Position numbers and translations under genes: made by a program. DNA of 64,000 nucleotides from an uncultured SAR86 cluster bacterium (GTDB lineage: Bacteria > Pseudomonadota > Gammaproteobacteria > Magnimaribacterales > D2472), in contig CACJSU010000003.1 in NCBI GenBank assembly GCA_902596165.1, forward strand, positions 1-64,000. The letters are read 5' to 3'. The notes under the pieces are model-generated. The model worked only from the letters and a program-made list of their open reading frames with translations. It was not told where the DNA came from and searched no databases. Within the stretch, counting starts at the first letter, position 1. Each line of letters opens with the position of its first letter. This document shows positions 1 through 64,000 of the stretch, one piece after another.

Positions 1-2073
1 AAGAAGATTTCAAAAAAATGGAATAAAACTAAATTCTTTAAGGCTAAACAAATTGAACAAAATCAAAGATTTAAATCTTTTGATTCCACTGAATTCAGCC
101 TTGAGCCAGATCTTAAAGAGTCTCCAGGTTGCTTGCGAGATTTTCAAACTGCTTTTTGGATACTGGAGCATTGCTTTGAAATTAAGCAATTGCAAGACTG
201 TGTAACAGCAAAAATGTTTTCAAAAAATGAAATAAATAGCATCAATGAATCTTACGCACACATTAAAACTCTAAGATTTTTTATTAACCTCGAAAGTAGC
301 ACGAACCGAATTAGCTTTGAGAATCAACTGCAGCTTGCCAAAAAAGCTAAACTCAAACCCTCTATAAAATCTTCTGCGGTAGAGAAATTCATGAGAGCAT
401 TTTTCTTACATGCTTCTAACCTATCAGACTTTAATGAACTTGTTTTTCAAGCATACAACGATCAATTAACTGTTCTCAAAAGGCCATACACAAAAAATTA
501 TTATATTTTTAAAGATCGACTTGGAATTGCAGATAGCATTGATCTCTCCAAGAGGCCTGAATTAATTTTAGATAGCTTGATCCAAGTTGGAAAACTCAAA
601 AAAATTAATGGTCTCGATTTTAAATCCATCAGAAAAATAAAAGTATCTTTGTCCAAGATTGATCCTGGGTATTTTTTATTACCTGCAGCTGGATCTCAAT
701 TTCTTCAAATACTTAAATCCACCACAAATCTTTCCACCATACTCAAAAAACTTAAGCAACTAGGTTTAATGAGGTTGCTGATTCCTGAATTTGGAGAAAT
801 TGAAGGTCAAATGCAGTTTGATATGTTTCATGTATATACAGTTGATGAGCATACTTTCAAGGTAGTGAGAAACATGAGGCAAATGCAAATTGGAAAAGTG
901 GATCAATCAATGCAAATTGAACAAGAGCTTATTAATAAACTACCAAAGATTGAGCTTTTATATCTTGCAGGAATTTTTCATGATCTTGGAAAAGGTAAAG
1001 GTGGAGACCATTCTGAGATAGGGGAAAAGATAGTTGAGAGATTCTGCAAAAGGTTAAATTTTTCTATTCATGATACCGAGCTATTATGTTGGCTTGTAAA
1101 AAACCATCTCATAATGTCTTCTATATCACAAAAGACTGATGTGCATGATCCTGAAACAATCATCAATTTTACTAAAAATGTAAATACCATCGAAAAACTG
1201 AATTATATTTACATGCTAACCATCAATGATATAAGAGGCACTAATCCAACCCTATGGAACTCATGGAAGCATGATTTATTAAAGCAACTTTTCATGTCAT
1301 CCAGGAGAAGGTTGAATCTTAAGGAAGTGCAATCCAATCAATCAATTGTTAATGAAAGAAAAACTGAGTCAGCAAATGCAATTAAGCAAGGACGTGATTT
1401 ATTAAATGAAGTATGGGGGCAGTTACCTAATGCTTATTTTTCTAAGTATCAACTAGCGCAACTTACAAACCAAGCAAAGACCCTGGCTAAATCTAAAGGA
1501 AAAACATCTGTCTTTGTAAATACTAGAAAAAATCTTATCGAAATATTCATCTTTACACCTAATCAAGCAGGTTTATTTCTAAAAACTGTTCGAAGCTTTG
1601 AACAGCTCTCATTAGAAACAATTGATTCAGATATTCATACGACAAAAGATGGAAAATATGCAATGAACACTTTTATTTGTAAGCATAAAATCCTTGGTGC
1701 TAATTTAATCCAAAGGGATATTCAAAACATTGAACAAAAAATCATTAACGCAATATCTTCAGAGAATTTTAAAGCAACTGTTAAATCAAAATCAGCACAT
1801 AAAAAAGTTTTTGAATACCCTACCAGAGTAAACGTTTCTCCTTCAAAAAAGAGAGATGCTAGTTTGATAACTATAGAGACCTTAGATCAACCAAATTTAC
1901 TCTCCAAAGTTGCAAACATATTTTTAGAGCATGGTATCAGCATTGACTCAGCAAGAATTACAACTCTTGGAGAAAAAGTGGAGGATAATTTCACTGTGAT
2001 TGATGAGAAAACTAAATTATGCATTTCTCAAAGCAAAACTAATCAGTTGCAAAAGAAGCTAAAGAACCTTTAA
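1..2073 (+). CDS. glnD: [Protein-PII] uridylyltransferase GlnD, 5'-truncated by the window
   Basis: Frame is open from base 1; EPDLKESPGCLRDFQT motif upstream of the listed ORF start, HD-domain HDLGKGKGGDHSEIG, C-terminal ACT-like repeats; followed by dapD as in many gammaproteobacteria. Confidence 0.93.
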   Translation, partial: KKISKKWNKTKFFKAKQIEQNQRFKSFDSTEFSLEPDLKESPGCLRDFQTAFWILEHCFEIKQLQDCVTAKMFSKNEINSINESYAHIKTLRFFINLESSTNRISFENQLQLAKKAKLKPSIKSSAVEKFMRAFFLHASNLSDFNELVFQAYNDQLTVLKRPYTKNYYIFKDRLGIADSIDLSKRPELILDSLIQVGKLKKINGLDFKSIRKIKVSLSKIDPGYFLLPAAGSQFLQILKSTTNLSTILKKLKQLGLMRLLIPEFGEIEGQMQFDMFHVYTVDEHTFKVVRNMRQMQIGKVDQSMQIEQELINKLPKIELLYLAGIFHDLGKGKGGDHSEIGEKIVERFCKRLNFSIHDTELLCWLVKNHLIMSSISQKTDVHDPETIINFTKNVNTIEKLNYIYMLTINDIRGTNPTLWNSWKHDLLKQLFMSSRRRLNLKEVQSNQSIVNERKTESANAIKQGRDLLNEVWGQLPNAYFSKYQLAQLTNQAKTLAKSKGKTSVFVNTRKNLIEIFIFTPNQAGLFLKTVRSFEQLSLETIDSDIHTTKDGKYAMNTFICKHKILGANLIQRDIQNIEQKIINAISSENFKATVKSKSAHKKVFEYPTRVNVSPSKKRDASLITIETLDQPNLLSKVANIFLEHGISIDSARITTLGEKVEDNFTVIDEKTKLCISQSKTNQLQKKLKNL

Positions 2074-2111
2074 GCTCTGCAAATAAAAATAAGACTGCCT
2101 ATAATAAGCAT

Positions 2112-3119
2112 ATGAATAACTTCCCTTTAATTGGCCTTGGCATTGCTACCAAAGGTACCTCAGGCAAAATATTGGATACCTTTTATCCGTGCATTAGTTT
2201 CAAAAATGGTGCAGATCAAATCAGCCTAATGTATGAGAAGTGGGATGCCTTAATGAATCAAGATGTGACTGAAATTAAAGATGTTGCTCAGCTCAATCTG
2301 CAAGATGAAAATTTAAAAACAGCCATAGATAATCTTGATAAAAGTAAAACTTTAGTCTTATGCAGAATTCTAGATAACCATCCAATTAAAAGCATTGAAG
2401 AAGCATATTTAAAGCTGCATCTAATTTCATATAAGCACTTTTTACCCAATTCATTAAATCTTGATAACCTTTTTGATTGTCTTTTAAATTTAGTCTGGAC
2501 TAACCAGGGACCAATAGAGCTAGATGAGATTGAAGAAAAAATTCTTTCTGCAAAAATAAATAATCAGTCGCTTGAAATTAAATCGATTGATAAATTTCCT
2601 TGCTTAACTGACTATATTATTCCTCCAGGAGTTCGTATTGCAGATGCAAGCAGAGTCAGGCTTGGAGCATACTTAAGTGAAGGAACAACGGTTATGCATG
2701 AAGGTTTTGTAAATTTCAATGCAGGGACACTTGGTTCAGCAATGATAGAAGGAAGAATCTCTGCAGGGGTTGTGGTTGGCAAAAACTCAGATTTAGGAGG
2801 TGGCTGCAGCACAATGGGAACTCTTTCAGGGGGTAACAATGTAAAAATATCCATTGGTGAAAATTGTCTCCTTGGTGCAAATTCTGGATTAGGAATACCA
2901 ATAGGTGACAATTGTATTGTTGAAGCAGGACTCTATTTAACAAGTGGATCAAAAATTACAGCTTATAATTCTGATAATGAGAGCGGGTCTATTGTTAAGG
3001 CATCAGAGCTTGCAGGACAAGATAATTTATTATTTATTAGAAACTCTCAAAGTGGAGCTATTGAAGCAAGAATTAACTCTAAATCATTAGCATTAAACCC
3101 AACTCTTCATAAAAACTAA
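2112..3119 (+). CDS. dapD: 2,3,4,5-tetrahydropyridine-2,6-dicarboxylate N-succinyltransferase (long form)
   Basis: Left-handed beta-helix hexapeptides, GGGCSTMGTLSGGNNVKISIGENCLLGANSGLGIPIGD; next to glnD and dapE. Confidence 0.92.
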   Translation: MNNFPLIGLGIATKGTSGKILDTFYPCISFKNGADQISLMYEKWDALMNQDVTEIKDVAQLNLQDENLKTAIDNLDKSKTLVLCRILDNHPIKSIEEAYLKLHLISYKHFLPNSLNLDNLFDCLLNLVWTNQGPIELDEIEEKILSAKINNQSLEIKSIDKFPCLTDYIIPPGVRIADASRVRLGAYLSEGTTVMHEGFVNFNAGTLGSAMIEGRISAGVVVGKNSDLGGGCSTMGTLSGGNNVKISIGENCLLGANSGLGIPIGDNCIVEAGLYLTSGSKITAYNSDNESGSIVKASELAGQDNLLFIRNSQSGAIEARINSKSLALNPTLHKN

Positions 3120-3125
3120 AAAACT

Positions 3126-4262
3126 ATGTCTGCTCTAGAACTCGCTCAATCACTCATTAAAATAAAATCTATCTCTCCAAAAGATGGGGGTTGTTTTGAA
3201 CTTATAGAAGCAGAGTTAACTCCCTTAGGCTTTCAAATAGAGAGAATTCCAGAGTTGAATTGTGAGACGCTATTAGCAAAGTATGGCGATTCAGGAAAAG
3301 TGTTTTGCTATCTTGGGCATACTGATGTTGTGCCATCTGGGCCAGAAGAAGAATGGACTTCACATCCTTTTGAAGCAAATGTTATTGATGGAGAGTTGAT
3401 AGGTAGAGGGGCAGCAGATATGAAAGGCAGTGTTGCCGCCTTTGTCCAATCAGTAAAAAATTTTTTATCTGATAACCCAACACCTAATTTTCAAATATGG
3501 ATAATGCTAACTAGCAACGAAGAAGGTGAGCCAGCTGATGGAAAAATCAATACCTTAATGGACTCTCTTACCAAGCAAAATCAGTTTATTGATTACTGCT
3601 TAGTTGGTGAGGCTAGCTCATCTGATAATGTTGGAGATGTCTTAAGAGTCGGCCGCAGAGGATCTTTAAGTGGGAGGCTTAAATTAATCGGTAAACAGGG
3701 ACATGTTGCATACCCCCAAAAAGTTTTAAGCCCTATTTTAGAGGTAGGACCTATTATCAATGAACTCAACCAAGTTATTTGGGATGAAGGAAATGAACAG
3801 TTCGATTCAACATCGTTTCAAATTTCAAATATTGATTCTGGGACTGGAGCTACAAATGTTGTTCCAGGACATTTAAACATGCTCTTTAATTTTAGGTTTT
3901 CTCCAGAATCGAGCCAGGAATCACTCAAAGAAAGATTTATTCAAATTTTAGAAAAATCAAAATGTTCCTTTGAAATAGATTGGACTTTAAATGCTCAGCC
4001 GTATTTAACAAAAAAAACTGAATTGCTTTCTATTATTCAATCGGCTTTAAAAATGATAAATGGCAAGGAAGCAATCATCGATAATGGCGGAGGAACATCC
4101 GATGGGAGATGGGTTTCACCATCGGGCTCAGAGGTTATTGAACTAGGGCCAAGAAATCAAACCATTCACAAGATAGATGAAAAAATCTCTTTAGCAGACT
4201 TGGCATTGCTGCAAGAGATTTACCAACAGATTCTTGTTGAAACTAATAATCAAGCAAGCTAA
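3126..4262 (+). CDS. dapE: Succinyl-diaminopimelate desuccinylase
   Basis: M20 peptidase motifs GHTDVVPSG, GRGAADMKG, NEEGEPADG; 6 nt downstream of dapD. Confidence 0.93.
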   Translation: MSALELAQSLIKIKSISPKDGGCFELIEAELTPLGFQIERIPELNCETLLAKYGDSGKVFCYLGHTDVVPSGPEEEWTSHPFEANVIDGELIGRGAADMKGSVAAFVQSVKNFLSDNPTPNFQIWIMLTSNEEGEPADGKINTLMDSLTKQNQFIDYCLVGEASSSDNVGDVLRVGRRGSLSGRLKLIGKQGHVAYPQKVLSPILEVGPIINELNQVIWDEGNEQFDSTSFQISNIDSGTGATNVVPGHLNMLFNFRFSPESSQESLKERFIQILEKSKCSFEIDWTLNAQPYLTKKTELLSIIQSALKMINGKEAIIDNGGGTSDGRWVSPSGSEVIELGPRNQTIHKIDEKISLADLALLQEIYQQILVETNNQAS

Positions 4263-4268
4263 AAACAT

Positions 4269-5735
4269 TTAATCTTTTGCTGTTTTAATAACAAAAGATA
4301 GTGCAATTAACGCAACAGCAATGACCAGATAATACTGGATCATAAATTCAAAAACTGGTGATATAGTCTCAAGCCCACCATCCAAGGCCTCTCCTCCAAG
4401 CAATCCTGCAAGAACTCCTCCAATTGCGCTTGCTAAGAACCATAAACCAAACATCTGACCCATGTAACGCTTGGGGCCATAACGAGAAAATGCTGATAAG
4501 CCAATTGGCGATAAGGCTAATTCACCCCAAGTTTGAAACAAGTATGTTAGTAACAGCCATTGCATGCCTACAGGAGATGATTCAAGAGCGATTTTTACAG
4601 CAACAATCATTACAAGAAAGCTTAATGCCATAAACAAAAGTCCAATTGCAAATTTAATTGGTAATGATGGATCTAAATTTTTTCTAGCTAATTGTGCCCA
4701 AATCCCAGCAAAGATTGGGGCAAATAAAACAACAATTACAGGATTTGCGAACTGCAACCATCCAACTGGAATCTCATATCCTGCAATAGACAAATCTGTA
4801 TAGTCTCTTGCAAAAATATTTAATGAGCCTGCTGATTGGTCAAAACCGGACCAAAAAGCAGCAGCCCCTATAAAGAGTAGAAATAAGAGTATTAAATTTT
4901 TTCTTTCAGCAGCATTTAGTCCTGCAAAAAGAAACAAATAAATAAAATACAAGCCAGCAATAACTGTAAGAAAATATGCAAATTGCTCAGCAAAGAATCT
5001 TGGATCAATGGTAAAAAAACCAAGGAGGCCCGCTCCGATGACCATAAACATTCCGACAAGCGATACTTTTAAATAGTTAGTAAGCTTTTTGCGCTTATCA
5101 TCTGACATTTCGTTAGGATGCATACCAGCATCCCCCAATAGATGTCTGTGTTTGATATATTGAATGACACCAAAAGTCATCCCTATACCGGCAGCACCAA
5201 ATCCCCAATGCCATCCAATTTTCTCACCTAAATATGAGCAAATCAAAAATCCAAGTGTTGAGCCTATATTGATAGACATATAAAAAATGGTGTAGCCAGA
5301 ATCTCTCTTATCATCTTGACCCTCATATAACTGACCAACAATGGTGGAAATATTTCCCTTAAGAAGGCCTGTACCTAATACAACAAAAATCAAACCTAAG
5401 AAAAATGTCTGCTCAATAGGAATAGCTAAAGTAAAATGACCCAAGGCAATAATGAGAGCGCCTATTAATACAGCTTTTTGATGCCCTAAAATGTTATCTG
5501 CAATCCACCCTCCTGGAACAACCATAAAATAGACCATCCCAGAGTAAATACCATAAATTGCTTGGGACTCAATTTGGGACCAGCCTAGGCCAGGATTAAA
5601 GCCAGTAACTGCACCTGTCATGTATAAAACTAATAAAGCCCGCATTCCATAATAAGACATGCGCTCCCACATTTCAGTTAAAAATAGTGTTCTTAATCCA
5701 ATAGGATGCCCAAAAAAAGTATTACTTGTATTCAT
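4269..5735 (-). CDS. POT/PTR-family proton-dependent oligopeptide transporter
   Basis: FFGHPIGLRTLFLTEMWERMSYYGMRALLVLYM and FYMSINIGSTLG signatures, multiple TM segments. Confidence 0.9.
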   Translation of the reverse strand: MNTSNTFFGHPIGLRTLFLTEMWERMSYYGMRALLVLYMTGAVTGFNPGLGWSQIESQAIYGIYSGMVYFMVVPGGWIADNILGHQKAVLIGALIIALGHFTLAIPIEQTFFLGLIFVVLGTGLLKGNISTIVGQLYEGQDDKRDSGYTIFYMSINIGSTLGFLICSYLGEKIGWHWGFGAAGIGMTFGVIQYIKHRHLLGDAGMHPNEMSDDKRKKLTNYLKVSLVGMFMVIGAGLLGFFTIDPRFFAEQFAYFLTVIAGLYFIYLFLFAGLNAAERKNLILLFLLFIGAAAFWSGFDQSAGSLNIFARDYTDLSIAGYEIPVGWLQFANPVIVVLFAPIFAGIWAQLARKNLDPSLPIKFAIGLLFMALSFLVMIVAVKIALESSPVGMQWLLLTYLFQTWGELALSPIGLSAFSRYGPKRYMGQMFGLWFLASAIGGVLAGLLGGEALDGGLETISPVFEFMIQYYLVIAVALIALSFVIKTAKD

Positions 5736-5776
5736 ATTATTTGAGTTATGATTTATGGAGATACTATATCAAACTA

Positions 5777-6190
5777 ATGGAAAAAACACCTTACGTTGGA
5801 CCCTTTCTACGAATCATAGCTTCAGTCTATGACTTCTTTTTACTGCTTGGAGTTTGGTTTCTAGTAGGTTCATTAGCCCTATGGTTGAATGGTGGGGAAA
5901 TACTGAATCCAGTGCTTGGAAGCTTATTGGTATTTCTGAGTGGATGGGCCTTTTATGCATTTTTTTGGATGAAGAATGGGCAAACGCTTGGAATGCAAGT
6001 TTGGAAATATAAAATTGTTAATACAGATCAGAATCATGACCGAATCACCCTAAAACAAACCTTTCTGAGATATTTAGTAAACTGTGGAATGCTTGCACTG
6101 CTGGGTATGCCGTTATTTCTAATTTATGCAGATTCAAAAAAACTTGCGGTAAATGACATTCTTTCAAAAACTAAATTAGAAAAAATTTAA
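5777..6190 (+). CDS. RDD family membrane protein
   Basis: Hydrophobic RDD-like pattern (RIIASVYDFFLL...GQTLGMQVWKYKIV); start moved to the internal ATG at 5777 rather than the track start at 5726. Confidence 0.7.
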   Translation: MEKTPYVGPFLRIIASVYDFFLLLGVWFLVGSLALWLNGGEILNPVLGSLLVFLSGWAFYAFFWMKNGQTLGMQVWKYKIVNTDQNHDRITLKQTFLRYLVNCGMLALLGMPLFLIYADSKKLAVNDILSKTKLEKI

Positions 6191-7201
6191 CTAGATTCTC
6201 TGAAACTTATAGGCTCCGATTCCAACTAGAACCATGATTGGTAAAAGGTGCGCAATAAATATTGGCCACTGATATGTAAGAAATGATGCAACGCTCAAAT
6301 CTTTCATTAAGTCATAAATAAACCCAAGCGAAATACCTATTATTATTTGCCTACCGACTCCTCCCGAACGCACGCTATTAAACATGAGGCTGCCTGCTAA
6401 AAAGATTATTGCAAGAATTGAAACTGGCAACAGTGCCCTTGCATATATTAATGTATCAATTTTTTGTATATTTTTATCAGGCAGATAGGTTTTTTTAATA
6501 TCCAGCAATGAAAAAAAAGAAAAATTTTCTAATGCATTATTTGTTAGCATAAATGATGCAGGAAATTTTAAAGCCTGCTGAGTGTCTGTATCTTCAATAA
6601 ATAATTGGCCATTCTCTATTCTGCCTTCTTCATAATTAGCAAATGAGGTCACTCTTTGCTGATCATTAAATTCTATGATTTGAATTGCCTGAACCTGCTT
6701 ATCATTTAAGCGACTTAAGCCAATTAAATTTCTGCTTGCCATCTCCCATTGGATTGCTTCAGCAGATTGAATGGGTTGACTAAGAGTATTAGATTTTTTT
6801 GACAGATCTAAAAATAGCGTTTCATCAAGAAAGATTAATGCCAAAGACAATATAATTGGACCCAATCCTGATATTAATACGATTTTTAAAGGCGAAAACC
6901 CTGCTGATCGCAAAAAGACTAAATTACCCTGTTGATTAAATATCGAAAGTGCGATCAATGTGCCGATAAGCATTGAGCTCTCAAGGTACTGCATCCCTTT
7001 ATGCAATTGTTCATAGAGAACAGTATTAAATATCACGGAAAGAGTTTGATTTATTGATAGATTCTCAAGCTCCATGACTAAGGTCACTGAGAAATCAAGG
7101 AATAACATTACCATCCACACCAAAGCTGAAATAAGAAAACTTCTTTTTATAAGGTGTATAGAATAGGTATTAAAAATATCTTTAATCACGAGCTTAACCA
7201 A
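6191..7201 (-). CDS. lptG: LPS export ABC transporter permease LptG
   Basis: YjgP/YjgQ-type topology, paired with lptF, divergent from pepA. Confidence 0.85.
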   Translation of the reverse strand: MVKLVIKDIFNTYSIHLIKRSFLISALVWMVMLFLDFSVTLVMELENLSINQTLSVIFNTVLYEQLHKGMQYLESSMLIGTLIALSIFNQQGNLVFLRSAGFSPLKIVLISGLGPIILSLALIFLDETLFLDLSKKSNTLSQPIQSAEAIQWEMASRNLIGLSRLNDKQVQAIQIIEFNDQQRVTSFANYEEGRIENGQLFIEDTDTQQALKFPASFMLTNNALENFSFFSLLDIKKTYLPDKNIQKIDTLIYARALLPVSILAIIFLAGSLMFNSVRSGGVGRQIIIGISLGFIYDLMKDLSVASFLTYQWPIFIAHLLPIMVLVGIGAYKFQRI

Positions 7202-8313
7202 ACTAAAAGAAAGAATATTAAAAAGATAATTAAAACTGTTTTTAATCTTGAGTTAGTGAAGAGGTTTTTAAATGCGATCCTTCCATCAAGCCAAAAGAGC
7301 AAAGTTCCAAAAAATAAAAACACTAAATGCACAGGCCATAGGAAGTGATAAAAAAGGTTTGAGCTTCCTGCATAGCTTTCTCTGAATGCTACTAAAACAC
7401 TTAAGTAAAATATATAAATTAATACACCTGTAACAAGGCTACCTTCCCTACCTGATCTAGGGTTTTCTTTACCAAAGACAAAACTGAGTAACATTAAAGC
7501 TAATAGCATGATTGGTATGCTGGCATTCCATTGATTCTGAATAAAATTAGATTGGTTTTTATAATCAAGTAATTTAGAAAGAGTTAGGGGATTGCTAGTT
7601 GCCAAACCAATGTCAATAGAGTGGGTTAAATCTTTAAAAGAAGCGTCTATTTGATTGGGACTATTTAAGTCTGGATATATAGATCCACTTTTAAAATTTA
7701 AGATCATGTTGCCAGCCTCATTAGAAATTTCCAGCTCCTTAGCCTTAATAATTGATAAAGCAGGGTCATCTTGAACAAAAAACGTTACTCCTGTCATTTG
7801 ATCGCCATTATAGGATTCAAAATAAAGATAGCTTCCAACCCCATCAAGATTAATCAAGGCATTAGGCTGCATCATTGAAAGTTTGTCTTCATATGATTGC
7901 TCAGCTATAAGGTCCTTAGATAGAGCTTTTCCATATGGCGCTAGATAAATACTTATTATCGAGCAAGCAGCCAAAACGACTAAAAAAAAAGGCGTGATAT
8001 GCTTAATCAATCTTAGCCTAGACACACCAGCAGAAAAGTAAGCATAGATTCCATTGGTATTATAGAGCTCTGAGATAACAAGCAAGAGACTCAGAAAAAA
8101 CGCAAAAGGTATCAACAGTGCTAAAAAATCAGGTAATCTAAGAAGAATTACCATAAAAATAATATCTGGATTCAAACTGCCTGCTGCAGCTTGCTCAAAA
8201 TAACCGACAAGTCTTGATGAAAAAATTAATGCTGTCAGGATAAATAGTATTGCAAAAAAGCCTTTAAAAATTTGAGAATTTAAATGAATTGCAAGAATAT
8301 TCTTTTTATACAT
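7186..8313 (-). CDS. lptF: LPS export ABC transporter permease LptF
   Basis: YjgP family sequence (LRLPDFLALLIPFAFFLSLLLVISELY), 16 nt overlap with lptG, divergent from pepA. Confidence 0.87.
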   Translation of the reverse strand: MYKKNILAIHLNSQIFKGFFAILFILTALIFSSRLVGYFEQAAAGSLNPDIIFMVILLRLPDFLALLIPFAFFLSLLLVISELYNTNGIYAYFSAGVSRLRLIKHITPFFLVVLAACSIISIYLAPYGKALSKDLIAEQSYEDKLSMMQPNALINLDGVGSYLYFESYNGDQMTGVTFFVQDDPALSIIKAKELEISNEAGNMILNFKSGSIYPDLNSPNQIDASFKDLTHSIDIGLATSNPLTLSKLLDYKNQSNFIQNQWNASIPIMLLALMLLSFVFGKENPRSGREGSLVTGVLIYIFYLSVLVAFRESYAGSSNLFYHFLWPVHLVFLFFGTLLFWLDGRIAFKNLFTNSRLKTVLIIFLIFFLLVWLSS

Positions 8314-8379
8314 GCCTTTAGCGATCTTGATGCATTACAATAAATATCTTATCAGTAATTTTTATCAGGAGTATGGTTT

Positions 8380-9894
8380 ATGGCTTACAAAGTCCTATCA
8401 AGTCTAAGTGCAAACAATGTTAATTCTGCAGATCTATTAAAAATTAAGACAGATCTCTTAATTATTGCAGTTAATAAAAAAACATCAGCGGCAGCTGAGC
8501 TCAAAGAACTGCAATCAAGCGCTCAATCATTAATCAAAGAGTCGATAAAAGAAATTAATAGCGGCTCAAGAAAATCAATTTTTCTTCCAGCTCCAGCTAA
8601 AGTTGCAGCTAAAAATATTCTGCTGATCAAAGAACCGGATCCTAAAGCAGCGAGCTTTTTGGTGCTGCGTTATTATGAAGAGATCATGGGCTTGATCAAA
8701 TCAGCCAAAGCAAAGGACTTTGCATATCTGATGAGTTCAACTACTTCAAAAGATTTCGATTTGACTTGGGCTGCTGAAGTTGCAGCAAGAACGTTTGAAG
8801 CTGCAGCCTATACTTTCAATGCAACAAAAAATAAAACTGCAAAGCCTGTTACAGTGAAAAAAGGCACTCTTTTATTTGCTGGTTTAACTCCAGCAAAATT
8901 AAAATCAGTTAGAGCTGCGGTAAAACTTGGCCATGCTGTTGGTGAAGGAATGAATGCTACAAAATATCTTGGTGACTTGCCTGCAAACCATTGCACGCCA
9001 AGGATTATTGAACGCAAAACAAAAGCCTTAAAAAAAGATTTTCCAGCTCTAAAAATTTCCAGTCTCAATGAGAAAGATATGGAGCGACTAAAAATGGGGT
9101 CTTATTTATCAGTTGGTAGAGGCAGTGATGAGCCGTCTAGAATGATGACCATTGAATACAGAGGTGGCGCAAAGGATAAACAACCCATAGTGCTAGTAGG
9201 CAAAGGAATTACATTTGATACCGGAGGGATCTCAATTAAGCCAAGTCCTGCTATGGATGAAATGAAATGGGACATGTGTGGAGCTGCATCTGTGTTTGGA
9301 ATTATGCAAACGCTAGCAAGACTAAAAGCCAAAGTGAATGTTGTCGGCTTGCTAGTTTGTGCAGAAAATATGCCTTCTGCTCATGCTACTAAACCTGGCG
9401 ATGTAGTAACCTCCATGTCAGGTCAAACCATCGAGATATTGAATACTGATGCTGAGGGCAGATTGGTGCTATGCGATGCATTAACTTATTCAAAGAAATT
9501 TAAGCCCAGTCATGTAATTGATATGGCAACTCTAACTGGAGCTGTGGTTATTGCACTTGGTAGTCCTGCTACTGAAGTGATGGCCAATAACCAACCTCTT
9601 GCTGACAAAATTTTAGCTGCTGGAGAAAAATCTGGTGACAGGGCTTGGCAACTTCCTCTGTGGGAAGAATATGCACATTGCACCAAAACCAACTTTGCAG
9701 ACCTTGCAAATATTGGTGGCGGGAGAGAGGCTGGAACTATTCATGCTGCTTCTTTCCTATCTAACTTCACGAAAGACTTTAAATGGGCCCACATGGACAT
9801 TGCTGCAAGTGCTTGGAATGGTGGCGCTAAAAAAGGTGGCACTGGTAGACCGGTTCCATTGTTAGCTGAATTAATTTTAAATGGAAATTTATAA
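8380..9894 (+). CDS. pepA: Leucyl aminopeptidase (M17)
   Basis: VGKGITFDTGGISIKPS, NTDAEGRLVLCDALTY motifs. Confidence 0.94.
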   Translation: MAYKVLSSLSANNVNSADLLKIKTDLLIIAVNKKTSAAAELKELQSSAQSLIKESIKEINSGSRKSIFLPAPAKVAAKNILLIKEPDPKAASFLVLRYYEEIMGLIKSAKAKDFAYLMSSTTSKDFDLTWAAEVAARTFEAAAYTFNATKNKTAKPVTVKKGTLLFAGLTPAKLKSVRAAVKLGHAVGEGMNATKYLGDLPANHCTPRIIERKTKALKKDFPALKISSLNEKDMERLKMGSYLSVGRGSDEPSRMMTIEYRGGAKDKQPIVLVGKGITFDTGGISIKPSPAMDEMKWDMCGAASVFGIMQTLARLKAKVNVVGLLVCAENMPSAHATKPGDVVTSMSGQTIEILNTDAEGRLVLCDALTYSKKFKPSHVIDMATLTGAVVIALGSPATEVMANNQPLADKILAAGEKSGDRAWQLPLWEEYAHCTKTNFADLANIGGGREAGTIHAASFLSNFTKDFKWAHMDIAASAWNGGAKKGGTGRPVPLLAELILNGNL

Positions 9895-9918
9895 GACTTT
9901 TATAGATCTTAATAGTTA

Positions 9919-12711
9919 ATGGATAAGAAGCCATATGACCCTTCGGATATAGAACGAAAGCTATATCAAGAGTGGGAGGATTCGGGCATATTTGAACCTG
10001 GAGATGGATCAGATTCATATTCATTAGCCATACCCCCACCAAATGTTACAGGAACACTCCATATGGGGCATGGATTTCAAAATGCCATCATGGATTGCTT
10101 GATTCGATATCATCGAATGTCGGGCAAAAATACCTTGTGGCAAGTCGGCACAGACCATGCAGGTATTGCAACTGAAATGGTGGTTGAACGAAGACTAAAT
10201 GCTAACGGCAAATCAAAGAATGATATTGGTAGAGAAGCTTTTGAAAAAGAAGTTTGGAATTGGAAGAAGTACTCTGGCAACAAAATTACCTCACAGCTGA
10301 GACGCCTGGGCTCTAGTCTAGATTGGAGCACAGAAAGATTCACTTTGGATGATGATTATCAGCATGCTGTTTTAAGTGCTTTTATACAATTATTTGAAGA
10401 AGGCTTAATTTATCAGGGCAAACGCCTCGTGAATTGGGATCCTGCATTAGAGACCTCCCTATCAGACCTTGAAGTAGTCAATAAAGATCTAACAATTAAA
10501 ATCTGGGAAATTAAGTATCAACTCGAGGGAGCTGATGAATTTGTAACTGTTGCTACCACAAGGCCTGAAACGCTAATGGGAGATATGGCGCTCGCAGTCA
10601 ACCCAGATGATAAGAGGTTTGCTCATCTGGTAGGTAAAAATGCTGAGATTCCCTTGTGCAATAGAGTTATTCCCATTGTTGCAGATGATTATGTAGACTC
10701 TGAATTTGGTACAGGGGTTGTGAAGATAACCCCTGGTCATGATTTTAATGATTACGAGCTAGGTAAACGACATGGACTACATATGAATGATAGCTTGCAA
10801 TGTCATACAGGTGATGAAAGCGAATTTGCTCCAATTTCAATTCTAAATAAAGCTGTTGAAGTTATCGGTGTTGCTCCTGAAAAATTTCATGGCATGGATA
10901 GATTTGAGGCTCGTAAAGTTATCTTGCAAGACTTAAAAAATGAAAAGCTTCTGATGTCTGAGAAAGAATATGAAAGCACTCTACCCTATGGAGATAGATC
11001 CGATCAAATTCTTGAGCCCCTCTTAACAGATCAATGGTATGTAGACGCTAAAACTCTTGCCAAACCAGCCATAGAAGCTGTTAAGTCTAAGGAAATTCAA
11101 TTTGTACCTGCTAATTGGGAAAAAACCTATTTCCAATGGATGGATAACATTCAAGACTGGTGCATAAGTAGGCAACTATGGTGGGGACATAGAATTCCAA
11201 TTTGGTACGATGAATCAAATGCGCCCTATGCAGGCTTTTCTGAAGCAGATGTTAGAAAAAAGCATGGTCTCAAAGGTGAGCTACGCCAAGAAGAGGATGT
11301 ATTAGATACATGGTTTTCATCGAGTCTGTGGACATTTGCCACTATGGGCTGGCCCAAAAAAAATGAAAAACTTAACCTTTTTCATCCAACAACAACCTTG
11401 GTAACTGGTTTTGATATTATCTTCTTTTGGGTCGCTAGGATGATCATGATGACCAAACACTTCATGAAAGAAGTTCCCTTCAAAGAGGTTTATATTACCG
11501 GTCTAATTAAAGATGAGAATGGGCAGAAAATGTCCAAATCAAAAGGAAACATCCTTGACCCAATTGATCTTATAGATGGGGTTTCCCTAGAGGAACTGCT
11601 GGAAAAAAGAACTGAGGGCATGATGCAACCTCAACTCAAAGAAAAAATTATCAAACAGACAAAAAAACAGTTCCCTGAAGGTATCGAAAGTTACGGTACT
11701 GATGCTTTGCGATACACCTTCTACTCTCTTGCTTCTCCGGGCAGAGACATTAATTTTGATATAGGCAGAATCAAGGGCTACAGAAACTTCTGCAATAAAA
11801 TTTGGAATGCTTTCAGGTTTATTGAAATGCAAGTTGCTAATCATGGCTATCAAATCAGTGAAAGCTCAGAAGATATTTTATCTGACTGGATGGGATCAAA
11901 AATTCACCAAACTGCTCAAAATTGCCAAACGCATATAAAACAATATCGGTTTGATTTAGCGTCGGCGGAGATATATGAATTAATATGGTCAAATTTCTGT
12001 GACTGGTACATAGAATTCAGTAAAGTCGCCATCCAAAAATCTGATGAAACTAGCCAAATAAATAATCTTATTGGGAATTTAATTGCTAACTTTTATAGCA
12101 TTCTTGAATTGTTGCATCCTTTCATGCCCTTTATTACTGAGGAACTTTCTTCTAAATTGGCGGATTTGGCAAAAGTAGAAAAGTCAGGATTCTTAGTTGA
12201 GGGTGGCTTTGAACATGCAAGAGTATCCAAGGAAAAAACTGAACAACAATTAGATGAGATCATTAACATTATTTCTTCACTTAGGGTTCTAAGAGCGGAA
12301 AACCAAAATATAAAAAATGAGACCTTTAATCTCATTGTTTCTAATGATCTTAACTCTGAGATGCAATCTGTCATCAGCGAGAATGAAGAAATCATTGCAG
12401 GTATTGCAAAATTAGATGGAATCGAATTTTCCGACAAGATCCCAGCAGAATCAATTGAAAAAACCATGGATGGATACAAGCTCATTATTCCATTGGAGGG
12501 ATTGATTGATCCTGAAGAGGAAATGATGCGACTTCAAAAAGAGCTAGAAGATGTAGAGAATGATATTCAGATAATTAGCTCTAAACTTGCCAATGAGCAA
12601 TTTATTTCCAAGGCTCCCGCTGCAGTTGTAGAGAAAGAAACAGCAAAAGTTGCAGATGCTGAAAGCAAAAAAGCAATGTTAGAAAAAAGTATTGCTAAGC
12701 TTCAGCCTTAG
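9919..12711 (+). CDS. valS: Valyl-tRNA synthetase
   Basis: PPPNVTGTLHMGHGFQ, KMSKSKGNILDP, C-terminal coiled coil. Confidence 0.96.
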   Translation: MDKKPYDPSDIERKLYQEWEDSGIFEPGDGSDSYSLAIPPPNVTGTLHMGHGFQNAIMDCLIRYHRMSGKNTLWQVGTDHAGIATEMVVERRLNANGKSKNDIGREAFEKEVWNWKKYSGNKITSQLRRLGSSLDWSTERFTLDDDYQHAVLSAFIQLFEEGLIYQGKRLVNWDPALETSLSDLEVVNKDLTIKIWEIKYQLEGADEFVTVATTRPETLMGDMALAVNPDDKRFAHLVGKNAEIPLCNRVIPIVADDYVDSEFGTGVVKITPGHDFNDYELGKRHGLHMNDSLQCHTGDESEFAPISILNKAVEVIGVAPEKFHGMDRFEARKVILQDLKNEKLLMSEKEYESTLPYGDRSDQILEPLLTDQWYVDAKTLAKPAIEAVKSKEIQFVPANWEKTYFQWMDNIQDWCISRQLWWGHRIPIWYDESNAPYAGFSEADVRKKHGLKGELRQEEDVLDTWFSSSLWTFATMGWPKKNEKLNLFHPTTTLVTGFDIIFFWVARMIMMTKHFMKEVPFKEVYITGLIKDENGQKMSKSKGNILDPIDLIDGVSLEELLEKRTEGMMQPQLKEKIIKQTKKQFPEGIESYGTDALRYTFYSLASPGRDINFDIGRIKGYRNFCNKIWNAFRFIEMQVANHGYQISESSEDILSDWMGSKIHQTAQNCQTHIKQYRFDLASAEIYELIWSNFCDWYIEFSKVAIQKSDETSQINNLIGNLIANFYSILELLHPFMPFITEELSSKLADLAKVEKSGFLVEGGFEHARVSKEKTEQQLDEIINIISSLRVLRAENQNIKNETFNLIVSNDLNSEMQSVISENEEIIAGIAKLDGIEFSDKIPAESIEKTMDGYKLIIPLEGLIDPEEEMMRLQKELEDVENDIQIISSKLANEQFISKAPAAVVEKETAKVADAESKKAMLEKSIAKLQP

Positions 12712-13666
12712 CCAGACTTATTAAAAAATCACGAATAGCTGCGCCAACCAATGAGGGCTCAGCATAAGTAATGTCATGCTTGCCTCCCTCTAACACAAGT
12801 AATTCAGATTGAGGGATAGAAAGCATTAGCTCCTCGCTGCCTTTAAATGGAACAACGCCATCATCTGTTCCCCAAATAGTCAAAGTAGGCTTGTTCAAAT
12901 TTCCTACTTCGCCAAACATTTCTTGAGTGCTAAATAAATTGAAATTGCGGGCTGTAGATAGCAAAGCATGAATGAAGCCCTTGTATTGCATCTGGATTCC
13001 TGCTTTTTTAATAAAGTCTTTTTTTGATAAAGCCAATGGGTCTTCTCTGGGTGGCTCATCGTTCTCTTCGTTTCCTTGAAAGACTAACCTTGAACCAAAG
13101 ACATTGAGAATCCACTCTCCGATTAAAGGTTTCATGATCCACCAATCCTCAGTTGGGTTTTCAGCCATAAAGCCTGCTGGAGCAATCAAAGACATGCTTT
13201 TAACCATGTCAGGAAACTCATTGGTAAAATGCCCAACTATAGGCCCGCCCATTGAATAGCCCACTAGATGAACCTGATCAGAAATTCCTTGGGTATCCAA
13301 TAGACCTTTAAGAGATTGAACAAAAACATCCTTGGTATATTTAATTCTTGGTCTCTCTGAATATCCTCGACCATAATGATCAAACACGAGGATTGAGTAA
13401 CCTGCATCTAATAAAAAACCCTTCATTCCATCCCAGACAAAATGAGGAGTGGAAAATCCATGCACTAAAACGACTGTTTCATTGTTTGCAACTTCAGCAT
13501 CTGGATAATACCAACGGTAATACAGATTGCCTTCTTTTAGTGGGACCCAAGAACCTTCCACAGGAAGGTCAGATGCTGCTAGCGTTTTAAGGTTATATGT
13601 TTGAACAAAGTATGGGATCCATAAAACCAAGAGAACAACCAAAAGACTGGTGAGTGTTTTTTTCAT
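12695..13666 (-). CDS. Alpha/beta hydrolase with N-terminal membrane anchor or signal
   Basis: VLVHGFSTPHFVWDG, GYSMGGPIVGH nucleophile elbow, C-terminal GGKHD. Confidence 0.85.
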   Translation of the reverse strand: MKKTLTSLLVVLLVLWIPYFVQTYNLKTLAASDLPVEGSWVPLKEGNLYYRWYYPDAEVANNETVVLVHGFSTPHFVWDGMKGFLLDAGYSILVFDHYGRGYSERPRIKYTKDVFVQSLKGLLDTQGISDQVHLVGYSMGGPIVGHFTNEFPDMVKSMSLIAPAGFMAENPTEDWWIMKPLIGEWILNVFGSRLVFQGNEENDEPPREDPLALSKKDFIKKAGIQMQYKGFIHALLSTARNFNLFSTQEMFGEVGNLNKPTLTIWGTDDGVVPFKGSEELMLSIPQSELLVLEGGKHDITYAEPSLVGAAIRDFLISLAKAEA

Positions 13667-15195
13667 AGATTTCCTTGCGCAGATTGAAAAGCTTTAAGCA
13701 CAGTTTGTCTTGTATCTGCAGGGTCAATAACCGCATCAATTTCTAAAAAAGATGCTGCCTCAATTGCTTGACCAACGTCGTACATTTTAGCAACCAACTT
13801 ATCAAAAAGTTTCTTACGCTCATCAAGGTCTTCGATGCTCTCTAATTCTTTTTTATAACCCAGTTTAACAGCTCCCTCTATTCCCATGCCGCCAAATTCT
13901 CCTGTAGGCCATGCTGCAGTATAAACAGGGTTATGAAGACTGCCTCCAACTAAAGCCTGCGCTCCTAAACCGTATCCTTTACGAAGAAAAATTGCTACAA
14001 GCGGAACCTGAATATTGGCTCCTTGTTTAAATAGAGTTGCCATTCTTCTGACAGCTCCCCCCTCTTCACTTGCAGGGCCAACCATAAATCCAGGAGTATC
14101 AGCAAGAACAAGAATTGAAAGATTATGATCATTGCAAATAGAAATAAACTCCGCTGCTTTTTCAGCAGACTCGGAATCTATTGCCCCCCCAAGTTTTTGA
14201 CAATCACTTGCAAGAAGACCGAAGGGCTTCCCTTCTATTCTAATAAAACCGGTAACAATACTTTGACCGAAGTTTTTCCTGAGTTCTAAAAAACTGTCTT
14301 CATCGGCCAATGTATGGATAATATCGCGAACCTCATAGGTATAACGCCTGTCCTCAGGCATTATATCGCGCAGGGTTTTTTGATCATTAACAGTGAATTC
14401 GCTGATGGGGCCTTGAAAATAAGAAAGAAGTTTTTTTGCAATTATGGTGGCCTGTTCTTCATTGTCAGCTACATAGTCTACAACTCCATTCTTCTCATGT
14501 ACCGAAACAGGACCAATTTCAGTTGGCTCAAATACGCCCAACCCTCCCCCTTCTATCATGGCTGGACCAGCCATGCCAATCCATGAAGTTTTAGTTGCAA
14601 TCCTGAAATCTGAACAGCCAAATAATGCAGCATTACCTGCAAAGCAATAACCATTATTTATTGCAATTTTTAAAGAGCTACCGGTTAATTGAGCCCAAGT
14701 AGAAAAAGATGGTATATGTAATCCAGCCATCTGAATCAATACATCCGTATCTCCTGGTCTACCCCCACCTCCTTCTGTAAAAATTACAATTGGGAGCTCA
14801 AACTTTTTGGCTTGATCACATATACGATCCAGCTTTAAGTGATGAAAAGCACCTTGCGTTCCAGCCAAGACAGAATAATCATAAACAATGGCAACAGCTT
14901 GAGAGTTTTCTGCCCCAACTAATTCTGAATTGACAGAGCAAAAACCAGTAATAATTCCATCGGCATTGGTTTTATCTTGAAGCTCTTCATAATCTCGACG
15001 GCTGCGTTGTGCGGCAACTGCAAATTGACCAAACTCTAAAAAACTGCCTTCATCCACTAAATGAGCAAGATTTTCTCTAGCAGTTCTATATTTTTTTGAA
15101 TGCCTCTTTTCAGTTGATGATGTGCGAAATTCATCAGAGCTTTTTGCAACTCGGCGAATGAATTTTTCAAATTCTGGTCGATTTTTAATAGCCAT
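13663..15195 (-). CDS. Acyl-CoA carboxylase, carboxyltransferase subunit (PccB/MccB-like)
   Basis: Carboxyltransferase domain across the ORF (EGGGGRPGD, GGPAMIEGGGLG-like, DTPGFMVG, GGSLHNPVYTAAWPTGEFGGMGIEGAVKLG). Confidence 0.88.
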   Translation of the reverse strand: MAIKNRPEFEKFIRRVAKSSDEFRTSSTEKRHSKKYRTARENLAHLVDEGSFLEFGQFAVAAQRSRRDYEELQDKTNADGIITGFCSVNSELVGAENSQAVAIVYDYSVLAGTQGAFHHLKLDRICDQAKKFELPIVIFTEGGGGRPGDTDVLIQMAGLHIPSFSTWAQLTGSSLKIAINNGYCFAGNAALFGCSDFRIATKTSWIGMAGPAMIEGGGLGVFEPTEIGPVSVHEKNGVVDYVADNEEQATIIAKKLLSYFQGPISEFTVNDQKTLRDIMPEDRRYTYEVRDIIHTLADEDSFLELRKNFGQSIVTGFIRIEGKPFGLLASDCQKLGGAIDSESAEKAAEFISICNDHNLSILVLADTPGFMVGPASEEGGAVRRMATLFKQGANIQVPLVAIFLRKGYGLGAQALVGGSLHNPVYTAAWPTGEFGGMGIEGAVKLGYKKELESIEDLDERKKLFDKLVAKMYDVGQAIEAASFLEIDAVIDPADTRQTVLKAFQSAQGNL

Positions 15196-15235
15196 GGTCT
15201 CCTATGCTACTAAAAAAATATCCTTTCGGGTAAAA

Positions 15236-16069
15236 CTAACTTGCAGTATGTTTTTTAAAGGCATCGCCAGTAAATTTTAATACCTTTGCTCTAGATAAAA
15301 TCCTAGGTAAAAATGCGAACTTAGAATTACCTTTACCAGGAACTATGTAGTGCTTATTTTGTAAAAAAGCATCCAAGGTTTCTTGAGATACTCTTTCACA
15401 TGTATCCCCAACCTGACCATCGCCTTTTAATTGACTGATTCTTTGTTTTAGTTTTTCAGATGATTTTTCCGAAGCAGTATTCCTAAAATTTGAATCTGTG
15501 GCCCCAGGACATGAAGCCATAACTCTAACATTGCTCGAAGCATACTCATATCTCAATGCTTCAGATAACATCAAAACATATGCTTTCGTTGAAGAATAAA
15601 CACTCGCGTAGGGCACCGGTAAAAATGAAGCAGACGATCCTATATTAATGACCCCACCTTCACCTTTATCTACCATGTCTGGCATAAATAAATGGCAAAG
15701 ATCAGTCAGAGAAGTAATGTTTAGTTGAATCATTGCCGCATAATCATCTCTTTGAAACTCTCCAAATCGACCCCATCTGCCATAACCTGCATTATTAATT
15801 AATAAATCTACATTAAGATCTGCAGCTATTACCTGCTGATGCAATCTTTTACCTGAGCCAGCCTGAGCTAAATCTTCAATAAAGATATGTGCCTTACTTC
15901 CCTTTTCTTCGATTTCCATTGCCACAGCCTCTAATTGTTCTTTAGATCGAGCAGTCAAAAGTAATTCAGCCCCTCTAGACGCAAGATCAATCGCTAAAGC
16001 TTTTCCGATCCCGCCAGAAGCACCAGTTACAAGGACAAATTTATTTTTATAACTTTTCATTTTCAGCAA
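15236..16069 (-). CDS. Short-chain dehydrogenase/reductase
   Basis: TGASGGIGKALA, NNAGYG, YSSTKAYV. Confidence 0.88.
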   Translation of the reverse strand: MLKMKSYKNKFVLVTGASGGIGKALAIDLASRGAELLLTARSKEQLEAVAMEIEEKGSKAHIFIEDLAQAGSGKRLHQQVIAADLNVDLLINNAGYGRWGRFGEFQRDDYAAMIQLNITSLTDLCHLFMPDMVDKGEGGVINIGSSASFLPVPYASVYSSTKAYVLMLSEALRYEYASSNVRVMASCPGATDSNFRNTASEKSSEKLKQRISQLKGDGQVGDTCERVSQETLDAFLQNKHYIVPGKGNSKFAFLPRILSRAKVLKFTGDAFKKHTAS

Positions 16070-16124
16070 TCCTCCTAAAAAATTTAATTGAATTTAATCT
16101 AATAATAATCAAATCTAAAATAAG

Positions 16125-16811
16125 TTATTTAAGACTTTTTTTAGCATGGTGGAGCTGAGCCAAATCATCTACTGAATACCAGGAATCTAAAACATTTTTT
16201 GAGCACTTAATTTCTTTTAAATCAATTAATTGCTTCCATAAATCATTAAAATCTTGAGTACTTTTTGTAAGGGCATTAATTTTTGCAGGATTTAAAATTT
16301 GAACTCCCGAAGACATAATCTTGCTTTGATCATCACGCGAGAGAGACTGAATAAAATTTTTACTATCATGAACAATAAAATCACCCTCTATATCTTCTAT
16401 TGGATTTGCAGGAATGATCATACATGCTGGAGATCCTATCTGAGAATACTCTTCTGAATATGATGTAAAGTTTATTTTGATTATGTTATCGCATGTTAGA
16501 ACAAATATTGGAGAATCTATATTTGAAAGTAGGCTATTGTAAAGCCACCATGCATTTCCTTTGCCCTCAGTATTAATTACAGTTGAGACATCGTTTTCTA
16601 TAACATGGCTCGCCAACATTGCACCCTTGTAACCCACAGTAATATGAACATTTCTAATTTCTTTTTTTAATTTCTTAATGCCCTCTGAAATTAAAGTGGA
16701 TTCTCCTAATGGCGCCATAGCTTTTGGCATTGAATCAGTTAACGGCCTCATTCTTAATCCTCGACCTGCAGCCATTACGACTGCATGAGTTATGGGAAGG
16801 TGCTCTTTCAA
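16125..16811 (-). CDS. Sugar-phosphate nucleotidyltransferase (GT-A fold)
   Basis: VVMAAGRGLRMRPLTDSMPKAMAPLG signature. Confidence 0.87.
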   Translation of the reverse strand: MKEHLPITHAVVMAAGRGLRMRPLTDSMPKAMAPLGESTLISEGIKKLKKEIRNVHITVGYKGAMLASHVIENDVSTVINTEGKGNAWWLYNSLLSNIDSPIFVLTCDNIIKINFTSYSEEYSQIGSPACMIIPANPIEDIEGDFIVHDSKNFIQSLSRDDQSKIMSSGVQILNPAKINALTKSTQDFNDLWKQLIDLKEIKCSKNVLDSWYSVDDLAQLHHAKKSLK

Positions 16812-16812
16812 A

Positions 16813-17751
16813 TCACATACCTATTTTTATTAATTGGATAATTTCTTCTTCGCTGTGAGAATCTGCATTTTCTGTTGAAACAACTTCTTTGATATGATTT
16901 TTAGATTGCTCAAAAGAAGAGGTAAGAAAATGCTTAATAGAATCTATAGTAACTTCTGAAGTATATTGTAATTCTGTAAAGCCTATCATTGACTCATGAT
17001 CGGTATCTCCAGGCCGTCTATCAATCTCAACCCATGCAGTGCCATATAACTTATTCCAAACATCTAGGATTCTAGAAATCTTGGAAGCTTTCATTTGCAT
17101 AGAGAGTATTTTGCCATTAGTTAATTCAATATTATTTAAATTTCTTATTACCAAATCTGCAGCATCAGAGACACTAAAAAAAAATCGTTTCATGTTAGGT
17201 CCGGTAGATTCTATTTTTTCATTCAATTCCATCATTTGCTTCCATAAAGGAAAAACTGATCCTGTTGACCAGGCAATATTACCAAAACGAACACAAGAAA
17301 AATTAGTATCACTGCTAGCATTTAAAGAGTTAAACATTTTTTCCATTAAAGCTTTTGAATTTCCATAGATATGATTAACTGGAGGCGCTGCTTTATCAGT
17401 TGAGATGCCAATAACGGTATTGACACTTTTTTCTATAGAAATTCTTGCAATATTTTGTGAACCAAGAACATTAACATCTATGCATTCCATAGGCTGAAAT
17501 TCAGATATGTTCACAAACTTTGTTGCTCCAGCGTGAATAACAATATCAGGTTTGACTAAATTAAATGCATCATAAACAGATGAGATGCTACAAATATCAA
17601 GGGGTATTGCCTCACAATTCGTATAAACTTGAGCCTCCTGATTTAAACCATTATTTCTTGAACCAAGGATGACTTTATAATTTTTTTTAAGTTTTAGAGC
17701 TAATTCTCTTCCTAGAAAACCAGATCCACCTGTGATTAATACTGTTTCCAT
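16813..17751 (-). CDS. NAD-dependent epimerase/dehydratase (UDP-GlcNAc 4,6-dehydratase-like)
   Basis: TGGSGFLGRELA, IGISTDKAAPPVNHIYGNSKALMEKMF, SCVRFGNIAWSTGSVFPLW resembling the CapD/FlaA1 family. Confidence 0.82.
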   Translation of the reverse strand: METVLITGGSGFLGRELALKLKKNYKVILGSRNNGLNQEAQVYTNCEAIPLDICSISSVYDAFNLVKPDIVIHAGATKFVNISEFQPMECIDVNVLGSQNIARISIEKSVNTVIGISTDKAAPPVNHIYGNSKALMEKMFNSLNASSDTNFSCVRFGNIAWSTGSVFPLWKQMMELNEKIESTGPNMKRFFFSVSDAADLVIRNLNNIELTNGKILSMQMKASKISRILDVWNKLYGTAWVEIDRRPGDTDHESMIGFTELQYTSEVTIDSIKHFLTSSFEQSKNHIKEVVSTENADSHSEEEIIQLIKIGM

Positions 17752-17786
17752 GAGCTGATACTTTATTTAGAGTATATTGTTTAATA

Positions 17787-18980
17787 TTATAGTTTACTTA
17801 ATTGTTTTTGGAATGGAGCCAAAATTATGCCTAGCATTATTCCTGGAGTTTTTAATAAATCAAAAGACAAGCCTATCAAGCCAACTGCAATCCAGTTTCC
17901 AGGAAAAATAAATTTATAATTAATTCCTAATTTTAAAGGTATATATACGCCTCGGTAAAAAAAAGAAAATATAAAAAGCAAAAGAATATATATTTTTGTT
18001 ATATGGGGCACAAAAAAGATTGAGTCCTCAACCCAATCAATTACCTTGGTATTCCATTTGTAAACTGTTAAAGAGACTACTGTAAATAATAAAACCTTTG
18101 CAAACCAATTAAGTAAATTAAATCTCCCTACAACCTCAAAAGCTCTGCTGATAATTATGTAAATAAATAAAACAACAATTAAGGATAATGCAAAAATTTT
18201 AGTTATATTTGGTATAAAAAGTGGGTTGTTATCCCACCCTCCTATTAGGTAATTCCATTTGGTCAAGAGGAGCATAGAAAATACTAAAAAAGCACAAAGG
18301 TAGATATCACGAATCTTTTTTTGTGCTCTAACTCTGGCTGAGTGTAAATAGTAAATAAAATACTTTCTTTGCATCCCAAAAAAAGTATTAGGTAATGAAC
18401 AATAGTCCAGAGAAGGATCTGCTGGCATAACGCATTTGCTACATACATCTCTTAACTGCAATCTCCACTCTTGATCATCTCCTGCTCTGATACCTTCAAT
18501 GAATCCACCTGACTGATTAAAAATATCTAAACTTACTAGTGTGCCTGGTGAGGTTTCATGGCCAACTCTTCCAAATGTAGCTGCACGTAATAATTTTTGA
18601 GTACGAGTAATTGCTCGATACTTTGTGCAACCAAAAACTACATTGGTCTTATTTTTTTTTGCTAGATAGATATTTCTTTCAAGCCAATCTTGCCTTGGAA
18701 CAGTTCCTACATCTAAGAAAGCTAACCAATTGAATGAGGCTGCTTTTGCTCCTTCATTTCTTTTTTCTCCAGGATATTCTTTTGAGCTTCTAATATAGAA
18801 AACAGGAATGTCATTTTGCAATGAATCTAAATAATCCTTAATCTCATCATGGTTACTTGAATCAACAATAATTATTTCATTTGGTTTATAAGATTGATGT
18901 AAAACTGAATTAAGCAGTACTTTGAGCTCATTCAGACAGTTATAAGTTGGAATAATCAAAGAAATATTGAACTGATTCAT
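17787..18980 (-). CDS. Family 2 glycosyltransferase with C-terminal TM segments
   Basis: NISLIIPTYNCLNELKVLLNSVLHQSYKPNEIIIVDSS; internal ATG at 18980 preferred over the track start, which overlaps guaA. Confidence 0.85.
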   Translation of the reverse strand: MNQFNISLIIPTYNCLNELKVLLNSVLHQSYKPNEIIIVDSSNHDEIKDYLDSLQNDIPVFYIRSSKEYPGEKRNEGAKAASFNWLAFLDVGTVPRQDWLERNIYLAKKNKTNVVFGCTKYRAITRTQKLLRAATFGRVGHETSPGTLVSLDIFNQSGGFIEGIRAGDDQEWRLQLRDVCSKCVMPADPSLDYCSLPNTFFGMQRKYFIYYLHSARVRAQKKIRDIYLCAFLVFSMLLLTKWNYLIGGWDNNPLFIPNITKIFALSLIVVLFIYIIISRAFEVVGRFNLLNWFAKVLLFTVVSLTVYKWNTKVIDWVEDSIFFVPHITKIYILLLFIFSFFYRGVYIPLKLGINYKFIFPGNWIAVGLIGLSFDLLKTPGIMLGIILAPFQKQLSKL

Positions 18981-18990
18981 AAGCCTACTC

Positions 18991-20574
18991 CTATTCCCAC
19001 TCAATGGTGGCTGGTGGCTTGCTAGAAATATCATAAACCACCCTGCTAACTCCCTCTAATTCATTCACAATTCGATTTGAGACATGAGCCAAGAAATCAT
19101 ATGGAAGCCTTGCCCAAGTGGCGGTCATAAAATCTACTGTCTCAACTGCTCTAATCGCTATCACATCCGCATATCTCCTCTCATCACCAACAACTCCAAC
19201 TGATTTAATTGGAAGAAATGCACAAAATGCTTGGCTTACATGGTCGTATAAGCCTGCTTTTATTAATTCCTCAATGAAAATGGCATCAGCATTTTGAAGA
19301 ATTAAAACTTTTTCTTGGGAAATCTCACCAAGAATTCTAACTCCTAATCCTGGGCCTGGGAATGGATGCCGGTTTAACATCTCCAATGGAAGGCCAAGCT
19401 CAGAACCCATTGTCCTAACCTCGTCTTTAAATAAATCACGCAAAGGCTCCACTAATTCCATCTTCATATCATCAGGAAGGCCTCCAACATTGTGATGAGA
19501 TTTAATCACCCTAGCCTCTTTAGATTCTGACTCTGAAGATTCAATTACATCAGGATAAATAGTGCCCTGTGCTAGAAAATTAATCTCATCTTTTAATTTT
19601 GCTGCCTCATTATCAAAAATATCAATAAAAGTTCTTCCAATAATTTTTCTTTTCTGCTCTGGGTCTGAGATGCCTTTAAGATGTCTATAAAAAGCTTTCT
19701 TTGCATCAACAACTAATAAATTTAAATCCATCTTATCTTTAAATAAATTTTCAACATCTTCAGCTTCATTTTTTCGAAGCAATCCATTATCAACAAAAAC
19801 ACAAATTAAATTTTTTCCGATCGCTTGATCTAATAACATCGCTGTAACAGAAGAATCTACTCCACCTGATAAACCAAGTAATACCTTTTGATCTCCTACT
19901 GTTTCTTTAATCTCATTTATTCGTTGCTCAATAAGATTTTCCATTTTCCATTGAGCCGCACACATACATATCTTGAATGTAAAATTTTCTAATACTGTAT
20001 TGCCCTGTTTTGTATGAGTAACCTCGGGATGGAACTGCAATGCAAAAATAGGTTTTTGGAGATGCTCCATTGCAACTATTGGAGCTGATGCAGTTGACGC
20101 AATTAAACTAAATTGATCTGGCAGAGTTGACACATGGTCTCCATGACTCATCCACACGTCAATTGAGGATCCAGAGCTGAACCCATCAAAAAGCAAAGAT
20201 GATTTTTTCAATAGAATTTGAGCATGGCCAAATTCTTTATTTTTTGATGAAGAAACTTGACCCCCAAATTGCTCAGCAAGGGTTTGCATCCCGTAGCAAA
20301 TTCCCAAGACAGGAACATCTAATTCAAAAATAATTTCAGGAATTCTTGGGGTATTAGATTCAGTAACTGATTCTGGGCCTCCAGATAATATTACTCCTTT
20401 GGGATTAAGGGATTTAATTTTTTCAGTTGAAACATCCCACGGAAGTATTACCGAAAAAACATTTAAGTCCCTTATTCTTCTAGCAATAAGTTGAGTGTAT
20501 TGTGAGCCGAAGTCTAATACCAAAATCGTATCAATATTTTTCTTATCTAAAGAGAGATTATTGGAATTGCTCAT
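18991..20574 (-). CDS. guaA: GMP synthase (glutamine-hydrolysing)
   Basis: GATase [24 protein letters not shown]-terminal KPPATIEWE. Confidence 0.97.
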
Positions 20575-20625
20575 GCTTAATAATGAATGAATTTATATTA
20601 TAAAGGAAACTATATTAAATCTTTC

Positions 20626-21192
20626 TTAAGATATAAACGGTTTGAGTTTTTTAACAAGATCAGAAAGCTCTGGCTTAAACTTAATGATTTCATCCATAGA
20701 TAATCCCTCAAGCTCATGAGGAAAAACAAGCCATTTCTCGGTTTCATGAATATAAAAGTCAGGCTTTCTATCTGTTTTATTTTTCTTTGGTTTGAAGTAT
20801 GGGGTGGCTACTTTGATTTCAGGTGTATTTTTTTTACAAGCAGTTTGAAGATCTAAAATTATTTTTTGAATAGATATTCCCGTATCATGTACATCATCAA
20901 CAATTAAAAGCGAATCTTCTGATTCAACCTGTTTAATAATATAGTTAAGGCCATAAACTTGAACCTGACTATCTCTATCATCTATTCCTTTATAATGAGA
21001 AGTTCGAATGGCAATATGATCCGAAGATACGCCGAGGACATCTAAAAACTCCTGAACAGCTATACCAATTGGGGCTCCGCCTCTCCAAACGCCAATAATA
21101 TAGCTGGGACGGTAACCACTTTCATAAACTTTCCATGCTAGCTTAAATGAATCGCTTAATAGCTCATCAGCTTGAATAAATAATTTATCCAT
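20626..21192 (-). CDS. Purine (hypoxanthine/xanthine-type) phosphoribosyltransferase
   Basis: PRPP-binding motif LLIVDDVHDTG, GVWRGGAPIG. Confidence 0.82.
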   Translation of the reverse strand: MDKLFIQADELLSDSFKLAWKVYESGYRPSYIIGVWRGGAPIGIAVQEFLDVLGVSSDHIAIRTSHYKGIDDRDSQVQVYGLNYIIKQVESEDSLLIVDDVHDTGISIQKIILDLQTACKKNTPEIKVATPYFKPKKNKTDRKPDFYIHETEKWLVFPHELEGLSMDEIIKFKPELSDLVKKLKPFIS

Positions 21193-21210
21193 TATTTATT
21201 AATTGCTAAA

Positions 21211-23598
21211 TTAATAGCTCATACTTAATCGAACCATGAATTGACGCGGCGGAATAAGCTCTAATCCAGTTGCAGCCACACCAAAGACATCTGTCATGCT
21301 TGAGTTAACGCCATCTTCATCTGTCGCATTCAGAATTTTAAAGTCCAGCCCCCATTTATCTCCCACAAAATCAATGCTTGCGGTAAGATTCAATAAATCA
21401 TACGAATCAATAGCATCAACAATAGTGTTATTTGATACTCTTTGTTGGAAGTCGCCTCTATGAATGTACTGCATTATTCCAGTAAACATACTTCCAGAAG
21501 CAAGCGCTTTTTCGTAAGTGAGGCTAATGTCAGCTGAAAACTCTGGACTCTTTGCTAATTCATTACCCTTAACGTTTTCTCTTAAACCGTATCGAAGATC
21601 CTCTTGACCAAAGAAATACTGATATGCGTCAACATTATCTAGGACCATATAATCTGAAGTGACCTCTGAATCTAGGAATGATAAATTCATATCTAAGATT
21701 AGTGAGTCAGTTAAAAGACCTTTAAATTCTATTTCGAGACCAGACATTTCTGATTCTGGTATATTTGCTACCCCACCTCTATATGGATCTGGGTCAGTGG
21801 CCTGAAATTGAAGATTCTCATAGGTGTATGAGAAAGCTGCAATATTGGCACGAGCTCTTCCATCCATTAAATCTGTTTTCAAGCCAAACTCAAATGAATC
21901 AACTGTCTCAGCCTCAAATGTAGGAAATACTAATGCAGGAGCTAAAGGTCTTCCAGCAGCAGCATCTTCTATTTCAGTAAAACCAAATGTTAAATTGCTG
22001 CCACCAGGCTTGAAGCCTCTCGAAAAGGATAGGTATGCCATAGCTGAATCAGACAAGTCTAGTTCGCCTGTTATCTTTCCAGTGGTCTCATCTGAAGTAC
22101 CCTTCTCTGTAAAAGTCTCTACATTAAAAAAATTAGTAACATTGGTTTCAAATGTATCTTCTGAATATCTCATCCCAGCAACCAAACGAAAATCATCACT
22201 GACGCTGTATGTTCCTTGCCCATAAAATGAATATGATTCTCGGGTTGGACGCGCATCAGTCACAAAATCCCAATCGGCTCCAAAGACATCAAACCTGCCT
22301 GGAATACCGTAATCATGGGTGTAGCAATATGCCGGGTTTGCAAATGATTCTCCACATAGATATCTTAATTGCCCAGTTAAGTCATTATCTCTATAGCCCC
22401 TTATGGTATTTTCTATTTCATGCTCCATATAGAAAGCACCAATTGTCCAATCAAGCTTTCCATTTAGGATTGGTTCATTAGAAATTAAATTTATTTCAAA
22501 CGTAGTTGTATCTACAATAGAGGTTTCAGGGTTAAATTCAGCTCTTTGATAACGCGCATATTTGCATTCGTCAGGCTGAGGAAAAATTTTTATACAAACC
22601 TGTTGGACTGGAGGTAGCCCTGGAATAGATTTAACAAAGTCGCCATAGTTATGCCTATCATTGTCTCTTACAACCAAAATATCATCTTCCTGAATGCTAG
22701 CCATGGCTTTAAGAGATGCAAACCCTAAATCAGATTCATAAATTGCAGCAAAAACTGAGGACGTTAGTTCATGTTTCGATAAAGTATCTTGAGATAATTT
22801 TCTTATATTTGGAGTGGGATCATCAATACCCCGCATAGCTGATCCATTTCTATCAACTTCAAAAAACTGACCAAAAAATCTTAAGCTTGAGCTCTCATCC
22901 AGATCAATCAGCAGATCACCGCGGAAACTAACGCTACTTGCATCATCCAAGTCTTGTCCAGTAAAAATGTTATCACTAAAACCATCTCTCTCAGTGATGG
23001 CAAAAGAAACTCTACTGGCAATATTTGATCCAAGAGGAATATTGTTAGATGTGCGAAATTTTGTTAACCCATAATTGCCAAAAGTAATGTCAGATTTACC
23101 TAAATATTCATCCATTGATGGTTTTTTACTAATGACGTTAATGGCTCCACCAGTTGAGTTTTGGCCAAATAAGGTCCCTTGTGGCCCTCTTATAACTTCA
23201 ATTCTATCCACATCAATAAAATCGGTTTGAAGAGCGAACGGAGAGGCAATAAAAATTCCATCCATGTGAAATGCTACTGATGGAGCTGCAATAGCATTTT
23301 GATTTGTCTCATTCCCAACTCCTCTAATAGAAATAACAGTTTTGTAACCTTCATTTTTAGCAACAGTTACCCCGGGAACAATGGCACTTAAATCTACCAT
23401 TGATTCGATATTTTTGGATTCTATATCCTGGTCACTAATAGCTGTAACTGCTTGAGAAATATCTTGAAGACTTTCACTTCGCTTTTCAGCTGTGACAAAA
23501 ACTTCTTCAATGACATTGTCTTGCGACAATAAAGGCAACCCAAAAAATAACAATGAAATTGATAATAAGAAATTTCTATTAAAGGGAATGTGGTTCAT
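21211..23598 (-). CDS. TonB-dependent outer membrane receptor
   Basis: Signal peptide, TonB-box-like EEVFVTAEKR, plug domain (VEVIRGPQGTLFGQNSTGGAINVISKKP-type), C-terminal barrel; ATG at 23598 preceded by AGGGTG. Confidence 0.93.
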   Translation of the reverse strand: MNHIPFNRNFLLSISLLFFGLPLLSQDNVIEEVFVTAEKRSESLQDISQAVTAISDQDIESKNIESMVDLSAIVPGVTVAKNEGYKTVISIRGVGNETNQNAIAAPSVAFHMDGIFIASPFALQTDFIDVDRIEVIRGPQGTLFGQNSTGGAINVISKKPSMDEYLGKSDITFGNYGLTKFRTSNNIPLGSNIASRVSFAITERDGFSDNIFTGQDLDDASSVSFRGDLLIDLDESSSLRFFGQFFEVDRNGSAMRGIDDPTPNIRKLSQDTLSKHELTSSVFAAIYESDLGFASLKAMASIQEDDILVVRDNDRHNYGDFVKSIPGLPPVQQVCIKIFPQPDECKYARYQRAEFNPETSIVDTTTFEINLISNEPILNGKLDWTIGAFYMEHEIENTIRGYRDNDLTGQLRYLCGESFANPAYCYTHDYGIPGRFDVFGADWDFVTDARPTRESYSFYGQGTYSVSDDFRLVAGMRYSEDTFETNVTNFFNVETFTEKGTSDETTGKITGELDLSDSAMAYLSFSRGFKPGGSNLTFGFTEIEDAAAGRPLAPALVFPTFEAETVDSFEFGLKTDLMDGRARANIAAFSYTYENLQFQATDPDPYRGGVANIPESEMSGLEIEFKGLLTDSLILDMNLSFLDSEVTSDYMVLDNVDAYQYFFGQEDLRYGLRENVKGNELAKSPEFSADISLTYEKALASGSMFTGIMQYIHRGDFQQRVSNNTIVDAIDSYDLLNLTASIDFVGDKWGLDFKILNATDEDGVNSSMTDVFGVAATGLELIPPRQFMVRLSMSY

Positions 23599-23770
23599 AA
23601 AAATCACCCTAAGTTTTTTATGTTAATTATTTTGAAGTCTCTAAGAAACTTGTATATCTTTGATTGATGCAACATTAATGCCAAAAAACTGAAAATAGAT
23701 ATAAATTAAGTCTTCAGCTAAAAAGCTTTAAATTATTGGATCAATCTATATTTGCTTAAAGTTATATTTG

Positions 23771-23807
23771 AACTTATAACAATCTAATATTATAAGTTGT
23801 AAACTTA
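23771..23807. promoter_or_regulatory. Nested inverted repeats upstream of the NCS2 permease gene
   Basis: AACTTATAA (23771-23779) / TTATAAGTT (23790-23798) and TAAGTT-GTA-AACTTA (23793-23807), in the divergent intergenic region. Confidence 0.4.
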
Positions 23808-23833
23808 AATTTTAAATAAAAATATTTAATTTA

Positions 23834-25123
23834 ATGCTAGAAAAAATTTTCAAGTTAGAAGAAAACAATACGTCGATTAAAACTGAATTAGTTGCTGGCT
23901 TTACTACATTTATAACAATGGCCTATATCATTTTTGTTAATCCGCAAATGATGGCGATGGCTGGGATGGATCAAGGCGCTAGTTTTGTAGGGACCTGTTT
24001 GGCTGCTGCAATAGCATGCATATTGATGGGTCTTTACGCTAATTGGCCAATTGGATTAGCTCCTGGAATGGGACTTAATGCATTCTTTACCTATACGGTA
24101 GTTGGTGAGATGGGATATTCGTGGGAAATTGCCCTTGGTGCAGTATTTATCGCTGGTATTTTATTTTGGATAATGAGTATTACCCCTGTTCGACAATGGA
24201 TGTTAGAGAGCATACCAATGAATCTTAGAATTGCTATGGGATCTGGTGTGGGTCTCTTTATAGGACTTATTGGTTTAAAAAATGGTGGGATTATTGTTCC
24301 AAATGAAGTAACACTTTTGAGCTTAGGAAATTTTCTGAGAACTGAGACTATCCTCTCTATGCTTGGATTTCTTTTAATAGCAATTCTTGCAGTTAGAAAA
24401 GTACCAGGCGCAATACTCCTTGGTGTAATGATGGTAACAGTTGCATCAATTTTTATTGGCATTGTTCAATTTCAAGGATTGATTTCCTACCCTCCAGCTT
24501 TTTTGCCTGTATTTATGAAATTAGATATTTTGGGTGCGCTAGATTTAGCTATGATCAGTGTCATTATGTCTTTTCTATTTGTAAACTTATTTGATACTGC
24601 AGGAACACTCCTAGGGGTTGCCAACCAAGCAAAGTTAGTAGATGAATCTGGAAATGTAAATAATCTTGATAAAGCTCTTAAGGCTGATAGTTCTTCTAGT
24701 GCTGTTGGAGCTTTTTTAGGTTGCGCGCCAGTTACAAGCTATGTTGAAAGTTCTGCCGGAGTTGAGGCTGGTGGCAGGACAGGATTAACTGCAATAACCG
24801 TAGGTTTTTTATTTTTAATTGCAATTTTCTTTTCACCTTTAGCAAACATCATCCCTGCACATGCAACTTCTGGAGCACTTGTATATGTAGCAATATTAAT
24901 GTTAAGCGGAATGGAAAGGCTTAACTGGTCTGATGCATCCGAACTTCTACCGGCACTGATAATAATTGTGATGATTCCATTAACTTTTTCTATTGCAAAC
25001 GGAATTGCTCTAGGCTTTATATCCTACGTTGTGTTGAAAATTGCCTCAGGAAGAATTGTAGAAATATCTCCAGGTGCCTGGTTTCTAACTTTGGTATTCT
25101 TATCTAAATTTATATTGCTTTAA
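23834..25123 (+). CDS. NCS2-family nucleobase permease (AzgA/GhxP-like, probably hypoxanthine/guanine/adenine)
   Basis: LAPGMGLNAFFTYTVV, LFDTAGTLLGVANQAKLVDESGN, APVTSYVESSAGVEAGGRTGLTA. Confidence 0.9.
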   Translation: MLEKIFKLEENNTSIKTELVAGFTTFITMAYIIFVNPQMMAMAGMDQGASFVGTCLAAAIACILMGLYANWPIGLAPGMGLNAFFTYTVVGEMGYSWEIALGAVFIAGILFWIMSITPVRQWMLESIPMNLRIAMGSGVGLFIGLIGLKNGGIIVPNEVTLLSLGNFLRTETILSMLGFLLIAILAVRKVPGAILLGVMMVTVASIFIGIVQFQGLISYPPAFLPVFMKLDILGALDLAMISVIMSFLFVNLFDTAGTLLGVANQAKLVDESGNVNNLDKALKADSSSSAVGAFLGCAPVTSYVESSAGVEAGGRTGLTAITVGFLFLIAIFFSPLANIIPAHATSGALVYVAILMLSGMERLNWSDASELLPALIIIVMIPLTFSIANGIALGFISYVVLKIASGRIVEISPGAWFLTLVFLSKFILL

Positions 25124-25132
25124 TAATGTGAC

Positions 25133-26596
25133 TTAGCTTCTTTGGTAATTTGGAGCTTCTTTTGTGATCATGACATCGTGAACGTGACTTTCAGTAATTC
25201 CAGCGTTTGTAATCTCAACAAATTGAGTCTCATGATGCATATCCTCAATTGTTTTACATCCAACATATCCCATGCTCTGTCGTATACCTCCAATCAATTG
25301 ATCAATTACATTTACAACCCAACCCTTAAACGGCACTCTTCCCTCAACTCCCTCGGGAACCATCTTTTCATTGCTTATACCATCTTGAGAGTATCTGTTT
25401 GTATCATTTCTTTCACTCATTGCTCCAATAGAGCCCATTCCCCTGTATGTTTTAAAACTTCGACCTTGATATAGTTCTAATTCTCCAGGAGCTTCCTCTG
25501 TTCCAGCAAAAATACCTCCAAGCATTACTGCATCTGCACCAGCTGCAAGTGCTTTAGAAATATCACCTGAAAATCTAATACCTCCATCAGCAATTAGTGG
25601 AATATTTTTGGAAGATAGCTTTTCTTTTATTGAAAGGATAGCTGTGATCTGAGGCACTCCAATTCCTGCAATAATCCTCGTTGTACAAATTGACCCTGGA
25701 CCCATTCCAATCTTAACTGAATCAACACCTGCATCGATTAACGCTTGAGCTCCATCTGGAGTAGCAACATTACCACCCATAACATCTATTTCTGGAAACT
25801 CCTTTTTTATGAGTTTAATAGTGTTGATTACATTCTGAGAATGGCCATGAGCACTATCAATTACAAATAAATCAACCCCAGCCTCAAACAAAGCTTTAGC
25901 TCTATCTAAAGTATCAGCTCCCGTTCCAAGAGCAGCACCAACTTGTAACTGACCTCTAGAATCCTTAGTTGCAAGAGGATGCTCAGCCGATTTATCAATA
26001 TCTTTCATGGTAACCAATCCAGTTAAAGAATTTTCCTCATCTGTAACTAGGATTTTTTCAATTCTATTGTTGTACATTAATTTTTTAACTTCTTCTTGAT
26101 CAAAGCCTTCTTTTACTGTTATTAATTTCTCATAAGGCGTCATGATCGAAGAAACTAATTCAGATAAGTTATCTGCATATCTAAAGTCTCTCCTGGTAAC
26201 AATTCCCATTAACTTTCCATTATCAACAACTGGCATACCTGAAATACTGAGCTCGTTTGTTAATTGCATAAGCTCACTGATTGTTTTGGTTGATTGAATA
26301 GTTGAAGGGTCTCTGACAACGCCACTTTCATATTTTTTTACAGCTTTGACTTCTGCGGCCTGTTCTTCAATTGAGTTATTTTTGTGCAGAATTCCTATTC
26401 CACCATTCTCAGCAAGCGCAATTGCCATTGCAGCCTCCGTCACTGTATCCATCGCAGCAGATATCAGAGGAATTTTTAATGATATATTTCTTGAAACCTT
26501 TGTTTCTAATTGCGCTTCGGCAGGAAGGAAATCCGTAAATCTAGGCAAAAGCAGTACGTCATCAAAGGTTAAGGCTTTCAGTTTGATCTTTTCCAT
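25133..26596 (-). CDS. guaB: IMP dehydrogenase
   Basis: [38 protein letters not shown]-domain insert, C-terminal barrel. Confidence 0.97.
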
Positions 26597-26674
26597 AACG
26601 GATTATAGCGTATGCCATTATTAAAAAAAAGATTAGTGCTACGAAGCTATAAATATAACTTTATCTAAATAGCA

Positions 26675-27016
26675 CTATAATGCATTAAAAATTTCATCAG
26701 ATTTAGCAGCGCAAATGAAATCATTCATGTGCAAACCCTTAATCTTATGTGACCACCACTCTATGCATACTCTGCCCCATTCGAGGGTAATTTTTGGATG
26801 ATGATTTTGTGATTCTGCCAAATCAGCAATTAAATTAGTAAAAGCAATAGATTTCTCATAATTAATTAATTTAAATTCTTTTGTAAGTTTTGAAATATCT
26901 GCATTATCAATGATCCAACCATCAAGGTCTTTTAAAAGCTCTATCTGTTGATGATGGGGAACTAAAGGAGCGCCTATTTCACATGCGCTGCAAGTTTCCT
27001 TAGAAAGATCTGTCAT
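26675..27016 (-). CDS. phhB: 4a-hydroxytetrahydrobiopterin (pterin-4-alpha-carbinolamine) dehydratase
   Basis: AESQNHHPKITLEWGRVCIEWWSHKIKGLHMNDF pattern. Confidence 0.88.
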   Translation of the reverse strand: MTDLSKETCSACEIGAPLVPHHQQIELLKDLDGWIIDNADISKLTKEFKLINYEKSIAFTNLIADLAESQNHHPKITLEWGRVCIEWWSHKIKGLHMNDFICAAKSDEIFNAL

Positions 27017-28398
27017 ACACCGCCCTTGGTAAGTTTTGTGGGGTTTAATAAAGCCTTTAATTTCTTGAGTGGCAATCCAGTTTCTTTATGAGCAACCTCA
27101 ATAATAGATCTTTTTTCTTTGTATGCTTTTTTAGCAATATTTGCAGCCTTCTCATAACCTATCTCTCTATTCAATGCTGTGACCAGCATTGGATTCATGC
27201 CAAGTGATTCTTCAATATTCTTTTTGTTGACTTTAAAAGTTTTGATTGCTTTATTTGCCAAAAGCGGCATTGAATTAGACATAAGGCTAATACTTTTTAG
27301 TAAGTTGTATGCAATTACTGGAAGCATTACATTTAATTGAAAATTGCCTGACTGGCTTCCTATAGATACCGTTACATCGTTTCCAATTACATCAGCACAA
27401 GCCATTACTACTGCTTCCGGTATCACCGGATTAACCTTGCCAGGCATAATGCTGCTTCCTGGTTGCAAGGCTTCGAGTTCAATTTCTCCCAAACCGGTAA
27501 GTGGCCCACTATTCATCCACCGCAAATCATTAGATATTTTAGTTAACACTAAACTAAGATTTTTTACGCTAGATGATAATTGAGCAGCGGAATCTTGAGC
27601 GCTTAAGGATTTGAAGTAATTTGTTGATGTTTTAACATTGAGTTTTGTTAATTTTGAAACTTCAGCAGCAAATATTTTTCCAAAATCCTTATGAGCATTT
27701 ACTCCTGTTCCAATAGCTGTTCCTCCTTGAGGTAAATAAGCCATTTCTTTCGAAGCTGAAACAATGGATTTCTCAACAGCTTTTAATTGAGCCCTCCATC
27801 CTGATAGTTCTTGTGAGAAATCTATAGGCATTGCATCCATTAAATGCGTTCTTCCAGTTTTTAATTGACCCTTTAGTGATAATGCTTTCTTATCAATAAC
27901 TTTAATTAAGCCTTCTAAAGATGGTAGCAAAAGTCTTTGAGTATCTAATAAAGCAGAAATGCAAATTGCTGTTGGAATGACATCGTTGCTACTTTGGCTC
28001 ATATTTACATGATCATTTGCATTAATTTTAATTCGGGCTTTTTTTGTAGCTAAGTTTGCAATCACCTCATTAGCATTCATATTAGTGCTTGTTCCAGAAC
28101 CGGTCTGAAAAACATCGAGTGGAAATTGACTATCATGTTTACCTAAAAGAACTTCTTTTGATGCAGTTTTAATTGCCTTTGCTTTTCTTGAATCAAGCAA
28201 CTTAAGCTTTTGATTAGATGCAGCAGCGGCAAACTTAATTACCCCTAAGGCTTCTATAAAGCTTCTTCCAAAAGGAAAAGCAAATTTAATACCGCTAATC
28301 TTAAAGTTTTCTAAAGCTCGTTGAGTTTGAGCTCCCCAAAGCGCATCATGAGGGACATTAATTTCTCCCATTGTGTCTTTTTCAATTCTATATTTCAT
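27013..28398 (-). CDS. fumC: Fumarate hydratase class II
   Basis: GSSIMPGKVNPVIPE, fumarase/aspartase fold; ATGA overlap with phhB. Confidence 0.92.
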   Translation of the reverse strand: MKYRIEKDTMGEINVPHDALWGAQTQRALENFKISGIKFAFPFGRSFIEALGVIKFAAAASNQKLKLLDSRKAKAIKTASKEVLLGKHDSQFPLDVFQTGSGTSTNMNANEVIANLATKKARIKINANDHVNMSQSSNDVIPTAICISALLDTQRLLLPSLEGLIKVIDKKALSLKGQLKTGRTHLMDAMPIDFSQELSGWRAQLKAVEKSIVSASKEMAYLPQGGTAIGTGVNAHKDFGKIFAAEVSKLTKLNVKTSTNYFKSLSAQDSAAQLSSSVKNLSLVLTKISNDLRWMNSGPLTGLGEIELEALQPGSSIMPGKVNPVIPEAVVMACADVIGNDVTVSIGSQSGNFQLNVMLPVIAYNLLKSISLMSNSMPLLANKAIKTFKVNKKNIEESLGMNPMLVTALNREIGYEKAANIAKKAYKEKRSIIEVAHKETGLPLKKLKALLNPTKLTKGGV

Positions 28399-28446
28399 AT
28401 TAGCTCCGTAATTGGGTACACTATTTTACACTTTAAGGAATTCATT

Positions 28447-29259
28447 ATGGCAAAAGTTGTACCAATTAGCATAGATATTAATAAAGGAAAGCTTCCCCAA
28501 AAACCAAAAGGCATCAATCAAACTGTTGAATGTTCCACTATTGAGGAAAAAAGACGGCATGAGCTTGAAAAACTAACGGCAGGCTTTAGATTATTTTCTT
28601 ATTTTGGTTATGATGAAGGAGTTGCTGGGCATATAACTGTAAGAGATCCAGAGTTTTCTGACCATTTTTGGGTCAATCCAATAGGCGTTCACTTTGGGCA
28701 GATCAAAGTTTCTGATTTGTTACTTGTTAATCACCAGGGAGCGGTTGTTCAGGGAGATCGATCTGTAAACATTGCAGCATTTACTATTCACTCTCGCCTC
28801 CATATGGCAAGACCAGACGTTAATGCAGCAGCTCACTCTCACTCTATGTATGGTAAAACCTTTTCAACTCTTGGTAAATTTCTTGATCCAATCTCTCAAG
28901 ATTCATGCGCATTCTATGAAAGACAAGCAATTTATGATGATTTTTCTGGTGTCTCCGAAGATACTAATGAGGGAGAAAGGATAGCTAATGCTCTTGGTGA
29001 TAAACAAGTGCTCTTGATGCAGAATCATGGAATCTTATCAACAGGGTCTTCGATTGATATAGCTTTATGGTATTTCTTTTCTCTTGAACGTTGTTGTCAG
29101 TCACAATTAATGGCAGAAGCAGCAGGGAAGCCCACTTTAATCCCTCATGAAACAGCTATCAAAACTAGAGAGTTTATAGCAAATGAGCTCGCAGCATGGG
29201 CAAGCTTTCAGCCCTTATATGACATGATTACTCAAAAAGAGCCTGATTTATTTGATTAA
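28447..29259 (+). CDS. Class II aldolase/adducin family protein
   Basis: GVAGHITVRDPEF, AAAHSHSMYGK, LLMQNHGILSTG; internal ATG at 28447 with AAGGA upstream used as start. Confidence 0.87.
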   Translation: MAKVVPISIDINKGKLPQKPKGINQTVECSTIEEKRRHELEKLTAGFRLFSYFGYDEGVAGHITVRDPEFSDHFWVNPIGVHFGQIKVSDLLLVNHQGAVVQGDRSVNIAAFTIHSRLHMARPDVNAAAHSHSMYGKTFSTLGKFLDPISQDSCAFYERQAIYDDFSGVSEDTNEGERIANALGDKQVLLMQNHGILSTGSSIDIALWYFFSLERCCQSQLMAEAAGKPTLIPHETAIKTREFIANELAAWASFQPLYDMITQKEPDLFD

Positions 29260-29261
29260 AA

Positions 29262-30683
29262 TTAATTGCCAATAATAGCTTTAGTCTCTAGACATTCATT
29301 TAAACCAGAAAGGCCGTGCTCCCTTCCATTACCAGAGGTTTTAAACCCACCAAAAGGTGCTGCAGGACCTCTTGTGCCCCCATTGATGCTAATTTGACCC
29401 GCTCTAATTTTTCTAGCTACTTGTTTTGCATGGTCCTCATCGCCAGATTGAACATAACCTGCTAAGCCATACTCAGTATCATTAGCAATTTCTATAGCTT
29501 CGTCTTCAGACTCATACTTTAAGATACAAAGAACAGGGCCAAAAATTTCTTCTCGTGCAATGGTCATGTCATTGGTAACATCAGCAAAAACTGTTGGCTT
29601 AACAAAATAACCCTCTGAAATACCTTCAGGCCTTCCCAGGCCTCCTGCTACAAGCCGAGCACCTTCATCAATTCCAATTTGAATTAACCTTTGAACTTTT
29701 TCATATTGAACTTTATTAGAAATTGGTCCAATTTTTACACCATCTACTTCTGGCGAACCAACAACTGTTGAATTTGCAACATCAGCAGCCGCTTTAACTG
29801 CCTTTTCATAATTATTGGATGAAACTAGCATTCTTGTTGGCGCATTACATGATTGTCCAGTATTCATGAAGCAATGATTCGCTCCAGCAGCGGCAGCTTT
29901 CTCAATATCAGCATCATCCAGGATAATATTTGCTGATTTGCCACCTAGCTCTTGAGCAACCCTCTTTACAGTTGGAGCTGAGGCAATAGCTACAGCAACT
30001 CCAGCTCGTGTTGAACCTGTAAAATGCATCATATCAATATCTTGATGCTCAGATAGAGCGGCACCAACAATTGGACCCATTCCATTTACAAGATTAAAAA
30101 CTCCTGCCGGAACTTTTGCAGCATCCAATATTTCAGCAAATATAATTCCACAAAAGGGAGTGATTTCACTAGGTTTTAGTACCATGGTACACCCTGATGC
30201 AATTGCAGATGCTACTTTTGTGCACATCTGATTCATGGGCCAATTCCATGGAGTAATCATCCCTATAACTCCTATTGGCTCTTTTCTTACCAAGTAATTA
30301 TTTTCTGTCCCTTCAAATTCAAAAGTTTTTAATACCTCTAAAGTATCTTTAAAATGAGATAAACCCGAGGTAACTTGAGCTACGTTAGAAAGCCATAATG
30401 GCGCGCCCATTTCTAATGAAATTGTTTTTGCTAATTCTTCTGAGCGTTTTTCATATTCTGAAATAATTCTTTCGATCAGCTCAATTCTCTCCTCTTTAGG
30501 AGAAAAGGCAAAAGTTTTAAAGGCACCTTTAGCCGCTTTAACAGCTTCATCTATATCTTCTTTGGTGCCAGCTGAAATCGACCCAATAACAGATTCATCA
30601 GAAGGATTTATAACTTCTATTGTTTCTGAGCCCAATGGATCAACCCATTCCCCATTAATATAAAACTTAAGTTGGTCAGCCAT
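29262..30683 (-). CDS. Aldehyde dehydrogenase family protein
   Basis: MITPWNWPMNQ, ELGGKSANIILDDAD, NTGQSCNAPTR catalytic Cys region. Confidence 0.92.
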   Translation of the reverse strand: MADQLKFYINGEWVDPLGSETIEVINPSDESVIGSISAGTKEDIDEAVKAAKGAFKTFAFSPKEERIELIERIISEYEKRSEELAKTISLEMGAPLWLSNVAQVTSGLSHFKDTLEVLKTFEFEGTENNYLVRKEPIGVIGMITPWNWPMNQMCTKVASAIASGCTMVLKPSEITPFCGIIFAEILDAAKVPAGVFNLVNGMGPIVGAALSEHQDIDMMHFTGSTRAGVAVAIASAPTVKRVAQELGGKSANIILDDADIEKAAAAGANHCFMNTGQSCNAPTRMLVSSNNYEKAVKAAADVANSTVVGSPEVDGVKIGPISNKVQYEKVQRLIQIGIDEGARLVAGGLGRPEGISEGYFVKPTVFADVTNDMTIAREEIFGPVLCILKYESEDEAIEIANDTEYGLAGYVQSGDEDHAKQVARKIRAGQISINGGTRGPAAPFGGFKTSGNGREHGLSGLNECLETKAIIGN

Positions 30684-30764
30684 ATTTATTCCTCACTAAA
30701 AAATCGAATTTTATTATAACGGATGTCTTTTAATTATCGCCAGTATTAGTTTTCGGTCCATAAT

Positions 30765-32189
30765 TTATATGCCACTTTCCTCTCGAGCATCTTTAAATGC
30801 CTGAATAGCTCTAATACGAGATTCCTTCAAATCTAATATGGGTGAAGGATAATCAGCAGATAAAAAAAGATCGTCTTTTGGCTGATGAATTTGAGCAATA
30901 GGAATATCTTTAAGTTCAGGAATAAATTTTTTGATAAATTCTCCAGAGGGATCAAAATTTTGTGATTGAGTGATTGGGTTAAAAATTCTAAAGTATGGAG
31001 CTGAATCTGTTCCAGTTGAAGAACTCCACTGCCAGCCTCCATTATTTGAAGAGAAATCTCCATCTATCAAATGTTGCATAAAAAACTTCTCTCCAAGCCT
31101 CCAATCATGAAGCATATTTTTTGTAAAAAACATTGCAACGATCATCCTTAATCGATTATGCATCCAACCTTCTGAAAGCATCTGTCTGATGCCTGCATCA
31201 ACAATGGGAAAACCTGTTTTACCAGCATAAAAGGCTTTAAGCTCTTCTTTTGAATGTCGCCACTGAATAGAAGCTGTATAGTCTTGAAAAGGAAGATTTT
31301 TACTTACTTTTGGAAATGAGTGCATAATGTTTCTATAAAATTCCCTCCAAACGATTTCATCGATCCACTTACAAATTCCTTTATTACCTGACGTAAATTC
31401 AAAATTATTTAACTTAAGACCCTCCAAGATGCATCTTTTAGGAGAAAGAATACCTAGAGCTAAGTAGGGTGAAATTCTACTGGTTCCATCAATGATTGGA
31501 GAATTCCTGGATTCACTATAAGACTTAACTTTTAACTGAAGAAAATTTTCAAGTCTGTCTCGAGCTGCATCTTCTCCAGCAGGCCAAAGATCAATGTTTA
31601 CTGAATTATTTTTAACAAATTTTAAAGCTGATATATCACTTCGAATGGGAGAGGATTTTTTTAATTCCAATGGCTCCTCTATGTCTAAAAAATTCATTTC
31701 AAAATTTTCAATCCATCTTCTTTTAAAAGGTGTGAAAACTGAGAAAGGTTTTCCTTGTCCTGTCTTAAGAAAACCAGGCTCATAAACAACCTGATCATCG
31801 AACGATGAAGATTCAATATTTTTTTTCTTTAAAGCCTCTACTGAAGCTAAATCTCTATTAATTTCATTTAACCCAAACTCATTATTCCAAAATGCATGAT
31901 CTATTTTTTGTTCAGAGGAAAAGGAAGATAAATCTATCGGCAGAGTTTTGTATGACTCAGTATTAATAGCAATGAGTGGAATCCCAAGCTTTTCCAATGA
32001 TTCTTTTAACACAATTAAATTATTAATTAAGAATTCATGCTTGATATTTGATTCATTATGAGCGTCCCATTGAGAATGAGAAAAGATATAAATCGCTAGA
32101 ACCTCTTGGCATTTGTTCAATGCAGCATTTAATGCAGGATTATCATCAAGCCTTAAATCAGTTCTAAACCAAACTAGTCCTTTTGCCAT
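30765..32189 (-). CDS. phrB: Deoxyribodipyrimidine photolyase
   Basis: LVWFRTDLRLDDNPAL, GWMHNRLRMIVAMFFTKNMLHDWRLGE, NNGGWQWSSSTGTDSAPYFRIFNP. Confidence 0.94.
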   Translation of the reverse strand: MAKGLVWFRTDLRLDDNPALNAALNKCQEVLAIYIFSHSQWDAHNESNIKHEFLINNLIVLKESLEKLGIPLIAINTESYKTLPIDLSSFSSEQKIDHAFWNNEFGLNEINRDLASVEALKKKNIESSSFDDQVVYEPGFLKTGQGKPFSVFTPFKRRWIENFEMNFLDIEEPLELKKSSPIRSDISALKFVKNNSVNIDLWPAGEDAARDRLENFLQLKVKSYSESRNSPIIDGTSRISPYLALGILSPKRCILEGLKLNNFEFTSGNKGICKWIDEIVWREFYRNIMHSFPKVSKNLPFQDYTASIQWRHSKEELKAFYAGKTGFPIVDAGIRQMLSEGWMHNRLRMIVAMFFTKNMLHDWRLGEKFFMQHLIDGDFSSNNGGWQWSSSTGTDSAPYFRIFNPITQSQNFDPSGEFIKKFIPELKDIPIAQIHQPKDDLFLSADYPSPILDLKESRIRAIQAFKDAREESGI

Positions 32190-33181
32190 TGAATCCTCTC
32201 CTCAAGCTGATCGCATAATTGAGATAAGTGATTTTGGACATTATTAGAAGAGTTATCTATTTCTTTAATTAAAAAATTTTTAATTGGCTCTCTTGTAATT
32301 AAATTTAGATCTAAATATTTTTGAATATGCGCTTTATATCTCAAGGGAGATTGAATACCAGAAGGAAATATTGTTGTGACTGGCTTGCCGCTACTAACTG
32401 ATTCTGAAATCATCATTGCACTATCTTCTGTGACAAATATATTTTTAGCTGAGCCAAATAAAGCTGCTAAATTAAAATTTTTAGCTCCTTGATGGAACCA
32501 TGCCGAATAGTCTAATGGAATATTTTGTAACTGTGATCGAATTTTTTTTTCTACAATAGGATCGCTTCTTCTTGAGGTAACTATTGTAATTGGAAGATTT
32601 GTAGTTTTGTGCAATTGCTTGATCGCCTTTATTAGATCATCCCACTCATCTTCTTTATACGAATATCCTATGCCCTCTCCACCTATTAAAAATAATAGAT
32701 GTTCGCTAAGGCCCTCATCTTCTGCAGCTCGGTTGCAAACTCCTGGTGAGTAAAGGCTCGGGGTAATAGAAGCAATTATGTTAGATGAATCCTCATAATA
32801 TCTTTCAACTGTTACAAGAGCATCAAATAGCGAAGAATGCAATCCTCGAGGAGATCCAAGTTGGATAACCGGAATTTTTTTTAAAATCTTTAAGGCTGCG
32901 GTATACGGTGCTGTTTTTCCACCAGCAGCAATAATTAGGTCAAGCCCAGTAGTATCAATTTTTTTGTAAAGAAATGAGATGATTTTTGCAGTCGAGGAGC
33001 TTGGGAAGCGCAGCAAAAGCCTCGAGAAAAAAGTTATTAAGCCTCTTAAATGGTGACTCCTGAATTGAAGATCAATAATTCTTGTTTCTAAAGAATGCTT
33101 GTTTGCAAGCAAGGAGGCTACTCCTTTTGATTGGTTAAAGTGTCCAGGTATTCCATCGCTAATAACAAGAATTTTTTTCAT
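32174..33181 (-). CDS. ELM1/GtrOC1-like (mitochondrial fission ELM1 family) protein, putative glycosyltransferase-like
   Basis: SDGIPGHFNQSKG start, VTEDSAMMISESVSSGKPV; overall resemblance to the bacterial ELM1-like family. Confidence 0.7.
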   Translation of the reverse strand: MKKILVISDGIPGHFNQSKGVASLLANKHSLETRIIDLQFRSHHLRGLITFFSRLLLRFPSSSTAKIISFLYKKIDTTGLDLIIAAGGKTAPYTAALKILKKIPVIQLGSPRGLHSSLFDALVTVERYYEDSSNIIASITPSLYSPGVCNRAAEDEGLSEHLLFLIGGEGIGYSYKEDEWDDLIKAIKQLHKTTNLPITIVTSRRSDPIVEKKIRSQLQNIPLDYSAWFHQGAKNFNLAALFGSAKNIFVTEDSAMMISESVSSGKPVTTIFPSGIQSPLRYKAHIQKYLDLNLITREPIKNFLIKEIDNSSNNVQNHLSQLCDQLEERIQWQKD

Positions 33182-33184
33182 GCT

Positions 33185-33940
33185 TTATGTGTATTTATCT
33201 TGATAAAGATGAATAATTTTATCCTCTAACATCATTTTTTCTACCTTAATTATATCCTCTGGGTTATCAACTCCCAGTATAGGGCCTGAAGATAAAACAC
33301 CTTGAATAGTAAAATCATTTTCCAAGAACCTCATCATATCTATTGACTCTAATTCCTCTAATTCAGTAGGTGATAAACTTGTATAATGTTTCAGAGCTTC
33401 ATTTGTAAAACCGATCATGCCAAGCTGCCTGAAGGTTTTGATGCTATTAAAAGGGACATGTGATCTAGAGAAAAACTTTATCTTTAATTTATTGTCTGTA
33501 ACTGCTTTGACAACATTCGGATTTTCTAGGTCATCACCAATTTGAAAAATTAGATTTGCTACTTCGAGATCTTTTCCCGCAAATGAATCCTTTAAATTAT
33601 TAATATCATCAGGAAATATTTGCGGTTCATCTCCTTGTAATAAAAGAATTAAATCGTAATTGCATCCCTGCTTAGCAAGAATATCTAAAACTTCCTTGGC
33701 TCTTTCTGTTGCTCTTTGGTGGCTGTGGCTTGTTATGACTGAGGGTATACCTTGTGATTGACTCCATTCATTAATTTCTTGATCTGGTGTAGCAATTATT
33801 AATTTATCACAAGCTCCAGAAAGCAATGCTCTTTCATAGCAATGTGCAATCATAGGTATATCTAAAATTTTTTTTAGTGGCTTACCTGGAAACCTTGACG
33901 AAGCCATTCTTGCAGGAATTACCCCTAAAGTGCTTGCCAT
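33185..33940 (-). CDS. kdsB: CMP-ulosonic acid synthetase, KdsB-like (3-deoxy-manno-octulosonate cytidylyltransferase)
   Basis: VIPARMASSRFPGKPLKKILDIPMIAH, LLLQGDEPQI. Confidence 0.85.
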   Translation of the reverse strand: MASTLGVIPARMASSRFPGKPLKKILDIPMIAHCYERALLSGACDKLIIATPDQEINEWSQSQGIPSVITSHSHQRATERAKEVLDILAKQGCNYDLILLLQGDEPQIFPDDINNLKDSFAGKDLEVANLIFQIGDDLENPNVVKAVTDNKLKIKFFSRSHVPFNSIKTFRQLGMIGFTNEALKHYTSLSPTELEELESIDMMRFLENDFTIQGVLSSGPILGVDNPEDIIKVEKMMLEDKIIHLYQDKYT

Positions 33941-34666
33941 TTATTTAAGAAATGGCAGTCTGGCGCCATTATCTAACATTCTAATATCTACACTAAAAGC
34001 AATCATGTCATAGCCCTTAGCTTGCAACACTTGTATCTGATCTATCTCTGGTTCAACAAGATGATATCCACATTTAATATTTTCTTGTTTAGCTGCAGAT
34101 AAAATTTTCGCCTCGGCTTCATTAAATTCATCAGAATCAAATACTCCAGGATTATTGAGTGAAGCAGAAAGATCATATGGGCCAATAAAGTACCCATTTA
34201 TATTTTGCGAAAAAATTTCTTTACAGTTTTTTAAGCCTTTCAAGGATTCAATTTGAGCATAAATCTCAATTTTAGTTGCTTTATCTGAAATATAATCTTG
34301 CTTCTGAAGATTTTCACCATACCCCTGAGCTCTTGCAAGACCCATCCCTCTTGAACCCTTAGGAGGATAATGACATGCAGAAATAATTTTTTCTATTTGA
34401 TTGAGTGTCTCTATCATTGGTGCCAATATCCCCTTTGCCCCAGCATCAAGAACTCTTTTAATTTGAGAGGAGTCTTGGTTAGATAACCTTACAAAAGGTT
34501 TAGATCCAGCTAAGTCAATTACTCTAATAAGTTGCTCAGCTTGACTGATATTTATACAACTATGCTCAAGATCTATCACAATCCATTCATAGCCTGCCTT
34601 GACAAAAATTTCAGCGATTGATTCATTTGGGAGGCTTTGCCAAGTGCCGATTGAAAGGTTGTTCAT
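33941..34666 (-). CDS. HpcH/HpaI family class II pyruvate aldolase
   Basis: WIVIDLEHSCIN, IKRVLDAGAKGILAPMIET, GPYDLSASL. Confidence 0.88.
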   Translation of the reverse strand: MNNLSIGTWQSLPNESIAEIFVKAGYEWIVIDLEHSCINISQAEQLIRVIDLAGSKPFVRLSNQDSSQIKRVLDAGAKGILAPMIETLNQIEKIISACHYPPKGSRGMGLARAQGYGENLQKQDYISDKATKIEIYAQIESLKGLKNCKEIFSQNINGYFIGPYDLSASLNNPGVFDSDEFNEAEAKILSAAKQENIKCGYHLVEPEIDQIQVLQAKGYDMIAFSVDIRMLDNGARLPFLK

Positions 34667-34678
34667 AAATATGATGTC

Positions 34679-35644
34679 TTACGTTATTTTTATATTATCA
34701 TCTAATCCATTTATGGCAGCCATGCCCATAGCATTAATTCCTTCATTGGTAAGACTTGATCTATGAGATGTACCAAAAAAGTTTGGTAATTTTAATAGTG
34801 GGTTGTCAAAAGATGGCTCTTCTTCATAGACATCAAATCCTGCAAAGGCAGTATGATTTTTAACCAGGAAATTATAAAGATCCCCCTCATTAACTATCCC
34901 GCCTCGAGCAGTATTTACTATACATACACTTGATTTAAGTTTGTTAAAATTAGATGCCGAAATCAAATTAGCTGTTTGTTTGCTTAGCGGAAGGTGGATA
35001 CTAACAATATCTGATTTTGAAAGAACTAAATCTAAAGGTAGTTGACAGATTGAATTAGGATTAAGATTTATATCATTAGATATATTTTTAATATCGCCAT
35101 CGGAATAATCTTTTTCATCAAAAAAAATAATATCGCAATTAAATGGTTGAATAAGCGATGCTAACCTTTGACCAATATTTCCAAACCCAAGCAAGCCAAT
35201 AGTTTTGCCAAAAAGCTCTGAACCCTTTTCTTGCGACCAATTTCCATCAAGAATTTCAAGTTTATTATCTTGAATTTTTTTAAGTCCAATTAAAATTAAA
35301 GTTAAGGCTAGCTCAGCAACACTTTGCTTATTAACACCTGGAGTAAATCCTAGTTTGATTTTATAGCTTCTTAGCAATTCTAAATCCAAATTATTTAACC
35401 CTACACCATATTTACTAATAACCTTGAGATCCGGCAATTCAGAAAGTACATGATCAGGCATCGCTTCTATGCCTATAATTGCTTTTGAGGCTGGTTTTAA
35501 AAAATTTATTAAATCCTCTCCTTCCAATGTTTTGCCAGTTTCATTAAGAATAATTGAAGAATATAAATTCTTAAGTTTTGAAACTAAAAAGGTGTTTTGT
35601 GAAAAAGACCTAGAGGCAACCGCAACTGTATCCTTTGTATTCAA
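34679..35644 (-). CDS. D-isomer-specific 2-hydroxyacid dehydrogenase (phosphoglycerate-dehydrogenase-like, no ACT domain); TTG start
   Basis: SKYGVGLNNLDL, GLLGFGNIGQRLA, VNTARGGIVNEGDL, AGFDVYEEEP. Confidence 0.87.
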   Translation of the reverse strand: MNTKDTVAVASRSFSQNTFLVSKLKNLYSSIILNETGKTLEGEDLINFLKPASKAIIGIEAMPDHVLSELPDLKVISKYGVGLNNLDLELLRSYKIKLGFTPGVNKQSVAELALTLILIGLKKIQDNKLEILDGNWSQEKGSELFGKTIGLLGFGNIGQRLASLIQPFNCDIIFFDEKDYSDGDIKNISNDINLNPNSICQLPLDLVLSKSDIVSIHLPLSKQTANLISASNFNKLKSSVCIVNTARGGIVNEGDLYNFLVKNHTAFAGFDVYEEEPSFDNPLLKLPNFFGTSHRSSLTNEGINAMGMAAINGLDDNIKIT

Positions 35645-36388
35645 TTATTCTTTTATGTGATTGTTAGAAAATTTTGCGTCAACCCTGTAATCTGATTGAA
35701 GATTATTTATTAATGCTAATCCACCTGCAGCTTTTACAATGGCAGCTCCAGCTGCAATATCCCATAAGAAAATTCCGTTTTCTTGATAAGTTTCTGCTTT
35801 TCCTGATGCTACATATACCGCTGCCATTGCAGCGGACCCAATCATTCTAATTTTTTTCCAAGACTGAAAAGTTGATATTAATCTATTGAATTCATCATTA
35901 GAATAGTTAGTCTTTGCTGGTATGCCAGTTACTAAAGTAGATTCATTTTTCAGTAATAATGAAGAAACCTGAATTTCTTGGTCATTGACGAAAGCTTTTG
36001 AGTCTTTATATCCAAAATAAAGATCTTCATGATTAAAATCATAAATCACTCCCAAGGTTGGATTCAGATCATGCATTAATGCAATTGAAACACAGCTAAT
36101 TGGAATGCCTCTTAAAAAATTTGATGTTCCATCAAGAGGGTCTATAACCCAATAATACTCGTCCAATTTATCTGTGAGGCCAGTCTCTTCTCCCAAAATT
36201 GAAAAATCACTATGTTCTGCAATGTACTCTTTAATAATATTTTCTGTATCAATATCTAGTTGCAACTTAACATCTCTACCTTCATTTAATAAAACTTTTA
36301 GATCACTTCCGCGAGCTTTAAGTAAAAAATCTCCAGCAAGTAATGCAGCTGATTTTGCAACTTTTAGGGAGTGGTTAAGATCGATCAT
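35645..36388 (-). CDS. Inositol monophosphatase family protein
   Basis: ILGEETG, WVIDPLDGTSNFLRGIP, WDIAAGAAIVKAAGG. Confidence 0.9.
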   Translation of the reverse strand: MIDLNHSLKVAKSAALLAGDFLLKARGSDLKVLLNEGRDVKLQLDIDTENIIKEYIAEHSDFSILGEETGLTDKLDEYYWVIDPLDGTSNFLRGIPISCVSIALMHDLNPTLGVIYDFNHEDLYFGYKDSKAFVNDQEIQVSSLLLKNESTLVTGIPAKTNYSNDEFNRLISTFQSWKKIRMIGSAAMAAVYVASGKAETYQENGIFLWDIAAGAAIVKAAGGLALINNLQSDYRVDAKFSNNHIKE

Positions 36389-36435
36389 TTAAAAATTTAT
36401 AGGAATAGTGTTAATGGATTCATTTTATATTTGTT

Positions 36436-37458
36436 TTAACTGTAATATTTTTTTTTCCAAAGAGGATCTGCTTTATAAATTTTTTCAACTAAATGCATAG
36501 TTTCAATTGCATCATCAATACTACCCCTTTCAATTATTAGATTATTTTGAATACAATTCAAAAAATATTTAATCTCATTGTCCCATGACACATCCTGACG
36601 GTATTCTGAGGTTGTTTCCGTAGGAACTCCTTTGTCCTTTTCTGGATTTGAAGAAATAATCCTGAGAGTTTCATCTCCATAACTTTTAGATCCGGTTAAT
36701 ATGCCTCCTAGCACTATAGAACCTTTTTGAAGAGTTACTTCTAAATTAAACATATGTCTCCACTGAGTAGCAGATGAATGAAGCTGAGCAACAACACCAT
36801 TCGTAGATTTCATCAATACATATGCATTATCTTCAACATCAAAATTCCAAAAGGCATTATCAATAAATGAAAAGATTTTAGAAAAGCTTTCACCAGATAA
36901 ATATCTTATTAAATCAAGCATATGTATACCTTGATCAAGCAAAATACCTCCACCAGATTCCTCTCTTTTAGTCCTCCAATCAGTCTGGTTAAAACTAATC
37001 ATTTGAGATTTTCCGTATACGCCCTTTAGGTTAATAATTTTTCCAAGAGTATTACTATCAATAATTGATTTGGCTTCCTCCACGGAAAGATGAAATCGAT
37101 GATTAAAACCATACATTAATTTTAAGTGTGGGTACTTTTTATATATTTTCTTTACTTTAATAAGTTCATTAAGTGTTTTAGCTGGGGGTTTTTCACAAAA
37201 AGCATGAATGTCTTTTTTAAGGCTTAATGAAACAGCATCTGAAGCAAATTTATTAGGAAGGCTTATAAAAATAATGTCCAGTTCAGCTTTATCAATTAAA
37301 TCACGATAATCTTTAAAAATATCTATATCAGAAGAAAGATCTTTATGTGCCTGTGGATTAACTTCTGAAATTGCTACAACTTTATATGATGTATTTTTTT
37401 TAATTGAGGCATGTCTAGTCTTTCCAACGACACCATAGCCAGCGATCCCCACTCTCAT
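36436..37458 (-). CDS. Gfo/Idh/MocA family oxidoreductase
   Basis: Rossmann start VGIAGYGVVGKTRH, CEKPPAKT, GGGILLDQGIHMLDLIRYL. Confidence 0.9.
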   Translation of the reverse strand: MRVGIAGYGVVGKTRHASIKKNTSYKVVAISEVNPQAHKDLSSDIDIFKDYRDLIDKAELDIIFISLPNKFASDAVSLSLKKDIHAFCEKPPAKTLNELIKVKKIYKKYPHLKLMYGFNHRFHLSVEEAKSIIDSNTLGKIINLKGVYGKSQMISFNQTDWRTKREESGGGILLDQGIHMLDLIRYLSGESFSKIFSFIDNAFWNFDVEDNAYVLMKSTNGVVAQLHSSATQWRHMFNLEVTLQKGSIVLGGILTGSKSYGDETLRIISSNPEKDKGVPTETTSEYRQDVSWDNEIKYFLNCIQNNLIIERGSIDDAIETMHLVEKIYKADPLWKKKYYS

Positions 37459-37460
37459 TG

Positions 37461-38573
37461 CTAATCTTGATAGGTTACTTGATATATAACATTTGCTTTA
37501 TCATCAGATATCAAAAGACTACCATCATTTCTTACCATAGGGGCTGACGGTCTTCCAGAAACTTTACCATTTTTTAACCAACCAGAAATGAAATCAGTTG
37601 AACTCATAGCATTACCATTTTCATCTATTGCTACTCGAATTACTTTATACCCAACTTTATCTGTTGCATTCCACGACCCATGCAAAACAATAAATAAATT
37701 ATTTTTCATTTTTTCAGGGAACATATCGGCATCATAAAAACTTACACCAGTTGGCGCCACATGAGCACCAAGTTCTAAGATGGGATCAACAAAATCATAA
37801 CCTGGATTGATATGCCCAAACTCTGGATCAATAACATCAGAAGCATGCTTGTAAGGATATCCAAAAAATTGACCATCGAAATCCACTCTATTTAATTCAC
37901 AAGATGGAAGGTCATCCCCTAACCAATCCCTTCCATTGTCTGTAAAAAAAAGTTTTTTACTTATTGGATGAAAATCAAAACCAACACTATTTCTAACACC
38001 TTTAGCTACATATTTTAGTTGCCCATCTTGATACTTTAATATTGACGCATACTGAGGATTTTTTGATAGGCATATATTACATGGAGCCCCAATATTGAAG
38101 TAAAGACTTCCCTCATGATCGTGCTTTAACCATTTCCAACCATGCCACTTATCATCAGGTAAATTATCTACTACAAGAATTTTTTTTGGCAGATTTGCAT
38201 CAATATTATAATTACTGAGCCACTCTTCAATATTTTCAATTTTCCAAATTTTGCTAATTTCAGAGAAATACAAATCTCCTTTAAACAGACTAATGCCAGT
38301 TGAATATGTAAGATCATTTGCAACAATAATTTTTAAGTCTGCTTGCCCATTTAAATCAGAGTCTATTAATGCTGATATCTGACCACCTCTCTCACCAACA
38401 AATATAGTCCCATTTTCTCCCTCAACCATTTGCCTAGGTGCGAGTAAATCCTTTGCAAAAATTGATATCTTGAAACCTGGATCGATAACTAGATCATCAA
38501 GATTTTGAGAATAAATAAATGAACTCAGAAATAAGCAAACAAAATTAAAAGTTAAAATTTTATTTTTATTCAT
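37461..38573 (-). CDS. Secreted PQQ-dependent sugar dehydrogenase-like (sorbosone dehydrogenase family) beta-propeller protein
   Basis: Signal peptide; GFKISIFAKDLLAPRQMVEG, GVRNSVGFDFHP, LHGSWNATDKVGYKV. Confidence 0.82.
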   Translation of the reverse strand: MNKNKILTFNFVCLFLSSFIYSQNLDDLVIDPGFKISIFAKDLLAPRQMVEGENGTIFVGERGGQISALIDSDLNGQADLKIIVANDLTYSTGISLFKGDLYFSEISKIWKIENIEEWLSNYNIDANLPKKILVVDNLPDDKWHGWKWLKHDHEGSLYFNIGAPCNICLSKNPQYASILKYQDGQLKYVAKGVRNSVGFDFHPISKKLFFTDNGRDWLGDDLPSCELNRVDFDGQFFGYPYKHASDVIDPEFGHINPGYDFVDPILELGAHVAPTGVSFYDADMFPEKMKNNLFIVLHGSWNATDKVGYKVIRVAIDENGNAMSSTDFISGWLKNGKVSGRPSAPMVRNDGSLLISDDKANVIYQVTYQD

Positions 38574-40471
38574 CTTTCAAATCCCTCAACATTTTTACTT
38601 AATATATTTAAAATTCCATCGACATCATAATTTGAAATACACTGTTGGATATTTTCAATAATAGGTATTAAATCATCTTGATTAATAAATTTTTCAGTTG
38701 CCTTAAAGATTTTTTCATTGCTAGTTTTAATTTCAGATCCTGAAATTAAAAGTTCCTCATACATCTTTTCTCCCGGTCGAAGACCGACTTCTAAAATTTG
38801 TATACCATCATCATTATTGTTTTCAACATAATTTCTTCCAGATAAATGAATAAGTTTTTTGGCAAGATCATAAATTTTAATCTGTTCGCCCATATCCAAA
38901 ATAAAAACCTCTCCACCTTGGGACATTTCTCCTGCTTGAAGCACCAAACTGGAAGCCTCAGGAATAGTCATAAAGTATCTCTTAACTTCTTTGTCAGTAA
39001 CAGTGACAGGTCCGCCCTGAGCTATCTGGTCAAGAAATAAAGGGATGACTGATCCAGAAGAATTTATAACATTACCAAATCTCACCATGCTAAATTTTGT
39101 AACAACTGACTGATCATTTAGTGATTGAATGATAATCTCCGCAAATCTTTTTGTAGCACCCATAATATTGGAGGGTCTAACAGCTTTATCAGTTGAAATC
39201 ATTACAAAAGAATCGACTCGATTTTCTAACGCAACTTGAGCAAGGTTATATGTACCAAGAATATTGTTTTCTGCAGCCTTTGCTAAATTATTTTCATCCT
39301 CAACCAATGGCACATGTTTGTATGCTGCTGCATGATAAACATGGTTAATTTCAAACTTTTCAAAAATATACTTTAAATTTTTTAGGTCTCTAATATCTCC
39401 AAGAATAGCTATAACCTCACAATTGATGCTTTTAGCCTCGATAATAGCTTTGCATTCTCTTTCAATTTGAAAAAGATTATATTCTGAGAGTTCAAATAAA
39501 ATAACTTTCTTAGGATTGCCAGATAGTAATTGTCTAGTTATTTCTGAACCGATAGAACCGCCAGCACCTGAAACAAAAAAGTTTTTTTTGTCTGCATCAT
39601 GAACAGTTGTGTTTGATATGCGAGCTCCTGGCAAAATATCATCTATAGAAAGCTCCTGTAAATCTGTCAATTTTTTTTGATCGGAAATTAACTCTGTCAA
39701 GGAAGGCACTGTACTCACAGCAACTTTAATAGTCTCTAAATCAGAAATAATCTTTCTCCTTTGTTCTGTTTTCATATTAGGGATTGCTAGAAAAACTTGA
39801 AGATTATCGTACTTGGATTTCAACTCAACTAATTTATTGAAACTTGAAATAATTGGAATATTATTTATCTGTAAATTTTTAAAAACTGATGATTCGTCAA
39901 AAATTGCAATCACATTCTTAGAAGAATCATTTTGCAGAGTATTTAGTAAGTCTTGACCAGATTGACCAGACCCAAAAATAACAACAGGACTTGCATTCTC
40001 ATCTTTTGAATATGGATACAAAAAGTATTTAGCTACATCGCGAGAAATATTTATAAATGCATACAGCACTGATGATAAAAGCAATCCTTGCAGAATAATA
40101 ATTGATAAGAAATCTGTTGAGACTAGATCAAATTGAAGGATATAAATCCCTGCCCATGAGAATCCAAAAATTAAAGACCCAGAAACGCAAAGAAAAATTG
40201 AATCTCTTGAATCAAAAAATCGAATCAGTGATTTATAGTACCCAAAAAAATATAGGTAAGATAAAAAAAAGAATGCTGGTAAAAAGAAAGAAACTAATTG
40301 AGATTCCAAAAGCTCTATTAAATTATTAGGATTATTATTTGAAATAATAGTTGCCATAGGAGGACCAAAAACTAACCAACAAGTAAAAGCAAGAAATAAA
40401 TCATTCAATAGAACTAAAATAGTCTTGTATTTTCTATTTAGAGAATTCAACTTGGTCCCAATTAAGTTCAT
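38570..40471 (-). CDS. Polysaccharide biosynthesis nucleoside-diphosphate-sugar 4,6-dehydratase (WbpM/CapD/PglF type), membrane-anchored
   Basis: N-terminal TM segments, VSGAGGSIGSEITRQL, VSTDKAVRPSNIMGATKR, VRFGNVINSSGSVIPLF. Confidence 0.92.
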   Translation of the reverse strand: MNLIGTKLNSLNRKYKTILVLLNDLFLAFTCWLVFGPPMATIISNNNPNNLIELLESQLVSFFLPAFFFLSYLYFFGYYKSLIRFFDSRDSIFLCVSGSLIFGFSWAGIYILQFDLVSTDFLSIIILQGLLLSSVLYAFINISRDVAKYFLYPYSKDENASPVVIFGSGQSGQDLLNTLQNDSSKNVIAIFDESSVFKNLQINNIPIISSFNKLVELKSKYDNLQVFLAIPNMKTEQRRKIISDLETIKVAVSTVPSLTELISDQKKLTDLQELSIDDILPGARISNTTVHDADKKNFFVSGAGGSIGSEITRQLLSGNPKKVILFELSEYNLFQIERECKAIIEAKSINCEVIAILGDIRDLKNLKYIFEKFEINHVYHAAAYKHVPLVEDENNLAKAAENNILGTYNLAQVALENRVDSFVMISTDKAVRPSNIMGATKRFAEIIIQSLNDQSVVTKFSMVRFGNVINSSGSVIPLFLDQIAQGGPVTVTDKEVKRYFMTIPEASSLVLQAGEMSQGGEVFILDMGEQIKIYDLAKKLIHLSGRNYVENNNDDGIQILEVGLRPGEKMYEELLISGSEIKTSNEKIFKATEKFINQDDLIPIIENIQQCISNYDVDGILNILSKNVEGFER

Positions 40472-40482
40472 AGTTTCAATAT

Positions 40483-41358
40483 TTATTTATCAAAAATGTT
40501 TTGTAGTTTGTATGCATCTCTAACTTTTGAAGTAGAGATATGAAAATTTCCAAAAAGTTTACATAAAGCAAATTGTAATCGATTTACTCTTATCATGGCT
40601 TTAAAAAGAAGATGGGGAAGATAAACGATTCTAGGATTTTTATTAATAGTTTTTCCAAACCTTTTTAAAAGGTCATTGGTAGAAATAGGATCTTTATCAG
40701 AAAGATTAAGTATGTTATTTGAACTTAATTCCTTGATTATGAAAACTTCTTTTATAAAACAAACTAAAAGATGGTAACTTAAAAAACTTCTTCGATTTGA
40801 GTCTCCAACTCTAAATGATGGAATTGGGAATCCTCTCTCAACCAATTTAAATAATTTTCCTAGGTTTGATTTAGGATGATTAATTAAAATCGGAGGTAAT
40901 CTAAGAATTAGATAATTAAAGTTTATTTCAATAGCACTATTCATCAAGATTTCTTCACATTGTGATTTAGCTTTTCCATAGAAGCAGCTAGGATTCTTTG
41001 GGCATTCTTCATCAAAAATATTAAACCCGAATGAATTGTCGCCATAGACCTTTATAGTGCTAAAAAAAATAAAGTTTTTACAATTTAGAATCTCCATTGA
41101 GTTGATTGCTTTTTTGATGAGGTCAATTTCTAAAGGGATTTCTGATTCTTGCAAACTAGAATTCACAGTAGCAAGATGGATTAAGAATTGAGCCTTAAAT
41201 TTAATTGTGCTTGATTGTAATTCTTCATAAAGAAAAATATTTTCTTCTGGACGTGATTCGGAAGATGATATGCATAGCACATTGTGACCCATATTCTTTA
41301 AGTCAGCTAAAATGTGAGACCCTATTAGCCCTGAAGATCCAGTTAAAGCAATATTCAT
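40483..41358 (-). CDS. NAD-dependent epimerase/dehydratase family protein
   Basis: MNIALTGSSGLIGSHIL, STIKVYGDNS, SCFYGKAKSQCEEIL. Confidence 0.85.
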   Translation of the reverse strand: MNIALTGSSGLIGSHILADLKNMGHNVLCISSSESRPEENIFLYEELQSSTIKFKAQFLIHLATVNSSLQESEIPLEIDLIKKAINSMEILNCKNFIFFSTIKVYGDNSFGFNIFDEECPKNPSCFYGKAKSQCEEILMNSAIEINFNYLILRLPPILINHPKSNLGKLFKLVERGFPIPSFRVGDSNRRSFLSYHLLVCFIKEVFIIKELSSNNILNLSDKDPISTNDLLKRFGKTINKNPRIVYLPHLLFKAMIRVNRLQFALCKLFGNFHISTSKVRDAYKLQNIFDK

Positions 41359-41397
41359 GTTAATGATTTAAAATATAGCTTTATTTTACATTACAAA

Positions 41398-41973
41398 ATG
41401 TTGCTCAAAAAATTTATTATTATTTTAAGAAATCTTGCTTGCCTTGTTGGATTAATAATGGTTTTACCTTTTATATTTTTTGCAGCACTTATAGTAATTT
41501 TAGAAGATGGAATGCCAATTTTCTTTTTACAAGAACGTATTGGTATGGATCAATCATTATTTAAAATTATCAAGATAAGAACATTAAAAAAAGAGTCTCC
41601 AAATACTGGTACGCATCTCCTCGAAAAAAAATACTATCTCGTTTCAGGTAAGATTTTGCGAAAATTTAAACTTGATGAGTTTCCTCAACTTATCAATGTG
41701 ATTAAAGGTGATATTAATTTAATAGGTCCAAGACCGGGACTTGTCTCTCAAACTGAACTTGCAAAGGAACGCAATATTAGAGGTATCTTTAAAGTTAAAC
41801 CTGGAATAACAGGCCTCTCTCAAGTATTAGGATATGATATGAGCAATCCATTGAAACTAGCTGAAATTGATAAACAATATATTGAAAAAAAATCCTTTTA
41901 TATTGATTCTTTAATCTTATTAGGGACATTTGTAAAATTTCCAAGAAAATACTTAATAAAACTATTAACATGA
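41398..41973 (+). CDS. Polyprenyl-phosphate sugar-phosphate transferase (WcaJ/WbpL-like catalytic core)
   Basis: FFLQERIGMDQSLFKIIKIRTL, LRKFKLDEFPQLINVIKGDINLIGPRPGL, KPGITGLSQV. Confidence 0.9.
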   Translation: MLLKKFIIILRNLACLVGLIMVLPFIFFAALIVILEDGMPIFFLQERIGMDQSLFKIIKIRTLKKESPNTGTHLLEKKYYLVSGKILRKFKLDEFPQLINVIKGDINLIGPRPGLVSQTELAKERNIRGIFKVKPGITGLSQVLGYDMSNPLKLAEIDKQYIEKKSFYIDSLILLGTFVKFPRKYLIKLLT

Positions 41974-41977
41974 CCAT

Positions 41978-42397
41978 ATGCTAAAAAACTTATTTCAAAA
42001 AAAGCAATCTCTTGAAGTAATTAATACTCATGAAGCAGATGTTGCATTGCGTTTAATGTTTGAAATTGCCATAAGTGATGGCACGCTTGATAGCTCCGAA
42101 TTAAAACTTATTAAAAAAAGAGCTGATAAATTCGCTTCTAAAGATATCAAAGCAAGCACTATTGTTAAGAAAATTATTGATGAGACTCAGGAATCAGTTT
42201 CCTTTTACCCTTCAATTAAAAAAATTAATGATTCCTATTCAAGTGAAGAGAAAATTGAATTATTAAAAGTACTGTGGGAGTTAGTTACCGCTGATTCAGT
42301 GGTTGATGCATATGAAGAAAATTTATATTTTAAGATTGCAGATTTAATTAAAATTAAACGTTCTACTGCAAATCAGATAAAAGTAAAAACCAATTAA
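41978..42397 (+). CDS. TerB-family protein
   Basis: ALRLMFEIAISDGTLDSSELKLIKK and LLKVLWELVTADSVVDAYEENLYFKIADLI duplicated acidic-helix pattern. Confidence 0.75.
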   Translation: MLKNLFQKKQSLEVINTHEADVALRLMFEIAISDGTLDSSELKLIKKRADKFASKDIKASTIVKKIIDETQESVSFYPSIKKINDSYSSEEKIELLKVLWELVTADSVVDAYEENLYFKIADLIKIKRSTANQIKVKTN

Positions 42398-44550
42398 GGT
42401 TTATTAACATAAATTGGAGAGGACCATGCTCTTTCATTGGTCATACTTAAGCAATCATCATCAAGAGCAGTTCTGAAGCTTCCCTTACATAACTCAAAGC
42501 TTTCTCTTTGAAATAGAGGTGAGCCATTAATCGCTGGGGTAGATCTCTGTATTGCTCTTACATAGTAAACACTATCTCTAGAAAAATTTTGATCTTCAAA
42601 TTCTACAACGCACTCACCTGTCCCCTCGCAAGGAATTGTCCTCCATGGGTCTTGAATCAATGGAGTTATTGATTCTCCTGCATAGATTTGTGGAGTAATC
42701 TTAATAACTTCAATTTTCTCAATGACCTCTCTTGCATTGCTCGGATTGTAACACTCCCCTGCACATAAATATTCTAGCCTTTCTGGAGAAAGTGAATCTA
42801 TAGATTCATTTGAACAACCTTGATTTTGTTTCAAGCTTCCTGCCGCCCTTACAATAAATTTTGGGTTTTGACTCATTATAATTTCAGAACCCATTGGAAC
42901 AAGCCCTTCAGGGGAATTAATTAAATCGAACCATAACAGTATTCTTGGACCGCTGGTGCCATAAACATTTTTGTTTTTTAAAGCTGTCCAAATCTCATCC
43001 TTACCTCTTCCATTTGCATGCACAGCTAATATTCCGCCTGGATATACAAAACTTGACACTCTCTCGCTATCAGGCTGACTTTCACCAGGTATAATTTTTG
43101 GAATTTCAGGGAAATTTGGATCTTCAGCTTTATATTTGTATTCCCACATTTTTGATTTAACTCCAGTAGCAAAAGTCATCTTCCGTCTTTCATACTGTTT
43201 GTAACCTGTCCCTGGCCTAGCAGTATGATCATCAGTTGAGGCGATAAATCCAAAATTATATCTTTGTGGAAATTCAATAGATTCATCAAAATTCGAAATA
43301 GCTAAAGCGTATTGAGCAGATTGTTTAGGCCTATAATTGAATGCTGGTTTAAAACAATCATTGCATTGATCACAGTTTAACCATTCCTCAGGCTCTGCCT
43401 CAGGAAAAACCATGTTTGTGTATGGGCCTCCAGCCAATGTATATTTTTTTGCAAGCTCTACTCTTGCATCACACTCCTCTTTTGTAAGTCCATCGCAACG
43501 CTTTTTTTGCAATTCACCTGCTTGCCAGCAACATGGAAGAAAATTATCGGTTGGTTCGGGGCAACTCATAGAGCCATCTTGAAGAAAATTTGCAGATGCT
43601 ATTTCCCTATACTCTTCACTGTTACCATGGCCAGACATAATTTCTAAAAGAATTTGTTTGCCTGAATCATGTCCTTCATCATTGAGACGATTATCCCAAG
43701 AAGTCCCTAATGGGACATGGAAACCCCATGATTGACCATGAGGAATTACAATGCTGTCTACATTCCATTCATCTAACTTAGAAAATAAATCTCTAGGTGT
43801 TTTCGCATATTCATAACATTCAAGAGGAAGCTCTGGAGAAGCAACACCATCCTCGCAATAAGGAATGCTCCTTACTTCATTGAGAAGCCATTTTAGATCT
43901 GAGTAGCGCTTAAAATTAAATAAATCTAACCATCTTGCACTTACGGCTTGTTCAGTGGTATCAAAGACTCCCAATCCAGAATCTGGAGTTCTAGCTCCAA
44001 TTGGTCTTGCGGGAAGATTTTGAATGTCTTTAAAGATTACATTTCTATGACCCCAATGATTTTCCTTGGTAGTTCCAATTTGAGTCCACTCCCAACCAGG
44101 AAATACCACTAAATCATTTGTTAATGGATCACTGTTTGAGATATTACATTGTTGAATAATCTTTTTTTGCTCACGCCAATGATCAGGGGTTAAACCTTCA
44201 GCATGATCATTGAAACTGAAAAAATCTAGATTTGCACAATACCTAGCAAAATCGCATGCCATAGAGCTGTCATGCACACCTTGAAGACCCATCATTGGTA
44301 ACTCTAGCGTGAAAGCATCAATGGAATATGTAGTATGAACATGCAAATCTCCAAAAAGAATTTGTGATGTATTACCCAAGTCATCTCCAAACAATCTTTC
44401 TTTAGTTTGAAAAAATTTTGAATCTTGTTTGTAAATTGCTTCTGAAGATCGAGGAGGCCCCTCAATTTTTCCAGGATCAACATCAGATCCACAACTGGAT
44501 AAGAAAGTTATCACAATGAATAAAAGAAGTTTCCTTTGATTTAGAGTCAT
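42394..44550 (-). CDS. DUF3604-family lipoprotein (PHP-like metal-dependent hydrolase)
   Basis: Lipobox TFLSSC; LFGDLHVHTTYSIDAF and FNDHAEGL, histidine-rich DUF3604 pattern. Confidence 0.85.
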   Translation of the reverse strand: MTLNQRKLLLFIVITFLSSCGSDVDPGKIEGPPRSSEAIYKQDSKFFQTKERLFGDDLGNTSQILFGDLHVHTTYSIDAFTLELPMMGLQGVHDSSMACDFARYCANLDFFSFNDHAEGLTPDHWREQKKIIQQCNISNSDPLTNDLVVFPGWEWTQIGTTKENHWGHRNVIFKDIQNLPARPIGARTPDSGLGVFDTTEQAVSARWLDLFNFKRYSDLKWLLNEVRSIPYCEDGVASPELPLECYEYAKTPRDLFSKLDEWNVDSIVIPHGQSWGFHVPLGTSWDNRLNDEGHDSGKQILLEIMSGHGNSEEYREIASANFLQDGSMSCPEPTDNFLPCCWQAGELQKKRCDGLTKEECDARVELAKKYTLAGGPYTNMVFPEAEPEEWLNCDQCNDCFKPAFNYRPKQSAQYALAISNFDESIEFPQRYNFGFIASTDDHTARPGTGYKQYERRKMTFATGVKSKMWEYKYKAEDPNFPEIPKIIPGESQPDSERVSSFVYPGGILAVHANGRGKDEIWTALKNKNVYGTSGPRILLWFDLINSPEGLVPMGSEIIMSQNPKFIVRAAGSLKQNQGCSNESIDSLSPERLEYLCAGECYNPSNAREVIEKIEVIKITPQIYAGESITPLIQDPWRTIPCEGTGECVVEFEDQNFSRDSVYYVRAIQRSTPAINGSPLFQRESFELCKGSFRTALDDDCLSMTNERAWSSPIYVNKP

Positions 44551-46394
44551 TAGTAAACAGTTGATGAACCGTATTCTTCAATTAAATCAGTTTCAATTTT
44601 TTTACGTTCGAAGTCCATATCAAATTGTTTACAAGCTCCCTGATTCCATTTCATAAATTCATCCTCAAGGTAATCACCAATATTAAAAAATGTTTCTTGA
44701 ACCAATAAACATTTTTCTAATAACGTCCCGACTGGTGAAAGTCGAACATTTTCCATGATAAATTCAAGAGATAACATCTCTTTGTCTATAGATAAATATT
44801 CATCAGAATCTAATTTCATAAAGACTCTATCCTTGGAATTAAATCTTTTCCATTCCTGGCTTTTGCCAGCATTTGGAATACCAGTTTTTGCAAATGATGT
44901 CCAAGCTTGCATCATGGTGTCCTTCATTTGATTTCTTAATTCACCCTTGGGATAAACAAATCGTCCAATAGGGCCAAATTTAAAGTCACCTGTAATAAAA
45001 GAAATCTCAAACCCATGAGCTGCTCCTATTAAGTTAGGGAAATCTGCAAAGTATGAAGATGATTGATCATCCCAATCAAATCTATATGCATATAAAGAAT
45101 TAAAACCAGCTTTCTCTAACTCCATTAATGGCTCATCAACGCCCCTTAACTTCCAACCCTGCGAACGAGTTTTTACCCAAAGTTTGTATAAATCCTCTCT
45201 TTTAAATTCAATCTTTGGAATAGGTACAAGTTTTGTTAAGGGATAAGAAGCTTTCACAAAATATCTATTTGATCCCAACCAAAGGGAGAGTTCATCCTTG
45301 TTTGATCCTGCGATAACAGGAATTTTATTTTTTTCTTTAGATGAAGCTAGCCCCGCACTTACCCCATTAATATGAGTTACGATTCCATCTCTGGTAAGAA
45401 GCGGCAATCGATCAAAGGTATCTTTGGAGAGTTTTTCATAAACCTCTAAAAGAGCTTTTCCATCAATAGATCTCAAATATCGCTGATATTCTTTTCCATA
45501 TTTCTTGGGATCTTTGTTAAAAAGGTTTTTTATACTTCCATATCCAGATAAGTCATAACTAGAGAGAACTGGATCAGATCCTAATCGATTTACTATACTA
45601 CCTTCTTGACTTATTCCTATAGCTTCTTCCTTCGTAAAACTGGTTGTATAACCTGATTGAGAGATTGCCTTATGAAAGAGCCCTTTTCCCATGGGCGACG
45701 CAAGCAAAGAGAATACATTATTTCCACCTGCCGACTCTCCAAAAATTGTAATATTGTCAGGATCTCCACCAAAATTTTGGATATTACTTTGCACCCATTT
45801 TAATGCCTCCATAATATCTAGGGTTCCGAAATTAGAAGTTTTATCAATTCCACTTTGCAGTCCCTGAATAGCAGGATGGGTAAACCAGCCCATTGGACCT
45901 AAACGATAATTAATTGTTACAACGATAACCTGATGTTGACGAATTAGTTCTGAAAAATCATAGTAATCTTTAAGTCCAGATGTATTACCGCCACCATGAA
46001 TCCAAAACATTACAGGAAGTCTTCTATTTAAGTTATTGATGGGGGCCTTAATATCTAAATATAGGCAGTCCTCTTGTCCAACTATTCCCTCCCCCTGTAT
46101 TCCCGCATAAATACTTGCCTCTTGCAAGCATCCATTTCCTTCTTTGGGTGTGATGATTAACTCAGGGGATATTAATGGCCTTGGAGCCCTCCAACGCAGG
46201 TCTCCTTCAGGAGGAATCGCGTAAGGAATATCTTCCCAAGTAATAACATTTTTGCTCAATGTTCCTTGAGATACTCCAGATGAAGTAGAAATTGTTAACG
46301 AATTACCTTGTTGAATAGGATTCATACATGAACCCAGAGCAAATAGACAAAATGAAGTTATAAATAAATTCTTAGAAGTTAATTTTTGACTCAT
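44550..46394 (-). CDS. Type-B carboxylesterase, putative lipoprotein
   Basis: Lipobox ALGSC; EDCLYLDIKAP, WIHGGG, FGESAGG. Confidence 0.88.
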   Translation of the reverse strand: MSQKLTSKNLFITSFCLFALGSCMNPIQQGNSLTISTSSGVSQGTLSKNVITWEDIPYAIPPEGDLRWRAPRPLISPELIITPKEGNGCLQEASIYAGIQGEGIVGQEDCLYLDIKAPINNLNRRLPVMFWIHGGGNTSGLKDYYDFSELIRQHQVIVVTINYRLGPMGWFTHPAIQGLQSGIDKTSNFGTLDIMEALKWVQSNIQNFGGDPDNITIFGESAGGNNVFSLLASPMGKGLFHKAISQSGYTTSFTKEEAIGISQEGSIVNRLGSDPVLSSYDLSGYGSIKNLFNKDPKKYGKEYQRYLRSIDGKALLEVYEKLSKDTFDRLPLLTRDGIVTHINGVSAGLASSKEKNKIPVIAGSNKDELSLWLGSNRYFVKASYPLTKLVPIPKIEFKREDLYKLWVKTRSQGWKLRGVDEPLMELEKAGFNSLYAYRFDWDDQSSSYFADFPNLIGAAHGFEISFITGDFKFGPIGRFVYPKGELRNQMKDTMMQAWTSFAKTGIPNAGKSQEWKRFNSKDRVFMKLDSDEYLSIDKEMLSLEFIMENVRLSPVGTLLEKCLLVQETFFNIGDYLEDEFMKWNQGACKQFDMDFERKKIETDLIEEYGSSTVY

Positions 46395-47868
46395 GAAGAA
46401 GTTTTATCCTTTTTTTGTTATGAATAGCTTTAATTTTAGGGGCAGAATTTATAAACGCAATTGAATTATTGACTCCATAAGGATCCCAATTTATCAAATC
46501 TGAGGAAGGAGAGCCGGTTTTGGCAAACTGAGTCCAAGAAACTTGAAAAAAATTTGAAATTGTATGAGCTTCTTTTGAGCAAAAATCTTGAATTATCTTT
46601 TTAGTAGCTGAGCCGAAAACATATGGGAGCTCGCTTGCATGATATGCGCCCAATTTACCATCTAAAACTGGACTTGGTTCATTGAAAAGATACCCATAGG
46701 TATTATCTTGATGCAGTTCTAATAATTCCAATGCGTGTATACCAAATGTCCAGTCAGTCATAATATTCGATAATGCCTGTTTATATTCATTCCTTGTTGG
46801 GTTAATTGGTAAGTAATTGCTAGTAATTTTGTCAATACTTTCTGCTCGAAATATTTTATAAAGCCTTTTGTAAAAAGAATCTTCATCTAAACTTAGATAA
46901 TATGGTTCAAATTCAGACCAAAGCCTATATTCATCTGATGTTGTTCCAATGATTAATTTGATTGGAGAATCTTGAAAATTTTTCATGGGATAAAGAGGTA
47001 AAAAATTACCATCTGCGATTGGAGCAAAGCCTACTTCTGGTGAAAGCCATTTTCCATTAGCAATCATCGTATGTTTCATCTTAGAGGCAAGTGAGGTTAT
47101 CTGCTTATGGTTTAACGACGTTAAATCCTTAATTTTTACTCCGTTATCATTAGCTATTTTTAAAAATAGCTCACCCCATTGATTTCCTCTCTCTTTATCG
47201 AAATATGCATTCATTCCTCCACTTTGACAAATAGCTTTTGAAAATAAATTGCCTGAAGGGCTTATTGAAGATTGTAATGCAACACTCCATGCTCCAGCAG
47301 ATTCTCCAAAAATAGTTATGTTATCAGGATCGCCTCCAAACTCTGCAATGTTCTCTTTCACCCATTCTATTGCAAGCTTTTGATCCATGAGACCTTCATT
47401 GCCAGTAGATCGAATTACACCATTGGAGATTTCATCAAGTTTTAGGAATCCAAATGGGCCTAAACGATAATTAATTGAAACTAAGACAATTTCGTGCTGA
47501 GGAAGAGAATCAAGATCATAAATAACTGAATTAGAAGAGCCTGTAACGTATGCTCCTCCATGAATCCAAATCATCACTGGCATATTGCCATTGATGTCTT
47601 TCGATGCAATATTTAAAGAGAGGCAATCTATTGATTCGTCCGGGACATTTGGGTCTGTTAAAAGAGATTTTCGATAAATTGTTTGAGGGGCGCTAAATCC
47701 CCTTTGAGTAGCTTCAAAGATTATTTCAGAATCATTTTTTTCTGGAATATGCCACTGTGTTTTCTTGGTCAAGGGTTTTGCATAAGGTATGCCATAAAAG
47801 AAATTAATATCATTATTGACAACTCCATTAAATTTCCCTGCCTTGCAAGTAACACTAATATTGGACAT
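46372..47868 (-). CDS. Type-B carboxylesterase
   Basis: GIPYAKP, DCLSLNIAS, WIHGGAYVTG, FGESAGAWS; no obvious signal peptide. Confidence 0.88.
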   Translation of the reverse strand: MSNISVTCKAGKFNGVVNNDINFFYGIPYAKPLTKKTQWHIPEKNDSEIIFEATQRGFSAPQTIYRKSLLTDPNVPDESIDCLSLNIASKDINGNMPVMIWIHGGAYVTGSSNSVIYDLDSLPQHEIVLVSINYRLGPFGFLKLDEISNGVIRSTGNEGLMDQKLAIEWVKENIAEFGGDPDNITIFGESAGAWSVALQSSISPSGNLFSKAICQSGGMNAYFDKERGNQWGELFLKIANDNGVKIKDLTSLNHKQITSLASKMKHTMIANGKWLSPEVGFAPIADGNFLPLYPMKNFQDSPIKLIIGTTSDEYRLWSEFEPYYLSLDEDSFYKRLYKIFRAESIDKITSNYLPINPTRNEYKQALSNIMTDWTFGIHALELLELHQDNTYGYLFNEPSPVLDGKLGAYHASELPYVFGSATKKIIQDFCSKEAHTISNFFQVSWTQFAKTGSPSSDLINWDPYGVNNSIAFINSAPKIKAIHNKKRIKLLHESKINF

Positions 47869-47935
47869 CTAGTAATTATAAATTGATTAAAAAAAGATTG
47901 AATAATTGCATAGTAAATAGATATAAATCCACTTT

Positions 47936-47990
47936 AAAAATATGAATTATGGTATAAATCGTAAAATTAATTCTAAAAAATATGAATTAT
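47936..47990. repeat. 15-bp direct repeat AAAAATATGAATTAT (47936-47950 and 47976-47990), 40-bp period
   Basis: Two identical copies in the intergenic region upstream of the acyl-CoA dehydrogenase-like monooxygenase. Confidence 0.7.
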
Positions 47991-48011
47991 TATGTTGAAT
48001 CAATAAAGTAA

Positions 48012-48025
48012 TAATGAAATCATTA
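48012..48025. promoter_or_regulatory. Palindrome TAATGA-AA-TCATTA, candidate operator
   Basis: Perfect 6-bp arms, 25 nt before the ATG at 48051. Confidence 0.4.
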
Positions 48026-48050
48026 CAATTCATTGAATTTGAGGCGAAAA

Positions 48051-49250
48051 ATGACATTAGCAATAACAAGAGAAAGAACAAACCTAGATTTACATACTAA
48101 ATTAATTAAAAAAGCCGAAGATCTTATACCAGTTCTTAAGGAAAGATCAGAATCTGCAAACGCAGATAGAAGAATTCCAAAAGAAACGATTCAAGACATG
48201 AAAGATGCTGGATTTTTTAAAATCTTACAACCAAAGCAATATGGAGGGTTCGAGCTAGACCCCCATACTTTTTCAGAAGTTCAATTAAGAGTTGCTCAAG
48301 GCTGTATGTCTACAGCTTGGGTTTTAGGTGTTGTTGGCATTCATCCTTTCCAACTTGCTCTGTATGATGATAAAGCCCAACAGGAAGTTTGGGGTGAAGA
48401 CGATAATATTCTTGTTTCCTCATCATATGCCCCTTTGGGGCAAGTCACTCCAGTTGAAGGAGGATTTAAATTTTCAGGCCATTGGCAATGGTCAAGTGGT
48501 TCAGAGCATTGTGACTGGGCATTGCTTGGAGGCTTAATCTTTCCACCTGAAGGAGGTGCTCCAGAATATAGAACTTTTCTAATCCCAAAAAGTGATTACG
48601 AAATAAAAGATACATGGTACTCAATGGGCTTAAAGGCAACAGGAAGCCAAGATATTCATGTTAATGATGTTTTTGTACCAGAATACCGTACCCACAAACA
48701 ATCTGACGGCTTTAACCTTACAAATCCAGGTTATGAGGTAAACAAAAATGATTTATATAAAATACCATGGGGTCAATTGTTTGTTAGAGCTGTCTCTACT
48801 CCAGCAATAGGCGCAACAAAAAAAATGTTAGATCTTTTTATCGAAGGCGCCAATAACAAAGCTTCTAGTGATCCATCAAAATTGGCAGGTGATACTCATA
48901 CTCAATCAATTGTTGCCGAAGCATCTGCAAAACTTGACGCCATAGAAACTGTTATGTTCAGAAATTACGATGTTATGGTTGATCAGGCTGGTAACCAAGG
49001 CGGCATCCCTATGATTGACAGAGTTAAATTTAGATATGATGCTTCCCTGGTAATAGAAAAGTGTCTTGAAGTGGTTGATACTCTTTTCTCTAATGCTGGT
49101 GGTGGTGCTGTATTTGCTGGCAGTGAAATTCAAAAAATATTTTTAGATGTTCATACATCAAGGGCGCATGTTGCTAATAATCCTGTTAGTTTTTCAAGAA
49201 ACTATGGAGCCATGCAACTTGGAGTAGAAAATACAGATTATTTTGTATAA
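48051..49250 (+). CDS. Acyl-CoA dehydrogenase-fold flavin-dependent monooxygenase (HsaA-like)
   Basis: LQPKQYGGFELDP, GHWQWSSGSEHCDWALLGG, GLKATGSQDIHVNDVFVPEYRT; RBS GAGGCG before the ATG at 48051. Confidence 0.83.
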   Translation: MTLAITRERTNLDLHTKLIKKAEDLIPVLKERSESANADRRIPKETIQDMKDAGFFKILQPKQYGGFELDPHTFSEVQLRVAQGCMSTAWVLGVVGIHPFQLALYDDKAQQEVWGEDDNILVSSSYAPLGQVTPVEGGFKFSGHWQWSSGSEHCDWALLGGLIFPPEGGAPEYRTFLIPKSDYEIKDTWYSMGLKATGSQDIHVNDVFVPEYRTHKQSDGFNLTNPGYEVNKNDLYKIPWGQLFVRAVSTPAIGATKKMLDLFIEGANNKASSDPSKLAGDTHTQSIVAEASAKLDAIETVMFRNYDVMVDQAGNQGGIPMIDRVKFRYDASLVIEKCLEVVDTLFSNAGGGAVFAGSEIQKIFLDVHTSRAHVANNPVSFSRNYGAMQLGVENTDYFV

Positions 49251-49253
49251 ATC

Positions 49254-50021
49254 TTATAGATGGTAACCACCATCAACTGGGATGCAGTGGCCGGTTATGT
49301 AACCTCCTTTGCTTGAGGCCAAAAATACTGCCGTATCAGCAACCTCTTTAGGAAGCCCAAATCTTTTAATAGCAAGAGTATTCATTACCGCTTCGTGCCA
49401 AGCATCATCAAAAAAGGTATTCTCTTCTTCTCTCAATCTATGAAATATTCCTGTTTCAATAATTCCCAATGCGATAGAATTTGCTCTCACTCCATTAGCA
49501 CCCTCCTCTTTTGCAATACCTTTTAATACATGCTCAATAGTTGCTTTAGGAGCGACCGAAAGAATATCTCCTGGAGGATATTTAAACAATCCTGCAGAAC
49601 TTATGAAAACAATAGAACCTTTCGATTGGCGAAGATAAGGTAATCCAGATTTTATTAGATTAAAAAAACCATTTATATCAGCATCTATAACCCCTTTCCA
49701 TAAATCAATATCTATTTCACCAATAAACTTTTGGGGTATGTCAAATCCAGCTGCATTAACAAGTGTATTGATAGAGCCATGATCTTTTATTACCTTCTTA
49801 AAGGTGCTATCAACAGATTTGGAATTGCTATTATCTAATTGATATATCTTTACATCAGCATCAATTTCATTTGCTATATCAACTGCAGCTTGCTCATTTT
49901 TAAAGTAAGTAATAGCCACCTTGGCGCCTGAATTGGCAAATTCTTTAGCACATAATGATCCAATGCCTCCACTGCCTCCAATAATCAGAACACAACCTTT
50001 TTTAAAATTTGAATCTGTCAT
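49254..50021 (-). CDS. Short-chain dehydrogenase/reductase (FabG-like)
   Basis: IGGSGGIGSLCAKEF, LVNAAGFD, C-terminal GGYITGHCIPVDGGYHL. Confidence 0.9.
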   Translation of the reverse strand: MTDSNFKKGCVLIIGGSGGIGSLCAKEFANSGAKVAITYFKNEQAAVDIANEIDADVKIYQLDNSNSKSVDSTFKKVIKDHGSINTLVNAAGFDIPQKFIGEIDIDLWKGVIDADINGFFNLIKSGLPYLRQSKGSIVFISSAGLFKYPPGDILSVAPKATIEHVLKGIAKEEGANGVRANSIALGIIETGIFHRLREEENTFFDDAWHEAVMNTLAIKRFGLPKEVADTAVFLASSKGGYITGHCIPVDGGYHL

Positions 50022-51301
50022 TTAAAACTCTTCTCAATCAATTTATCATCAGACAAGGCCTCTCCCAGCTGACTAGTAAATTGTACCGCATAGACCCCAT
50101 TAATTGCGCGGTGATCATAACTCAGCGAAATTGGTAAAAAACTTCTATTTTCAAATCCTCCGTCGGATGAAACAACCTTCTCATAAGTCTTTGAAATTCC
50201 TAGTATAGCTACTTCGGGAGGATTAATTATTGGCGTAAAAAACCTACCCCCAATTGCACCTAGAGAACTGATACTAAAGGATGCGCCTTTTAGATCAGCA
50301 ATTTTTAACTTTCGTTTTTTTGCAGCTGTAGCTAATTCATTAATCTCTGCTGAAATCTCCACAATAGATTTTAATTGTGCATTTTTTACATTTGGCACAA
50401 TTAGCCCTTCAGGAGTGTCTATAGCAATACCTAAATTTATATAATCTTTTAAAATAATTTTTTCTAAACTCTTATCTAAAGAGCAATTAAGTAATGGAAA
50501 ATCAGCAAGTAACTTAGAAGTAATTTTTGCTATGAAAGCTAAAGGAGAAATCTTTACTTTATGCTTTTTACATAATTTAGTCCTAACTTCAAGTAGAATA
50601 TTTAAATCACATTCGTCATGTTGAGTAACATGAGGGATATTTATCCAGGATGTATGAAGGTTACTAATTGAAGACTTCTGAAATTTTGAAAGCTTTTCTT
50701 CTTTAATTAAACCCCATTTTGAATAATCAATATCAGGCTGAGAAAACTCAAATCTATTTCCTTGTCCAGTTTCTGAAAGTCGAGATTTTACGAATTGATG
50801 CAAGTCTTCTTTTTGAATCCTATTCTTTGGACCTGTAGGCTGAACGAGTGATAAATCAATACCGAATTCTCTTGCAAGCTTTCTAACCGCCGGTCCTGCA
50901 TAAACATTTTTATTAATTGTCTTGGCTGTAGTGCGAGAGATTTTTTGGTTTTGAGCATTCAAAGATTGCTCAGATTCAATTTTTTCTGATTCTTCTAGGA
51001 TAGTCTGATGTTGAGTATCCTTGTCATCAAAAGAATCATTTTCAGCTTGCATCTCAACATCACTGGAAGCTTCAATTTGTAAAAAAGGTGAGCCTGAAGT
51101 AACTTTATCTCCTACAGAAACTTCAATAGAAATAACTTTACCAATTACAGAAGCTGGAATTTCCATTGCAGCTTTATCAGACTCCAAAACAATAATTGGA
51201 TCTTCTGAATCAACTTGATCACCTGCTTTAGCGCACACTTCGATCACTTCAACATCTTCAGCTTCGCCAAGGTCTGGAATATTGATAATTTTGTTAGCCA
51301 T
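50018..51301 (-). CDS. aceF: Pyruvate dehydrogenase complex dihydrolipoyl acetyltransferase (E2), single lipoyl domain
   Basis: Lipoyl site ESDKAAMEIP, PSBD region VRKLAREFGIDLSLV, catalytic domain SYDHRAINGVYA. Confidence 0.92.
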   Translation of the reverse strand: MANKIINIPDLGEAEDVEVIEVCAKAGDQVDSEDPIIVLESDKAAMEIPASVIGKVISIEVSVGDKVTSGSPFLQIEASSDVEMQAENDSFDDKDTQHQTILEESEKIESEQSLNAQNQKISRTTAKTINKNVYAGPAVRKLAREFGIDLSLVQPTGPKNRIQKEDLHQFVKSRLSETGQGNRFEFSQPDIDYSKWGLIKEEKLSKFQKSSISNLHTSWINIPHVTQHDECDLNILLEVRTKLCKKHKVKISPLAFIAKITSKLLADFPLLNCSLDKSLEKIILKDYINLGIAIDTPEGLIVPNVKNAQLKSIVEISAEINELATAAKKRKLKIADLKGASFSISSLGAIGGRFFTPIINPPEVAILGISKTYEKVVSSDGGFENRSFLPISLSYDHRAINGVYAVQFTSQLGEALSDDKLIEKSFK

Positions 51302-53952
51302 TAAACTTCCCAGGGATTGGGTTTGCTTGCATCAATCTTTAATTTTTTATATAAAGATTTAATTTCACTTTTGCTGAGATCTCCTTTGCGAAAAAGTGAA
51401 TAAATTGCAAGTCTTGCAATGTTGGTTGCATCTACTTCAAAAAATTCTCTAAGTTTTTGCCGTGAATCACTTCTACCATACCCATCTGTTCCTAAAGTGT
51501 AGTATGGTGCTTTAATGAAGCTCCTGATTTGTTCGGGATATGCACGCATATAGTCAGTTGCAGCAATGACAGGAGTTTCTGGGCTTGGCAAACATTCCTC
51601 TACATAGGTTTTCTTTTGTTTTGAGGTAGGGTTTAACTCATTAAATCTCTCTTTTTCCATTCCATCCTTTCTTAACATATTGAAGCTAGTGGCACTCCAG
51701 ACATCAGACCCAATCCCAAACGAGTCTAGAATTTTTTGAGCCTTGATAGATTCATTAAGAATTGATCCTGAGCCAATTAAAGTAACTTGAGATTTTTCAT
51801 GGCCATGAAGCTGATATAAACCCTTAATAATTCCTTCCTCAGAATTCTTTGGTTGAGCTGGTTGTAAATAGTTTTCATTGGTAACAGTTATGTAGTAGTA
51901 GTAATTTTCTAGATCTACAAACATCTTCTTTATTCCATCTTTAAAAATTACTGCTAATTCATATGCGTATGCTGGATCATATGACCGACAATTAGGGATA
52001 GTTGAGGAAAAAATATGGCTGTGCCCATCTTGGTGCTGTAACCCCTCTCCATTTAAAGTTGTCCTTCCAGAAGTAGCTCCAATCAAAAACCCCTTAGCTT
52101 GAGAGTCACCAGCAGCCCAAGCAAGATCATGAATCCGTTGAAAACCAAACATTGAATAAAATAAGTAAATAGGAATCATTGGCATGTTGTAGTTTGAATA
52201 TGCTGTTGCAAGAGCAATCCAGGCTGAGAATGCTCCTGCTTCATTTATGCCTTCTTCAAGCATTACCCCATCTTTTGATTCCTTGTACCACATAACCTGA
52301 TCAGCATCTTCTGGTTTATACTTTTGGCCCTCAGAAGAATAAATCCCTATTTGTCTAAATAAACCCTCCATTCCAAAAGTTCTTGCCTCATCTGGTACAA
52401 TTGGCACGATACGCTCTCCAATATTTTTATCCTTTAAGATATCTGTCATCATTCGAACAAATGCCATCGTGGAGGAAATCTCTTTATCCTCAAAACCTTT
52501 AGTAAATTTCTGGAAAATGGAATCTGATGGCTTGGAAAGTTTTTGGGTATGTCCTCTTCTTCTAGGTATCGGACCCCCAAGAGTTTCCCTTGTTTTTAAA
52601 AGATATTGTATTTCAGGAGAATCTTTTGGCGGCCTTACATAAGGTAGCTTTTCAATCTCTTTGTCTGAAACTGGAATATCAAACTTGTCTCTGAATGATT
52701 TTATGTTTTCTAGCGTTAATTTTTTTACTTGGTGGGTTGTATTATCTGCTTCTCTTGATCCAGTTCCATAACCCTTGGTAGTTAAAGCAAGAATGACTGT
52801 TGGGGCCCCTTTGGAGTTTACAGCCTTGTGATAAGCAGCATAAACTTTGTATGGGTCATGGCCGCCTCTATTTAATTTATAAATGTCTTCATCAGTAAGA
52901 TCATCAACCATTTCTAAAACATCAGGATCTTGCCCAAAAAACTTTTCTCTAGTATATGCTCCTCCTTTAGCTTTAAAGTTTTGAAGTTCGCCGTCAACTA
53001 CTGCATCCATGAGTTCTTGTAACTTGCCTTCCTTATCCCTAGCAAAAATAGGATCCCATAATCTACCCCAAATAACCTTGATAACATTCCAGCCTGAGCC
53101 TCTGAATTCTCTTTCTAATTCATGAATAATTTTATTGTTTCCCCTAACAGGTCCATCCAACCTCTGTAAATTGCAATTAACAACAAAAATTAAATTTTCT
53201 AATTTCTCCCTGCCAGCTAAACCAATTGCACCTTTAGATTCAGGCTCATCCATTTCTCCATCACCACAAAAAACCCAAACCTTTCTATTGTTCCTTGGTG
53301 CCAAGCCTCTTGCAGACAAATATCTCATAATATTTGCTTGATAAATTCCCATGATAGGCCCCAAACCCATTGAAACGGTTGGAAATTGCCAATAATCAGG
53401 CATCAACCATGGATGTGGATAAGATGAGATACCAGGCTTATCAACCTCTCGTCTAAAGTTATCTAAGTCATCTTCTGATAAATAGCCCTCCAAAAAACTT
53501 CTTGCGTAGATTCCTGGCGAAGAATGCCCTTGAAAATATATTAGATCCTCTTGCCCGTCTTTTGAGCCTTGAAAAAAATAATTAAATCCTACGTCATAAA
53601 GTGTTGCTGAAGAGGAAAAGGTTGCTATATGACCACCTAAGTCATCAGAAGATTTATTTGCCCTCAAGACCATCACCAAAGCATTCCATCTTATGAGAGA
53701 TCTTATCTTACGCTCCATAAAAAGATCACCAGGCATTTTAGCTTCTTCACTTACTGGAATTGAGTTTCTAAAAGGCGAAGTAAGATTATAATTTGGAATT
53801 GTTCCAGACTCAGAAAGTTTTGAAGCAAGCTTTCCAAGAATAAATGAGGCCCTCTCATTTCCATCTTGTTTGATGATGTTTTCTAGCGCATCAAGCCATT
53901 CTTTTAATTCAAGGTCCGTGGAAATTTGATCAGATCTGTTATTTATATTCAA
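51301..53952 (-). CDS. aceE: Pyruvate dehydrogenase E1 component, homodimeric
   Basis: GHSSPGIYARSFLEG, VFCGDGEMDEPESKGA, LNGEGLQHQDGHSH. Confidence 0.96.
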   Translation of the reverse strand: MNINNRSDQISTDLELKEWLDALENIIKQDGNERASFILGKLASKLSESGTIPNYNLTSPFRNSIPVSEEAKMPGDLFMERKIRSLIRWNALVMVLRANKSSDDLGGHIATFSSSATLYDVGFNYFFQGSKDGQEDLIYFQGHSSPGIYARSFLEGYLSEDDLDNFRREVDKPGISSYPHPWLMPDYWQFPTVSMGLGPIMGIYQANIMRYLSARGLAPRNNRKVWVFCGDGEMDEPESKGAIGLAGREKLENLIFVVNCNLQRLDGPVRGNNKIIHELEREFRGSGWNVIKVIWGRLWDPIFARDKEGKLQELMDAVVDGELQNFKAKGGAYTREKFFGQDPDVLEMVDDLTDEDIYKLNRGGHDPYKVYAAYHKAVNSKGAPTVILALTTKGYGTGSREADNTTHQVKKLTLENIKSFRDKFDIPVSDKEIEKLPYVRPPKDSPEIQYLLKTRETLGGPIPRRRGHTQKLSKPSDSIFQKFTKGFEDKEISSTMAFVRMMTDILKDKNIGERIVPIVPDEARTFGMEGLFRQIGIYSSEGQKYKPEDADQVMWYKESKDGVMLEEGINEAGAFSAWIALATAYSNYNMPMIPIYLFYSMFGFQRIHDLAWAAGDSQAKGFLIGATSGRTTLNGEGLQHQDGHSHIFSSTIPNCRSYDPAYAYELAVIFKDGIKKMFVDLENYYYYITVTNENYLQPAQPKNSEEGIIKGLYQLHGHEKSQVTLIGSGSILNESIKAQKILDSFGIGSDVWSATSFNMLRKDGMEKERFNELNPTSKQKKTYVEECLPSPETPVIAATDYMRAYPEQIRSFIKAPYYTLGTDGYGRSDSRQKLREFFEVDATNIARLAIYSLFRKGDLSKSEIKSLYKKLKIDASKPNPWEV

Positions 53953-54055
53953 ACTTTTATAATTTTTAATATTGACAACGCTGTCATTATATATCGATAA
54001 CTCATTAATTGTTATTATATGATTTCTTTAAAATTTCACCAAAAGGTAACTTATT

Positions 54056-54934
54056 ATGCGTTTTTCATACCATCCATCAATGTGCGATCCATCATTTTAT
54101 TTAGAGTTAGGTAAAGCTGCTGAGGCTGCTGGATTCGATACAATTACATTTCCTGACAGTATATGTTATCCCAAAGAGTGTGACTCAACCTATCCATATA
54201 ATGATGATGGAAGTAGAGAGTTCCTAGACGGCGTCCCCTTTTTAGAACCTTTTTCTATAATCCCCGCAATAGCAGCAGTAACAGAAAAACTTGAATTTTC
54301 AACATCAGTATATAAATTAGCGCCTAGGCAAGCAGTAACCACTGCAAAATTTGTTACTACACTGGGTGTAATGACAAATAATAGATTTCATTTTGGTATT
54401 GGAGTAAGCCCATGGTATGAGGATTTTCTTGCAACAGGTGAAAGATGGGAGAAACGTGGCAAAAGAATGGATGAGCAAATTGATATCCTAAAAGGCCTTA
54501 TGAATGGTGAATACTTCTCTTATAAGGGTGAGTTTTACGATATTCCAGAATTGAAGCTATGCCCAACACCAAGTAAACCTGTTCCAATATTGATTGGAGG
54601 ACATTCAAAATTAGCTTTAAAAAGAGCTGCTAGGATTGGAGACGGGTGGATCAGTGCAGGGTTAAGCCTCGAAGAAACGAAAAATCTGATAGATCAAATC
54701 AATCTATATAGAAATGAATATGGGACTTTAGATCATCCAAATTATCAATTTCAAGTAATGGGTGAAGCTGCATATTCTCCTGATGGAATCAACCAGTTAG
54801 AAGAATTAGGTGCTACCGAAGTAATTGTAGCCTTTAGAAATGCATATGAGGGTGGTCCTGATAACAGAACTCTAGAAGGAATGATTGCTGAGATCAATTG
54901 GTATGCAGAAGAGGTAATTAATAAATCAAGGTAA
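54056..54934 (+). CDS. LLM-class flavin-dependent oxidoreductase (luciferase-like/F420-type)
   Basis: FHFGIGVSPWYEDFLATG, YFSYKGEFYDIPELKLCPTPSKPVPILIGGHSKLALKRAARIGDGWI. Confidence 0.88.
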   Translation: MRFSYHPSMCDPSFYLELGKAAEAAGFDTITFPDSICYPKECDSTYPYNDDGSREFLDGVPFLEPFSIIPAIAAVTEKLEFSTSVYKLAPRQAVTTAKFVTTLGVMTNNRFHFGIGVSPWYEDFLATGERWEKRGKRMDEQIDILKGLMNGEYFSYKGEFYDIPELKLCPTPSKPVPILIGGHSKLALKRAARIGDGWISAGLSLEETKNLIDQINLYRNEYGTLDHPNYQFQVMGEAAYSPDGINQLEELGATEVIVAFRNAYEGGPDNRTLEGMIAEINWYAEEVINKSR

Positions 54935-54938
54935 AAAT

Positions 54939-55015
54939 TGGTCGGGATGGCCGGATTTGAACCGACGACCACCTCACCCCCAGCGAGGTGCGCTACCAGG
55001 CTGCGCTACATCCCG
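54939..55015 (-). tRNA. tRNA-Pro, anticodon GGG, encoded CCA
   Basis: Minus-strand cloverleaf CGGGATG-TA-GCGC-AGCCTGGTA-GCGC-A-CCTCG-CTGGGGG-TGAGG-TGGTC-GTCGG-TTCGAAT-CCGGC-CATCCCG-A-CCA. Confidence 0.95.
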
Positions 55016-55120
55016 AAAATAAATTATATACATGTCTCTTAGGTAAAAATAATATTAATCTCATTTATAACTTTCATTAAATAATTAATGATGTACAATC
55101 AAATCAAAAATTGCATATAT

Positions 55121-55159
55121 GTTTAAAAACTACATATATATAGGTTTAAAAACTACATA
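55121..55159. repeat. 16-bp direct repeat GTTTAAAAACTACATA (55121-55136 and 55144-55159), 23-bp period
   Basis: Two identical copies just upstream of a TATAAT at 55169-55174. Confidence 0.75.
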
Positions 55160-55168
55160 AATTAGAGT

Positions 55169-55174
55169 TATAAT
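55169..55174 (+). promoter_or_regulatory. Candidate -10 element TATAAT for the downstream secreted low-complexity protein gene
   Basis: TATAAT in the intergenic region; no clear consensus -35 (direct repeat occupies that position). Confidence 0.4.
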
Positions 55175-55299
55175 ACGTTGGAACCTAAATAATTGATCTG
55201 ATATATATTTTTAAATAATTAATTATTTTGCTAAAAAAATTGTCAAATCACTCATTTATGTTCATAATTAAGCTTTCTATTCAAAGGAGTTGAGTAAAA

Positions 55300-56046
55300 A
55301 TGGCGAAACTAAAAAATAAATTAAGTTACTTACTTGCACTTGTTGCACCTATTTTCTCTATGTCAGTCATAGCTGACGACCAACCAGCTGCAGCTGATGG
55401 AAAAGAAGAGGCAGCCAAAAAATCTTCTGGTGGGTTAAGCGCTGGAGCAATTGCTGCTGCTGTTGCCGCTGCTGCTGCCATTGCAGCTGCTTCAAGCGAT
55501 GATGGTACTTCAGCTCCTGCACCGACTCCTGCACCGACTCCTGCACCGACTCCTGCACCGACTCCTGCACCTACAGAAGTTTATGAATACGAAGTACAAC
55601 AAGTCTCAACTATTAATACAACAACAAACTCTGTAAGTCAGACTAATACAACCACAGACTCTGTTGTTAAAGAATTAGTTACAAGTAAGACAAATTCGTC
55701 TACCACTACCAACACTAATTCTGACGTAACAACTAATACAGTTACACAGACAATCGCTACAGCAACTGGTGTCGTATACGATACTAGCTTAGAGGAAAAC
55801 ACAACAAAAACTGAAAATGATGGTTTTGCTGATCTAGGCGAATACTACTACATGGAGCAAACTGTTCAAATTGAAGGTAATACATTTGTAGATACAGAAG
55901 TTGAGGTTGATGTCGAGGTTGATGTCACTGAAGAAGTATCCAGCATCGTTGAAACTGAAGTTGAAATAGAAATTATTGTACCGAATGAGATTACTCAAGA
56001 AGTTGAAGAAACAATTACTGCTACCGCAACAAGACTAGTTCAGTAA
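55300..56046 (+). CDS. Secreted, Ala/Pro/Thr-rich low-complexity protein, GfcA/YjbE-like candidate
   Basis: RBS AAAGGAG; signal peptide ending about SVIA; GLSAGAIAAAVAAAAAIAAASSDDGT; (PAPT)n; Thr/Val/Glu-rich tail; next to YjbF/YjbH/Wza-like genes. Confidence 0.8.
   Translation: MAKLKNKLSYLLALVAPIFSMSVIADDQPAAADGKEEAAKKSSGGLSAGAIAAAVAAAAAIAAASSDDGTSAPAPTPAPTPAPTPAPTPAPTEVYEYEVQQVSTINTTTNSVSQTNTTTDSVVKELVTSKTNSSTTTNTNSDVTTNTVTQTIATATGVVYDTSLEENTTKTENDGFADLGEYYYMEQTVQIEGNTFVDTEVEVDVEVDVTEEVSSIVETEVEIEIIVPNEITQEVEETITATATRLVQ
55514..55573 (+). repeat. 12-bp tandem repeat (CTCCTGCACCGA)n, about 4-5 units, encoding PAPT repeats
   Basis: Near-identical consecutive 12-nt units, in frame. Confidence 0.9.
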
Positions 56047-56063
56047 TACTTAAATTATTAACA

Positions 56064-56095
56064 AAAAAGGAGTCAGAAATGGCTCCTTTTTTATT
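56064..56095. terminator. Bidirectional rho-independent terminator between convergent genes
   Basis: AAAAAGGAGTC-agaaat-GGCTCCTTTTTT hairpin with T-tracts on both strands, right after the stop at 56046. Confidence 0.85.
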
Positions 56096-56726
56096 TCCAT
56101 ATATAAAAAAATTCAATTGTAAGAGGTGTCATTTTAGGATTGAGAGTTTGAATAGTTTTTTTAACTAGCCCTTTTTCATCTAGCCAATAATAATTCTCTG
56201 CTTGCCAATTTAATAATTCAATTTTCACAGTTTCTTTTAAAAGAGAAGTTATAGCTATTTCTTCAAACTGAACATATATATTCTCAGCAGGTAAACTCTC
56301 TAAGAAAACATCATGCTCCACAACTGCATCAGGATTTTTTAAGCTAACAAGTCTCTTTAAAGGATATTGTTCTTCAGTTTCCCAGGATGACCCACTCCAA
56401 TTAAGATACTGAAAATCATGAAGTAGCCCATATGTTGAGATAACTTTACCATTTCTCGTATATATAAGCTGATTATCAGCGCTTACCCATTCAAGAACTC
56501 CATTTTCAGCAACATTTGATAGAGTCATAATTGCTCCTGGACCGTCTTCAAACTGAGCTATGATAAAAGAGAAGGATCTTGCCTCAAACTCCTCTTTTGT
56601 TATTACAACTTTCGGAGGCTCTAATATAGCAGATTTAAAAAGCGGTATAGCATCTGAAAAAGACACGAAGGAGCAAGAGTGTACAAAGAAAACTAAAGCC
56701 AAAAGATGTAATTTCTTATCAATCAT
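56091..56726 (-). CDS. YjbF/GfcB-family lipoprotein (exopolysaccharide locus)
   Basis: Lipobox FVHSC; conserved-looking GfcB-like beta-strand pattern; coupled to the YjbH-like gene. Confidence 0.72.
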   Translation of the reverse strand: MIDKKLHLLALVFFVHSCSFVSFSDAIPLFKSAILEPPKVVITKEEFEARSFSFIIAQFEDGPGAIMTLSNVAENGVLEWVSADNQLIYTRNGKVISTYGLLHDFQYLNWSGSSWETEEQYPLKRLVSLKNPDAVVEHDVFLESLPAENIYVQFEEIAITSLLKETVKIELLNWQAENYYWLDEKGLVKKTIQTLNPKMTPLTIEFFYIWK

Positions 56727-58905
56727 AAAAGTCTTCCCAGTTTCTGTTTATATTATATGAATTTGCTTGATCAGTAATTCCGTACAAATGATGTGAGTGA
56801 ACTAAATATTGAGCTCCATCTCTTGTTAAAGGTCTTAAACCAAAACCTGCGATACCCTTCGTTCTTTGATCAAAGAAAAATTCAATTGGTACATAAAAAT
56901 AAAATCCTTTATCAAAGCTACCTTCTCCAAACTCCTCTTTGCTGATATCTGTTCTTGAAAAAAAGGCGCCTATTCGCAAACCACTCTTAAAACGCCTGCT
57001 AAGATCAAAATTAATTCCTGAATCTTTTGCAAGAAATCTCCCGCCCTTTAGCCTCAATAATAGTTGTGTGCGTGGCTCTTCATAAAAAATATTTATATGG
57101 CCTGTTTCAGTTTCATAATCTCTAAATTTGAACATTTGATCATAGTCTCTTTGTTTGACATTCCAGTACTCCATCCCAATAGCAAATGTACTATTAAAGG
57201 GTCTGTATAATGTTTCGAAACCATAGCCACCAAACATTGGTTCAAATATTCCGGCAGATAACTTGGCATACAAATTTTTTGCAGGCCTATGAAACCAATT
57301 TAATTGAATTCTTTTAAAATGACCTTTTCTACTTTGTTTTAAGTATTTAACTATATCGGTTCTTACATGAGGCAATATGCTATCTGATGCTAGCTTTAAA
57401 TCATCAAAATTATCTACTATGCCAATTGCCCCTGATGTTACAAGAGAAAGATTATATCTAAATAGCAACTCAGTATGGATTGCCAAAGATAGATCACCAA
57501 AATAAAATCCATCCGGGCCACCTATTTGTGACCTTATTGATGGTGCAGCTTTCCAAAAAAATGCTGGGAAATCTACATCTGGAGCAAAACTATAATTTTT
57601 GGGGTCGTACTGAGGATTTGAAATTTTAACTGATCGCTTTAAAGAATTATGATCTTTTGTAGATTCATATAAATTATAAGCATGCCTATCAATTGTAATT
57701 GTATTTAAGTTCATTCCAGCATTTGTATTTGCAAGCTTAAAGGTATCGATTTCATCTGGTACAACTTCGTCAAGAACTCGGGTAATTCTTCCAGTGGCTC
57801 TTGCATAACTTATGTACTTATCTTGAGCATACTGAACTTCAAGAGTGTTATTTTTAATCTCTGCTTTTTGTAAGTAAAGATTTCTATCATTTAAATGTTT
57901 TAAGATTGACCTATATATATAGGTATCATTTCCTTTACTAATTGCTTTAAATTGTTCAGCATTCTCAACTGGTTCATGCCTATCAGTTTTTACAATTTTA
58001 GGATTATCGCCCTTGATCCCGGCATGAAATGAAAAACCAAAACTAAAAGTATTCCCCTTTGTAATTGATGCCTTAAGATGAAAGTTATCAGTAAGTGGAT
58101 ATATAAAACCAAAATTAAATTTTGAATCAGGCTTCTTTATTGGTTTATAAGCTAAATTAAAACTTTCTCTTCCAAGCGGGAATCCCTCTTTTTCATAATT
58201 TGTTCCATCATATTCAACCTTAAATCTTGAACCATTGAGATTAGGAATAAATATTTCAGCACCAGCAAAGATACCCGCATCGCCACTAAAAAAATCACCA
58301 ATATTAAAATCCCCTCCCATGGTTCCTGATGAGCCAACACCAGTTCTATTATCAAAACTATCACTGATTGATGAGAGAGGATTGGTAATTTTATTACCTG
58401 ATAATGTCCCCCATCCCATACCCAAGCTGAAGTCAATATTTGAGACCTGTTTATTTGCAACTACGTATTCAGCACCAAAAATACCAGTTCCAGCTAAATC
58501 TCTTGCTCCAATGGCAACAGAAGGAAATATGCCTCTCTCAGAAAAGATTTTTGCTTTAACATCAAAACTTTTATCTTTATAACTTTGGCCTCCACTAAAT
58601 TCTTTTATAAGACTGTACTTAGCGTTATCTATGTCAGTGTATTGATATGAAAATTCAAACCAATCGAAAGGATACATTACAATAGAGCCCCTTCTGTAAA
58701 CTCCATTCTGCACCCAATTAAATGCAATTGAGCCCTCATCATAAAATCTAGCTGATGGATTTTGAAGAACTCCCAAACCTCCAAAATTACCAAAACTTGG
58801 ACTTTTTGATGGGTAAATATAGTCGGAAATATCACTTTTAACATGAACGCATAAAGCAAATATAGCAACACATACCCATAACCTTACTTTAAACAAAGTA
58901 TTCAT
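56719..58905 (-). CDS. YjbH/GfcD-family outer membrane beta-barrel protein
   Basis: Signal peptide; N-terminal SPSFGNFGGLGVLQNPSARFYDEGSIAFNW typical of YjbH; repeated amphipathic strands. Confidence 0.83.
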   Translation of the reverse strand: MNTLFKVRLWVCVAIFALCVHVKSDISDYIYPSKSPSFGNFGGLGVLQNPSARFYDEGSIAFNWVQNGVYRRGSIVMYPFDWFEFSYQYTDIDNAKYSLIKEFSGGQSYKDKSFDVKAKIFSERGIFPSVAIGARDLAGTGIFGAEYVVANKQVSNIDFSLGMGWGTLSGNKITNPLSSISDSFDNRTGVGSSGTMGGDFNIGDFFSGDAGIFAGAEIFIPNLNGSRFKVEYDGTNYEKEGFPLGRESFNLAYKPIKKPDSKFNFGFIYPLTDNFHLKASITKGNTFSFGFSFHAGIKGDNPKIVKTDRHEPVENAEQFKAISKGNDTYIYRSILKHLNDRNLYLQKAEIKNNTLEVQYAQDKYISYARATGRITRVLDEVVPDEIDTFKLANTNAGMNLNTITIDRHAYNLYESTKDHNSLKRSVKISNPQYDPKNYSFAPDVDFPAFFWKAAPSIRSQIGGPDGFYFGDLSLAIHTELLFRYNLSLVTSGAIGIVDNFDDLKLASDSILPHVRTDIVKYLKQSRKGHFKRIQLNWFHRPAKNLYAKLSAGIFEPMFGGYGFETLYRPFNSTFAIGMEYWNVKQRDYDQMFKFRDYETETGHINIFYEEPRTQLLLRLKGGRFLAKDSGINFDLSRRFKSGLRIGAFFSRTDISKEEFGEGSFDKGFYFYVPIEFFFDQRTKGIAGFGLRPLTRDGAQYLVHSHHLYGITDQANSYNINRNWEDFYD

Positions 58906-58934
58906 TTCTGGGATGTGATCAAACCAAAAGACTC

Positions 58935-60806
58935 TTAATCTTTAATACTATTTAGTGAAGCCAATGAAATTGCCAAACTGCTTAATATAGGAGAGACTGT
59001 TGCAGCATACACTACGCCTGAAAGCTGACCAATATCTCTAGGCGCGTAAATAATTGAGCCTGGATAAATATCTACAGATTTCATCGAAGAAAATAAACTT
59101 GTATTGTATATACTAGTTTTCCCATCAGGATCTATAACAATAATTTCTTTTTGAGATGAATCATTAAGTCCGCCTGCTAATTTAAGGTAATCTTTTATAT
59201 TAAATGCTGGGTTATAGTTAAGATTTGAAGGATTTTTAAAATCTCCAAATAAATAAACAACTCGTGCTAATGGAGGGATTACAATGCTATCGTTAGCTTG
59301 CAAAGTAATGTCATGAATTGGATCAAGATCAGCTTTATTAACATCAAAATTAGTTACTATCCTTCCTGAATATCTTCTTGATCTTAATTCTTCTGCTAAA
59401 AAGTCTAATGCCGCAGGATTGATATTTGTATTAGGTTTGCCAATATTTGAAATTAGATAATTCACGGTATCTGAATAATTCAATTGAGCAAATTTCTTTT
59501 CCATTTCTATGGCTTCCTCTCTAAAAAGAGCACCGCCATATATGTAAGCGCCATCTTTATAACCACCAGCTTTTTGGACAATATCAGATAACGTTTCACC
59601 TTCAAAAATACTATATTTACCTGGTCTAGCTACCATGCCAGAAATCTCAACTTCTTTGATTGGCTCTAAAATATTTCTATAATTTGGAACAATAATTGAG
59701 TCCCTGGGCCTCAAAACAAACTCATCAATGTCAGTAAATGGAACATTTAATAAGGAATTTTCATTGAGACCGATCCTATTTACATATATATTTCGATGTC
59801 CAACAAATCCTTCTGAAAGTCCGCCAGCATAAGAGATTATTTGTCCAGCAGTTTCTGTTGGTAACGCCTCAAATATTCCAGGCAGGTTAACGCCCCCTGT
59901 CACTGGGACTTGAAATGCAATAGGGTGAATAAATATGGTATCTCCAGATCTTAAAGCTGCACCAGATTGATAATTTCCGTAAACTAATATGTCATATAGG
60001 TCTAGTGTTTCAATGGTTTGCCCGTCTCTTCTTAGCTCAATTTTTCTATACGATCCATTTTTAGAAATTCCACCAGCAACATTAATTGCCCCAAGAAGAT
60101 TTGAGCCTCCGCTAATTGTGAAGATTCCTGGACTAACAATTCCACCTAATAACAAGACTTGTATATCTCTAATTTTAGTTAATGTAAGAAAATGAGAGGT
60201 TCCCATAAGCGAGGCTTCAATAAATGTAGAAACATCTGATTCGACCTGTGAAAGTGATTTGCCAGATACCACTATTTTTCCAAGTTTTGGTATGGTGATT
60301 GAGCCATCTCTCTGAACCATAAGATCGTAATCTTCTTTAACTTTACCAGTAAGCAATAATCTGAACTGATCTCCAACATCAACTACATAATTTGAGCCTA
60401 AATTTGGTACGTTAACTGGCATAAAAGAAGATTGGATAGTGCTAAAAAAGCGTTCGCCAAATCTTTCTAGCTTTGATGGATTCGAGGAATCCTCATCATC
60501 TAGTCTATTTTCAAGAATCTCAATTTGATCTTTCAATTTCTGTAATATAATCTTATTTTTTTCTAGGGTAGTATCTGCTCTAAAAAGCTGTTCTAACTCT
60601 TCTTCTTTTTCAGTTGAATTGGAATCTTCAAATTCCCCTCTTAAAGATGGCGGCAAACCTTCAAGAAACTCCTTGTCAACAATTGTATTTGGTTGGAAAG
60701 CATCTTGAGCAAATGCCAAAGAAGAAAATAAAAAAAGGATGCAAAATTTCATCACGAAAAATTTGTTACATTGAATATTAGTAATAAACTTCATAAATTT
60801 AACCAA
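58935..60806 (-). CDS. Polysaccharide export protein, Wza/GfcE-like with multiple SLBB domains
   Basis: NYVVDVGDQFRLLLTGKVKEDYDLMVQRDGSITIPKLGKI poly-export motif, repeated SLBB segments, hydrophobic C-terminal helix. Confidence 0.88.
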   Translation of the reverse strand: MVKFMKFITNIQCNKFFVMKFCILFLFSSLAFAQDAFQPNTIVDKEFLEGLPPSLRGEFEDSNSTEKEEELEQLFRADTTLEKNKIILQKLKDQIEILENRLDDEDSSNPSKLERFGERFFSTIQSSFMPVNVPNLGSNYVVDVGDQFRLLLTGKVKEDYDLMVQRDGSITIPKLGKIVVSGKSLSQVESDVSTFIEASLMGTSHFLTLTKIRDIQVLLLGGIVSPGIFTISGGSNLLGAINVAGGISKNGSYRKIELRRDGQTIETLDLYDILVYGNYQSGAALRSGDTIFIHPIAFQVPVTGGVNLPGIFEALPTETAGQIISYAGGLSEGFVGHRNIYVNRIGLNENSLLNVPFTDIDEFVLRPRDSIIVPNYRNILEPIKEVEISGMVARPGKYSIFEGETLSDIVQKAGGYKDGAYIYGGALFREEAIEMEKKFAQLNYSDTVNYLISNIGKPNTNINPAALDFLAEELRSRRYSGRIVTNFDVNKADLDPIHDITLQANDSIVIPPLARVVYLFGDFKNPSNLNYNPAFNIKDYLKLAGGLNDSSQKEIIVIDPDGKTSIYNTSLFSSMKSVDIYPGSIIYAPRDIGQLSGVVYAATVSPILSSLAISLASLNSIKD

Positions 60807-60903
60807 AAAAAGAATAGATAAATTATATAATAATTTACTAATAAACTCCCTAATTTAATGGATTTAGGGGCATAAATGAACTTGATGAAGCCTAAGTAAT
60901 AGA

Positions 60904-62088
60904 TCAATTTATATTAAAGATATCCCTGGTGAAAACTTTTTTCTGAACATCTTTTAAACTACCATCAACTCGATTGGATAATATCAGATCGGATTGTTTT
61001 TTAAATTTCTCCAAATTCTTTTCCACTTTAAACGAATCCCAAGTAGTATTAGTTAAACTTGGCTCGTATATAATTATTTCAATACCTTTTTTACTAATCA
61101 ATGAAATAATATCAAGAATTGCTGCCGATCGAGTATTATCAGAATTTGCTTTCATTAATAATCTATATATACCAACCTTTTTAGGTCTCCCTTTAACTAT
61201 CATTTCTGCAATAAACTTTTTCCTTATTTCGTTTGATTTTACCGTTGCCTCTATTAAAGATTGAGGAGTATTAGTTTCATTGAAGCTGGATAAAAGTTGT
61301 TTAGAATCCTTTGGAAGACAATAACCTCCATAGCCGAATGATGGATTATTATAATAATTGCCTATTCTAGAATCTGCAGAGATGCCATTAATTATAGTTT
61401 CCACATCAAGATCTTTTTGCATCGATAGGCTATCTAGCTCATTGAAAAAAGCAACCCGCATTGCAAGATATGTATTAGCGAAAAGTTTTATAGCTTCAGC
61501 CTCATTAGGATCGGTATATAAAATAGGAACATCATCTATATCTGCGGCTTGCATCATAAGCAATCCAAATAATTTTGCTTTCTTTGATTTACTACCTATA
61601 ACTATCCTTGAAGGCTTTAGATTATCGTTCAATGCAGAACCCTCTCTAAGGAACTCAGGAGAATACAATATGTTCTCCGTATTATATCTATCTTGTAATT
61701 TATCTATAAAACCAATCGGAATGGTGGATTTAATGACTATAAGAGCATCTTTCGAAAAACTAAAAATATCTTTTACAATTTGCTCGATGTCTTTTGTATT
61801 AAAGTTCTGAGTATTTGCATCAAAATCTGTTGGTGTGCATATTAGGAATAATTCGCTTTTTCGAAATGATTCATTTTGTGAAGAAACTGCTTGAAGATTA
61901 ATTGATTGATTTTGTAGAAAGATTTCAATCTTCTCATCTTTTAAAAAACTTTCTCTATTATTAATAGCATTAACCCTATCTTGATTTATATCGAGGATTG
62001 TTACGTAGTGACTTCTTGAAAGAACGAGGGCTAATGACATACCAACGTAACCAGCACCAATGATTGAAATTTTTGTTGGTGTTTTCAT
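60904..62088 (-). CDS. ugd: UDP-glucose 6-dehydrogenase
   Basis: IIGAGYVGMSLALVLS, YSPEFLREGSALNDNLKPSRIVIG, AEAIKLFANTYLAMRVAFFNELDS, GYGGYCLPKDSKQLL. Confidence 0.94.
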   Translation of the reverse strand: MKTPTKISIIGAGYVGMSLALVLSRSHYVTILDINQDRVNAINNRESFLKDEKIEIFLQNQSINLQAVSSQNESFRKSELFLICTPTDFDANTQNFNTKDIEQIVKDIFSFSKDALIVIKSTIPIGFIDKLQDRYNTENILYSPEFLREGSALNDNLKPSRIVIGSKSKKAKLFGLLMMQAADIDDVPILYTDPNEAEAIKLFANTYLAMRVAFFNELDSLSMQKDLDVETIINGISADSRIGNYYNNPSFGYGGYCLPKDSKQLLSSFNETNTPQSLIEATVKSNEIRKKFIAEMIVKGRPKKVGIYRLLMKANSDNTRSAAILDIISLISKKGIEIIIYEPSLTNTTWDSFKVEKNLEKFKKQSDLILSNRVDGSLKDVQKKVFTRDIFNIN

Positions 62089-62149
62089 ACTTTATTGTTG
62101 ATACAAAAAATATATTATGAAAGCAATAATTTAGAGAAAATAAATAATT

Positions 62150-62962
62150 TTATGACTCTCTTCCATAGTAATCTTCGTATCTCGTAATATCTGACTCCTC
62201 TAATATCTCTCCGCATTGAACCTCTATAACGATCAGCTCTTCAGTATGCTCATTTGAAAGTCTATGAATTGAATGCAATGGAATGAAAACATATTCACCT
62301 GAATTAACCAGAGAGATTTTTGAATCGATTTCAACTGTAGCTTGACCTCTAACTACAACCCAATGCTCAGATCTATGTTCGTGTTTTTGCAGGCTAAGTT
62401 TTCCACCAGGATTAACATTAAGTTGTTTAACCTTAAATCCAAACTCGTCAATAAATGCAGAGTGCTTTCCCCATGGTGCAATAATTGTTTCTGTGCTAAT
62501 GAGGTGATCTGTTTTAATATTTGAAGCATAATTTGTGATAAAGTTTTCAACCATCCATGAACTGCTGTTAATTTTTTCTATTCCACCAATTCCGTATATA
62601 AATTCAACGCTTGGATTGTCAGAAAATTTCTTAAGCTCGGGAGTATTTTCTTTGCCTCTATCTCCACCATTTGCAAAAATAACTTTATTTGAAAACTTTA
62701 AACATTCGTTTATTGCATCACATGCTGAATTATCCCTGTCATCGAATTCAATTACAGCATCTACAAAATTTAAATTCTCTATAATTGCTTTCCTTTCATT
62801 AATTGGCATAAGCAAATATTTTTTCTTTCTTATCAACCATTCATCAGAATTTAAACCAACGATTAGATATTTAGAAGATTTTTTGGCTGCTTTGAAATAC
62901 TCTATATGCCCTCTATGCAGGGGATCAAAGCCACCAGTAACTAAGCAGATTTCGTCTTTCAT
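62150..62962 (-). CDS. Fusion protein: cytidylyltransferase/adenylyltransferase-like (HxGH) domain plus ManC-type cupin (mannose-6-phosphate isomerase type II) domain
   Basis: N-terminal VTGGFDPLHRGHIEYFKAAKKSS; C-terminal FKVKQLNVNPGGKLSLQKHEHRSEHWVVVRGQATVEID...HSIHRLSN. Confidence 0.85.
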   Translation of the reverse strand: MKDEICLVTGGFDPLHRGHIEYFKAAKKSSKYLIVGLNSDEWLIRKKKYLLMPINERKAIIENLNFVDAVIEFDDRDNSACDAINECLKFSNKVIFANGGDRGKENTPELKKFSDNPSVEFIYGIGGIEKINSSSWMVENFITNYASNIKTDHLISTETIIAPWGKHSAFIDEFGFKVKQLNVNPGGKLSLQKHEHRSEHWVVVRGQATVEIDSKISLVNSGEYVFIPLHSIHRLSNEHTEELIVIEVQCGEILEESDITRYEDYYGRES

Positions 62963-62996
62963 TGAAATATTATACTGTTAAAAAATTTTACAGTAA

Positions 62997-64000
62997 CTAA
63001 AGAATGTCCTCACACATTTTTAATAAGCGATCCTGATATGACAAATGGTCTTGATAATAAAAATAGTTGCGTTGTTCATCGATAAGTTGAGGGTTTAAAG
63101 CGTCTTTAGAATCCAATAACTCAATTAAGCATTCTTCAAGATCATCTAAATTCGAGCAAAGTGTGACTGCATCCATTTCATCTATTCCTTCAAAATGAGT
63201 ATAGTTTTCGTAAACATTATGCATGCTTGTAAAATGTTTTGTATCATCGTGAATTAATCCGAGAAACCTTTTATGAAAAATCAATGCTTCTATCATCATT
63301 GAAGTAAGCCCTCCAATCACAAATTCCGCATTACTAATGAGAGATGGATAATATGATAATGACGGCTGAAGAGATACATCTCGTTTTCCTGATTTATATG
63401 CATCTTCTAATTGCAAGTCAACCACTACATGTTTTAAGTTTTCTAATTCAAATATTTCATCTGTCTGGCGCCATGGATGGGGCCTATATACAATTTTGAT
63501 GCCATGAAGCTTTAAATTTTTTTCAATAATTTCGTTCAATCGAATTAAAACACTTGGTTCATCAAAAACAAGTGCGGTTCCTACAAAGAGAATATACTTA
63601 TAAGTATATGGAGAGTTTAATTGTGAATCTCTTAGAGAAAAATATTCGTCATATCTTGGGGTCCCAAGAAGAAATACTTTTTCATCTTGAAATCCTTGAA
63701 TATTTTTTGCATGCTCTTTGCTTTGAAGGCCCCAAACTCCTATAAAAGATGGTAACTCCCAAAAAATAGACTTGCTTGAAAGATTATCCCAATTATCAAT
63801 TAAAAATCCTATAGGAATATCCTTATCTTTACAGATTTTAATTAGATCTGTTCCTTCTGGATCATGAGCCGAAGAGGGAAACAAAACTAAATCAGGAGTT
63901 AGCTTCTCAATCTTTTGATGAAGTGGCTTATTAATTCCCATAATCATATTTAAAATAAATAAGTAAATCGGCAGAATTAATGAATTAGCTATAAAAATAT
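62997..64000 (-). CDS. CDP-glycerol glycerophosphotransferase/surface glycan transferase-like protein, truncated at the window end
   Basis: ILFVGTALVFDEPS...IVYRPHPWRQTDE...NAEFVIGGLTSMMIEALIFHKRFLGL; frame stays open upstream of the listed ATG to base 64000. Confidence 0.6.
   Translation of the reverse strand, partial: IFIANSLILPIYLFILNMIMGINKPLHQKIEKLTPDLVLFPSSAHDPEGTDLIKICKDKDIPIGFLIDNWDNLSSKSIFWELPSFIGVWGLQSKEHAKNIQGFQDEKVFLLGTPRYDEYFSLRDSQLNSPYTYKYILFVGTALVFDEPSVLIRLNEIIEKNLKLHGIKIVYRPHPWRQTDEIFELENLKHVVVDLQLEDAYKSGKRDVSLQPSLSYYPSLISNAEFVIGGLTSMMIEALIFHKRFLGLIHDDTKHFTSMHNVYENYTHFEGIDEMDAVTLCSNLDDLEECLIELLDSKDALNPQLIDEQRNYFYYQDHLSYQDRLLKMCEDIL

Follow-up and report, generated by a model that had tools for sequence, protein, structure and literature searches.

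A Candidate Aldolase-Based Route to a CMP-Activated 2-Ulosonic Acid in SAR86 Bacteria and Phages

The SAR86 genome described here carries a gene module centered on a 2-hydroxyacid dehydrogenase, a class II 2-oxoacid aldolase and a paralogue of KdsB. Judging from its sequence, we think it fairly likely that these genes form the core of a self-contained route leading to a CMP-activated 2-ulosonic acid distinct from KDO, which the aldolase would assemble from a free aldose and a 2-oxoacid. Known pathways to sugars of this class, those for KDO and the nonulosonic acids, rely on PEP-dependent condensation of the KdsA/NeuB type. A search of open-licence papers, which is not proof of absence, returned no account of such a module. 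We infer all reaction assignments from gene content, catalytic residues, linkage, gain and loss of the block, and subfamily signatures, each of which was observed directly.

Results and Discussion

Genes of the Module

The stretch of DNA analyzed (the window, 64,000 nucleotides) is part of contig C3 of a 1.45 Mb SAR86 genome (G000) that is 86.6% complete. Among named genomes, its nearest relatives come from single cells of SAR86 and carry the same genes (aldolase identity 88-94%). The module and its neighbors are arranged as follows:

32174..33181, minus strand: ELM1-family protein (PF06258) with predicted GT-B fold; optional, candidate glycosyltransferase
33185..33940, minus strand: KdsB-like CMP-ulosonate synthetase of the module subfamily (core); 251 aa, CTP_transf_3 126 bits
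33941..34666, minus strand: HpcH/HpaI-type class II 2-oxoacid aldolase, GxH subtype (core); 241 aa, HpcH_HpaI (PF03328) 126 vs 25 bits
34679..35644, minus strand: D-2-hydroxyacid dehydrogenase, PGDH/GhrB-like (core); 321 aa, TTG start, 2-Hacid_dh_C 146 bits
35645..36388, minus strand: IMPase-family phosphatase; 247 aa, Inositol_P 160 bits
36389..36435, no strand: site of a GmhA-like SIS isomerase (194 aa in sister genomes, L013 3953-4537 and L014 5702-6286), empty in the window genome
36436..37458, minus strand: Gfo/Idh/MocA oxidoreductase, module member (assigned by Pfam), which travels with the module in SAR86 and in L146-L148
37461..38573, minus strand: secreted glucose/sorbosone dehydrogenase-like protein (GSDH), a resident neighbor also present in genomes that lack the cassette

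A preliminary description had recognized four minus-strand genes with intergenic gaps of 0, 12 and 0 nt (KdsB to IMPase), and these are confirmed by intact reading frames, by Pfam scores far above cut-off for all four proteins, and by intact catalytic residues. The IMPase retains its catalytic motifs (EET/DPLDGT/WD), and the PGDH-like enzyme conserves the PGDH-type catalytic Arg/Glu/His. The latter scores below the phosphoglycerate dehydrogenase equivalogs (TIGR01327: 175 vs 454; NF008759: 131 vs 404). Elsewhere in the window, the reading frame at 62150-62962 (minus strand) encodes a CTP_transf_like nucleotidyltransferase (PF01467) fused to a type II mannose-6-phosphate isomerase cupin (PF01050).

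Linkage and Extent in SAR86

Among 203 genomes of the SAR86 order, a close aldolase (E at most 3e-69) occurs in 22, and a close KdsB paralogue (at least 47% identity) occurs in the identical 22. The Fisher p value for this co-occurrence (6e-30) is optimistic because the genomes are related to one another. The order KDSB-ALD-PGDH-IMP is retained down to about 50% identity across 18 family-level loci (L051-L068). Chance adjacency can be ruled out by the co-occurrence in 22 of 22 genomes, the kept gene order and the recurrence in another class. Searching genome contigs with the single aldolase sequence returned three SAR86 records only.

In most family-level loci, a GmhA-like SIS isomerase (P0001; PF13580), which scores below the gmhA equivalog cut-off, sits between the IMPase and Gfo genes. 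It is present in 14 of the 22 cassettes and missing from eight, including that of the window, and we found no close homologue elsewhere in the G000 genome. In four cassette-less genomes of this genus (L266-L269), the same site is occupied by GSDH-IMP-PHR-ALDH, with CapD in front in three of them, and Gfo is missing there. Since IMPase and GSDH are retained at this locus, they are residents around which Gfo, SIS, PGDH, aldolase, KdsB and ELM1 have been gained or lost. A role for GSDH in the module is doubtful. The resident IMPase is probably used by the pathway, and in another class an IMPase also lies within the module (L147 and L148). ELM1 stands beside KdsB in many cassettes and is absent from some; it also occurs without the aldolase in L182.

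These comparisons refine the cassette as first described. The linkage of its core (PGDH, aldolase and KdsB) stands, and the proposed check on whether aldolase and kdsB stay together came out in favor of conservation. Gfo and the SIS gene of sister genomes had been missed, and membership of the IMPase is ambiguous given its residence in the four cassette-less genomes.

The Module Outside the SAR86 Family

Copies of the PGDH-aldolase-KdsB core also occur in other Gammaproteobacteria, on a plasmid, on contigs of tailed phages and in a second class of the same phylum; which isomerase, phosphatase and oxidoreductase go with it varies. Type 1 modules consist of KDSB, Gfo, SIS, PGDH and ALD. They appear in shuffled order in that second class (L146-L148), where an IMPase accompanies two of the three loci and all five close aldolase matches lie in the module. 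The module aldolase of L148 (G625:C17:24073-24807) contains an in-frame TAG, reflecting either decay or an assembly error.

Type 2 modules contain PGDH and ALD, usually with KDSB; an SDR replaces Gfo, a PF01182 protein replaces SIS and a HAD phosphatase replaces IMPase. PF01182 is the glucosamine-6-phosphate isomerase/6-phosphogluconolactonase family. This type was found in other SAR86 families (L069-L074), in other gammaproteobacteria (L097-L099), and in L145 and L149; L098 is a six-gene run KDSB-ALD-PGDH-SDR-HAD-PGL. The cultured Acuticoccus sp. I52.16.1 carries on a plasmid (NZ_CP094833.1) the run ALD, NeuA-like cytidylyltransferase, PGDH, HAD and SDR, in which the NeuA-like enzyme, of the other CMP-ulosonate type, stands in for KdsB. 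The plasmid KdsB matches listed share at most 36% identity and are mostly labeled kdsB. For each of the isomerase, the phosphatase and the oxidoreductase, an unrelated enzyme of similar type can take its place, which is the pattern expected of a real pathway. Most clusters outside SAR86 family f1 are surrounded by polysaccharide genes.

The aldolase is not universal, since some type 2 clusters lack it. L178, L179 and L180 (in G190, G194 and G197) read PGL-PGDH-HAD-KDSB-SDR, and no HpcH aldolase was detected anywhere in these three genomes. L184 reads PGDH-SDR-HAD-KDSB with no HpcH aldolase nearby; its genome (G058) also holds a type 1 cassette.

Phage Copies

The single aldolase sequence gave no match among viral contigs, and an alignment search of the same contigs returned 17 loci. 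IMG/VR contigs carry PGDH-ALD pairs (L168, L172 and L174), KDSB-PGDH-ALD trios (L175-L177 and L197), one PGL-ALD-KDSB set (L164) and a weak ALD match (L240). L175-L177 are apparent close copies and should be counted once. Coordinates of three of these sets are:

L176, 1920-4322: KdsB-PGDH-aldolase set
L197, 8007-11413: KdsB-PGDH-aldolase set
L164, 344-2587: PGL-aldolase-KdsB set

Downstream of the L176 trio come HK97-gp10-like/neck and tail-terminator genes, and the L164 set is followed by genes for a ribonucleotide reductase and an exonuclease of the Cas4 type. The KdsB and aldolase proteins of L176 and L164 matched no PHROGs family. Seven further viral contigs (L161-L163, L165, L169, L170 and L173) encode GxH-type aldolases with no PGDH or KdsB gene adjacent within the stretch covered. 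Annotated phage records yielded two Staphylococcus entries only (30% identity), possibly host DNA.

Signatures of the Aldolase

The metal and pyruvate residues of the aldolase (H35, R60, E140 and D165) are invariant. Its AlphaFold model (pLDDT 92) matches the folds of HpaI, SwHKA and GarL (E 1.6e-20), with TM scores of about 0.89 to HpaI and SwHKA. The protein scores below the equivalog cut-offs for HpaI (145 vs 369), GarL (122 vs 407) and RhmA (121 vs 441). Position 202 is His, within a GxH motif, in 22 of 25 module members and in all 13 viral members; the 22 other homologues have F, L, I or V (21) or a gap (one), and none has His. The three module exceptions are all divergent (the second copy of L071, L075 and L077). 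Within a numbering offset of one residue, H202 aligns with F210 of SwHKA, a relative of known structure in which this Phe contacts C3 of hydroxypyruvate (PMC10099721). This substitution suggests a changed nucleophile site, which by itself does not prove use of hydroxypyruvate. Members of the HpcH/HpaI family are known to use erythrose and other polyhydroxylated aldehydes together with either pyruvate or hydroxypyruvate (PMC7610986).

Signatures of the KdsB Paralogue

The KdsB paralogue keeps the CTP-loop and two-metal residues (PAR...R..K, QGD and GVD): P9, R11, R16, K20, D104 and D225 are invariant and match residues named for KdsB (PMC3149649). Comparing five canonical enzymes, at positions fixed or nearly so, with 23 module enzymes revealed eight differences (canonical to module, window numbering): L17F, S76R, T129N, H172Q, Y176I, Y178F, E201D and Q202M. 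Gln172 occurs in 22 of the 23 module enzymes, and I176 and D201-M202 in most of them. Several of the eight lie in the C-terminal domain, which in KdsB binds KDO (PMC3149649). The window enzyme falls just under the kdsB equivalog TIGR00466 (154.6 vs 155.2), scores below NF003948 (155.5 vs 281) and passes only the subfamily model NF003952 (217 vs 193 bits). The KdsB tree places the canonical enzymes in a single group (97/97). Support for the module group is moderate (90/87), and long-branched members fall outside it. The KdsB of the aldolase-less cluster L178 retains the canonical His where the aldolase-linked enzymes have Gln, so the product of such clusters may differ.

Canonical KDO Genes in the Same Genome

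A search of the window genome, called for in the preliminary description, located kdsA (C10:13956; 374 vs a cut-off of 314 bits) and kdsD (C10:49884; 328 vs 204 bits). A canonical kdsB lies at C8:2401-3138, next to what appear from sequence to be a 918-aa msbA/lpxK-type gene and a murB-like gene; the cassette enzyme is its paralogue (33% identity). For kdsC the search gave only a marginal candidate at C3:69445 (109.5 vs 107 bits), whose role in KDO synthesis is uncertain because it lies inside a NeuB/NeuA cluster. Because kdsA, kdsD and canonical kdsB are encoded elsewhere in the genome, the cassette is, on this gene inventory, not the genome's KDO supply.

The idea that a pyruvate aldolase and a phosphatase beside a CMP-ulosonate synthetase could form an alternative pathway survives as the best reading, that is, an aldolase-centered module. 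That the module takes the place of KdsA/KdsC in KDO synthesis is unsupported, given the canonical genes and the eight diverged positions of KdsB; the option of a route in addition to KdsA/KdsC holds, since canonical KDO genes coexist with the module. Just beyond the window, contig C3 holds NeuA-like/NeuB-like clusters in two places, at 64000-75000 and at about 92000-96000. It is therefore probable that the strain produces several distinct ulosonic acids in CMP-activated form.

Proposed Pathway and Alternatives

In the pathway that we favor, a free aldose would come from the action of a phosphatase (IMPase or HAD) and an isomerase, which is GmhA-like in sister genomes and a PF01182 protein in other loci. 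The HpcH-type aldolase would join pyruvate or hydroxypyruvate to this aldose, giving an ulosonic acid without KdsA/KdsC, and the KdsB paralogue would activate the product with CTP. A transferase, in some genomes perhaps the ELM1 protein, would then add the sugar to a surface polysaccharide; the ELM1 model (pLDDT 92) best matches GT-B glycosyltransferases and UDP-GlcNAc 2-epimerases. The PGDH-like enzyme could make hydroxypyruvate or oxidize an aldonate, and in the favored pathway it is a possible source of hydroxypyruvate. Weighing against this pathway are the clusters that lack the aldolase (L178-L180 and L184), the absence of the SIS gene from eight of the 22 cassettes, the resident status of the IMPase and the ambiguous part of the PGDH-like enzyme. 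A more specific and rather speculative version takes the product to be a 3-hydroxy-2-ulosonic acid, Ko-like or shorter, in CMP-activated form. Here hydroxypyruvate would come from the PGDH-like enzyme and a phosphatase; the GxH aldolase, with His202 contacting the extra hydroxyl, would attach it to an aldose, and activation of the acid would fall to the KdsB paralogue. Dha (3-deoxy-heptulosaric acid) was weighed as a product since HpaI forms a related dioate. The sequence gives no reason to choose Dha, and no paper on its biosynthesis in bacteria was found in the open-licence literature.

The existence of PGL-PGDH-HAD-KdsB-SDR clusters without an aldolase raises the possibility, unlikely in our view, that the ulosonic acid arises by oxidation at C2. 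Gfo or SDR and a PF01182 lactonase would generate a phosphorylated aldonate, PGDH would oxidize its 2-hydroxyl, the phosphatase would free the product and KdsB would activate it; the aldolase would play an accessory part, lengthening or trimming the product. The PGDH family does oxidize or reduce 2-hydroxyacids, and PF01182 includes 6-phosphogluconolactonase. However, wherever both occur, PGDH and aldolase form the tightest pair, even in phages, and the SIS isomerases of type 1 have no place in this scheme. The canonical His in the L178 KdsB also means that the aldolase-less clusters may yield another product.

Homology to KdsB, together with the passed NF003952 model, is what one would expect if the cassette made extra KDO from arabinose and pyruvate, as a capsule-type analogue of KpsU. 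We consider this duplication distinctly improbable in view of the genome's own canonical kdsA, kdsD and kdsB, the scores under the kdsB equivalog cut-offs and the eight fixed differences, among which the C-terminal domain shows Gln for His and Asp-Met for Glu-Gln. Least probable of all, and very unlikely, is a catabolic or salvage role, in which aldolase and PGDH would degrade 2-keto-3-deoxy sugar acids beside an unrelated kdsB. Characterized HpcH/HpaI enzymes act mostly in the retro-aldol direction (PMC7610986), but the most consistent partner here is a CMP-ulosonate synthetase, the trio is present in phages, and most clusters outside family f1 have the polysaccharide setting described above.

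Relation to Known Systems

The proposed module shares with the canonical KdsD-KdsA-KdsC-KdsB pathway an isomerase, a phosphatase, addition of a C3 unit to an aldose and CTP activation by an enzyme of the KdsB fold. It differs in that a metal-dependent HpcH aldolase would replace PEP-dependent KdsA, in its additional 2-hydroxyacid dehydrogenase and Gfo or SDR, and in the changed KdsB residues, and it would run beside the canonical pathway. With the NeuB/NeuA nonulosonic pathways it would have a CMP-activated ulosonic acid in common, and some copies have a NeuA-like enzyme in place of KdsB, but the module contains neither NeuB nor another PEP-dependent condensation. The aldolase resembles the class II enzymes HpaI, GarL, RhmA and SwHKA in fold and catalytic residues; it departs from them in the His at SwHKA F210, in scores far under the HpaI, GarL and RhmA equivalogs and in its biosynthetic neighborhood. 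The dioxygenase KdoO hydroxylates a KDO residue of LPS to give Ko (PMC5462993). A 3-hydroxylated ulosonic acid of this kind is one candidate product type here, although the module, unlike KdoO, would make the free acid prior to activation.

Conclusion

If the proposed pathway is correct, a class II 2-oxoacid aldolase would provide a second way to build CMP-ulosonic surface sugars, and this route would be present in one of the most abundant lineages of the ocean and also in phages. The pairing of a GxH aldolase with a KdsB bearing Q and DM offers a sequence signature by which the module may be predicted. Should the 3-hydroxy-2-ulosonic acid version hold, the product would represent an undescribed class of nucleotide sugar that is phage-encoded too.
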